Assembly (NCBI GenBank): GCA_947631535.1
Contig: CANRLU010000013.1
Coordinates: forward strand, 1-35,662
Origin: an uncultured Clostridia bacterium
GTDB taxonomy: Bacteria > Bacillota > Clostridia > Oscillospirales > Ruminococcaceae
Reading direction: 5' to 3'
DNA length: 35,662 nt
Below, one piece after another: positions 1 through 35,662 of this stretch (positions are counted from its first letter, which is position 1; every line of letters starts with the position of its first letter). The notes below the pieces were generated by a model. It saw only the letters and a list, made by a program, of their open reading frames with translations. It had not been told where the DNA came from and searched no databases. A program made the position numbers and the translations under genes.

Positions 1-108
1 AGCATTAGCTTCAATTTCCCTGTTCCGCTGAACGGTCAGGAAGTGACCGAACTTCCCTTGGAAAATGAGACAACTATCGAGACGATAATTCAGCTTTTAA
101 AGATATAG
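1..108 (+). CDS. C-terminal tail of an unidentified protein (partial)
   Basis: The first reading frame is open from the window edge and ends at TAG (106-108), giving 35 residues. The tail is acidic to neutral and ends in an isoleucine/leucine-rich stretch (TIIQLLKI). I do not recognise the family, and too little is present to assign a function. That the frame is coding is supported by its end lying 23 bases before a strong bidirectional hairpin terminator, and by the convergent gene beyond that. It could be a short spurious frame, but the terminator needs a gene on this side to make sense as a + strand stop. Confidence 0.55.
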   Translation, partial: SISFNFPVPLNGQEVTELPLENETTIETIIQLLKI

Positions 109-131
109 TTCCGTTCAAGGCTCAAAAACTT

Positions 132-169
132 AAGCCGATGACCTATGGCGCTGCCAAGTTCATCGGCTT
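132..169. terminator. Bidirectional Rho-independent terminator between convergent genes
   Basis: A 10-bp perfect stem (132-141 with 160-169) encloses an 18-base loop that contains a further small ggc/gcc pairing. On the + strand it runs into a T-rich stretch. On the - strand it is followed by a run of five T (complement of 124-128). It lies between the + strand tail ending at 108 and the - strand S1 gene ending at 185, so it can serve both. Confidence 0.75.
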
Positions 170-184
170 TTACTATGCTTTTAT

Positions 185-1099
185 TCAGAACACCGATTCT
201 ATCGTCTTTTCGCATACTGCCGGCGAGTATCTCCAGCGCTTTATCACTCCGCCTGTGATGAAATATTCGCAGTTTCTGTCTGGCGAGGTGTCGTATGTAT
301 CCACGATTATCAGCTTTATCTTCATCTTTTCGGGATTTATCGATTTTATGTATACGCTCGCCGTCTGACCGGCAAATACTTCGGTGCGTGGCTCGGCGAG
401 CCCTGCAAGATTCGGCGCGAGCTCTATAAATATACCGTAGGGCTCTATGCTTCTCACTATTCCTTTCACGGTCTCCCCGGCGCAGAATCTCTGGGCATTT
501 TCCTCCCAAGTCCCTAAAAGCTCTTTATGTGAAAGATAGAATTTCTCGCCGTCCCAGCCTTTAAGGACGGCTTTTATTCTGTCTCCGACCGTGAATCTGT
601 CCGAGGGGTGGCTTATTCTCGATACCGATACCGCGTCTATAGGTATCATCGAGCTTATCCCGCAGCCTATGTCCACAAAGCACCCGAACTGCTCGATGTG
701 CGTCACAGCGGCGTCTATAACGCTGCCGTTTTCAAGCGTGAGCAGATAGTTTTCCATACACTGCCTCTGCGCTTCTGCGCGTGAGAGCACAGCAGTCGCT
801 TCGCCGTTGTCTTCGGCGATGTCCTTTACAACGAACGAGACGGGCTTTCCCACGCGCGAGATTATGGCGATATCTTTAGTCTTTCCCTCGGCGATGCCCA
901 GTGCACATTCTTCTCTCGGTATAACGGCTCTGCACGCCGGCAGACTGAGCATAAGGTCGTGCGACGATGTACAGCTTTCGGCCCTCGCTTCAAGTATAAT
1001 GCCTCTGCTTTTGGCTTCGTAAAGCCCCGATATGCTCGATATGTATCCCATATTCTCATCGTTATTTATAATCCCGCCCTCGGGTACATAGCTTCTCAT
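185..1099 (-). CDS. S1 RNA-binding domain protein (ribosomal protein S1-like)
   Basis: The product is 304 aa. Two clear S1/OB-fold repeats are visible at about residues 125-195 (with VTHIEQFGCFVDIG) and 208-270 (with VRSIEPYGIFIELAP). An N-terminal stretch, about 33-118, resembles a third, degenerate S1 repeat. S1 repeats bind single-stranded RNA. Short S1-repeat proteins of this type in Firmicutes are usually annotated as ribosomal protein S1 homologues, but their exact job is unclear. I start at the ATG at 1097-1099 because aaggaaag sits just upstream; an upstream in-frame ATG would add 22 residues with no ribosome site. The C-terminal 30 residues after the last S1 repeat are unassigned. 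It is the only convincing - strand gene in the window, diverging from the DUF951/prfA group. Confidence 0.8.
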   Translation of the reverse strand: MRSYVPEGGIINNDENMGYISSISGLYEAKSRGIILEARAESCTSSHDLMLSLPACRAVIPREECALGIAEGKTKDIAIISRVGKPVSFVVKDIAEDNGEATAVLSRAEAQRQCMENYLLTLENGSVIDAAVTHIEQFGCFVDIGCGISSMIPIDAVSVSRISHPSDRFTVGDRIKAVLKGWDGEKFYLSHKELLGTWEENAQRFCAGETVKGIVRSIEPYGIFIELAPNLAGLAEPRTEVFAGQTASVYIKSINPEKMKIKLIIVDTYDTSPDRNCEYFITGGVIKRWRYSPAVCEKTIESVF

Positions 1100-1189
1100 T
1101 TGATATCTTTCCTTTCGTTTCGGGAATTTGTATATACTATGTTTTGAAAAAAGGCGATATTCCACGGCACAAAAAACTTCGCAAAACAG

Positions 1190-1218
1190 TTGCTTTTCAA
1201 TAAAATCGGTGATATAAT
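1190..1218 (+). promoter_or_regulatory. Sigma-A-type promoter for the DUF951-prfA group
   Basis: TTGCTT (1190-1195) and a perfect TATAAT (1213-1218) are separated by 17 bases. It lies in the divergent gap between the - strand S1 gene and the DUF951 gene. The -10 box overlaps an ATG at 1217, which therefore cannot be the translation start of the downstream gene. Confidence 0.7.
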
Positions 1219-1255
1219 GTATCGGATAACTACAGATGATATACGGCGGTGCGAT

Positions 1256-1456
1256 ATGGATATCCGAAAAGGCGACGTTTTAACAATGAAAAAAAAGCAC
1301 CCCTGCGGGGCCGACAGGATGCTCGTTCTGCGCTCGGGAATGGATTTCAAGCTTCGCTGCTGCGGCTGCGGCAGAGAGTTTATGATACCGCGCTCAAAGG
1401 CCGAAAAAAATGTCCGCGCGGTGGATATCTCCGGGCGGGAACAGTCTGAAAATTAA
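1256..1456 (+). CDS. DUF951 family small protein
   Basis: The product is 66 aa and matches the DUF951 pattern: it starts MDIRKGDVLTMKK, then KHPCG, then a cysteine cluster (LRCCGCGREF) followed by MIPRSK. The cysteines suggest a small metal or nucleic-acid binding fold, but I know of no established function. In Firmicutes this family is often found near chromosome-segregation or translation genes. I use the ATG at 1256 because it gives the family's normal N-terminus and lies about 38 bases after the -10 box. In-frame upstream ATGs fall inside the promoter. The ribosome site is weak (cggcggt). It ends 18 bases before prfA, so the two are probably co-transcribed. Confidence 0.8.
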   Translation: MDIRKGDVLTMKKKHPCGADRMLVLRSGMDFKLRCCGCGREFMIPRSKAEKNVRAVDISGREQSEN

Positions 1457-1474
1457 ACCGATAGGATGTTATGA

Positions 1475-2548
1475 ATGTTTGAAAAGCTTAAGGCACTTTC
1501 CGAAAAATACAGCGAGATAAACGAGCGGCTTATGCAGCCCGAAACTGTGAACGATCCGGCGCTCTACCGCGACCTTATGAAGGAATACTCTTCGCTCACT
1601 CCGCTCATTGAAAAGTACCGCGAATACGAGGCTGTGGTCGAGTCGCTCAAAGAGGCCGAAGAGCTCAGGCGCGATGAGACCGACCGCGAATTTTTAAAGG
1701 TCATCGACGAGCAGTATGACACCGCAAAGGCCGATATTTCGCGGCTCTCGGAGGAGCTCAAAATAATGCTTCTCCCAAAGGACCCCAACGACGACCGCAG
1801 CGTTATTATGGAGATAAGAGCGGGCGCCGGCGGCGAAGAGGCCGCGCTTTTTGCTCACTCGCTTATGAGAATGTACACTATGTACGCCGATTCAAAGCAC
1901 TGGAAGGTCGAGATACTCAACCTCAACGAAACCGAGCTCGGAGGCGTAAAGGAAGCGGAGTTTTCCGTCGAGGGCAGCGGAGCATATTCGAGGCTCAAAT
2001 ACGAGAGCGGAGTGCACAGGGTGCAAAGAGTTCCCGAAACCGAGTCTCAGGGCAGAATTCAGACCTCTACCGCTACTGTTGCCGTTCTGCCGGAAGCTGA
2101 GAACGCTGAACTCCAGATCGACGACAAAGAGCTTAAGATAGACGTTTTCCGTTCGTCGGGCGCGGGCGGTCAGCATATAAACAAAACCGAATCCGCAGTC
2201 AGGATAACACACCTTCCCACAGGGCTTGTAGTGGAGTGCCAGGACGAGCGCAGTCAGCAGAAAAACCGCGAGCGCGCTATGAAAGTCCTCTGCTCCCGCC
2301 TTTTGGAGATGAAGCAAGCCGAGCTTGACAAGGCATATGCCAGCGAGCGCCGCTCGCAGATAGGCACCGGCGACCGCTCCGAGCGGATACGCACCTACAA
2401 CTTCCCCGAGAGCAGGGTATCCGACCACAGAATAGGTCTTACTCTCTATAAGCTCGACTACATTTTGAACGGCGGGCTCGACGAGGTCATCGACGCTCTT
2501 GCCACCGCCGACCAGGCCGCAAAGCTTGCAAAAGAGGCGGAGTCATGA
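1475..2548 (+). CDS. prfA: Peptide chain release factor 1
   Basis: RF1 recognises UAA and UAG stop codons in the ribosomal A site and triggers release of the finished chain. The 357-aa product has the normal family length. The stop-codon recognition tripeptide is P-E-T at residues 187-189, inside [10 protein letters not shown]; the PxT form distinguishes RF1 from RF2. The catalytic GGQ is at residues 231-233 ([14 protein letters not shown]). The ATG at 1475 follows aggatg; an overlapping ATG at 1471 is out of frame. The gene overlaps the following TsaC/Sua5-type gene by 4 bases (ATGA), implying translational coupling. The GGQ methyltransferase gene prmC, frequently next to prfA, is not present here. 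Confidence 0.97.
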
Positions 2549-3561
2549 CGACGGAGATTCTCGACTGCTCCGAGGAGTCGCTTATAAAGGCGAGCGAGTT
2601 CATAATGCGTGGAGAGGTCGTGGGGATGCCTACCGAAACGGTCTACGGCCTCGCGGCCAACGCCTTCGACGCCGAAGCCGTTGAAAAGATATTTGCCGCC
2701 AAGGGCCGCCCGTCAGACAACCCGCTTATAGTCCACGTCTCCGACTTTGATATGATAAAAGAGGCCGTTTCGGATGTGCCCGAGCTTGCATATAAGCTTG
2801 CCGAGCGCTTCTGGCCCGGGCCGCTCACGATGATAATGCCTAAGTCCGAAAGTGTGCCGTATGTCACGAGCGGCGGGCTCGACACCGTGGGGATACGCTT
2901 TCCGTCCCACCCTGCGGCTCATCGGCTCATAGAGCTCTGCGGGGTGCCCCTTGCCGCGCCCTCGGCAAATCTTTCCGGAAGTCCCAGTCCCACTACTTCC
3001 AAGCGGGTCCTTGACGATATGAACGGCCGTATCCCCGCGATAATCGACGGCGGAGAGTCGCTCGTAGGCGTGGAATCTACGGTCATTTCTTTCGAGAACG
3101 GCGGCGTCAGGATATTAAGGCCGGGCGGGATCACCCGCGAAATGCTCCTTGAAGTCTGCCCTGCCGAGGTCGATAGGGGAGTTCTCTCCGAGGTCGGAAG
3201 CGGAGCAGTCGTCCGCTCGCCGGGAATGAAATACCGCCATTACGCGCCCAAAGCTTCGGTGAAGCTCATAAAAGGCAGCGTAGAAAAATACCGCGAATAC
3301 GTTTTGCACAACGCTTCCGAGGGCGATTTCTGCCTCCTGTTCGACGACTGCGAGGCCGTCCCGGGAGTGCCGCACCTTTGTTACGGTTCGAGCGCGGAAA
3401 TTCAGGCGCACGTCTTGTTTGAAAGGCTGCGCCAGCTCGACGAGAAAAACGCGAAGACTGTTTTTGCACGCTGTCCCGACCCTGACGGCGTAGGTCTCGC
3501 CGTTTACAACAGAATACTCCGCGCGGCGGGTTTCTGCGTGATAGATTTGGAGGAAAAATGA
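2545..3561 (+). CDS. tsaC: L-threonylcarbamoyladenylate synthase (Sua5/YwlC type)
   Basis: This enzyme makes threonylcarbamoyl-AMP from threonine, bicarbonate and ATP, the first step of t6A37 tRNA modification. The 338-aa product has the two-domain Sua5 layout. The YrdC-like catalytic domain is at about 10-200 with [15 protein letters not shown] (K53, R55) and the S-x-N pair at S140/N142 (APSANLSG). A C-terminal Sua5 domain covers about 225-335. The linker contains [13 protein letters not shown], typical of the long form rather than the short TsaC. It overlaps prfA by 4 bases and coaE by 4 bases, so it is the middle gene of a coupled trio. The partner TsaD family is represented at 24760 only by a divergent paralogue; a canonical TsaD is not in this window. 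Confidence 0.94.
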
Positions 3562-4172
3562 AAACTCTTGACGGAATAGCCGTTATCGGGCTCACCGGTC
3601 AGAGCGGTGCGGGCAAATCCACCGCTTCAAAAATATTTTCCGACTGCGGCATACCTGTCATCGACTGCGACGTTGTTGCAAGGAAGATCTCAAATCTGCC
3701 GGAATTTCTTGAAAAGATATCCCTCGCGTTTCCGGGCTGCGTTGACGATAGCGGCCTACTTAGGAGAAAGCTCGGAAATCTCGTTTTCAACGACCGCGCC
3801 AAGCTCCGCGAATACGGAAGCATCATATTTCCCTACATAACCGCCGCGATAATGAAAGAAATAACCTCGTTAAAAGACAGCGGAGAAAAGCTCGTTATAC
3901 TCGACGCGCCGACGCTTTTCGAGAGCGGTATGGACTCGGTCTGCTCCGAGGTGATAAGCGTTGTCGCACCGTTTGACGTTAAGCTCCGCCGTATCCTCGA
4001 GCGCGACAATATCCCCGTTGATTTTGCGCAGTCGCGGCTTTCGAGCCAGTTTTCCGAGAAGTATTTTTACGACCGTTCCGATACCGTCATAGTAAACGAC
4101 GGCCCGTTTGAAGCGTTCGCCGAAAAGGTGAAGCAGTCTGCCGCCGGCCTAAAGGAGCGTTACCATGCATAG
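3558..4172 (+). CDS. coaE: Dephospho-CoA kinase
   Basis: CoaE phosphorylates the ribose 3'-hydroxyl of dephospho-CoA with ATP, the last step of coenzyme A synthesis. The 204-aa product has the normal length. The N-terminal P-loop is GLTGQSGAGKST (residues 11-22), followed by CoaE-typical DCDVVARK, DAPTLFESGMD and the lid region with RRILERDNIP. The start ATG overlaps the previous stop as ATGA. The next reading frame, a lytic transglycosylase, begins 8 bases before this gene ends. The coaE-transglycosylase pair recurs in clostridial genomes, which supports both calls. Confidence 0.95.
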   Translation: MKTLDGIAVIGLTGQSGAGKSTASKIFSDCGIPVIDCDVVARKISNLPEFLEKISLAFPGCVDDSGLLRRKLGNLVFNDRAKLREYGSIIFPYITAAIMKEITSLKDSGEKLVILDAPTLFESGMDSVCSEVISVVAPFDVKLRRILERDNIPVDFAQSRLSSQFSEKYFYDRSDTVIVNDGPFEAFAEKVKQSAAGLKERYHA

Positions 4173-4719
4173 GCGGCACAGGGCGGCGGTGTTCCTTATT
4201 GTTTTTGCGGCGGCACTTGCTTTCCTGCTTTTCGGAGTCCTCCCGAGGATTGTAAAGTCGCAGATATACCGCCGCGAATACTAAGAAGAGGTAGAAAGGT
4301 TCAGTGCCGAGTTTCGTGTCGATCCCGCGCTCGTATACTCCGTTATAAAGGTCGAGTCTAATTTTGACCCTGCGGCTAAGTCCGAGGCGGGCGCCATAGG
4401 CCTTATGCAGATGATAGAGGAGTCGTTTGACTGGGTGGCGTGGCGGCTTGAAAGGGAAGACCTTCGCTTCGAGGATATGTATACCCCAGAATACAGCATA
4501 ATGTTCGGGAGCTATCTGCTCGGCTTTCTTTGGGAGCGATACCGCAGCGTAGAGCTCGCAGCGGCGGCATATCATTCCGGAATGGGCGCCGTGGACGGCT
4601 GGCTCGAAAGCGGCATTGTAGATCCCGAAAACGTCAATATAGAGGACATACCCGGCTCGAATACCCGCCACTACGTGAGAAAGATACTTCGTGCATACAA
4701 AAACTATTCAAATAGATAA
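4165..4719 (+). pseudogene. Lytic transglycosylase (Slt/SLT domain), interrupted by in-frame TAA
   Basis: Read through, the frame encodes 184 residues: an N-terminal membrane anchor or signal (about 7-25), a short YRREY linker, then a complete SLT domain. The domain includes the catalytic glutamate E64 in KVESNFDP, followed by GAIGLMQM, AAAAYHSGMG and a C-terminal HYVRKIL. Such enzymes cleave the MurNAc-GlcNAc bond with 1,6-anhydro product formation. Codon 40 (4282-4284) is TAA, between the anchor and the domain. No ATG, GTG or TTG lies in frame between the stop and E64, so re-initiation (first at ATG 4405) would lose the active site. The rest of the frame is undamaged and its codon use matches the neighbours. 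This fits a recent nonsense mutation or a base error; programmed readthrough is less likely. Confidence 0.8.
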
Positions 4720-4741
4720 TTTCAGGAAAGGACCGATCAAA

Positions 4742-6145
4742 ATGTCAAATGAAGAAAAATCCGTAGGAAAGCAGCTTGAGGAAAAGCTCCTTATCAAGCG
4801 CAGCAACGGCCTTTTAAAGGTCGAAGCCTCCGAAACTGAGCTTGCCGACGCTTTCTGCGAGGGCTATATGAAGTTCCTCGACGACGCCAAGACCGAGCGC
4901 GAAGCGGTTACCGCTTCCATCGCCCTTGCCGAGGCCAACGGCTTTATGCCCTACGACCCCAACAGGAAGTATTCAGCCGGCGAAAAGGTCTACCGCAACA
5001 TTCGCGGAAAGAGCCTTATACTCTGCGTCTTCGGGCGCAATTCACTTGAAAACGGCGTGAGGCTCCTTGCAGCGCACATCGACTCGCCCCGCCTCGACCT
5101 CAAGCAGCACCCCGTATACGAGAGCTCCGATCTCGCGCTCTTAAAGACTCACTACTACGGCGGCATACGCAAATATCAGTGGGTGACTATCCCTCTTGCG
5201 CTCCACGGTGTTATCTTTAAGGCCGACGGTTCCTGCGTTACCGTGAATATCGGCGAAGACGAGAACGACCCCGTGTTTACCGTCACCGACCTTCTGCCGC
5301 ACCTCGCACAGGAGCAGTCGAAGCGCACCCTTGCAGACGGCATAAAGGGCGAAGAACTCAACGTTCTCATAGGCAGCCGTCCTTTCAGAGACGACGATGT
5401 CTCCGAAAAGATAAAGCTGAACGTTATGAAGATACTCAACGAGAAATACGGCATTATAGAGGAAGATTTTGTTTCCGCCGAGCTTGAAGTCGTTCCCGCG
5501 TTTAAAGCCAAGAACGTCGGCATCGACTGCGGACTCATCGGCGCTTACGGCCAGGACGACCGCGTGTGCGCCTATCCCGCTCTTGAAGCCATCTTAGACT
5601 GCGACAATCCCGAATACACCGCCATTACCGTCCTTACCGACAAGGAGGAGATAGGCAGCGTCGGCCCGACCGGCCTTAACAGCGACTATCTCAGGCACTT
5701 CATCGAGTCTATCGCCGACGGCGAGGGCGTTGCCGCATACGATGTCATACGCAATTCAAAGTGCCTCTCGGCCGACGTCACCGCGGCGTTTGACCCCACC
5801 TTCAGCGACGTACTTGACCCCCGCAACGCGAGCTATTGCAATTACGGCCTCGCTATGTGCAAGTTCACCGGCTCTCGCGGAAAGAGCGGCTGCAACGACG
5901 CGAGCGCGGAATTCGTGGCGCAGGTGAGAAAGGTATTTGACGAGAACAACGTCATCTGGCAGACCACCGAGCTCGGCAGAGTCGATCTCGGCGGCGGCGG
6001 AACCGTCGCGGCCTACATCGGCAATATGGATATAGAGGTCGTTGACGTGGGCGTGCCGGTGCTCTGTATGCACTCTCCGTTTGAGCTCACCTCGAAGCTC
6101 GACGTTTATATGGCGTATAAGGGCTTCTCGGCGTTCATCAGATAA
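4742..6145 (+). CDS. M18 family zinc aminopeptidase
   Basis: The 467-aa product belongs to the M18 (aspartyl aminopeptidase/LAP4/ApeA-ApeB) family of cytosolic dodecameric metallo-aminopeptidases, which remove N-terminal residues from peptides. Metal-site landmarks are visible: AHIDSPR (H112), GQDDRVCAYPALEA (about 270-283), DKEEIGSVGPTGLNS (about 300-314) and a C-terminal MHSPFELTSKLD. Substrate preference cannot be read from the sequence. I use the ATG at 4742, eight bases after a strong aggaaagga; an upstream in-frame ATG lies inside the transglycosylase gene. It stands alone, followed at once by a good terminator. Confidence 0.93.
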   Translation: MSNEEKSVGKQLEEKLLIKRSNGLLKVEASETELADAFCEGYMKFLDDAKTEREAVTASIALAEANGFMPYDPNRKYSAGEKVYRNIRGKSLILCVFGRNSLENGVRLLAAHIDSPRLDLKQHPVYESSDLALLKTHYYGGIRKYQWVTIPLALHGVIFKADGSCVTVNIGEDENDPVFTVTDLLPHLAQEQSKRTLADGIKGEELNVLIGSRPFRDDDVSEKIKLNVMKILNEKYGIIEEDFVSAELEVVPAFKAKNVGIDCGLIGAYGQDDRVCAYPALEAILDCDNPEYTAITVLTDKEEIGSVGPTGLNSDYLRHFIESIADGEGVAAYDVIRNSKCLSADVTAAFDPTFSDVLDPRNASYCNYGLAMCKFTGSRGKSGCNDASAEFVAQVRKVFDENNVIWQTTELGRVDLGGGGTVAAYIGNMDIEVVDVGVPVLCMHSPFELTSKLDVYMAYKGFSAFIR

Positions 6146-6158
6146 AAACAAAGTTTTT

Positions 6159-6197
6159 AAATCCCGCTGTGTGATATGCACGGCGGGATTTTTCTTT
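6159..6197 (+). terminator. Rho-independent terminator after the M18 aminopeptidase
   Basis: A perfect 9-bp stem (6159-6167 with 6183-6191) is followed by a T-rich tract (6189-6200, interrupted by one C). It starts 14 bases after the stop codon at 6145 and isolates the aminopeptidase from the sporulation genes. Confidence 0.88.
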
Positions 6198-6252
6198 TTT
6201 GCCTCCTCAAACCGACAGATTCCACAGGCTGCGGAGGATAAAATAATTTTCG

Positions 6253-7056
6253 GTGATGGCGGTGGATATATACGTTGACGTTCTCGTGGTGCTGAATACA
6301 TATATGGCCTGGATACTTCTTGGCCTCACGGCGGCGGTGTCCCATACGTATTCAAAGCCGAAGTTTCGGGCGGCGGCGTCCTTTCTTGGAGGGCTGAGCT
6401 CCCTTATGATACTCATTCCGCATGGTGGCAAGCTTTTAAGCTTTACAGTGCTTATCTTCAAAGCGCTGTCCTGCTTCGCGATAACCGCGGTGTCATTCTG
6501 GAGGCAGTCGCTCAAAAAAACGGCGGCGCTTTCGCTGCTTTACCTCGGGCTGAATATGCTTTTATATTCGGCGCTCGAACTTTTGCAGCGGCTCTTAAAG
6601 CTCGGAAAAACTGTGGTTTACAGCGGCTTTGTGTATATCGACATTTCTCCGATGACGCTTATATTATCTACCGCGGTGATCTATATCATCGTGTGCTGTG
6701 TATCCAAGTTGTTTTCGCGAAGGCTCGGCGGCTCCAATTCCTACCGCGTAGACTTCAAAGTCGGATGTAAAGCCTTTTCGCTTGACGGAGTTGCCGACAC
6801 CGGAAACACCGCCCGCGACCTCTTTTCGGGGCTGCCGGTGATAATCTGCACCGGTGTGGAGATAAAAAGCGACGGTTTTATACGTGCCGTCCCGTATAAA
6901 ACCATATCCGGCGAGGGGATACTCTACGCCGTAAACGCAAAGGACATAAAAGTGACCGACGAAAACGGCGTTTCAAAGGAGGTCTCCGCGCTCGTGGCGG
7001 GCGTCTCCGGAGGAGAACGGCGAGCGGTCTTCGATCCGAAAATACTTACAGGCTGA
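6253..7056 (+). CDS. spoIIGA: Sigma-E processing peptidase SpoIIGA
   Basis: SpoIIGA is a membrane aspartic protease that removes the pro-sequence from pro-sigma-E in the mother cell. The product (267 aa) has about five hydrophobic segments in residues 5-150 and a cytoplasmic C-terminal protease domain. The catalytic motif DTGNT is at residues 182-186, almost the same position as in the Bacillus protein. The start is uncertain. GTG at 6253 and ATG at 6256 are both possible, and the nearest ribosome site (ggagg, 6233-6237) is 15 or 18 bases away; an in-frame stop at 6244 prevents a longer product. The identity is fixed by the adjacent sigE, 16 bases downstream. Confidence 0.93.
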
Positions 7057-7072
7057 AAGAAAGGGTAAAATT

Positions 7073-7783
7073 ATGTTCAATGAGCTTTTCAACACGCTTA
7101 AGGCCGTCATAAGGCGCTTGCTTGGCGGCCGCGACACCGTAGACTACGTAAACGGCCCCGATACGCTCCCGCCGCCGCTCGGCCCCGAGGAGGAAAAACG
7201 GGTGTTCGCCATGCTTTCCACCGAGCCGAAAAAGGCGCGGGAAATACTTATAACTCACAATCTGCGGCTGGTGGTATACATATCGAAAAAGTTCGAGTCA
7301 ACAGGCATAGGTGTTGAGGATCTCGTTTCTATAGGAACGATAGGGCTCATAAAGGCCGTGAACACCTTTGACCCCTGCAAAAACATAAAGCTTGCGACTT
7401 ATGCCTCGCGTTGCATCGAAAACGAGATACTCATGTACATCAGAAAGACCAGCCAGCAGCGCAACGAGATCTCCATCGACGAGCCTTTAAACGTCGATTG
7501 GGACGGCAACGAGCTCCTGCTTTCCGACGTTATCGGCACCGACGCCGACGAGGTAGGCAGCCGCCTTGAAAGCGAGGCGGAGAAGCGTCTGCTTATTGAA
7601 GCTGTGGAAAATCTTGACGGCAGAGAGCGGTTTATAATGCAGATGCGCTTCGGACTCCTCGGCGGCAAGGAGATGACCCAAAAGGAAGTTGCCGACATAA
7701 TCGGGATATCGCAGTCGTACATATCGCGCCTCGAAAAGAGGATACTCAAAGAGCTAAAAAAAGAGCTGGAGGCTATATGCTGA
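7073..7783 (+). CDS. sigE: RNA polymerase sporulation sigma factor sigma-E (pro-form)
   Basis: Sigma-E directs early mother-cell transcription during sporulation. The 236-aa product carries a basic, amphipathic pro-sequence (about 1-24), then [12 protein letters not shown]. By alignment with Bacillus pro-sigma-E, cleavage would fall around D24/Y25. Region 2 contains [27 protein letters not shown] and [17 protein letters not shown]. Region 4 ends with the helix-turn-helix [21 protein letters not shown]. It follows its processing protease spoIIGA, the standard arrangement, and sigG follows after about 90 bases. The ATG at 7073 is preceded by gaaagaaagggt. Confidence 0.96.
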
Positions 7784-7810
7784 CAGGCAAATAATACCTC
7801 TGCTTTTACT

Positions 7811-7840
7811 GAATACAGGCAGGCTGCGCAGGCAATAATT
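7811..7840 (+). promoter_or_regulatory. Candidate forespore (sigma-F/sigma-G type) promoter of sigG
   Basis: GAATA (7811-7815), a 15-base spacer, then GGCAATAATT (7831-7840) fits the published sigma-F-type pattern (GYWTA, 15 bases, GGNRANANT) with one mismatch in the -35. It ends 33 bases before the sigG start, in the only gap between sigE and sigG. In Bacillus, sigG is transcribed by sigma-F and then by sigma-G itself, so location and function agree. Confidence 0.6.
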
Positions 7841-7873
7841 ATCTCATAACTTCTGTTTGGGAGATCATTGCCG

Positions 7874-8644
7874 ATGCAGTATAATAAAGTAGAGATAAGC
7901 GGGGTAAACACCTCGAAGCTGAAGCTGCTGACGGAAGACGAGAAGACGGAACTGCTTAAAAAAGCTCGTTCTGGCGACAAAAAGGCCCGCGAGGAACTTA
8001 TAGAGGGCAATTTGAGGCTTGTTTTAAGCGTGATACAGAAATTTATGAACCGCGGCGCCCAGCCCGACGACCTCTTTCAGGTGGGAGTGGTTGGGCTCAT
8101 AAAAGCAATAGACAACTTTGATCTGTCGCTCGACGTGAGGTTCTCGACATATGCCGTGCCTATGATAAGCGGAGAGTTGAGGCGGTATCTTCGCGACAAT
8201 AATTCCATAAGGGTGAGCCGCTCCACCCGTGACCTTGCCTACAGGGCTATGCAGGCCAAAGAATCGCTCTCGCGCGGAAAAGACCGCGAGCCGACGGCCG
8301 CAGAGATAGCCGCCGCACTCGGCGTGCCGAAGTCGGAAGTGGTTTTTGCGCTTGAATCCATCAGTGAGCCGATATCTATCTACGAGCCGGTGTATTCAAA
8401 TTCCGGCGACGTCCTTTATATGCTCGACCAGCTCGGCGACAGTTCGAGCGACGAGAGCTGGATCGACGAGATAATGCTCCGCGAAGCAATACTTATGCTT
8501 TCGGAACGCGAAAAGAATATCCTCTATCTGAGGTTTTACCAAGGGAAAACGCAGGTAGAGGTCGCGCAGGAGATAGGCATATCGCAGGCGCAGGTCTCGC
8601 GGCTCGAAAAAAGCGCACTGTCAAGAATAAAATCGAAAGTATGA
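7874..8644 (+). CDS. sigG: RNA polymerase sporulation sigma factor sigma-G
   Basis: Sigma-G drives late forespore transcription. The 256-aa product begins with the sigma-G hallmark NKVEISGVNTSKL. It then has region 2 (GNLRLVLSVIQKF, DDLFQVGVVGLIKAIDNFD, RFSTYAVPMISGELRRYLRD), region 3 (about 118-180) and a region 4 helix-turn-helix ending GISQAQVSRLEKSAL. I chose ATG 7874 because it reproduces the usual N-terminus (MxxNKVE) ten bases after ggga; a TTG two codons earlier is possible. Sigma-F is a close relative, but the N-terminal motif and the position after sigE favour sigma-G. A terminator follows directly. Confidence 0.95.
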   Translation: MQYNKVEISGVNTSKLKLLTEDEKTELLKKARSGDKKAREELIEGNLRLVLSVIQKFMNRGAQPDDLFQVGVVGLIKAIDNFDLSLDVRFSTYAVPMISGELRRYLRDNNSIRVSRSTRDLAYRAMQAKESLSRGKDREPTAAEIAAALGVPKSEVVFALESISEPISIYEPVYSNSGDVLYMLDQLGDSSSDESWIDEIMLREAILMLSEREKNILYLRFYQGKTQVEVAQEIGISQAQVSRLEKSALSRIKSKV

Positions 8645-8650
8645 TCCATA

Positions 8651-8679
8651 GCCGCAGGCCGCCAACCTGCGGCATTTTG
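8651..8679 (+). terminator. Terminator after sigG
   Basis: A perfect 8-bp GC-rich stem (8651-8658 with 8666-8673) with a 7-base loop is followed by ATTTTG. It starts 6 bases after the sigG stop codon. Confidence 0.75.
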
Positions 8680-8701
8680 CTAATGCGTGTCAATCTGAAC
8701 C

Positions 8702-8899
8702 AAAAACTTAAAAGTTTTCGGTCAAGCCTTTCTCAAAAGGCTTGCGGGATCGAGGGGCAGAGCCCCCGCCGCGCCCGCAGGCGCGGAACACTTTGCGCAG
8801 CGAAGCGCAGGACGGGGAATAAAAACTGTCCGGTGGACAGTTTTTATTGGGGAGACCCTCGCCGGGGGTCTCCCCATTTGCCGAGCAAGGCGAGGCAAA
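8702..8899. repeat. Run of consecutive hairpins, probable dispersed intergenic repeat element
   Basis: The gene-free stretch from 8645 to 9000 holds the sigG terminator, this block and a promoter. Within about 200 bases, adjacent inverted repeats follow one another: 8703-8708/8713-8718; 8723-8731/8736-8744; 8754-8758/8762-8766; 8769-8775/8780-8786; 8794-8798/8805-8809; 8818-8831/8835-8848 (14-bp perfect arms, 3-base loop); 8849-8858/8866-8875 (10-bp perfect arms); and a weaker 8877-8882/8894-8899. The first part (AAGCCTTT-loop-AAAGGCTT, then GGGGC-AGA-GCCCC) resembles a multicopy non-coding repeat I recall between genes of gut Clostridia. A frame open across it is composed of these repeats and is not a gene. 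Only one copy lies in this window. Confidence 0.7.
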
Positions 8900-8944
8900 C
8901 GAAAAACAATGTATATTCAATACAATTCAGGCAATTTATCTCTC

Positions 8945-8973
8945 TTGACAAATCCCCGCTCGGGTGATAGAAT
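8945..8973 (+). promoter_or_regulatory. Sigma-A promoter of the lipoprotein gene
   Basis: A perfect TTGACA (8945-8950), a 17-base spacer and TAGAAT (8968-8973) lie 27 bases before the ATG at 9001. The ribosome site ggagg follows the predicted transcription start. Confidence 0.85.
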
Positions 8974-9000
8974 AAAGAAAAAATTCACGGAGGTCAAAAT

Positions 9001-9654
9001 ATGAAGAAACTGTTTGCCGTTATCATCGCTTTGCTAATGCTGCTCGGTTTATGCAGCTGCGGCGATACCTCTTCCGACGTTTTGGAAAACGATTCCGATG
9101 CTGTTGAATCCGAGTCTTCCGACGGCGAGCCCGCAGCGGCTCCCACTATTGACGACTTGAGGGGTACATATCTCGACGACGTATATGAGAACGACTATTT
9201 TTCCATTACCTTTACCAAGCCGTCCGACTGGAGATACAGCACCGTCGAAGAAATAGCTTCCGTTTTTAATTCCGAATCGGTCGATGCCATTGATCCCGAG
9301 TCGTGGGGCGACACTTTTTGTGATTTGGTCGCCATTGACGACAGCACCGGAAACAATATCAACATTATGTATTCGTTGACGTCGGAGTTAGATCTCGACG
9401 AATATCTCAGGCAGAGCGTCGAGGAAATAGACAGCCTTAGAGAGGCCCTAAATATGACCGCCGAGTTTTCGGAGCACGATGACGTAAAGCTCGGAAACGT
9501 CGATTTCAGGCGCGTCGAGATCACTACTGTCTATCAGGGCGTTACCATTCACCAGGGCTGCTATGTGGCGTATAAGGACGGCGCACTTATAAACATCACG
9601 ATAACCGTCACGAACTACACGCCCATAGATACTTTAGAGGAGCTGTTTTCTTAA
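9001..9654 (+). CDS. Predicted lipoprotein of unknown function
   Basis: The 217-aa product has a typical lipoprotein signal: MKK, a hydrophobic core (4-16) and a lipobox ending at C20 (LCSC). An acidic, serine-rich linker follows (about 21-50), then a compact domain of about 165 residues with alternating strands (DYFSITFTKPSDWRYS; VTIHQGCYVAYKDGALINITITV). The fold has the flavour of small secreted domains that bind or protect something at the cell surface, but I recognise no family and assign no function. It has its own strong promoter and ribosome site (acggaggtc) and no obvious operon partner: tyrS downstream has a separate promoter. Confidence 0.85.
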   Translation: MKKLFAVIIALLMLLGLCSCGDTSSDVLENDSDAVESESSDGEPAAAPTIDDLRGTYLDDVYENDYFSITFTKPSDWRYSTVEEIASVFNSESVDAIDPESWGDTFCDLVAIDDSTGNNINIMYSLTSELDLDEYLRQSVEEIDSLREALNMTAEFSEHDDVKLGNVDFRRVEITTVYQGVTIHQGCYVAYKDGALINITITVTNYTPIDTLEELFS

Positions 9655-9694
9655 GCGCTGAAGCATAGGTGGACGGAAAATCACGGTTCCTCCC

Positions 9695-9723
9695 TTGACA
9701 AAGTATTTGTTTTGTGCTAATAT
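9695..9723 (+). promoter_or_regulatory. Sigma-A promoter of the tyrS T-box transcript
   Basis: TTGACA (9695-9700), a 17-base spacer and TAATAT (9718-9723) precede the T-box leader. The expected start is near 9730. Confidence 0.85.
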
Positions 9724-9743
9724 ATCCGGCAGCATATTATATC

Positions 9744-9979
9744 GACTGTGACGGGAGCAAGTAGCCTCGGCGCGCCGCCAAAGAGAGCTTTCGGTTGGTG
9801 TGAGAAAGCGCGGCAGCCCTGTGTGAATACGTCCCCGAGTCCGTATCCCGAACCCATTGGCAGTAGGGATATGCGGGTGCGCCCGTTAAAGCGCTCAAGA
9901 GGCAGGCTTTTGTCTGTAAACTGAGGTGGTACCGCGGTATTTATCGCCCTCTGACCGTAAAGGTCGGGGGCGTTTTGTT
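9744..9979 (+). promoter_or_regulatory. T-box leader, tyrosine specifier
   Basis: The region between 9655 and 10007 contains a promoter and this riboregulator. Stem I begins near 9748 with the GGGAGCAAGTAG element and closes by pairing GGGA with TCCC (about 9832-9835). The specifier triplet TAC (9828-9830, in GTGTGAATACG) is a tyrosine codon, matching the downstream gene. The conserved T-box (AAACTGAGGTGGTACCGCG, 9918-9936) precedes the terminator. Uncharged tRNA-Tyr would stabilise the antiterminator by pairing its 3' end with the TGGT bulge, switching on tyrS when tyrosine is scarce. Confidence 0.93.
9945..9979 (+). terminator. T-box regulated terminator
   Basis: The arms 9945-9956 and 9962-9972 form a GC-rich stem with one irregularity around a GTAAA loop, followed by TTTTGTT. 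The 5' arm overlaps the sequence needed for the antiterminator, as expected for a T-box switch. Confidence 0.88.
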
Positions 9980-10007
9980 ATGAAAATAATTTTTAAGGAG
10001 AATCAAA

Positions 10008-11207
10008 ATGGGTATCTATGAAGAACTCAAAGAAAGAGGACTTATCGCGCAGGTGACCGACGAGCCTCTCATTCGCGAGCTTATCAACAACGGAAAGGCG
10101 ACGTTTTACATCGGCTTCGACTGTACGGCCGACAGTCTCACGGCAGGACACTTTATGGCGCTCACGCTTATGAAGCGCCTGCAAATGGCGGGAAACAAGC
10201 CCATAGCGCTCATCGGCGGGGGAACCACGATGATAGGCGATCCCTCGGGCAGGAGCGACATGCGCAAAATGCTCACACGCGAGGATATAGACCACAACGC
10301 CGAGTGCTTTAAAAAGCAGATGTCCCGCTTTATAGAATTCGGCGAGGGTAAGGCCGTTATGGTGAATAACGCCGACTGGCTCCTCAACCTCAATTACGTT
10401 GACCTGCTAAGAGAGGTCGGCGCCTGCTTCTCGGTCAACAATATGCTCAGGGCCGAGTGCTATAAGCAGAGAATGGAAAAGGGCCTTTCCTTCCTTGAAT
10501 TCAACTACATGATAATGCAGTCTTACGATTTTTACTATCTCTTTAAGAATTACGACTGCAATCTGCAGTTCGGCGGCGACGATCAGTGGTCGAATATGCT
10601 CGGCGGCACCGAGCTTATCCGCCGCAAGCTCGGAAAAGACGCCAGCGCTATGACCATAACTCTTCTCACCGATTCGAACGGAATCAAGATGGGCAAGACC
10701 GCCGGCAACGCCGTCTGGCTCGACGCCGAAAAGACCCCGCCTTACGACTTCTTCCAGTATTGGAGAAACGTTGCCGACGCCGACGTTATCAAGTGCATAA
10801 AGATGCTCACTTTCCTGCCTCTTGAGGAGATCCGCGAGATGGAAAAGTGGGAGGGCGGCCAGCTCAATAAAGCCAAGGAAATTCTTGCATATGAGCTCAC
10901 CAAGCTCGTTCACGGCGAAGAAGAGGCCGAAAAGGCCCTCGAAGCCGCGCGCGCAGTCTTCGGCGGCTCCGGCTCGAGCGACAATATGCCCACCTGCGCT
11001 TTTGACGCTAAAGAGGTCAGCGTGATAGAGGCGCTCGTAGCTTCAAGGCTCGCCCCCTCAAAGGCCGAGGCAAGAAGGCTTATCCAGCAGGGCGGCGTGA
11101 GCGTGAACGACGAAAAGATAACCGATATTTCCGCTGTTGTAGATATCTCGGGCGGAGCGATACTCAAAAAGGGCAAGAAGCAGTTTGTAAAGCTCACGGC
11201 AAAGTAA
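10008..11207 (+). CDS. tyrS: Tyrosyl-tRNA synthetase
   Basis: TyrRS activates tyrosine with ATP and charges tRNA-Tyr. The 399-aa product has a class I core, about 30-245, and a C-terminal S4 RNA-binding domain, about 335-395 (LAPSKAEARRLIQQGGVSVND). The KMSKS-equivalent loop is KMGKT (228-232), and GGDDQW appears at 190-195. The odd feature is the HIGH signature: GFDCTADSLTAGHF gives T40, then T45-A-G-H48, so the first histidine (H45 in the Geobacillus enzyme, with T40 part of the transition-state contact) is threonine, encoded by ACG at 10140-10142. H48 is kept. The gene follows a tyrosine T-box and a clear aaggag ribosome site. Confidence 0.97.
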   Translation: MGIYEELKERGLIAQVTDEPLIRELINNGKATFYIGFDCTADSLTAGHFMALTLMKRLQMAGNKPIALIGGGTTMIGDPSGRSDMRKMLTREDIDHNAECFKKQMSRFIEFGEGKAVMVNNADWLLNLNYVDLLREVGACFSVNNMLRAECYKQRMEKGLSFLEFNYMIMQSYDFYYLFKNYDCNLQFGGDDQWSNMLGGTELIRRKLGKDASAMTITLLTDSNGIKMGKTAGNAVWLDAEKTPPYDFFQYWRNVADADVIKCIKMLTFLPLEEIREMEKWEGGQLNKAKEILAYELTKLVHGEEEAEKALEAARAVFGGSGSSDNMPTCAFDAKEVSVIEALVASRLAPSKAEARRLIQQGGVSVNDEKITDISAVVDISGGAILKKGKKQFVKLTAK

Positions 11208-11250
11208 ATATTAAATTTTGCCGGAAATCGGCGATATCGCGTTTTTGCAC

Positions 11251-11279
11251 TTGAATTGCCGCGAAAAATATGTTATACT
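11251..11279 (+). promoter_or_regulatory. Sigma-A-type promoter of the GHL10 lipoprotein
   Basis: TTGAAT (11251-11256), a 17-base spacer and TATACT (11274-11279) lie 31 bases before the ATG at 11311. The gap after tyrS also holds a 4-bp GCCG/CGGC hairpin (11220-11232) followed by T5 further on, too weak to call a terminator. Confidence 0.65.
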
Positions 11280-11310
11280 TTACCCGTTACTGTAAGCGGG
11301 GAGGTGCGGC

Positions 11311-13089
11311 ATGAATATCTTCAAGAGGATTCTTTGCGCTTTTATATGCGCATTGATGTTAAGCTCCTGTGCGCACCGCGAAGCGGCCGGACCCGCTCCC
11401 GAGCCGTCGGTGAGGTTCGAGACTTTCGGCACTGCCGCCGAGACGGAGGCGACCACAGCTCCGGAAACGCTGAACACCGAAAGATTTTCCGAAATTTCTA
11501 CTGCTCCCGCGACAACCGTTTCCCATATGACAGACCCTGTCACGACCGCTTCCGCTGCGACTTCTGCCGACACCGAGTCGGAGCGCGGCTATGATATTCA
11601 GCCGGCGTCCGGCGTTATGTACGCTTCTTCCGACGTAAACGTAAGAGAGCTCCCCGATGCCGACAGCGAACGCGTCGGCCACCTCGACAGGGGGGACGAA
11701 GTCAATATTACCGGCCTTGTTTCAAACGGCTGGGTGAGAGTGGAATTTAAAGGCGGCGAGTATTTCGTCAACGGAAACTACCTCACTTCCGAGGGCGTAT
11801 CGGAAAGCGCCGCGCCTCCGGAAGTTACTACACCGCCCACGACCCCGACCGAAACGCTGCCCACAACGCAGCCTACGACCTCCGTCACGACCACTGTAAC
11901 AACTACGGCTCCTACCACCGAGGCTCCCGAAACAACTCCGCCTCCCGAGACTATAAACGAAGAGCTCAATATTTTGACGGGCTCCAACGGATACACCGCA
12001 CTTAATTATCCCGTTCAGAAGGCGGTGTGGTTCGCATATCTTGATATCGACCCTATGCTCAAGGGCTCGTCCGAAGCCGCCTTTGCCGAAAAAATAGGTG
12101 AAGCGTTCGACAATGTGCACGACCTTGGCTGCAACACGGTCTACGTTCACGTTCGGGCTTTCGGCGACGCATATTATTTCTCGCAGTATTACCCGTTCAC
12201 TGCCGCTTTCAGCGACACTCTCGGCAGTGCCCCTCCCTTTGACCCGCTTTATATTATGATAAACGAGGCGCATAAGCGCGGGCTTTCATTCCACGCGTGG
12301 GTCAACCCTATGCGCACCACCACCAAAGACCGCTATGCCGAAATGGACGGCTTTTATCCGCTTAAGCAGTGGTACGATTCGTCCTCGGCAAACGGCACGT
12401 TCCTCGTTTACGACAAAGATACCTCATATTACTGGCTCAGCCCCGCATATCCCGCCGTCAGGCAGCTTATATGCAACGGCGTTGCGGAGATAGTCACGCG
12501 GTATAACGTCGATGCCGTTCATATCGACGATTACTTTTACCCCACAACTTCGTCTTCATTCGACAAAGCCGCCTTTGAAGCCTCCGGCGCTTCCGACAGG
12601 GCAGCGTGGCGCAAAAGCGTGGTGAGCACCCTTGTCGGCGAGATATACCGCACCGTTAAAGCCTGCAATCCGAGCGTTCTGTTCGGAGTTTCCCCGCAGG
12701 GGAATATCGACAACAACCTGAACCGCCTTTATGCCGATGTTGAGACCTGGTGTTCCGCGCCCGGGTATCTCGATTACATCGTCCCGCAGATATACTACGG
12801 TTTTAACGATAAGCTCGCCTTCGACACTGCCGCCGAGCAGTGGGAAGAGCTCGTAAAGCTGCCGTACATCTCGCTTATAGGCGGAATAGCGGCATATAAA
12901 GTCGGGCTCAATTCCGAGTGGTCGAGCGGAAAGATACTCTCAAAACAGACTGACTATCTTTCTGACTCTGATGTTTTCGGCGGCATTGCGCTTTACAGAT
13001 ATGATTCGCTGTTCGGCTCGGCAAATTCCTCCGAGCGCAGCATGCGAAAGGAGCTGCCGGAGCTCAAAACCGCTCTTTCAGAATTTTAA
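11311..13089 (+). CDS. Lipoprotein with SH3 domain and GHL10-type glycosidase domain
   Basis: The 592-aa product has a lipoprotein signal ending at C20 (LSSC) and a Thr/Ala-rich spacer to about 95. A bacterial SH3 domain covers about 101-160 (SDVNVRELPDADS, WVRVEF), and a Thr/Pro-rich linker about 165-215. A GHL10 (DUF187, glycosyl hydrolase-like 10) TIM-barrel covers about 236-585. The barrel keeps AWVNPMR (329-335), DAVHIDDYFYP (401-411) and YIVPQIYYG. The GHL10 family includes E. coli DigH, which cleaves glycan strands stripped of peptides. SH3 domains often bind peptidoglycan, so a membrane-anchored wall hydrolase is a reasonable inference. The ATG follows ggggaggtg. The next gene, 17 bases on, carries a related barrel. 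Confidence 0.88.
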   Translation: MNIFKRILCAFICALMLSSCAHREAAGPAPEPSVRFETFGTAAETEATTAPETLNTERFSEISTAPATTVSHMTDPVTTASAATSADTESERGYDIQPASGVMYASSDVNVRELPDADSERVGHLDRGDEVNITGLVSNGWVRVEFKGGEYFVNGNYLTSEGVSESAAPPEVTTPPTTPTETLPTTQPTTSVTTTVTTTAPTTEAPETTPPPETINEELNILTGSNGYTALNYPVQKAVWFAYLDIDPMLKGSSEAAFAEKIGEAFDNVHDLGCNTVYVHVRAFGDAYYFSQYYPFTAAFSDTLGSAPPFDPLYIMINEAHKRGLSFHAWVNPMRTTTKDRYAEMDGFYPLKQWYDSSSANGTFLVYDKDTSYYWLSPAYPAVRQLICNGVAEIVTRYNVDAVHIDDYFYPTTSSSFDKAAFEASGASDRAAWRKSVVSTLVGEIYRTVKACNPSVLFGVSPQGNIDNNLNRLYADVETWCSAPGYLDYIVPQIYYGFNDKLAFDTAAEQWEELVKLPYISLIGGIAAYKVGLNSEWSSGKILSKQTDYLSDSDVFGGIALYRYDSLFGSANSSERSMRKELPELKTALSEF

Positions 13090-13106
13090 AACTGTTGAGG
13101 ATCCTT

Positions 13107-16007
13107 ATGAAGAAGTTTATTTCGCTGCTTCTGGCTATCGTGATACTGTTTGCGCCTTTCAAAGAGGCGGGGTTTTGCGTACGCATTTTCGCCGATTCAC
13201 TTGACGGCGAAACCGCCGGCCTGCCCTCGGGCGGATATATCTCTCTGCCCGACAGTATGCGTGCTTCGATAATAACGATAGGTTCCGACTTTTTCACCGA
13301 CCCTAACCAGACAGCCGAAACTACCCAATCCGAGATAGACGCCATACTCAACGATTTTGAGAGCTACGGCTTCAACTCCGTAATAATTGAGACATCATAC
13401 GACGGCGTTATCTACTACGAAATAGGGGAGCAGGTCTTTACCCACGGCTCTCCGCTTTCTATGCTCATAGATTCCGCCGTTGCGCGAAATTTCTATATTT
13501 ACATCACATTCGATATCAACGCCGCGCTGCGCTCGGAGGAGAGCGGAGATCTCGGCGACAAAATAAACTATCTCAGCTACTGCGTTCACAGGCTGACAAA
13601 CCGCTACTTGATCGACGGTATTATTCTCACCGATTACTACGCCGAAAACGGCGCCGAGAGCTATGCCGAATACCGCCGCAGCGGCTCGGGTATAGGCTAT
13701 GAGCAGTGGCTTTTAGACAACCGGGCGTATCTTTTCGGCCTTGTGAGCAAGGCAATAAAGGCGACCAACAGCTCTATGGCAGTCGGCATCGGCATCGACA
13801 ATGCCTGGCTCAACGATTCGACCGACCCTCGCGGCTCAGACACCAAGGACGACTTTGAAGCCCTTGCCGATGGCTATTCCGACACTCGGGGATATATCCT
13901 CGACGGCCTCGCCGATTTTATGATAGTATACTGTTACGGCGGCCTTGAAAGCGTCGAGCTGAAGTTTAAAAGCGTTGTTTCGTGGTGGAGCGCCCTCGCC
14001 GAAGAGGCGGGCATACCTATGATAGTCAAACACGCCAACGAGCGCACCAGTTCCACCGATTCCCGCTGGGACGTTTCGCAGATAATCAAGCAGATAGACG
14101 AGTGCAACAAATATGCCGGCTACCGCGGGAGCATATTTGAATCGTATGAGCAGCTTAAATCGAACGAAGTCAGCACCGATGCGCTCGTCCGCTATTATGC
14201 CGGCCAGATAAACGTAAGCGACCTTTACAGCCGCCTTAAGATGGTACTCCCCACCAAGACCGAGTTCACCACCTACGAGCCTACCGTCAAATTCCAGGGT
14301 TCGTTTGACTCCAACTTCGACGTTTACTTCAACGGAGAGCCAATAACCCTCAACGAGGCGGGTAACTTCTACTTCGAGGAAGAGCTCGACGTCGGTATGA
14401 ACACCTTCACCTTCAAGAACAAGGCGGACACCGTAAGGTACCGCATCACGAGAAAAGTCAAGGTATTGCAGAGCATAGAGCCCGTTGAGGGCGCGACGAT
14501 GTATGTCGAGGGCGAAACGAGGATAGGCGTGAACGTAGTTGCCTACAGCGGCTCGAAAGTCACCGCCACCCTTAACGGCGAGACCATCACCCTTGACGAA
14601 GAGGAGATCCGCTCGGATGACCTCGACGCCAACACCAACTACACCCACTTCACCGGATACTTCACCGCTCCCGAGGGGATTGTCGGCGAAGAGCAGGACC
14701 TCGGCGTGATAAAGATAAAGGGCAGCTACGGCGACTACAGCAGCGAGAGCGCCGACGGTTCCCGCGTCATAGTCAACGCGATATCCCGCTTTGCCGAGGT
14801 TGCGCAGGTCATAAGGATAAAGCGCGACAACACCCTCACCTACGACTATTACACCACCGACAGTATACCCGACCCCGCTTCTCCGAGGCTGCCGGCCGGA
14901 ACAATAGATTTCCTCGTAAATTCCGTGACCTATAACACCACCTTCGAGGGCGTAAAGCAGAGCATAGATTACTATCTCACCGCCTCCGGCCTGAGAATAA
15001 AGGCCTCCGACTGCGACCTTGCCGATGGTTACACCGTTGTAAACAACACAGCCGTCTTTAACGGAGCTTACAACTCCGGCGGCGACACGGTGCTTAATTT
15101 CAGGCTCGATACTCAGACGCCGTTCACGGTGTCATTCTCGCCGCTAAGCTATGATAACCCCAACAAGGGCTCGTATCTGATAAACAATTTCGACCCTGAT
15201 TACGTCCTCATCACATTTGACTATCTCTCGAACGTTTCCGGAACACCTTCGTTCTCGGGCGACAGCCTGTTCAGCTCGGGCGAGTGGCAGACGGTGAGCG
15301 TAAACGGCGAGCAGAAATATCAGCTCAGGCTCAGGCTGCGCAAGTCGGGCGTATATATGGGATATTCCGCCAAATACGACGGCTCCGGCGGGCTCGCGAT
15401 AACCTTTAACGGCTATAACACGAGTCTTTACGGCACGGTCATAGTAGTCGATCCCGGGCACGGCTACAACACCAGCGCCACGAGCATCGACCCGGGTGCA
15501 GTCGGGCACGTAGTCGAGAACAAGATAAACCTTGCGATTGCCAAGGAGCTCACCGAGCAGCTCCAGAACGCCGGCGCGACCGTTTATATGCTCCCGAGCG
15601 ACCGCGAATATATCAGCGTATACGACCGCTCGGAATACGCTCGGCGATACAGCCCCGACATCTATATTTCCGTGCACTGCAACTCCGTCGAAAACGGCGA
15701 AGGGGTGCGCGGAGTCGAAGCCTATTACTTCACGCCGTTCAGCCAGCCGTTGGCGGCGCTGGTGAGTGAGAAGATGGCCGGCTACTACAGGAATAACGTC
15801 TACGGCGACGGCAGAAACCGTAACCGCGGCGCTAAATACAATTATTTTGCCGTTACTCTTGAACAGGAGTTTGCATCGATACTCGTGGAATGTGGCTTTG
15901 TGACCGACTACGACGAGGCTATGGCCCTCAATAATCCCACGCATCAGTCGGGGCTCGCAGGCGCCATTGTGGAAGCTGTTGAGGAGTATCTCGCAAGAGG
16001 CAGATAA
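13107..16007 (+). CDS. GHL10-like barrel fused to N-acetylmuramoyl-L-alanine amidase (amidase_3)
   Basis: The product is 966 aa. A signal peptide (1-29) is followed by a GHL10-like barrel at about 50-350, in which the HIDDY site of the neighbour reads ILTDYY (173-178). Beta-rich, Ig-like segments follow at about 385-450 and 455-560, with further uncharacterised sequence to about 770. A C-terminal amidase_3 domain covers 777-962. The amidase has its expected zinc ligands H785 (DPGHG), E804 (VVENKIN) and H857 (SVHCN) and catalytic E928 (LVECGF). It cleaves the MurNAc-L-Ala bond, removing stem peptides from glycan. ATG 13107 follows gagg by six bases; TTG 13095 is an alternative. It is probably co-transcribed with the preceding GHL10 lipoprotein. 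Confidence 0.9.
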   Translation: MKKFISLLLAIVILFAPFKEAGFCVRIFADSLDGETAGLPSGGYISLPDSMRASIITIGSDFFTDPNQTAETTQSEIDAILNDFESYGFNSVIIETSYDGVIYYEIGEQVFTHGSPLSMLIDSAVARNFYIYITFDINAALRSEESGDLGDKINYLSYCVHRLTNRYLIDGIILTDYYAENGAESYAEYRRSGSGIGYEQWLLDNRAYLFGLVSKAIKATNSSMAVGIGIDNAWLNDSTDPRGSDTKDDFEALADGYSDTRGYILDGLADFMIVYCYGGLESVELKFKSVVSWWSALAEEAGIPMIVKHANERTSSTDSRWDVSQIIKQIDECNKYAGYRGSIFESYEQLKSNEVSTDALVRYYAGQINVSDLYSRLKMVLPTKTEFTTYEPTVKFQGSFDSNFDVYFNGEPITLNEAGNFYFEEELDVGMNTFTFKNKADTVRYRITRKVKVLQSIEPVEGATMYVEGETRIGVNVVAYSGSKVTATLNGETITLDEEEIRSDDLDANTNYTHFTGYFTAPEGIVGEEQDLGVIKIKGSYGDYSSESADGSRVIVNAISRFAEVAQVIRIKRDNTLTYDYYTTDSIPDPASPRLPAGTIDFLVNSVTYNTTFEGVKQSIDYYLTASGLRIKASDCDLADGYTVVNNTAVFNGAYNSGGDTVLNFRLDTQTPFTVSFSPLSYDNPNKGSYLINNFDPDYVLITFDYLSNVSGTPSFSGDSLFSSGEWQTVSVNGEQKYQLRLRLRKSGVYMGYSAKYDGSGGLAITFNGYNTSLYGTVIVVDPGHGYNTSATSIDPGAVGHVVENKINLAIAKELTEQLQNAGATVYMLPSDREYISVYDRSEYARRYSPDIYISVHCNSVENGEGVRGVEAYYFTPFSQPLAALVSEKMAGYYRNNVYGDGRNRNRGAKYNYFAVTLEQEFASILVECGFVTDYDEAMALNNPTHQSGLAGAIVEAVEEYLARGR

Positions 16008-16019
16008 GGAGGAAACACA

Positions 16020-16868
16020 TTGTTTAAGATTCTCGGAAAGCGCGAATTGAACGAGCAGGTCACTCTTATGGAGATAGAGGCGCCTTTGATTGCGAAAAAG
16101 GTCCGCGCAGGCCAGTTCATCATTTTCAGGATCGACGAATACGGCGAGCGCGTGCCGCTTACCGTCGCCGACCGCGACACCGAAAAGGGGAGCATCACCA
16201 TAATCTTCCAAAAGGTTGGGCGTTCGACCATTATGCTTGGCAACCTCAATGAAGGCGACTTCATACTCGACGTTGTCGGGCCGCTCGGAGTCCCCACCGA
16301 AATACCCGAGGGCGCTAAAAAGGTAGCCGTCATCGGCGGAGGCGTGGGCTGCGCGATCGCCTATCCGCAGGCCAAGGCGCTCTGTAATTCCGGCATAGAG
16401 GTAGACGTTATAGCGGGCTTCCGCAATAAGGATATCGTCATCTTAGAGGACGAAATGCGCGCCGTCAGCACGAATTACTACATCACAACCGACGACGGCA
16501 GCTACGGGACCAAGGGATTTGTCACGAATAAGCTCCAGGAGCTTATAGACGCCGGAAATCATTACGACGCCGTTATAGCCATAGGCCCTGTCCCGATGAT
16601 GAAATTCGTCTGCGCGGTGACGAAGCCCTACGGTATAAAGACAATAGTCTCGCTCAACCCGATAATGATAGACGGCACGGGAATGTGCGGCGGGTGCAGA
16701 GTGAGGGTTGGCGGGAAGATCAAATACGCCTGCGTTGATGGGCCGGACTTTGACGGCCACGAGGTGGATTTTGACGAGCTTATGAAGCGAAATTCCGCCT
16801 ACCGCGACATAGAGCAGCACGACCGCGAACACATTTGCAGATTAACGGGAGGTGTCGTTAATGCCTAA
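16020..16868 (+). CDS. Ferredoxin-NADP reductase subunit alpha (NfnA/SudB-type)
   Basis: The 282-aa product is a flavoprotein of the dihydroorotate/sulfide dehydrogenase-like FAD/NAD(P)-binding family. An FAD domain lies at about 1-98 and a nucleotide-binding domain starts at VAVIGGGVGCA (102-112). The C-terminal [2Fe-2S] site shows D218, C223, C226 and C238 (MIDGTGMCGGCRV, YACVDGP), the unusual one-Asp, three-Cys set known for this family. With the next gene it would form the Nfn enzyme, which couples NADH, NADPH and ferredoxin by flavin-based electron bifurcation. It starts with TTG, seven bases after AAGGAGG that overlaps the previous stop codon, and overlaps its partner by 8 bases. Confidence 0.9.
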   Translation: MFKILGKRELNEQVTLMEIEAPLIAKKVRAGQFIIFRIDEYGERVPLTVADRDTEKGSITIIFQKVGRSTIMLGNLNEGDFILDVVGPLGVPTEIPEGAKKVAVIGGGVGCAIAYPQAKALCNSGIEVDVIAGFRNKDIVILEDEMRAVSTNYYITTDDGSYGTKGFVTNKLQELIDAGNHYDAVIAIGPVPMMKFVCAVTKPYGIKTIVSLNPIMIDGTGMCGGCRVRVGGKIKYACVDGPDFDGHEVDFDELMKRNSAYRDIEQHDREHICRLTGGVVNA

Positions 16869-18252
16869 TATGCAGCCCGAAAAGACCCCTGTCAGAGAGC
16901 AGGAGCCCAAGGTAAGAGCCCGCAATTTCAAGGAGGTCTCCTCCTGCTATACCGACGCCGAGGCGCTCAACGAGGCGCAGCGCTGCCTCAACTGCAAGAA
17001 TAAGCCCTGCGTGAGCGGCTGCCCCGTCGGTGTGAGGATACCCGAATTTATCGAAAAGATACGCGAAGGGGATATCCCCGCCGCGTATGACATCATCAAG
17101 ACCACAAACGGGCTTCCCGCCGTCTGCGGCAGGGTATGCCCGCAGGAATCGCAGTGCGAGTCGAAGTGCGTAAGAGGCATAAAGAGCGAGCCCGTCGGGA
17201 TAGGCCGCCTCGAGCGCTACTGCGCCGACTATATGGCCGACAAAGCTCCGAAGTCCGAAAAGCCCGCTCCCAACGGGCATAAGGTCGCGATAGTCGGCTC
17301 CGGTCCTTCGGGCTTAAGCTGCGCCTCCGACCTTGCCAAGCTCGGCTACGAGGTCACCGTTTTCGAGGCGTTTCACACCGCAGGCGGAGTGCTTATGTAC
17401 GGCATACCCGAGTTCAGGCTCCCGAAAGCGACGGTTCAGCGCGAGGTTGACGGACTTAGGGCGCTCGGCGTCGAGATAAGAACCGACATGGTAATAGGCA
17501 AGATACTTTCCGTCGATGAGCTCTTTGAAATGGGCTACGAGGCTGTGTTTATCGGCACTGGCGCGGGGCTTCCCAACTTTATGGGAATAGACGGCGAGTC
17601 GCTCGTAGGCGTTTACTCCGCCAACGAATATCTGACTCGCACAAACCTTATGAAAGCCTATCTTGATGACTACGACACGCCTATAAATCACGAGAAGAAG
17701 ATAGCCGTAGTCGGCGGCGGAAACGTGGCTATGGACGCCGCGCGCTCGGCTTTAAGGCTCGGAGCGGAAAAGGTCTACATCGTATACCGCCGTTCTGCCG
17801 ACGAAATGCCCGCAAGGCGCGAAGAGGTTCACCATGCCGTCGAGGAGGGCATAGAGTTCAGGTATCTCACCAATCCCGTTGAGATACTCGGCGACGAAAA
17901 CGGAAAGGTCAGAGGGCTTAAGTGCGTAAAAATGGAGCTCACCGAGCCCGACCAGAGCGGCAGGCGCGGCGTTAAGCCGATAGAGGGCTCGGAGTTTGAG
18001 CTCGAGACCGACGCCGTGATAATGGCGATAGGTACGTCTCCCAACCCGCTTATCCGCTCGACGACCAAGGGCCTTGAGACCAACCGCAGAGGATGCTTCG
18101 TTGTAGACGAGAATATGCTCACCACCCGCGAAGGAGTTTATGCCGGCGGCGACGCAGTTACCGGCGCGGCTACGGTCATACTTGCTATGGGCGCGGGAAA
18201 GAGCGCGGCAAAGTCGATAGACGAATATATAAAGTCGAAAAATAACTGTTGA
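16861..18252 (+). CDS. Nfn large subunit (annotated NADPH-dependent glutamate synthase, GltA-like)
   Basis: The 463-aa product has two N-terminal cysteine clusters for [4Fe-4S] centres (C42, C45, C50, C54 and C89, C93, C99, C103). It then has an FAD-binding motif VAIVGSGPSG (142-151) and a second dinucleotide fold (AVVGGGNVAMDAA). A C-terminal GDAVTGAATVILAMGAGKSAA completes the pattern. The family resembles the small subunit of glutamate synthase and is often named gltA, but no glutamate synthase large subunit is nearby. With the NfnA-type gene overlapping upstream, the bifurcating NADH-dependent reduced ferredoxin:NADP oxidoreductase is the best call. I use ATG 16861, eight bases after ggagg, over GTG 16852. 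Confidence 0.9.
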   Translation: MPNMQPEKTPVREQEPKVRARNFKEVSSCYTDAEALNEAQRCLNCKNKPCVSGCPVGVRIPEFIEKIREGDIPAAYDIIKTTNGLPAVCGRVCPQESQCESKCVRGIKSEPVGIGRLERYCADYMADKAPKSEKPAPNGHKVAIVGSGPSGLSCASDLAKLGYEVTVFEAFHTAGGVLMYGIPEFRLPKATVQREVDGLRALGVEIRTDMVIGKILSVDELFEMGYEAVFIGTGAGLPNFMGIDGESLVGVYSANEYLTRTNLMKAYLDDYDTPINHEKKIAVVGGGNVAMDAARSALRLGAEKVYIVYRRSADEMPARREEVHHAVEEGIEFRYLTNPVEILGDENGKVRGLKCVKMELTEPDQSGRRGVKPIEGSEFELETDAVIMAIGTSPNPLIRSTTKGLETNRRGCFVVDENMLTTREGVYAGGDAVTGAATVILAMGAGKSAAKSIDEYIKSKNNC

Positions 18253-18277
18253 AATATTCCCGAAAGTGTGCTATACT
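18249..18277 (+). promoter_or_regulatory. Sigma-A-type promoter of yajC
   Basis: TTGAAA (18249-18254), a 17-base spacer and TATACT (18272-18277) lie in the gap before yajC. The -35 overlaps the end of the Nfn large-subunit gene. Confidence 0.75.
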
Positions 18278-18308
18278 TAACTGAATCTTAATTTTGGAGG
18301 ACTTGAAA

Positions 18309-18725
18309 ATGTTACCCTTTATAATTTCACTGGCAGCCGACTCCACCGCAGGAGTTTCCGCCGCAGGCTCTATGTATACCCTCGTTTTTATGATACTTAT
18401 GCTTGTGGTTCTCTATTTCATCATGATACGTCCGCAGCGCAAAAAGGAAAAAGCCGATAACGAAATGCGCAAGAACGTTCAGGTAGGCGACGAGATAGAG
18501 ACTATCGGCGGCATTGTAGGCATAATCACCAAGATAGAAGAAAAAACCGTTGTTATCGAGACCAGCAGCGACCGCTGCAAAATGAGAATTAAAAAATGGG
18601 CGATAGCGACCAACGTTTCCGCCGACGAAGAGGCCAGGAGCAAAGCCGAAGCCGCTAAGGCGGAAAAGGCCGAAAAGAAGGGCAAAAAAGACAAGGACGA
18701 AGATAAGCCCATCGAAAAGGACTAA
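18309..18725 (+). CDS. yajC: Preprotein translocase accessory subunit YajC
   Basis: YajC is a small single-span membrane protein associated with the SecDF complex of the Sec export machinery. The 138-aa product has a short N-terminal extracellular stretch, one membrane helix (about 22-41) and the signature IMIRPQRKKEK. A conserved soluble part follows (VGDEIETIGGIVGIITKIE, then ETSSDRCKMRIKKWAI), and a Lys/Glu/Ala-rich tail. The ATG at 18309 follows tggagg by eight bases; an in-frame TTG five codons upstream overlaps that ribosome site. A terminator hairpin directly follows the stop codon. Confidence 0.93.
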   Translation: MLPFIISLAADSTAGVSAAGSMYTLVFMILMLVVLYFIMIRPQRKKEKADNEMRKNVQVGDEIETIGGIVGIITKIEEKTVVIETSSDRCKMRIKKWAIATNVSADEEARSKAEAAKAEKAEKKGKKDKDEDKPIEKD

Positions 18726-18743
18726 TATTATTCTAAAAAGCCG

Positions 18744-18787
18744 ATCCCCCGAATATCGTTTATCAAAACGGTGTTCGGGGGATTTTT
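18744..18787 (+). terminator. Terminator or attenuator after yajC, overlapping the next ribosome site
   Basis: Perfect 10-bp arms (18744-18753 with 18774-18783) enclose an inner CGTTT/AAACG stem (18757-18761, 18766-18770) and are followed by T5. The next gene's ATG begins at 18788, directly after the T tract. The only purine-rich ribosome-site candidate (GGGGGA, 18777-18782) lies in the 3' arm, so the folded hairpin would both stop transcription and hide the site. Confidence 0.8.
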
Positions 18788-19168
18788 ATGTCCGATTTTA
18801 AAAACAGCCTTCTTCGCGGGTTCGCGATATCGCTTGCCGCTGCGCTTGCTGTCAGCACGGCCGTCGGCACTGCCGCGCTTTTTATAGATATCCCCGACGG
18901 TCTGTTAGATAAACTTTCCTTTGCGGTGCTTGCGCTTGCGGCATATATCGCGGCGTATGCTTCCACCCAGTTCTACCGTTCAAAAGGACTTATTCAGGGA
19001 CTTATCTGCGGCGCGGGAGTTTTCGCCGCGGCCTTTATTTGCGGAACGGTCTTTCTGAAACAGCTCCCGAGCGACTATGCCGCCGTCAAGGCGGTGCTGT
19101 GCGCGGTGTTCGGCGCTATAGGAGGCATAAAGGGTGTAAACACCAAAAAAACAGGTATCAGACATTAA
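18788..19168 (+). CDS. TIGR04086 family membrane protein
   Basis: The 126-aa product has four hydrophobic segments (about 10-32, 41-60, 70-88, 98-117) and ends in a short basic tail. It matches what I know of the TIGR04086 family, small four-span membrane proteins that recur directly after yajC in Clostridia. No biochemical function is established. The start ATG at 18788 begins immediately after the T tract of the yajC terminator, and its ribosome site appears to be part of that hairpin. Expression therefore probably depends on readthrough from yajC or on a promoter I cannot see. Confidence 0.8.
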   Translation: MSDFKNSLLRGFAISLAAALAVSTAVGTAALFIDIPDGLLDKLSFAVLALAAYIAAYASTQFYRSKGLIQGLICGAGVFAAAFICGTVFLKQLPSDYAAVKAVLCAVFGAIGGIKGVNTKKTGIRH

Positions 19169-19190
19169 ATCCGCGCCGTCGGCATAGAAT
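19163..19190 (+). promoter_or_regulatory. Weak candidate sigma-E promoter of the spoIIIA operon
   Basis: CATAGAAT (19183-19190) differs at one position from the sigma-E -10 pattern CATACAnT. An AT-rich CATTAAAT (19163-19170) sits 12 bases upstream where a -35 is expected; spacing and -35 match are poor. Support is mainly that spoIIIA is sigma-E dependent in Bacillus and that the site lies 28 bases before the first gene. Confidence 0.35.
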
Positions 19191-19217
19191 TGTAAAAAGG
19201 ACAAGGAGGGTAAACTT

Positions 19218-20087
19218 ATGGGTATAAAAAACGCGCTTGAGCTTTTAAGCGGCAGGCCGCTCGAAGCGCTTAGCAGTCTTACGCCTGCGGAGCTTTCCGA
19301 AATAGACGAGATACGCCTTAGGGTGAACAGGCCGGTATCGCTCTCTGTAGGCCGGCGCGACGTTATTCTCGGCGGAGTGACGGCTTCTCCGGAAGACATC
19401 GAGCACACGTTCAAAACGGCGTTTTCATATTCGATGCACAGCTATTCAAAGGAGCTTTCGCTCGGCTGCATAACCACCGTCGGCGGGAACCGCGTCGGCA
19501 TATGCGGCACAGCCGTCACCGCTTCCGATAAATTCACCGTGGATACGCTCAAATACATTTCCTCGATCAACATAAGGATAGCCCGCGAAGTAAAGGGCTG
19601 CGCCGACGGCATAATAAACGACTGCTTTTCGGGCGGACTCTGCGGGCTATTAGTGGTGGGACCGCCGTCGAGCGGAAAGACCACGGTTTTAAGAGACATG
19701 GCGCGGCAGCTCGGAAGCCGGTTTAAGATATCGCTCATAGACGAGCTCAACGAGATCTCCGCCACGCACCGAAACATCGCGCAGAACGACGTGGGCAGCC
19801 TTACCGACGTATTTGTGGGGTATCCGAAGCATGTGGGCGTTTCAACGGCCGTGAGAGTGATGTCTCCCCGCGCGATTATCGCCGACGAGATAGGTTCGGA
19901 AGAAGATTGCAGGGCGCTCGAATATGCTCTTCACTGCGGAGTAAAGCTTATAACCGCCGTTCACGGCGAGAGCGTTTCCGACGCCGAAAAAAAGCCTGCG
20001 GTACAAAAGCTGATGCAGGAGGGAGCGTTTAGCTGGGCGGCCGAGCTGAGTCCCGAGCGCGGGATAAGGACGGTAAAGCTTGATTAA
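19218..20087 (+). CDS. spoIIIAA: Stage III sporulation protein AA (ATPase)
   Basis: SpoIIIAA is the secretion-ATPase-like component of the SpoIIIA-SpoIIQ complex spanning the two membranes around the forespore. The 289-aa product has an N-terminal domain (about 1-135), a Walker A motif GPPSSGKTT (148-156), and a SLIDELNEIS / RAIIADEIGSEEDC region. A histidine-containing ITAVHGES element, as in type II/IV secretion ATPases, follows. The ATG at 19218 has a strong aaggaggg site eight bases upstream. It overlaps spoIIIAB by 8 bases. Confidence 0.95.
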   Translation: MGIKNALELLSGRPLEALSSLTPAELSEIDEIRLRVNRPVSLSVGRRDVILGGVTASPEDIEHTFKTAFSYSMHSYSKELSLGCITTVGGNRVGICGTAVTASDKFTVDTLKYISSINIRIAREVKGCADGIINDCFSGGLCGLLVVGPPSSGKTTVLRDMARQLGSRFKISLIDELNEISATHRNIAQNDVGSLTDVFVGYPKHVGVSTAVRVMSPRAIIADEIGSEEDCRALEYALHCGVKLITAVHGESVSDAEKKPAVQKLMQEGAFSWAAELSPERGIRTVKLD

Positions 20088-20559
20088 GTTTATGCTCTGC
20101 ACGGCGCTCTGCGTTTGCTCGCTTATGTCTTCATACGAGCTTTATGCGGGTTCGCTTAAAAAGTCGCAGACGGCAAGAGAGCTCGCCGAGACCGTTGACA
20201 GGATAATTATGATGCTTCGCTACGGTGCCGCCGACGTTTACGAGATATGCCGCTCGGCGTTTTCCGATTCGGAAGAGTTCAAAGCTTTCCGCTCAATAAA
20301 CGGCGGCGACTTCGGTGCGCAGTGGAAGGCCGCCTGCGATTCAATAGACGCAGACGACGATTCAAAGCGGCTTTTTGAGCGCGTAGGGCGGATCTTAGGC
20401 ACCTCCGACGCAGAGTCGCAGGCGGCGGTTCTCGGAGGCGTTTCAAAGGAGCTTTATGAGCACGCCAAGGAACTGAAAGAGCGTGCGGAGCGCTCTAAAA
20501 GGCTTTATCTCACATTCGGAGCCGCGATAGGCCTCGGTATTTCCATAATGATAATTTGA
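20080..20559 (+). CDS. spoIIIAB: Stage III sporulation protein AB
   Basis: The 159-aa product has an N-terminal membrane segment (about 4-19) and a C-terminal hydrophobic segment (YLTFGAAIGLGISIMII). In between is a helical domain with RELAETVDRIIMMLRYGAADV. This fits SpoIIIAB, which resembles type II secretion inner-membrane GspF-like proteins. The start is TTG at 20080, nine bases after aagga; ATG 20092 is an alternative. The overlap with spoIIIAA implies translational coupling. Confidence 0.92.
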   Translation: MIKFMLCTALCVCSLMSSYELYAGSLKKSQTARELAETVDRIIMMLRYGAADVYEICRSAFSDSEEFKAFRSINGGDFGAQWKAACDSIDADDDSKRLFERVGRILGTSDAESQAAVLGGVSKELYEHAKELKERAERSKRLYLTFGAAIGLGISIMII

Positions 20560-20566
20560 GGTGGAT

Positions 20567-20761
20567 ATGGACGTAACACTCGTTTTTCAGATAGCCGGTC
20601 TCGGGATAATAGTTGCGGTGTTGAGCCAGCTTCTTAAGCGCGCAGAGAGGGACGAGCAGGCCCTGATGATAACGATAGCCGGTCTCGTAATAGTTATGCT
20701 TATGCTCGTAAACGAGATATCCGAGCTTTTCGACACCGTAAAAAGCACCTTCGGCTTCTGA
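20567..20761 (+). CDS. spoIIIAC: Stage III sporulation protein AC
   Basis: The 64-aa product has two hydrophobic segments (about 3-20 and 34-50) joined by the charged loop KRAERDEQ, the standard size and layout of SpoIIIAC. ATG 20567 closely follows gaggtgg; GTG 20561 would add two residues. Its TGA overlaps the next ATG by one base (TGATG). Confidence 0.93.
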   Translation: MDVTLVFQIAGLGIIVAVLSQLLKRAERDEQALMITIAGLVIVMLMLVNEISELFDTVKSTFGF

Positions 20762-21150
20762 TGGACATAATCAGAATTGCGGTAATATGCCTTGTCGCGG
20801 CGGTATTGGCAAAGGTGATACAGCCCACCAACCGCGACCTTGCGGCGCTCCTTTCGATATCTGCCGTAATATTTACGGCTTTTATCGCGGTAGACGGCAT
20901 ATATCAGGTATTCGGAGGGACCGAAAGGCTGTTCGGAACCGTCGGGCTGGGAGGAGGATATCTCGGAATAGCTTTTCGCGCGCTCGGGATATGCTATATA
21001 AGCGAACTGTGCTCGTCGTCCTGCCGCGACTGCGGCGAGACCGCTCTCGGCAGCGTGCTCGACATTTCGGGACGCGTAGCCGTGGCGCTTTTGTGCCTGC
21101 CGCTTTTAAGGGAATTTACTGAGGCAGTAAAAAGTATTCTGGAGAAATAA
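20761..21150 (+). CDS. spoIIIAD: Stage III sporulation protein AD
   Basis: The 129-aa product has three to four hydrophobic segments and the family stretch KVIQPTNRDLAALLSI near residues 18-33. A helix, LGIAFRALGICYISELCSSSCRDCGE, is typical of SpoIIIAD; the run of cysteines there is notable. SpoIIIAC and SpoIIIAD are membrane parts of the SpoIIIA channel. It starts one base inside the spoIIIAC stop and ends directly before spoIIIAE. Confidence 0.93.
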   Translation: MDIIRIAVICLVAAVLAKVIQPTNRDLAALLSISAVIFTAFIAVDGIYQVFGGTERLFGTVGLGGGYLGIAFRALGICYISELCSSSCRDCGETALGSVLDISGRVAVALLCLPLLREFTEAVKSILEK

Positions 21151-22251
21151 ATGAAAAAACTTTTAATTATCGTTACGGTTTTTCTGTCCGCTGTAATTTT
21201 GAGCGTTCCCGTAAGCGCGCAGATGCAGGAATTTGAGGGAGAGATACGCTCCCGTCTGTCGGAGGCGGATACCGCAGATATATCCGACGGACTTGCCCGC
21301 ATAGGCGTAGAGCCCGACGATCCCGAAAGCGTCAAAGGCATTAGCGCCGAAGGGATACTCGGATATATAAAGAGCATAGTTATGGAGGCTCTTACCCGTC
21401 CTGCTAAGATCATACTGATAGTCGCGGCGATAGCTGCCGTCAGTCGGGTCGCGGCATCTTTGTCAGTAAAGGCGGGGCTTTACGGCGAGCTCTTCGTCAT
21501 AATCTGCTTTCTGGCGATATGTCCCTATGTCGCCGACACGTTCGGCTCGCTCGTAAATTCAATGCTCGGCTGTGAGGCATTTATGGCGTCGTACATACCC
21601 GTTTTCGCAGCGGTCACGGCCGCTTCCGGCAACGTTGCAGCGGCTGCCTCATATAACGCCATAGTTCTCTATTTCTGCGAGGCGGCTTCGGCCGTCGCGA
21701 CTACCGTTTTGCGCCCGATACTCGCATGTATGCTCGTTATGTCTGTCACGCAGGCGGTTAACCCCGACCTAAGAGGTCTGACCGCCGCCGTGAGAAACGC
21801 TCTTACCGTTATAATCGGGTTTATAATGACGGTATTTTTGGGAGTGATAGGCCTTGAAACGCTCGCGGGCAGGGGAGCGGAGGGAATAGCAGTCAAGGCG
21901 GGAAAATACGCCGTTTCGAGCTTTGTACCGGTGATAGGATATTCGCTTTCCGAGTCGTATAAGGCGGTCAGCCTGAGTCTGAGCGCCATTCGCACGACTG
22001 TAGGAACGTTCGGAATAATAGTGCTCTGCGTTTTTATGCTCTCGCCGCTGATAACCGCTGCGGTATATAAAATGGCGTTCTCGCTCTGCTCTTTGCTGTG
22101 CAGGCTGACCGGCGCCGACGGCATAGCCACCCTCGCAGGCGGACTTGCCGATGTATTCGGGTTCGCTTCGACGGTCCTCACGGTGTTTATGCTTATGTTC
22201 ACGGTGGCCACGGGCATGCTCGTTATCCTCGGGGGAGAGATGCTTTTATGA
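21151..22251 (+). CDS. spoIIIAE: Stage III sporulation protein AE
   Basis: The 366-aa product has a cleavable-looking signal (1-24, ending PVSAQ), then a soluble stretch to about 75. Some seven or eight hydrophobic segments follow to the C-terminus. This is the polytopic component of the SpoIIIA channel in the mother-cell-derived membrane. It begins right after the spoIIIAD stop and overlaps spoIIIAF by 4 bases (ATGA). Confidence 0.93.
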   Translation: MKKLLIIVTVFLSAVILSVPVSAQMQEFEGEIRSRLSEADTADISDGLARIGVEPDDPESVKGISAEGILGYIKSIVMEALTRPAKIILIVAAIAAVSRVAASLSVKAGLYGELFVIICFLAICPYVADTFGSLVNSMLGCEAFMASYIPVFAAVTAASGNVAAAASYNAIVLYFCEAASAVATTVLRPILACMLVMSVTQAVNPDLRGLTAAVRNALTVIIGFIMTVFLGVIGLETLAGRGAEGIAVKAGKYAVSSFVPVIGYSLSESYKAVSLSLSAIRTTVGTFGIIVLCVFMLSPLITAAVYKMAFSLCSLLCRLTGADGIATLAGGLADVFGFASTVLTVFMLMFTVATGMLVILGGEMLL

Positions 22252-22715
22252 GCTTTCTGAAAAACGCCGTCCTCACCGTCTGTATGCTTTCGGTGATAAG
22301 TACGCTCTTTATGATGCTCGTTCCCGACAGATTCCGCCGAGATATAAAATCGGTCATATCCCTTATTGCCGCCGTGGCGATCGTTACTCTGATACTCGGA
22401 GCCGACTTCTCGGACCTCGGCACTGATTTTAACAGTATTGAATTTCAGCAGAGCACAGCCTCTCGCAACAGACTGATACAGTCGGAGGTAGAGAGCCGCG
22501 CGGCCGACATTATAGCCTCGTTTCTTGAAGAAAACGGGATAAGCTGCAAAAATATCGCGGTGAGGACTACTATTGACGGGCAGAACAGCATATTTATTAC
22601 TGAAACCGATATCCTGCTTGACTCTTCCGAAAAAGAGCGAGAGCAATTTGTGAGGAGCATAATTGCGGAAAGGGTCGGCGACATAGAAGTAAAAATAAGA
22701 TATGAGGATAGCTGA
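22248..22715 (+). CDS. spoIIIAF: Stage III sporulation protein AF
   Basis: The 155-aa product has two N-terminal membrane helices (about 5-24 and 33-50) and a soluble C-terminal domain with a coiled-like segment followed by strands, as in SpoIIIAF ring-forming domains. The open frame extends further upstream inside spoIIIAE, but the ATG at 22248 gives the expected N-terminus (MSFLKNAVLTVC) and the ATGA coupling to spoIIIAE. It ends directly before the spoIIIAG start. Confidence 0.9.
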   Translation: MSFLKNAVLTVCMLSVISTLFMMLVPDRFRRDIKSVISLIAAVAIVTLILGADFSDLGTDFNSIEFQQSTASRNRLIQSEVESRAADIIASFLEENGISCKNIAVRTTIDGQNSIFITETDILLDSSEKEREQFVRSIIAERVGDIEVKIRYEDS

Positions 22716-23228
22716 ATGGGAATACAAAAAGTAAAAGACAGATTTCTTGAAGCCCTGAAAAAGTCGCCGAAGCTCAAGGTATATCTTTGCATAGCGGCGG
22801 TGTGCACGGCAGCGCTTCTGTTTATGAGAGCGCCTCCCGAAAAAGATGACCCGCTGGCCGAAACGGGGGCACTTTCCGCAGCGGCTGCGGAGCAGAGTTA
22901 TGAGCAGCGTCTCGAGTCGGAGCTTGAAGAGATAATTTCAAAAATACAGGGAGTTTCCGATGTAACGGTGATGCTCACTCTTGAGGGCAGCGACAGAAAG
23001 GTATACGTTGCCGACGTATCCGATTCCGATTCCAAAACCGAGAGCAAGACCGTTATCATAGGCTCTAAGGAGGCGCTTTTGCAGTCAACTGAATATCCGA
23101 GGGTAATGGGCGTGCTCGTCGTATGCGGCGGCGGAAACAGCGCCTCGGTGAAAGAAAAGGTGGTAAATGCGGTCTCTACCGTATTGGATATACCCGCAGG
23201 CAAAGTTTATGTAACAAACGCAAAATAA
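22716..23228 (+). CDS. spoIIIAG: Stage III sporulation protein AG
   Basis: The 170-aa product has a basic cytoplasmic start, one membrane helix (about 22-37), a variable linker and a C-terminal ring-building domain. That domain runs from about 70 (LEEIISKIQGVSDVTVMLTLEG) through YPRVMGVLVVCGGG to KVYVTNAK. In Bacillus, SpoIIIAG forms a large ring in the intermembrane space. It begins immediately after the spoIIIAF stop, continuing the operon. Confidence 0.93.
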   Translation: MGIQKVKDRFLEALKKSPKLKVYLCIAAVCTAALLFMRAPPEKDDPLAETGALSAAAAEQSYEQRLESELEEIISKIQGVSDVTVMLTLEGSDRKVYVADVSDSDSKTESKTVIIGSKEALLQSTEYPRVMGVLVVCGGGNSASVKEKVVNAVSTVLDIPAGKVYVTNAK

Positions 23229-23249
23229 ACATTCTCAAGGAGGATAACA

Positions 23250-23813
23250 ATGAGAAAGATCAACAGAAGCTTCAATTTAAAGGTGAACAAAAAACACATT
23301 ATCCTGGCGTGCCTTACGCTGTTTTTGGGGATAACCGTATATGCCAACTACAGGCTCTCTAAAGTCGAGATCCCCACGACCGACGTCGTTGACGGCGTAG
23401 ACCTTTCGGGTACATACGGCGAGGTGCAGTATGTAAACGGCACCGAGCTGTCGAACTATTCGAGCGAGGACTACTTTGCTCAGGCGAGGCTCGACAAGCT
23501 CACCTCCCGCGACCAGGCTGTGGAGACGCTGAAAATGGTCTTAAACGGTCAGGACATAACCGACGACGAAATGGCCGCCTACACTATGAACGCCGTGACT
23601 CTCTCTTCTCTTATAGAGAGCGAAACGACGGTCGAAAACCTGATTCTCGCCTCTGGCTATGAAGACTGCGTTGTATATCTCGACGGCACAAATGCGAGCA
23701 TCGTGGTGAAATCCGACGGACTTAGCTCGTCGCAGGCGGCGGAGATAAAGGACATTTTGCTCTCCGAGGTAGATGTTCCGAATGAAAATATTAGAATTTT
23801 TGAAGTAAAGTAG
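23250..23813 (+). CDS. spoIIIAH: Stage III sporulation protein AH
   Basis: The 187-aa product has one membrane helix (about 17-32) and an extracytoplasmic domain. The domain includes DYFAQARLDKLTSRDQAVETL (about 70-90) and a YscJ/FliF-like C-terminal half with SLIESETTVENLI and EDCVVYLDG. SpoIIIAH binds SpoIIQ across the intermembrane space and retains the complex at the forespore. It has its own aaggagg ribosome site, 22 bases after spoIIIAG, and ends the operon. The next promoter starts at the stop codon; no terminator is visible. Confidence 0.94.
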   Translation: MRKINRSFNLKVNKKHIILACLTLFLGITVYANYRLSKVEIPTTDVVDGVDLSGTYGEVQYVNGTELSNYSSEDYFAQARLDKLTSRDQAVETLKMVLNGQDITDDEMAAYTMNAVTLSSLIESETTVENLILASGYEDCVVYLDGTNASIVVKSDGLSSSQAAEIKDILLSEVDVPNENIRIFEVK

Positions 23814-23842
23814 TTGTTTTCTCTGAAAATAAATGCTATACT
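23814..23842 (+). promoter_or_regulatory. Sigma-A-type promoter of the asp23-nusB cluster
   Basis: TTGTTT (23814-23819), a 17-base spacer and TATACT (23837-23842) lie directly after the spoIIIAH stop. A 5-bp inverted repeat (TATAC at 23842-23846, GTATA at 23850-23854) covers the expected start point and could be an operator. Confidence 0.72.
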
Positions 23843-23920
23843 ATACAGTGTATATTTAATCGGAAAAATGTATAAGGCCAAATGTCCTATGCAGGAAGTA
23901 TAAAAGGAGGGCGAAAGCCT

Positions 23921-24286
23921 ATGGAAAAAGCAGTAAACTCTAAAAAAGGCACCCTTAAGGTCTCGGAGAACGTTATCGTGACGATAATAAAAAATACCGT
24001 CTCCGAGATCGAAGGAATATCCAAAATAGCCGCAAAGTCTCTGAGCATAAAGAGCCTTTTGCAGGGGAGCACGGACCAGTCCGACATAAAGGTCTCTATG
24101 CTCGACGGCGTTTGCAGGATATCTATGTCGGTAATAGCAAAGAGCGGCTACAACATTGTTGCCGTCTGCGAAGAAGCGCAGGAGAAGGTTAAAGCGGCAG
24201 TGCAGTCGATGACCGGAGTTACGGTATCGAAGGTCGATATTTCGGTCGTAGATGTAAACTTCGCAGCCGAGACCGAATCAATATAA
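23921..24286 (+). CDS. Asp23/Gls24 family envelope stress protein
   Basis: The 121-aa product is a DUF322/Asp23 domain protein (VSENVIVTIIKNTVSEIEGI; VSMLDGVCRISMSVIAKSG; AVQSMTGVTVSKVDISVVDV). Relatives are membrane-peripheral proteins induced by cell-wall stress in staphylococci. In Clostridia a copy before nusB is standard and its role there is unknown. ATG 23921 has AAGGAGG ten bases upstream; an earlier in-frame ATG at 23882 lacks a site. It heads a cluster running to recN. Confidence 0.9.
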   Translation: MEKAVNSKKGTLKVSENVIVTIIKNTVSEIEGISKIAAKSLSIKSLLQGSTDQSDIKVSMLDGVCRISMSVIAKSGYNIVAVCEEAQEKVKAAVQSMTGVTVSKVDISVVDVNFAAETESI

Positions 24287-24295
24287 GCCTACGGA

Positions 24296-24324
24296 AGCCG
24301 AGCGGCCGATTTGACCGCTTGGCT
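24296..24324 (+). other. Hairpin between asp23 and nusB without a T tract
   Basis: Ten-base arms (24296-24305 with 24315-24324, one G-T pair) and a 9-base loop form a stable GC-rich hairpin. No run of T follows, so it is not a standard terminator. It may stabilise or partition the mRNA between the two genes. Confidence 0.5.
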
Positions 24325-24353
24325 GCCGCACGTTAAAAATAATGGAGAGAAAA

Positions 24354-24767
24354 ATGAGTTTTACAAGACATGAAGTCCGCGAAGCCGAATTTCTGCTTTT
24401 ATACGAGAAGATGTTTCGCGATGAATCGGTGAGCGATATAATCACGCTCCACGAGGCAGACTATGAATATAAGTGCGACGAAGAGATCGAAGAGACCGTA
24501 AAAGAAGTAGTTGAAAGATCGGACGAGCTCGACGCAGTTATATCGAAATTCAGCACAAAGCGCACTATAGAAAGAATACCAAAGGTAAACCTTGCCATTC
24601 TTCGCCTTGCGGTTTTCGAGATACTTTACCGCGGCGACAGGGTGCCGCAGAACGCCGTCGTGAACGAAGCCGTCGGCCTTGCAAAGACATACGGTCTTGA
24701 GCCCGACGTAAAGTTCGTAAACGGTATCTTAGGCTCGTTTACCCGCAGCCTAAAAGAAAATGTCTGA
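24354..24767 (+). CDS. nusB: Transcription antitermination factor NusB
   Basis: NusB binds boxA RNA with S10 and supports antitermination on rRNA operons. The 137-aa all-helical product has the family N-terminus TRHEVREAEFLLLYEKMF and the C-terminal pattern IPKVNLAILRLAVFEILY, then NAVVNEAVGLAKTYG and FVNGILGS. ATG 24354 gives the normal start and follows ggagag; ATG 24342 overlaps that site. It overlaps the next gene by 8 bases. Confidence 0.95.
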   Translation: MSFTRHEVREAEFLLLYEKMFRDESVSDIITLHEADYEYKCDEEIEETVKEVVERSDELDAVISKFSTKRTIERIPKVNLAILRLAVFEILYRGDRVPQNAVVNEAVGLAKTYGLEPDVKFVNGILGSFTRSLKENV

Positions 24768-25698
24768 TCATCTCGGGATAGACACCTCTAACTACACCAC
24801 CTCCGTGGCTCTTGTGGGCGAAGACGGAAGTCTTAGCCAGCAAAAGAAGCTCCTGCCGGTAAAAGAGGGCGAGAGGGGACTGAGGCAGTCGGAGGCACTG
24901 TTTCACCACACAAAAATACTGCCCGAGCTTCTGGAAGAGCTTCTTGTGGGCGCTTCTTTGACTGCGGTGGGCGTATCCGTCCGCCCGAGAAACATAGAGA
25001 GCTCATATATGCCCTGCTTTATGGCCGGACATTCCGCCGCTCGCGCGATAGCCGCCGCCTGCGGTATACCTCTTTACGAGACTTCCCATCAGGTCGGGCA
25101 CATTCTCGCGGCCTTAAAATCCTGCAACAGGCTCGACTTGGCTCTCGGAAAAAGCCCCTTTATAGCCTTTCATTTCAGCGGCGGGACAACCGACTGCCTT
25201 TTGGTCACACCGGATCCCGACGAGGTAATATCCTGCCGCGAGATCTCAACTTCTTCCGACCTCAAGGCCGGTCAGGCCATAGACCGCGTCGGCGTAATGC
25301 TCGGGCTTAAATTCCCCTGCGGAGTTGAACTTGAAAAGCTTGCGCTTAAGTCGCGGAGAGAATTCAGGGTCAGGCCATCGTTTAAGGACGGCCGCTGCTC
25401 ACTCTCGGGAGTCGAGAACATCTGCCGCAGGATGAGCGATCGCGGCGAGGACAAGCCCGACATCGCGCTCTGCTGCATAAAGCATATCGAGGCGGCGGCG
25501 CTTGCTATGACGGAATACGCGCTGAAAGAGGCTGGCGAGCTTCCGCTTATTTATGCCGGCGGCGTTATGTCTGACGGCATTATCAGAAAATCCATTCAAA
25601 GCCGTTATGAAGCACACTTCGCCGAGCCGGCTCTTTCGGCCGACAATGCCTGCGGAACTGCCGTTTACGCCGCAATAAAGGACGGATATATAAAGTGA
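24760..25698 (+). CDS. TsaD/Kae1-like (peptidase M22-type) paralogue
   Basis: The 312-aa product has the ASKHA ATPase fold of the TsaD/Kae1 family, which makes t6A in tRNA. It is clearly divergent: the N-terminus is GIDTSNYTTSVALV where TsaD has an ETSCDET-type start, and the SGGHT motif reads SGGTT (140-144). The metal ligands of TsaD are nevertheless present: H110 and H114 (SHQVGH) and D295 (SADNACG). Such paralogues sit between nusB and xseA in many clostridial genomes and are usually annotated O-sialoglycoprotein endopeptidase, a name without good basis. Its function is unknown to me. It overlaps nusB by 8 bases and xseA by 4 (GTGA). Confidence 0.8.
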   Translation: MSDHLGIDTSNYTTSVALVGEDGSLSQQKKLLPVKEGERGLRQSEALFHHTKILPELLEELLVGASLTAVGVSVRPRNIESSYMPCFMAGHSAARAIAAACGIPLYETSHQVGHILAALKSCNRLDLALGKSPFIAFHFSGGTTDCLLVTPDPDEVISCREISTSSDLKAGQAIDRVGVMLGLKFPCGVELEKLALKSRREFRVRPSFKDGRCSLSGVENICRRMSDRGEDKPDIALCCIKHIEAAALAMTEYALKEAGELPLIYAGGVMSDGIIRKSIQSRYEAHFAEPALSADNACGTAVYAAIKDGYIK

Positions 25699-26906
25699 GT
25701 TCAATTCTTTCTGTATCGCAGATAAATACATATATAGCGCTCAAGCTGCGCGGAGACCAAAAGCTTCGCGGCGTTGCCGTTAAAGGTGAGATATCCAACC
25801 TCTCGCAGAACCCGAGTTCGGGGCACATCTTCTTTTCCCTGCGCGACGGAAGCTCGGTGATAAAAGCCGTGATGTTCAGCCGTCAGGCGGAAAAGCTCAG
25901 GTTTGCGCCGTTCGACGGAATGTCGGTAATCGCCTACGGAAGCATCGACGTCTACGAGGCGGGCGGGATCTATCAGCTCGTCGCGACACAGCTTTTGCCC
26001 GACGGCGAGGGAAACGCCTATCTTGCGCTTTTAAAGCTCAAAGATAAGCTTGAAGCTCTCGGAGTTTTCAGCGCACCCAAGCGTCAGATACCACGTTTCC
26101 CCGAAAAAATAGCGCTGGTGACCTCTTCCGGCGGGGCCGCTGCGGCCGACGTTTTGAGCATCGTCGCGCGAAGATACCCTTTGGCGAAGGTCGAGCTGTT
26201 CCCGACGCTCGTTCAGGGCGCCGACGCGCCGCAGAGCATCGTAAAGGCGATCGGCCTTGCCGACGGCAGCGGAGCAGACACGCTCATACTTACCCGAGGC
26301 GGAGGCTCCTCGGAGGATCTCTCGGCTTTCAACGCCGAAGCGGTGGTGATGGCTGTATATAACTGCCGCACGCCGGTGATCTCCGCTGTCGGCCACGAGA
26401 TAAACTGGACGCTCTGCGACCTTGCCGCCGATCTTAGGGCGCCCACGCCCTCCGGCGCGGCCGAGCTCGCTACTCCCGACATCGCGGATATGCGCCGCGA
26501 GCTGACTTCACTGCGCGGTATGCTTTATAGCTGCGCTTCGTCAAAAGCCGCTTACTTCAAAGACGTCCTTAAGCGGTATGAATATGCTCTTGCGGCCTTC
26601 TCGGTAAAAGAAAAGCTTGCGTCAAGGCAAGCGGAGCTCAGGGCACTGAAAGAGACGGTAGAGCGTCAGTCAAGGCATCGCTTGAGCCTTGCAAATACGG
26701 AGCTTTCGGGACTTTGCGGACTGCTTAAAAGCCTCGGACCTCAAAACGTGATATCGCGTGGATACGCGCTTATCAGCCGCAACGGCGAATTAGTTACCGA
26801 TGCCGAATATCTATCGGAAGGCGACAACGTAAAGATACTTATGCGCGGCGGTTCGGCCGACGCCGAAGTCAAAAATATAAATATTGGTGATAACGATGAA
26901 GTATGA
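25695..26906 (+). CDS. xseA: Exodeoxyribonuclease VII large subunit
   Basis: Exonuclease VII degrades single-stranded DNA from both ends in repair. The 403-aa product has an N-terminal OB-fold (about 3-100, SVSQINTYIALKL, GEISN) and a catalytic core. The core includes IALVTSSGGAAAADV (139-153) and TRGGGSSEDL (200-209), then GHEINWTLCDLAADLRAPTPSGAAEL. A helical C-terminal part follows, ending SRGYAL. It starts with GTG within the previous stop (GTGA) and overlaps xseB by 11 bases. Confidence 0.96.
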   Translation: MSSILSVSQINTYIALKLRGDQKLRGVAVKGEISNLSQNPSSGHIFFSLRDGSSVIKAVMFSRQAEKLRFAPFDGMSVIAYGSIDVYEAGGIYQLVATQLLPDGEGNAYLALLKLKDKLEALGVFSAPKRQIPRFPEKIALVTSSGGAAAADVLSIVARRYPLAKVELFPTLVQGADAPQSIVKAIGLADGSGADTLILTRGGGSSEDLSAFNAEAVVMAVYNCRTPVISAVGHEINWTLCDLAADLRAPTPSGAAELATPDIADMRRELTSLRGMLYSCASSKAAYFKDVLKRYEYALAAFSVKEKLASRQAELRALKETVERQSRHRLSLANTELSGLCGLLKSLGPQNVISRGYALISRNGELVTDAEYLSEGDNVKILMRGGSADAEVKNINIGDNDEV

Positions 26907-27075
26907 AGAATCCATAAAAAGATTGCGCGAGATCTGCGACAGGCTCCGCGACGAGAACACCACTCTTGAGGAGACCGCAAAGCTCTACAAAGAGGGGGTC
27001 GCCCTTGCCGACGAGTGCAAAAAAATGCTCGACGGTTTCAGCACGGAAATCGGCGAGGAAAAGTCCGATGAATAA
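26896..27075 (+). CDS. xseB: Exodeoxyribonuclease VII small subunit
   Basis: The 59-aa helical product has the XseB pattern YEESIKRLREICDRL, then LEETAKLYKEGVALADECKKML. Several copies coat the helical arms of XseA. ATG 26896 follows ggtgat and lies inside the end of xseA; a TTG at 26884 would add four residues. It overlaps ispA by 8 bases. Confidence 0.95.
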   Translation: MKYEESIKRLREICDRLRDENTTLEETAKLYKEGVALADECKKMLDGFSTEIGEEKSDE

Positions 27076-27985
27076 AGAATACGAAGAGATGATATCGGGC
27101 GATATCGCGAAGATAAACGGTTTTCTTAACTCCTGCGCTCATCTTGAGTCTAAGGAAGGCTCTCCTTGGGAGACTGTCCTCGAAGCGGAAAGATACGCGC
27201 TCTCTGCGGGCGGAAAGCGGGTAAGGCCGCTTCTCGCGGTCGAGTTTTACCGGCTTTTCAGCGGCGGCGAAACGGTTCCCGACTTCGTATATGAAGCCGC
27301 CGTGACCCTTGAGATGACTCACACGTTCTCGCTTATACACGACGACATGCCCGAAATGGACGACGACGACCTGAGGCGCGGAAAACCCGCGACGCACGTA
27401 AAATACGGAGCCGCGACGGGCCTTCTTGCCGGCGACGGTCTTGCAATACTTCCATATGAAGTACTTGCCGACCTCGCGCTTTCGGGCAAGCTCCCGCCGC
27501 TTACCGCCGTTCGGCTGATAAAGCTTCTTTCAGAGAACGCCGGAAACAGAGGAATGATAGCGGGGCAGATGCTCGATCTTTGGTCGGAGGAGCGCACCGA
27601 CGGCGTTGACGAAGCTTTTCTTGTAAAGATGTCCGGTCTAAAAACCGGCTGCCTTCTTACCGCCGCCTGCCTGTTCGGAGCCGTTCTCGCCGGAGCGGAC
27701 GAAGAGAAGTGCCGTTCTGCCGAAATCTACGCAAAAAATGTCGGCTTGGCGTTTCAGATCGTTGACGACGTCCTCGATGTCACTTCAAGTCCGGAAGCCC
27801 TCGGAAAGCCCACCGGAAGCGACCTTGGCCGTCAAAAGGCCACGTTTTACGATATCCTCGGGGCAGACGGCGCCCTTAAAGAGGCCGAAAGGCTCAGCCG
27901 CGCCGCCGCAGACGAGCTCTCGAAATACCCGGGAAGCGAGCTTCTGCGCGAGTTTGCGCTCTCGCTCGCAGTGAGAAAGAAATAA
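27068..27985 (+). CDS. ispA: Polyprenyl (farnesyl/geranylgeranyl) diphosphate synthase
   Basis: This short-chain trans-prenyltransferase condenses IPP with allylic diphosphates. The 305-aa product has the first aspartate-rich motif as HDDMPEMDDDDLRRG (91-105), with the two-residue insertion typical of bacterial farnesyl synthases, and the second as QIVDDVLD (230-237). AGGKRVRP (48-55) binds IPP. Product length (C15 or C20) cannot be settled by eye. The true start is ATG 27068, overlapping xseB by 8 bases; the open frame extends upstream only inside xseB. It precedes dxs, so two isoprenoid steps are adjacent. Confidence 0.94.
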   Translation: MNKEYEEMISGDIAKINGFLNSCAHLESKEGSPWETVLEAERYALSAGGKRVRPLLAVEFYRLFSGGETVPDFVYEAAVTLEMTHTFSLIHDDMPEMDDDDLRRGKPATHVKYGAATGLLAGDGLAILPYEVLADLALSGKLPPLTAVRLIKLLSENAGNRGMIAGQMLDLWSEERTDGVDEAFLVKMSGLKTGCLLTAACLFGAVLAGADEEKCRSAEIYAKNVGLAFQIVDDVLDVTSSPEALGKPTGSDLGRQKATFYDILGADGALKEAERLSRAAADELSKYPGSELLREFALSLAVRKK

Positions 27986-28004
27986 AGGAAGAGAAAGTGA
28001 TTTT

Positions 28005-29819
28005 ATGGATTATAAGCTCCTCTCGCGGCTCAATCTCCCGCGCGACCTGAAAAAGCTCTCACCTAAGCAGGAAGAGGAGCTTTGTCGGGAAATAAGAGCC
28101 AAGATAATCGAGACCGTATCGCATAACGGCGGGCATTTGAGCTCTAACCTCGGAACCGTGGAGCTCAGCGTTGCCGTGCATAAGGTGTTCGACTCGCCGA
28201 AGGATAAAATCATCTTCGACGTAGGCCATCAGAGCTACGCTCACAAGCTTTTGACCGGCAGATACAAAAAGTTCGACACGCTGCGTCAAAAGGGCGGCAT
28301 ATCGGGATTCACACGCCCGTCGGAGTCGGTTCACGACGCCTGCGTGAGCGGCCACAGCTCGAATTCGATATCCGTCGCGCTCGGCATGGCAGAGGCCATG
28401 AAGCTCTCTGGAGACAATCATCATGCCATAGCCATAATCGGCGACGGCGCGCTCACCGGCGGTCTTGCCTTTGAAGGTCTCAACAATGCCGGCAGGAGCG
28501 GCACCAACATAATAGTCATACTCAACTACAACGAGATGTCGATTTCCAAAAATATCGGGGGCATCGCGACGTATCTTTCCGAGCTTCGGACACAGGATAG
28601 TTATAAAAAGCTGAAGTCCGGCGCAAAAAAGTTCCTGTCGTCTATCCCGATAGTCGGCGGAGGCATAAAAAACGCGATAAGCGCCTCTAAGGACAGCATA
28701 AAGGAAATGCTTCTTCACAGCACCATTTTCGAAGACTTCGGCTTTGAATTTATAGGACCGGTAGACGGTCATAACCTTGAAAAGCTTGAAGCTGCGCTGC
28801 GCACGGCAAAAGCCGTAAACGGCCCCGTGCTCATTCAGGTGAACACCGTAAAGGGCAAGGGATATGCTCCTGCCGAAGAAAATCCCGGCGAATATCACGG
28901 CGTGAGTTCGTTCGACGTTGACAGCGGGGACAAGCCGCAGGCAGGCGAGACCTATACCGACGTTTTCGGCAAGGAGCTTGCGCGTCTCGCCGAAACCGAC
29001 GACAGGATCGTTGCGATAACTGCCGCGATGAAATACGGTACAGGGCTCAACCACTTCCGCGGCGCTTTAAAATCCCGCCTCTTTGACGTAGGAATCGCCG
29101 AAGAGCACGCGGTATCGTTCGGAGCAGGGCTCGCACTTATGGGGAAGATACCGGTGTTTTCGGTCTATTCTTCGTTTTTACAGCGCTCATATGACGAGCT
29201 TATCCACGACATCTGCATCGACGGGCTCCATATGGTGATTGCGGTCTGCAACGCAGGAATCGTCGGGGAGGACGGCGAAACTCATCAGGGCCTGTATGAC
29301 GTGCCGTTTCTCACCACCGTTCCGAACGTTACGATCTACTCACCCGCAAGCTCTGCGGAGCTCAAAATGTGCCTCAGCAAGGCGCTCTACGAGGACAATG
29401 GCCTTGTGTGCGTGAGGATACCCAAGGGCTGCGACGCAAAACCTGCCCTCGGCGCCTCTGGAAACTATTCTTATAAAGCTGCTGGGTCCGACACGCTTAT
29501 CGTCACCTACGGCAGGATATCGCAGGCGGCTGCAGCGGCCTCCGAAAAGCTCGGGTGCGACTTTTTAAGGCTGACAAGGATATATCCTTGTCAGCCTGAA
29601 GCTCTCGGAATAATGAGATCGCACGCAAAGGTGTTCGTATTCGAGGAGTGCTCCCGCGAGGGCTCGCTCGGCGAAAAGATAAAGGCGGAAGTTCCGCAGG
29701 CGGTGTGCATCGCCGTAGACGGGTTTGTTCCGGCTATGACACAGTGTGAAGCTTTAGAGCTTTACGGCCTTACCGAAGAAAAGATGATAAGCACCGTAAG
29801 GAGCCGCACCAATGCTTAG
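28005..29819 (+). CDS. dxs: 1-Deoxy-D-xylulose-5-phosphate synthase
   Basis: DXS joins pyruvate and glyceraldehyde 3-phosphate using thiamine diphosphate, the first step of the MEP isoprenoid pathway. The 604-aa product has GHLSSNLGTVEL and DVGHQSYAHK near the N-terminus and the ThDP motif GDGALTGG (146-153) with LNYNEMSIS (173-181). The transketolase-like middle part has GIAEEHAVSFGAGLA. The C-terminal domain ends with FEECSREGSLGEKI. The family is normally about 620 residues, so it is complete. A 30-bp perfect palindrome lies in codons 522-531 without disturbing the frame. The stop overlaps tlyA by 8 bases. Confidence 0.97.
   Translation: MDYKLLSRLNLPRDLKKLSPKQEEELCREIRAKIIETVSHNGGHLSSNLGTVELSVAVHKVFDSPKDKIIFDVGHQSYAHKLLTGRYKKFDTLRQKGGISGFTRPSESVHDACVSGHSSNSISVALGMAEAMKLSGDNHHAIAIIGDGALTGGLAFEGLNNAGRSGTNIIVILNYNEMSISKNIGGIATYLSELRTQDSYKKLKSGAKKFLSSIPIVGGGIKNAISASKDSIKEMLLHSTIFEDFGFEFIGPVDGHNLEKLEAALRTAKAVNGPVLIQVNTVKGKGYAPAEENPGEYHGVSSFDVDSGDKPQAGETYTDVFGKELARLAETDDRIVAITAAMKYGTGLNHFRGALKSRLFDVGIAEEHAVSFGAGLALMGKIPVFSVYSSFLQRSYDELIHDICIDGLHMVIAVCNAGIVGEDGETHQGLYDVPFLTTVPNVTIYSPASSAELKMCLSKALYEDNGLVCVRIPKGCDAKPALGASGNYSYKAAGSDTLIVTYGRISQAAAAASEKLGCDFLRLTRIYPCQPEALGIMRSHAKVFVFEECSREGSLGEKIKAEVPQAVCIAVDGFVPAMTQCEALELYGLTEEKMISTVRSRTNA
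29568..29597. repeat. 30-bp perfect palindrome inside dxs
   Basis: Arms of 13 bases (AGGCTGACAAGGA at 29568-29580 and its exact complement at 29585-29597) flank TATA, which is itself self-complementary, so all 30 bases are palindromic. It encodes part of RLTRIYPCQP in the C-terminal domain. No T tract follows. Confidence 0.9.
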
Positions 29820-30591
29820 GCTCGATGCAGAGCTCGTGAGGCGCGGTCTTGCACAAAGCAGAGAGCGGGCAAAGGAATATATCACGGGCGGGATAGTTAC
29901 TGTAAACGGAGCAGCGGTTTTTAAGCCGTCGGCCGACGTTTCGGAGAGCGACGATATCGCAGTCACCGGCGAAACGCTTAAGTACGTCGGGCGGGGCGGG
30001 CTCAAGCTCGAAGGTGCGCTTAAAACCTTCGGAATAGACGTCAAAGGCAAAGTCTGCCTCGATATAGGCGCTTCTACCGGCGGTTTCACCGATTGTCTGC
30101 TTCAGAACGGAGCCGCGAAAGTATACGCCGTTGACGTGGGCCACGGGCAGCTCGCGCAAAAGCTGCTGGAAGAACGCCGAGTGGTAAACATCGAGGGCGT
30201 AAATGTAAAAGACTTTACACCTGATATGCTTCCCGAACGTCCTGATTTTGTCTGCGCCGACATCTCGTTCATCTCCTGCCGGTATGCGGCCATTGCCGCA
30301 AGCGCCGTTCTTAAAGACGGCGGCGAGGCCGTGATACTCGTAAAACCGCAGTTTGAGGCGGGAAGGCAGCATATTTCCAAGGGCGGGATAGTCAAGGACG
30401 AAAAGGTCAGGAAAAAGGTTCTTGACGAGCTTTGCGGCTTCTTTGAAACGGTAGGTTTTGACGTTGTCGGCACGGTAACTTCGCCGATAAAAGGCGGCGG
30501 CGGCAACACGGAATATCTCGCCTACCTTGTAAAGCAGCACAGCTTTACACAGAATACGCCTCCTGCACCTGTCAGCGACATAAAGGGGTGA
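29812..30591 (+). CDS. tlyA: TlyA family rRNA 2'-O-methyltransferase
   Basis: TlyA proteins methylate ribose 2'-hydroxyls in rRNA; in mycobacteria this is linked to capreomycin sensitivity, and the older name hemolysin persists. The 259-aa product has an N-terminal S4 RNA-binding domain (about 1-60, RLDAELVRRGLAQSRERAKEYI). An FtsJ-like SAM-dependent domain follows, with DIGASTGGFTDCLLQNG (85-101), a DISFIS element and VKPQFEAG. The ATG lies in the end of dxs (8-base overlap), and its stop overlaps the nadK start (GTGA). This dxs-tlyA-nadK-argR-recN order is common in Firmicutes. Confidence 0.94.
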   Translation: MLRLDAELVRRGLAQSRERAKEYITGGIVTVNGAAVFKPSADVSESDDIAVTGETLKYVGRGGLKLEGALKTFGIDVKGKVCLDIGASTGGFTDCLLQNGAAKVYAVDVGHGQLAQKLLEERRVVNIEGVNVKDFTPDMLPERPDFVCADISFISCRYAAIAASAVLKDGGEAVILVKPQFEAGRQHISKGGIVKDEKVRKKVLDELCGFFETVGFDVVGTVTSPIKGGGGNTEYLAYLVKQHSFTQNTPPAPVSDIKG

Positions 30592-31493
30592 GCGCCATAA
30601 AAATCTTCATATATCCGAATTTTGAAAAGACACATTCGCTTTCCACAGCTTCCGAGGCCTACGAGATACTTTCTTCCATCGGCTGCGAGATAGCAATGCC
30701 GCCTGACTGCCGCAGCGTTTTTTGGCGCGGCGGGATAAATTATACCGATACCGACAGCGGAGTTTCTCAGTGCGACGTTATGATATCAGTCGGCGGCGAC
30801 GGGACTATCCTCAAATGCGCAAGATACGCTTCAAAGTACGGGAAAAAGCTGCTCGGCATAAACTGCGGAAGGCTCGGCTTTATGGCCACTCTTGAGCGCG
30901 GCGAGCTTAGACTGCTTGAGAGGCTCATAAGCGGCGAATACGGCGTTGACGAGCGAATGATGCTCTGTGTGCGCGTCGTTTTGGAGGACGGCAGCGAAAA
31001 CTGCCTTACGGCTCTCAACGAAGCCGTCATCTCGGGCGGATACGGCAGCGGGATACGTGATTTTACCGTCCTTGCCGACGGTGTAACGGTCTCATCGCTT
31101 CGCGCCGACGGGCTGATCTTCTCGACTCCTACGGGCGCCTCGGCATATTCTTTATCTGCCGGCGGCCCGCTGATAGAGCCCTCGCTCGACTGCATAGAGT
31201 TCACGCAGATATGTCCTCACTCGCTGTTTGCCCGAACGATGCTCTTCTCGCCCGAAAAGCTCATTGAAGTGAGGTTTAAGGCCGATAAGCCGGCAAAAGT
31301 TGCTTTGAGCGTAGACGGCCGTCCGCCGGTGAGCCTGAGCGAAAACGGCAGGCTTTATATAAGCCGTTCCGAGCATAGGCTGAGCCTTATAGATATCCGA
31401 GGCGGGAGCTATTTCAGCGCGATAAATCACAAACTGATGCAGCCCGTAAAGCAAAACGATCCCTTTGACGAAGAAGATGGAGCAAAAATATGA
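30588..31493 (+). CDS. nadK: NAD kinase
   Basis: NAD kinase makes NADP from NAD using ATP or polyphosphate. The 301-aa product has the family signature SVGGDGTILKCARY (67-80, GGDGT at 69-73), the NE/D-type loop around LNEAVIS, and DGLIFSTPTGASAYSLSAGGP. It starts with GTG inside the tlyA stop and ends overlapping argR by 4 bases (ATGA). A C-terminal acidic tail (DPFDEEDGAKI) is unremarkable. Confidence 0.96.
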   Translation: MSAIKIFIYPNFEKTHSLSTASEAYEILSSIGCEIAMPPDCRSVFWRGGINYTDTDSGVSQCDVMISVGGDGTILKCARYASKYGKKLLGINCGRLGFMATLERGELRLLERLISGEYGVDERMMLCVRVVLEDGSENCLTALNEAVISGGYGSGIRDFTVLADGVTVSSLRADGLIFSTPTGASAYSLSAGGPLIEPSLDCIEFTQICPHSLFARTMLFSPEKLIEVRFKADKPAKVALSVDGRPPVSLSENGRLYISRSEHRLSLIDIRGGSYFSAINHKLMQPVKQNDPFDEEDGAKI

Positions 31494-31939
31494 AAAACGA
31501 CAGAAAAAAAGCAATACTTGACATTATAAGCCACTATGAAGTCGATACGCAGGAGACTTTGCAGGCGCTTCTGCTCGAACGCGGCTTTTCGGTAACGCAG
31601 GCGACGGTCTCGCGCGATATAAAGCAGCTCTCGCTCGTGAAGACTATGAGCGAAAACGGCAGCTATAAATACTCCCTGCCCCGCAGCGACTACGACGGCA
31701 GCTCGAAGACGGGGCTGATGCGATTCTTTTCCGACACCGTGTATGCCGTTGACAGGGCGATGAACACGGTCGTGGTGAAGTGTCACGCAGGAATGGCCGG
31801 CGCGGTCTGCACGAGGATAGACAACGCGGGCTACCCCAATGTTGTGGGAACGCTCGCGGGAGACGACACCATATTTATCCTTATGCGCACCGAAGAAGAT
31901 GCGGAGTCTATGTTCAAAGAGCTGGAGGGGCTTTTGTAA
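31490..31939 (+). CDS. argR: Arginine repressor ArgR/AhrC
   Basis: ArgR is a hexameric regulator that binds arginine as corepressor. The 149-aa product has a winged helix-turn-helix N-terminus (about 5-70, DTQETLQALLLERGFSVTQATVSRDIKQL). A C-terminal oligomerisation and arginine-binding domain includes VVKCHAGMAGAVCTRIDN (87-104) and GTLAGDDTIFILM. No arginine biosynthesis genes are nearby; its place between nadK and recN is the usual clostridial one. ATGA overlap with nadK. Confidence 0.95.
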   Translation: MKNDRKKAILDIISHYEVDTQETLQALLLERGFSVTQATVSRDIKQLSLVKTMSENGSYKYSLPRSDYDGSSKTGLMRFFSDTVYAVDRAMNTVVVKCHAGMAGAVCTRIDNAGYPNVVGTLAGDDTIFILMRTEEDAESMFKELEGLL

Positions 31940-31961
31940 TTCTGCCGTAGGGGTGACTGCA

Positions 31962-33623
31962 ATGCTTAAAGAACTGCATATAGAAAATCTCGCCGTCATT
32001 GAGAACGCCACCGTTTCGCTCGGGCCTAATCTCAACGTTTTTACCGGCGAGACTGGCGCCGGAAAGTCGATACTCATAGGCGGCATAAACGCCGTGCTGG
32101 GGCAGAGAGTCTCGCGCGATATGGTGCGCTCGGGTGCTGAAAAAGCCTATATAAGCGCGGTCTTTGACGACATACCCGAAGAAGCCGCGCAGGCTTTAAG
32201 AGACGCGGGAATAGAGCCCGAGGACGAGTTGATAATTTCCAGGGAAATATCGGCCGACGGCAGAAGCTCCGCAAGGATAAATTCTCGGGCGGTGAGCGTT
32301 TCGGCGGTGCGCGACATAGGCGGCCTGCTGATAAACATTCACGGTCAGCACGACAGCCAGGTGCTGCTCGACCCGTCAAAGCACCTCGGGATACTCGACG
32401 GCTATGCGCAGACCGACTGCGAGCTCGAAGACTATCGCACGTCCTTCAGAGAGCTTCAGGCTGTGGCAAGGGAGATATCGAAGCTTAAGCAGTCGGAGCG
32501 CGAAAAGTCGCAGAGAACGGCATATCTCAGCTCCGTGGTGAACGACATAGGCCCGCTTGACCTCGAAAGGGGAGAGGACGACGCCGTAGAGGAGCGCTTT
32601 AAGATCATCGACAATGCGGTCGAGCTTTCAAGAGCCGTGAGGGCGGCGGTGTCGCTGCTGAGTGGCGGAGATGATACCGAGGGCGCCTCAGATATGATAA
32701 ACAGTGCTTTTTCCGAAATTTCGGGCAGCGAGGAGCTTTTGCCGAAGCTCAAGTCTTTGTGCGAACGCCTCGGCTCGGTAAGCATAGAGGTCTCGGACAT
32801 CTCCGACGAACTTTCAAAGCTCCTTGATTCGCTCGACATCGACTCATCCGAATACGAGAGGCTTTCGGCCCGACGTGACGAGCTTAACCGCATAAAAAGG
32901 CGCTACGGCCCGTCGCTTGACGGCGTTATAAAGCTCTATGAGGATTCCTCGGCAGAGCTTGAACTGCTCGGAAGCTCCGAGCTTGAGCTCGAGGCGCTGT
33001 CAAAAAAGCGCGACGGACTTCTTGCGCTGGTGTCGAAAAAGGCGGAGGCGCTGAGTGCATCGAGAAAAAAGGCCGCGCTTCGCTTTAAAAACGAAGTTGA
33101 GGGCGAGCTCAGGTTTCTGAATATGCCCGACGTTAAAATCGAAGTCGCCTTCGAGCGGGGAAAACTCACAAACACCGGTATGGACGGCGTGGAGTTTCTC
33201 ATATCCGCCAACCGCGGCGAAGAGCCGAAGCCTATGGCAAAGATAGCCTCGGGCGGCGAGCTTTCGAGGATAATGCTCGCGCTGAAAAGCGTTCTTGCCG
33301 ACCGCGACAGCGTCCCCACGCTTATTTTCGACGAAATAGATTCCGGCGTGAGCGGCCGTGCAGCCCAGAAGATAGGCATAAAGCTTAGGGATATTTCTCG
33401 CCGCAGACAGGTGATATGCGTCACCCACCTTGCACAGATAGCCATAGTCGGCGACGAACACATACTTATAGAAAAGCACACCGAAGAAGACAGAACTTCC
33501 ACCGAGATAAAGCCGCTCGATTTTGAGGGCAGAAAGCTTGAGATAGCCCGCATACTCGGGGGAGACAACATCACCGATACCGTTCTTCGCGACGCCGAAG
33601 AGCAGCTGTTATCGGTAAAATGA
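31962..33623 (+). CDS. recN: DNA repair protein RecN
   Basis: RecN is an SMC-like ATPase that acts early at double-strand breaks. The 553-aa product starts LKELHIENLAVIENATV, with Walker A GETGAGKS (29-36) and INIHGQHD. A long coiled-coil centre covers about 155-350, followed by the ABC signature ASGGELSRIMLA and Walker B TLIFDEIDSGVSG. ATG 31962 follows aggggtga and restores the family N-terminus; upstream in-frame codons lie inside argR. It ends the coupled cluster. Confidence 0.95.
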   Translation: MLKELHIENLAVIENATVSLGPNLNVFTGETGAGKSILIGGINAVLGQRVSRDMVRSGAEKAYISAVFDDIPEEAAQALRDAGIEPEDELIISREISADGRSSARINSRAVSVSAVRDIGGLLINIHGQHDSQVLLDPSKHLGILDGYAQTDCELEDYRTSFRELQAVAREISKLKQSEREKSQRTAYLSSVVNDIGPLDLERGEDDAVEERFKIIDNAVELSRAVRAAVSLLSGGDDTEGASDMINSAFSEISGSEELLPKLKSLCERLGSVSIEVSDISDELSKLLDSLDIDSSEYERLSARRDELNRIKRRYGPSLDGVIKLYEDSSAELELLGSSELELEALSKKRDGLLALVSKKAEALSASRKKAALRFKNEVEGELRFLNMPDVKIEVAFERGKLTNTGMDGVEFLISANRGEEPKPMAKIASGGELSRIMLALKSVLADRDSVPTLIFDEIDSGVSGRAAQKIGIKLRDISRRRQVICVTHLAQIAIVGDEHILIEKHTEEDRTSTEIKPLDFEGRKLEIARILGGDNITDTVLRDAEEQLLSVK

Positions 33624-33637
33624 AAGGAGCAGTTTAT

Positions 33638-34183
33638 ATGGTTTTGGTATTTTTGGCAAACGGATTTGAAGAGATAGAGGCGTTGACGCCCGTCGATTGC
33701 CTCAGAAGATGCGATATAGAGGTCAAAACCGTGGGTATAGGCGGCAAGACCGTCGAGGGCTCGCACGGAATAAAGGTTATGGCCGACGTTGACGAGAGCG
33801 AAGTAAAGCTCGATGGCAGCCTCGAGATGATAATACTTCCCGGCGGAAAGCTTGGCACGTTAAACCTTGAAAAGAGCGATACCGTAAGGCACGCGATAGA
33901 TTTCTGCGCCGAAAACTCCCTGCCGATAGCCGCCATATGCGCGGCGCCCTCAATACTTGGGCATATGGGTCTGCTAAAGGGCAAAAAGGCGGTATGCTAT
34001 ACCGGTTTTGAAAGCGAGCTTAACGGCGCGGAAGTCTTGACCGATGTTCCTGCCGTAACCGACGGAAACATCATCACCGGCTGCGGAATGGGCGAGGCGC
34101 TTGCGTTTTCCTGCGAGATAATAAAAAAGCTCATCAGCGGGGAGCGCGCCGAAAAGCTCTTAAAATCGCTGAACAAGAAGTAA
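33638..34183 (+). CDS. DJ-1/PfpI family protein (YajL-like)
   Basis: The 181-aa product begins MVLVFLANGFEEIEALTPVD, the DJ-1 pattern with the conserved glutamate (E14). It carries the nucleophile cysteine C101 in AAICAAPSILG, after IILPGG (65-70). Members of this group include glyoxalase or deglycase-like and chaperone-like proteins; the precise activity is disputed and cannot be read here. ATG 33638 lies nine bases after AAGGAG; an upstream ATG at 33620 overlaps the recN stop and that ribosome site. It lies 14 bases after recN and 15 before mltG. Confidence 0.92.
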   Translation: MVLVFLANGFEEIEALTPVDCLRRCDIEVKTVGIGGKTVEGSHGIKVMADVDESEVKLDGSLEMIILPGGKLGTLNLEKSDTVRHAIDFCAENSLPIAAICAAPSILGHMGLLKGKKAVCYTGFESELNGAEVLTDVPAVTDGNIITGCGMGEALAFSCEIIKKLISGERAEKLLKSLNKK

Positions 34184-34198
34184 CACGGGAGCATTGAT

Positions 34199-35500
34199 AT
34201 GAAAGAAGATAATTTTGACGAGTATCTCGCTTCGATACTGAATAAAAGCGGCGAAGCGGTGAAGACCGAGGAAAAGCCCGACGGTCAGCCTGCGGAGGCA
34301 TCGGAGGCGGCCGAGAGCGGCGAGGATATCGCGGATTTTGCCGAAAAGACGATACGCCTTTCCGACGGAGAGACTAAAAAGTTCGTAAATACCCACACCG
34401 AGGAGCCGAAGCCGCAAAAAATCATACACAGAAAGATCATACGCAAGGCGAATTATTCGGCTTACGGCGGTATTGTTATGGCCACGCTCGTTCTCTGCTG
34501 CTCTATAGTGATATCGCTGTTCGCCATAGTCGTAGGCCGCGACTTTCTTGGGATAGACACCAATAACAACGTCACCACGCTCTATGTACCCACGGGCTCA
34601 ACTCTTGCCGACATATCGCAGCTTTTGACCGACAGCGGGATAATTGAATATCCCGGGGTGTTCGAGAAATTCGCAAGGCTCAGGATAGGCTCCGACGGAG
34701 TGATATATCCTGGCGACATCGACGTTATGCCGTCGATGAGCTACGGCGATATCGTAGATTCTCTGACGGTTATGCGCGAGGCTCACGAGACCGTCACCGT
34801 CACCATAATCGAGGGAATGACCATCGACGAGGCGGCAAAGGTCTTGGAGGACAACGGTGTATGCTCGGCGAGCGACTTCATTTTTGAATTCAACAACGAC
34901 ATCTTCGGCTTTGATTTCGAGACCTACGTGAGCTCCTCAAGCCTGAAGTTCTATAAATACGAGGGCTATCTCTTCCCTGATACCTATGAGTTTTACGTCG
35001 GCGACTCGGTGTATAATATCGTAAAGAGGATAAAGGAGCGCACCTCGGAGATACTCAACGAGAGCGTTATACGCCGCTGCGGCGAACTCGGTTACACTTT
35101 AGACCAGATAGTTACGATGGCTTCGCTTTTGCAGCTCGAATCCGGAAAGCTCAGTGATATGGAGCAGATAGCGGGAGTGTTCTATAACCGCTTAAATAAC
35201 CCCTCCGAATACCCCAAGCTCCAGTCAGACACGACTTACCGCTATATAGAGAACGTCATCAAGGTCAACACCGCGATAGATTATCAGGAGATGTACGACG
35301 CCTACGACACCTATGTGTGCAACGGGCTGCCCGTCGGCGCGATATGCAACCCTGGCGCCGACGCCATTCACGCGGCGCTGTATCCCGCCGAAAATTCCTA
35401 CTACTATTTCTGCTCCAATGTTGAAACCGGCCAGTTCTACTATGCAGAGTCCTACGACGAGCACCTTGCCAACGTCGAGCTTGCGGGGTTGAGCGTCTGA
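34199..35500 (+). CDS. mltG: Endolytic transglycosylase MltG (YceG-like)
   Basis: MltG is a membrane-anchored lytic transglycosylase that cuts nascent peptidoglycan strands during elongation. The 433-aa product has an acidic cytoplasmic N-terminus (1-85), one membrane helix (about 92-113) and a LysM-like segment (about 127-195). A catalytic YceG domain follows, with EGYLFPDTYEF (255-265), active-site E314 in LLQLESG, GVFYNRLN, and LPVGAICNPGADAIHAAL. The cytoplasmic part is longer than in Proteobacteria, as usual in Firmicutes. ATG 34199 follows cgggag. The stop overlaps the U32 gene by one base (TGATG). Confidence 0.94.
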   Translation: MKEDNFDEYLASILNKSGEAVKTEEKPDGQPAEASEAAESGEDIADFAEKTIRLSDGETKKFVNTHTEEPKPQKIIHRKIIRKANYSAYGGIVMATLVLCCSIVISLFAIVVGRDFLGIDTNNNVTTLYVPTGSTLADISQLLTDSGIIEYPGVFEKFARLRIGSDGVIYPGDIDVMPSMSYGDIVDSLTVMREAHETVTVTIIEGMTIDEAAKVLEDNGVCSASDFIFEFNNDIFGFDFETYVSSSSLKFYKYEGYLFPDTYEFYVGDSVYNIVKRIKERTSEILNESVIRRCGELGYTLDQIVTMASLLQLESGKLSDMEQIAGVFYNRLNNPSEYPKLQSDTTYRYIENVIKVNTAIDYQEMYDAYDTYVCNGLPVGAICNPGADAIHAALYPAENSYYYFCSNVETGQFYYAESYDEHLANVELAGLSV

Positions 35501-35662
35501 TGGGCGTTGGTTTTATCAGGCCGGAGGTGCTGACTCCGGCGGGGGACAGGGAATGTTTTGAAGCCGCGCTTATGTACGGCGCCGACGCAGTATATCTTGC
35601 AAAGAAGGACTTCGGAATGAGATCCGCCCCGAAGAATTTCACGCAGGAAGAGCTTATCGAAG
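35500..35662 (+). CDS. Peptidase U32 family protein (N-terminal part)
   Basis: Fifty-four residues are visible before the window ends. They match the U32 N-terminus: RPEVLTPAGDRECFEAA, GADAVYL and FGMRSAPKNF. U32 proteins include collagenase-like peptidases and enzymes for hydroxylation of tRNA uridine 34 (TrhP); the N-terminus alone does not decide. Start ATG overlaps the mltG stop by one base, indicating coupling. Confidence 0.88.
   Translation, partial: MGVGFIRPEVLTPAGDRECFEAALMYGADAVYLAKKDFGMRSAPKNFTQEELIE

Follow-up and report, generated by a model that had tools for sequence, protein, structure and literature searches.

Two adjacent genes (P1 and P2) of an uncultured Clostridia bacterium are best explained, with rather more confidence than doubt, as a pair whose products remove peptidoglycan in two steps, in which the GHL10-type barrel of P2 would be a pseudoglycosidase and which would have originated by duplication and reciprocal decay. 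More tentatively, a fused amidase/GHL10 enzyme of several Clostridia families may have been split in this way in one lineage, and the P2 barrel may act as a glycan-holding pseudoenzyme that presents a peptide-free strand to P1. Both genes lie in a stretch of 35,662 nucleotides (the window), which contained the following features.

11251..11279, forward strand: sigma-A-like promoter with extended -10 (TTGAAT-17-TATACT, TG before the -10), between tyrS and P1
11311..13089, forward strand: P1 gene; lipoprotein with Ser/Thr-rich linkers, SH3_3, and a GHL10 domain predicted to be catalytically complete
Residues 107-158 of P1: SH3_3 domain
Residues 259-533 of P1: GHL10 domain, active site complete
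13107..16007, forward strand: P2 gene; secreted or anchored protein with a hydrophobic N-terminal stretch, a pseudo-GHL10 barrel, an all-beta region, and Amidase_3
13236..14210, forward strand: P2 barrel (approximately residues 48-372, TTG-start numbering); GHL10 fold, active-site residues lost
14211..15434, forward strand: P2 middle region; all-beta, with weak fold matches as the sole hint of Ig-like sandwiches
15435..16004, forward strand: P2 Amidase_3 with H785, E804, H857, and E928 (ATG-start numbering)

Domains and active-site residues of P1 and P2

P1 carried a lipobox (LSSC, residues 17-20, recognized by eye) at the end of its signal peptide, and the same lipobox was found in three relatives (L053, L054, and L059). 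Together with the SH3_3 domain, this agrees with the earlier note, which had described P1 as a lipoprotein with an SH3 domain. The GHL10 domain of P1 scored 168.6 bits against PF02638 (Pfam gathering score 27.9). Cwp19 of Clostridioides difficile (PDB 5OQ2/5OQ3) is a Gram-positive GHL10 enzyme that is described as a lytic transglycosylase in the available text of two papers (PMC6016235, PMC5765458). It resembled P1 in its domain (E 9.3e-44) and in most of its proposed active-site set, whereas its anchoring differs, with CWB2 wall anchors in the same excerpts (PMC6016235, PMC5765458) and a lipoprotein signal plus SH3_3 in P1. The active-site set of Cwp19 is a proposal, and the roles of its residues were termed conjecture by its authors in the available text (PMC5765458). 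This site was mapped through the P1-Cwp19 alignment and then counted across relatives, and residues are hereafter given in Cwp19 numbers. P1 of the window contained W36, W127, R132, D195, D196, Q295, and Y297, and the position of Q77 was occupied by histidine, as in 30 of the 36 stand-alone GHL10 barrels. These 36 barrels were nearly all P1, and three copies of the window (L001-L003) were omitted from them; W127, N129, P130, R132, D195, and D196 were each present in 35/36, with a contig-edge fragment as the odd row, and Q295 and Y297 were kept in 36/36.

The head of P1 (window 11311-11900, residues 1-200, comprising the lipoprotein signal and SH3_3) also matched several other proteins of the genus encoded elsewhere, apparently with other C-termini (for example, G000:C7:14962-15396).

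The C-terminus of P2 matched PF01520 (Amidase_3) with 127.5 bits against a gathering score of 27, and the zinc ligands H-E-H and the catalytic Glu (H785, E804, H857, and E928) were all present, which confirms the complete zinc amidase that had been proposed for it. The P2 barrel scored only 20.5 bits against PF02638, below the gathering score, but it aligned to Cwp19 with a GHL10 fold (Foldseek, VIA-align). Structure comparison, named earlier as the test of GHL10 homology for this N-terminal barrel, therefore bore out the claim that both adjacent genes carry GHL10-type barrels. The likeness to Cwp19 was confined to the fold, whereas the active site of Cwp19 was missing. Residues were counted in alignments A2 (69 rows) and A4 (70 rows), both including the window and drawn from 80 loci after near copies and cut loci were omitted. 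Among the 69 P2 proteins, W36, W127, P130, and Q295 were each found in none, R132 in two, N129 in 11, D196 in 15, D195 in 43, and Y197 in all 69. An earlier set of 33 P2 proteins (30 rows from the genus of the window; L001-L003 omitted) gave W127, R132, and Q295 in 0/33 and P130 in 1/33, with the D196 position held by D in 14, G in 18, and N in one. P2 of the window had T-D at D195-D196, and only the equivalents of D196, Y197, and Y297 remained among the counted sites. In P2 barrels, the HAWxNPxR motif, along with much of what follows it, was replaced or absent.

These losses bear directly on the model of the earlier note, which has two active barrels and makes P2 bifunctional, a glycosidase as well as an amidase. 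With W127 and Q295 gone from all 69 P2 proteins counted, R132 and D196 kept in a minority of them, and the HAWxNPxR segment missing, P2 does not appear to join two working activities, and a bifunctional P2 is considered very improbable. Because the GHL10 active-site residues were lost, P2 is best read from its sequence as an amidase joined to a pseudoglycosidase, whose fold is retained and whose ability to bind probably is as well. Within the pair, glycan cutting should be expected of P1 only.

The P2 barrel nevertheless appears, as judged from sequence conservation, to be under constraint. Mean pairwise identity among 30 genomes of the genus was 66% for this barrel, 72% for the GHL10 domain of P1, 70% for the P2 middle region, and 79% for the amidase. 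Furthermore, Y181, Y182, W238, N240, H313, N315, and F348 were found in 69/69 P2 proteins. Such a conserved pocket might indicate that the barrel gained a different catalytic function, and N315 and Y182 were indeed seen in 0/42 fused and 0/51 P1 barrels. However, Y181 and, for the most part, W238, N240, and H313 were common to intact fused relatives; the only near-invariant acids of the mouth loops were D65, D259, and D263, of which D65 and D263 were common in intact relatives; and conservation in the mouth loops did not exceed that of the remaining barrel (Fisher p 0.34). A new catalytic function of P2 is thus regarded as unlikely, and the barrel is read further as a pseudoglycosidase.

The middle region of P2 had no Pfam family above the cut-off and was hardly covered by the VIA-align list. 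An Ig family was considered for it, but most of the fold matches shown were chains of tandem Ig domains (titin, for example), at TM-scores below 0.5; for this reason, no family is claimed.

Fused and adjacent GHL10 and amidase genes

A six-frame survey of 60 genomes, including that of the window, with P2 residues 1-770 as the query yielded matches in 48, some of them to the barrel only. Within the genus, 30 of 31 genomes had a full P2 gene, the exception being G021 (84% complete). Other families of the order contained an intact GHL10 domain, an all-beta middle region, and Amidase_3 as one protein (L041, L042, L044, L048, L049, and L050). PF02638 matched 170/245 genomes of the order at 1e-20 or better, and from the matches listed, 40 regions with long GHL10 frames and 20 with shorter frames were examined. 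The amidase was in frame with GHL10 in 39 of the 40 long frames, and the remaining one (L171) ran off its contig; since these frames were chosen by length among the matches listed, this proportion is no rate for all GHL10 genes. The 39 fused proteins all retained R132, D195, D196, Q295, and the zinc-binding H, E, and H, and 38 retained W127 and 38 the catalytic E. They therefore share with P2 a three-part layout and homologous middle and amidase regions, but keep the GHL10 active site that the P2 barrel has lost. The 20 regions around shorter frames included three with a neighboring P2 gene and one with another amidase gene. When one fused protein was used as the query, nearly end-to-end matches were obtained in 15 of the 245 genomes searched in the class; these 15 belonged to four families, none of them in the order.

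What appears to be new here, from these comparisons, is the intact fused form in relatives as opposed to two activities in neighboring genes in the family of the window. A literature search with limited coverage of subscription journals did not find the fused GHL10/Amidase_3 enzyme under its domain names, and within the same scope found nothing on a fusion of Amidase_3 with a lytic transglycosylase or on a pseudoglycosidase associated with peptidoglycan; the available text of a Faecalibacterium co-expression paper (PMC9674144) contributed an enrichment term only.

Several individual genomes deserve separate mention. L185 (G068:C157:500-5317) encodes a fused protein with an intact GHL10 barrel and a P2-like middle region, which scored 240 bits against the P2 middle profile, compared with 21-96 bits for the other long frames matching above 20 bits, and may be a living intermediate. 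The fused GHL10-amidase proteins of family f10 (L173, L180, L183, L186, L187, L190, and L192) are approximately 1400 aa long, with some 470-500 residues ahead of the barrel. Five genomes of family f20 (G054, G138, G178, G212, and G270) had 5-7 GHL10 matches each at 1e-20, whereas most of the other genomes listed for the order had one or two.

A profile search of genome contigs with the P2 alignment identified 157 relatives, and the best 80, apparently metagenome bins mostly labelled Oscillospiraceae, Ruminococcus, or Clostridia, were analysed. By own profiles, 63 of these best 80 loci had a P1-type gene no more than 600 nt upstream of P2 and in the same orientation, and 28 of the 63 upstream genes contained an SH3 domain. 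The amidase was seen in 78/80, the matches in L081 and L103 stopping at the locus edge. No adjacent P1 was found in 17/80, of which only two had less than 600 bases upstream; these loci count against the explanation as a pair. A dihydroorotate-dehydrogenase-like neighbor occurred in 29/80. P1 and P2 were present together with none of nine other window genes in 33/80 loci, 21 of which extended at least 3 kb downstream; the pair is thus kept together in more than one neighborhood.

Across the order, a P2-like gene was recognized by score and reach, with part of the cases checked by sequence, in 22/245 genomes. Among the matches listed, 11 of these 22 had GHL10, which was stand-alone in 10 (frames of 411-597 aa) and fused in one (G045). 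The 40 genomes with long frames showed no P2-like gene beyond the GHL10-bearing frames at 1e-25, a threshold that diverged copies could escape. G083 contained two GHL10-bearing frames. G031 (84% complete) and G049 (93% complete) contained a P2-like gene (L033 and L047, respectively) with no GHL10 by PF02638.

That the GHL10 enzyme and the amidase are fused in some lineages and encoded side by side in others supports a coupled action of the two. The earlier idea that the two belong together was upheld by relatives in which they are fused with both sites intact, as well as by the adjacent genes. The idea of a two-step module held in part, in that fusion and adjacency speak for coupling, whereas the glycosidase half of P2 is most likely dead. 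P1 and P2 could instead be two ordinary autolysins of general wall turnover that do not act one after the other on the same strand; in favor of this, GHL10 is widespread in the order, as given above, and among the 19 genomes listed for the family of the window, seven have GHL10 without a P2 match. However, the one-chain fusion in many genomes and the adjacency in varied neighborhoods exceed what co-occurrence would give, and two independent autolysins are therefore rated as rather doubtful compared with the coupled pair.

Origin of the pair

The barrel trees placed P2 on long branches, apart from intact GHL10s and not inside the fused clade, although one of these trees put a P2 and a P2-like barrel with the intact ones. 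Such long branches permitted no placement, and a derivation of P2 from the barrel trees was abandoned in favor of a shared insertion and the C-terminal tree. The G-S-x-T insertion is common to P2 barrels, fused proteins, and DigH (YddW) of E. coli, and absent from P1 barrels. Its G247 was found in 42/42 fused proteins, in 23/23 P2 (23 of the 69 P2 rows were used for this count), and in 0/51 P1. W238 was likewise seen in 40/42 fused and 0/51 P1 proteins, and H313 in 30/42 fused and 0/51 P1. The tree of the C-terminal half clustered P2 and most P2-like proteins with L185, the fused protein with an intact barrel, at 100/100, while C_L037 fell outside; a tree of the amidase domain only was poorly resolved.

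According to the barrel tree, the stand-alone label requires at least four changes among fused proteins, and some stand-alone frames (L219-L221) keep a stub of the middle region. In G045 a fused gene occurs alongside a P2-like one, which counts against the explanation in so far as it fits an old paralogy and not a recent split. An early duplication of the fused gene, after which the two copies may have decayed reciprocally, agrees with the shared indels and with the C-terminal tree. On the other hand, the P2-like genes of G031 and G049 with no GHL10 match, the long branches of the barrel trees, and the weak support for a sister relation of P1 to the fused proteins (87/36 in the barrel tree) count against this history.

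Promoter, genomic setting, and possible mode of action

The promoter site in front of P1 by itself did not exceed chance, as 12 sites were found in the region compared with 6.3 +/- 3.0 in shuffles. Of 12 loci that contain tyrS, 11 had a matching layout, as did 0.08% of mononucleotide-shuffled segments; the pattern was written post hoc, after four of these loci and the window had been viewed, and the loci are close relatives that are not independent. In the twelfth locus (L064), tyrS is located approximately 5 kb away. This conserved sequence pattern points to expression of P1 by sigma-A, presumably in growing cells, and thus speaks against a role in sporulation.

The neighborhood suggests the opposite. 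SpoIIGA and two sigma-70 family factors (window 6253-8644) and spoIIIA-like genes (19218-23813) flank the pair on both sides, so that SpoIIGA, the sigma-70 factors, and SpoIIIAA-, AC/AD-, AE-, and AH-like genes all lie within approximately 10 kb, as might be expected of a sporulation-specific stripping pair. Such specificity is nonetheless distinctly unlikely, given the sigma-A-like promoter of the tyrS loci, the persistence of P1 and P2 together where no tested neighbor was found, and the presence of SpoIIP and SpoIID family matches elsewhere in this genome. A Pfam scan up to E 1 found neither PF07454 nor PF08486 in P1 and P2. A vegetative role of the pair, in division or turnover, appears more probable.

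A 217-aa ORF before tyrS (window 9001-9654) had no Pfam match at 1e-5; its sole NCBIfam match was weak and concerned the signal region of a lipoprotein family.

SpoIIP and SpoIID act in engulfment of spore formers as an amidase followed by a transglycosylase on denuded strands, according to the available text of PMC6221140. They are, like the predicted pair, an amidase and a glycan cutter, yet belong to protein families other than those of P1 and P2. The amidase-then-glycosidase logic that had been suggested for a spore former was accordingly known already from this pair, and the sigma-A-like promoter of P1 does not tie the present one to sporulation. DigH aligned with P1 over 337 columns at 32% identity, and both contained HAWxNP, DDYFY, and PQIY, although P1 lacks the insertion of DigH. 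DigH is described as specific for denuded glycan in the available text of PMC12288456, and a preference of P1 for denuded glycan is borrowed from it. In contrast, Cwp19 released peptide-bearing anhydro-muropeptides as well as products with a peptide-free NAM end (available text of PMC6016235); thus, the preference of P1 and the order of the steps may differ.

Under the two-step explanation, P1 and P2 would be envelope proteins that are probably co-transcribed. The lipid of P1 would anchor it in the membrane, SH3_3 might attach it to the wall as well, and P1 would cut the glycan backbone, while P2 would take off stem peptides via Amidase_3, its dead barrel most likely still holding glycan and positioning the amidase. 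The likeliest order is that P2 trims the peptides and P1 then cuts the exposed backbone, although the reverse order or simultaneous action could also occur. The ancestor may have been one fused enzyme with GHL10, the all-beta region, and Amidase_3, of the kind that is still intact in other Clostridia; after duplication, P1 would have lost the amidase half and kept glycan catalysis, and P2 would have done the converse.

The intact barrel, the dead barrel, and the fused enzyme differ in defined residues and offer a natural comparison. Directing an amidase to glycan by means of a conserved pseudoglycosidase domain would be unusual. Should the fused and split forms solve one task, GHL10 enzymes of Clostridia would act with amidases on the same strand, and the little-studied GHL10 family would gain a role, open to testing, in cell separation or wall turnover of Gram-positive bacteria.
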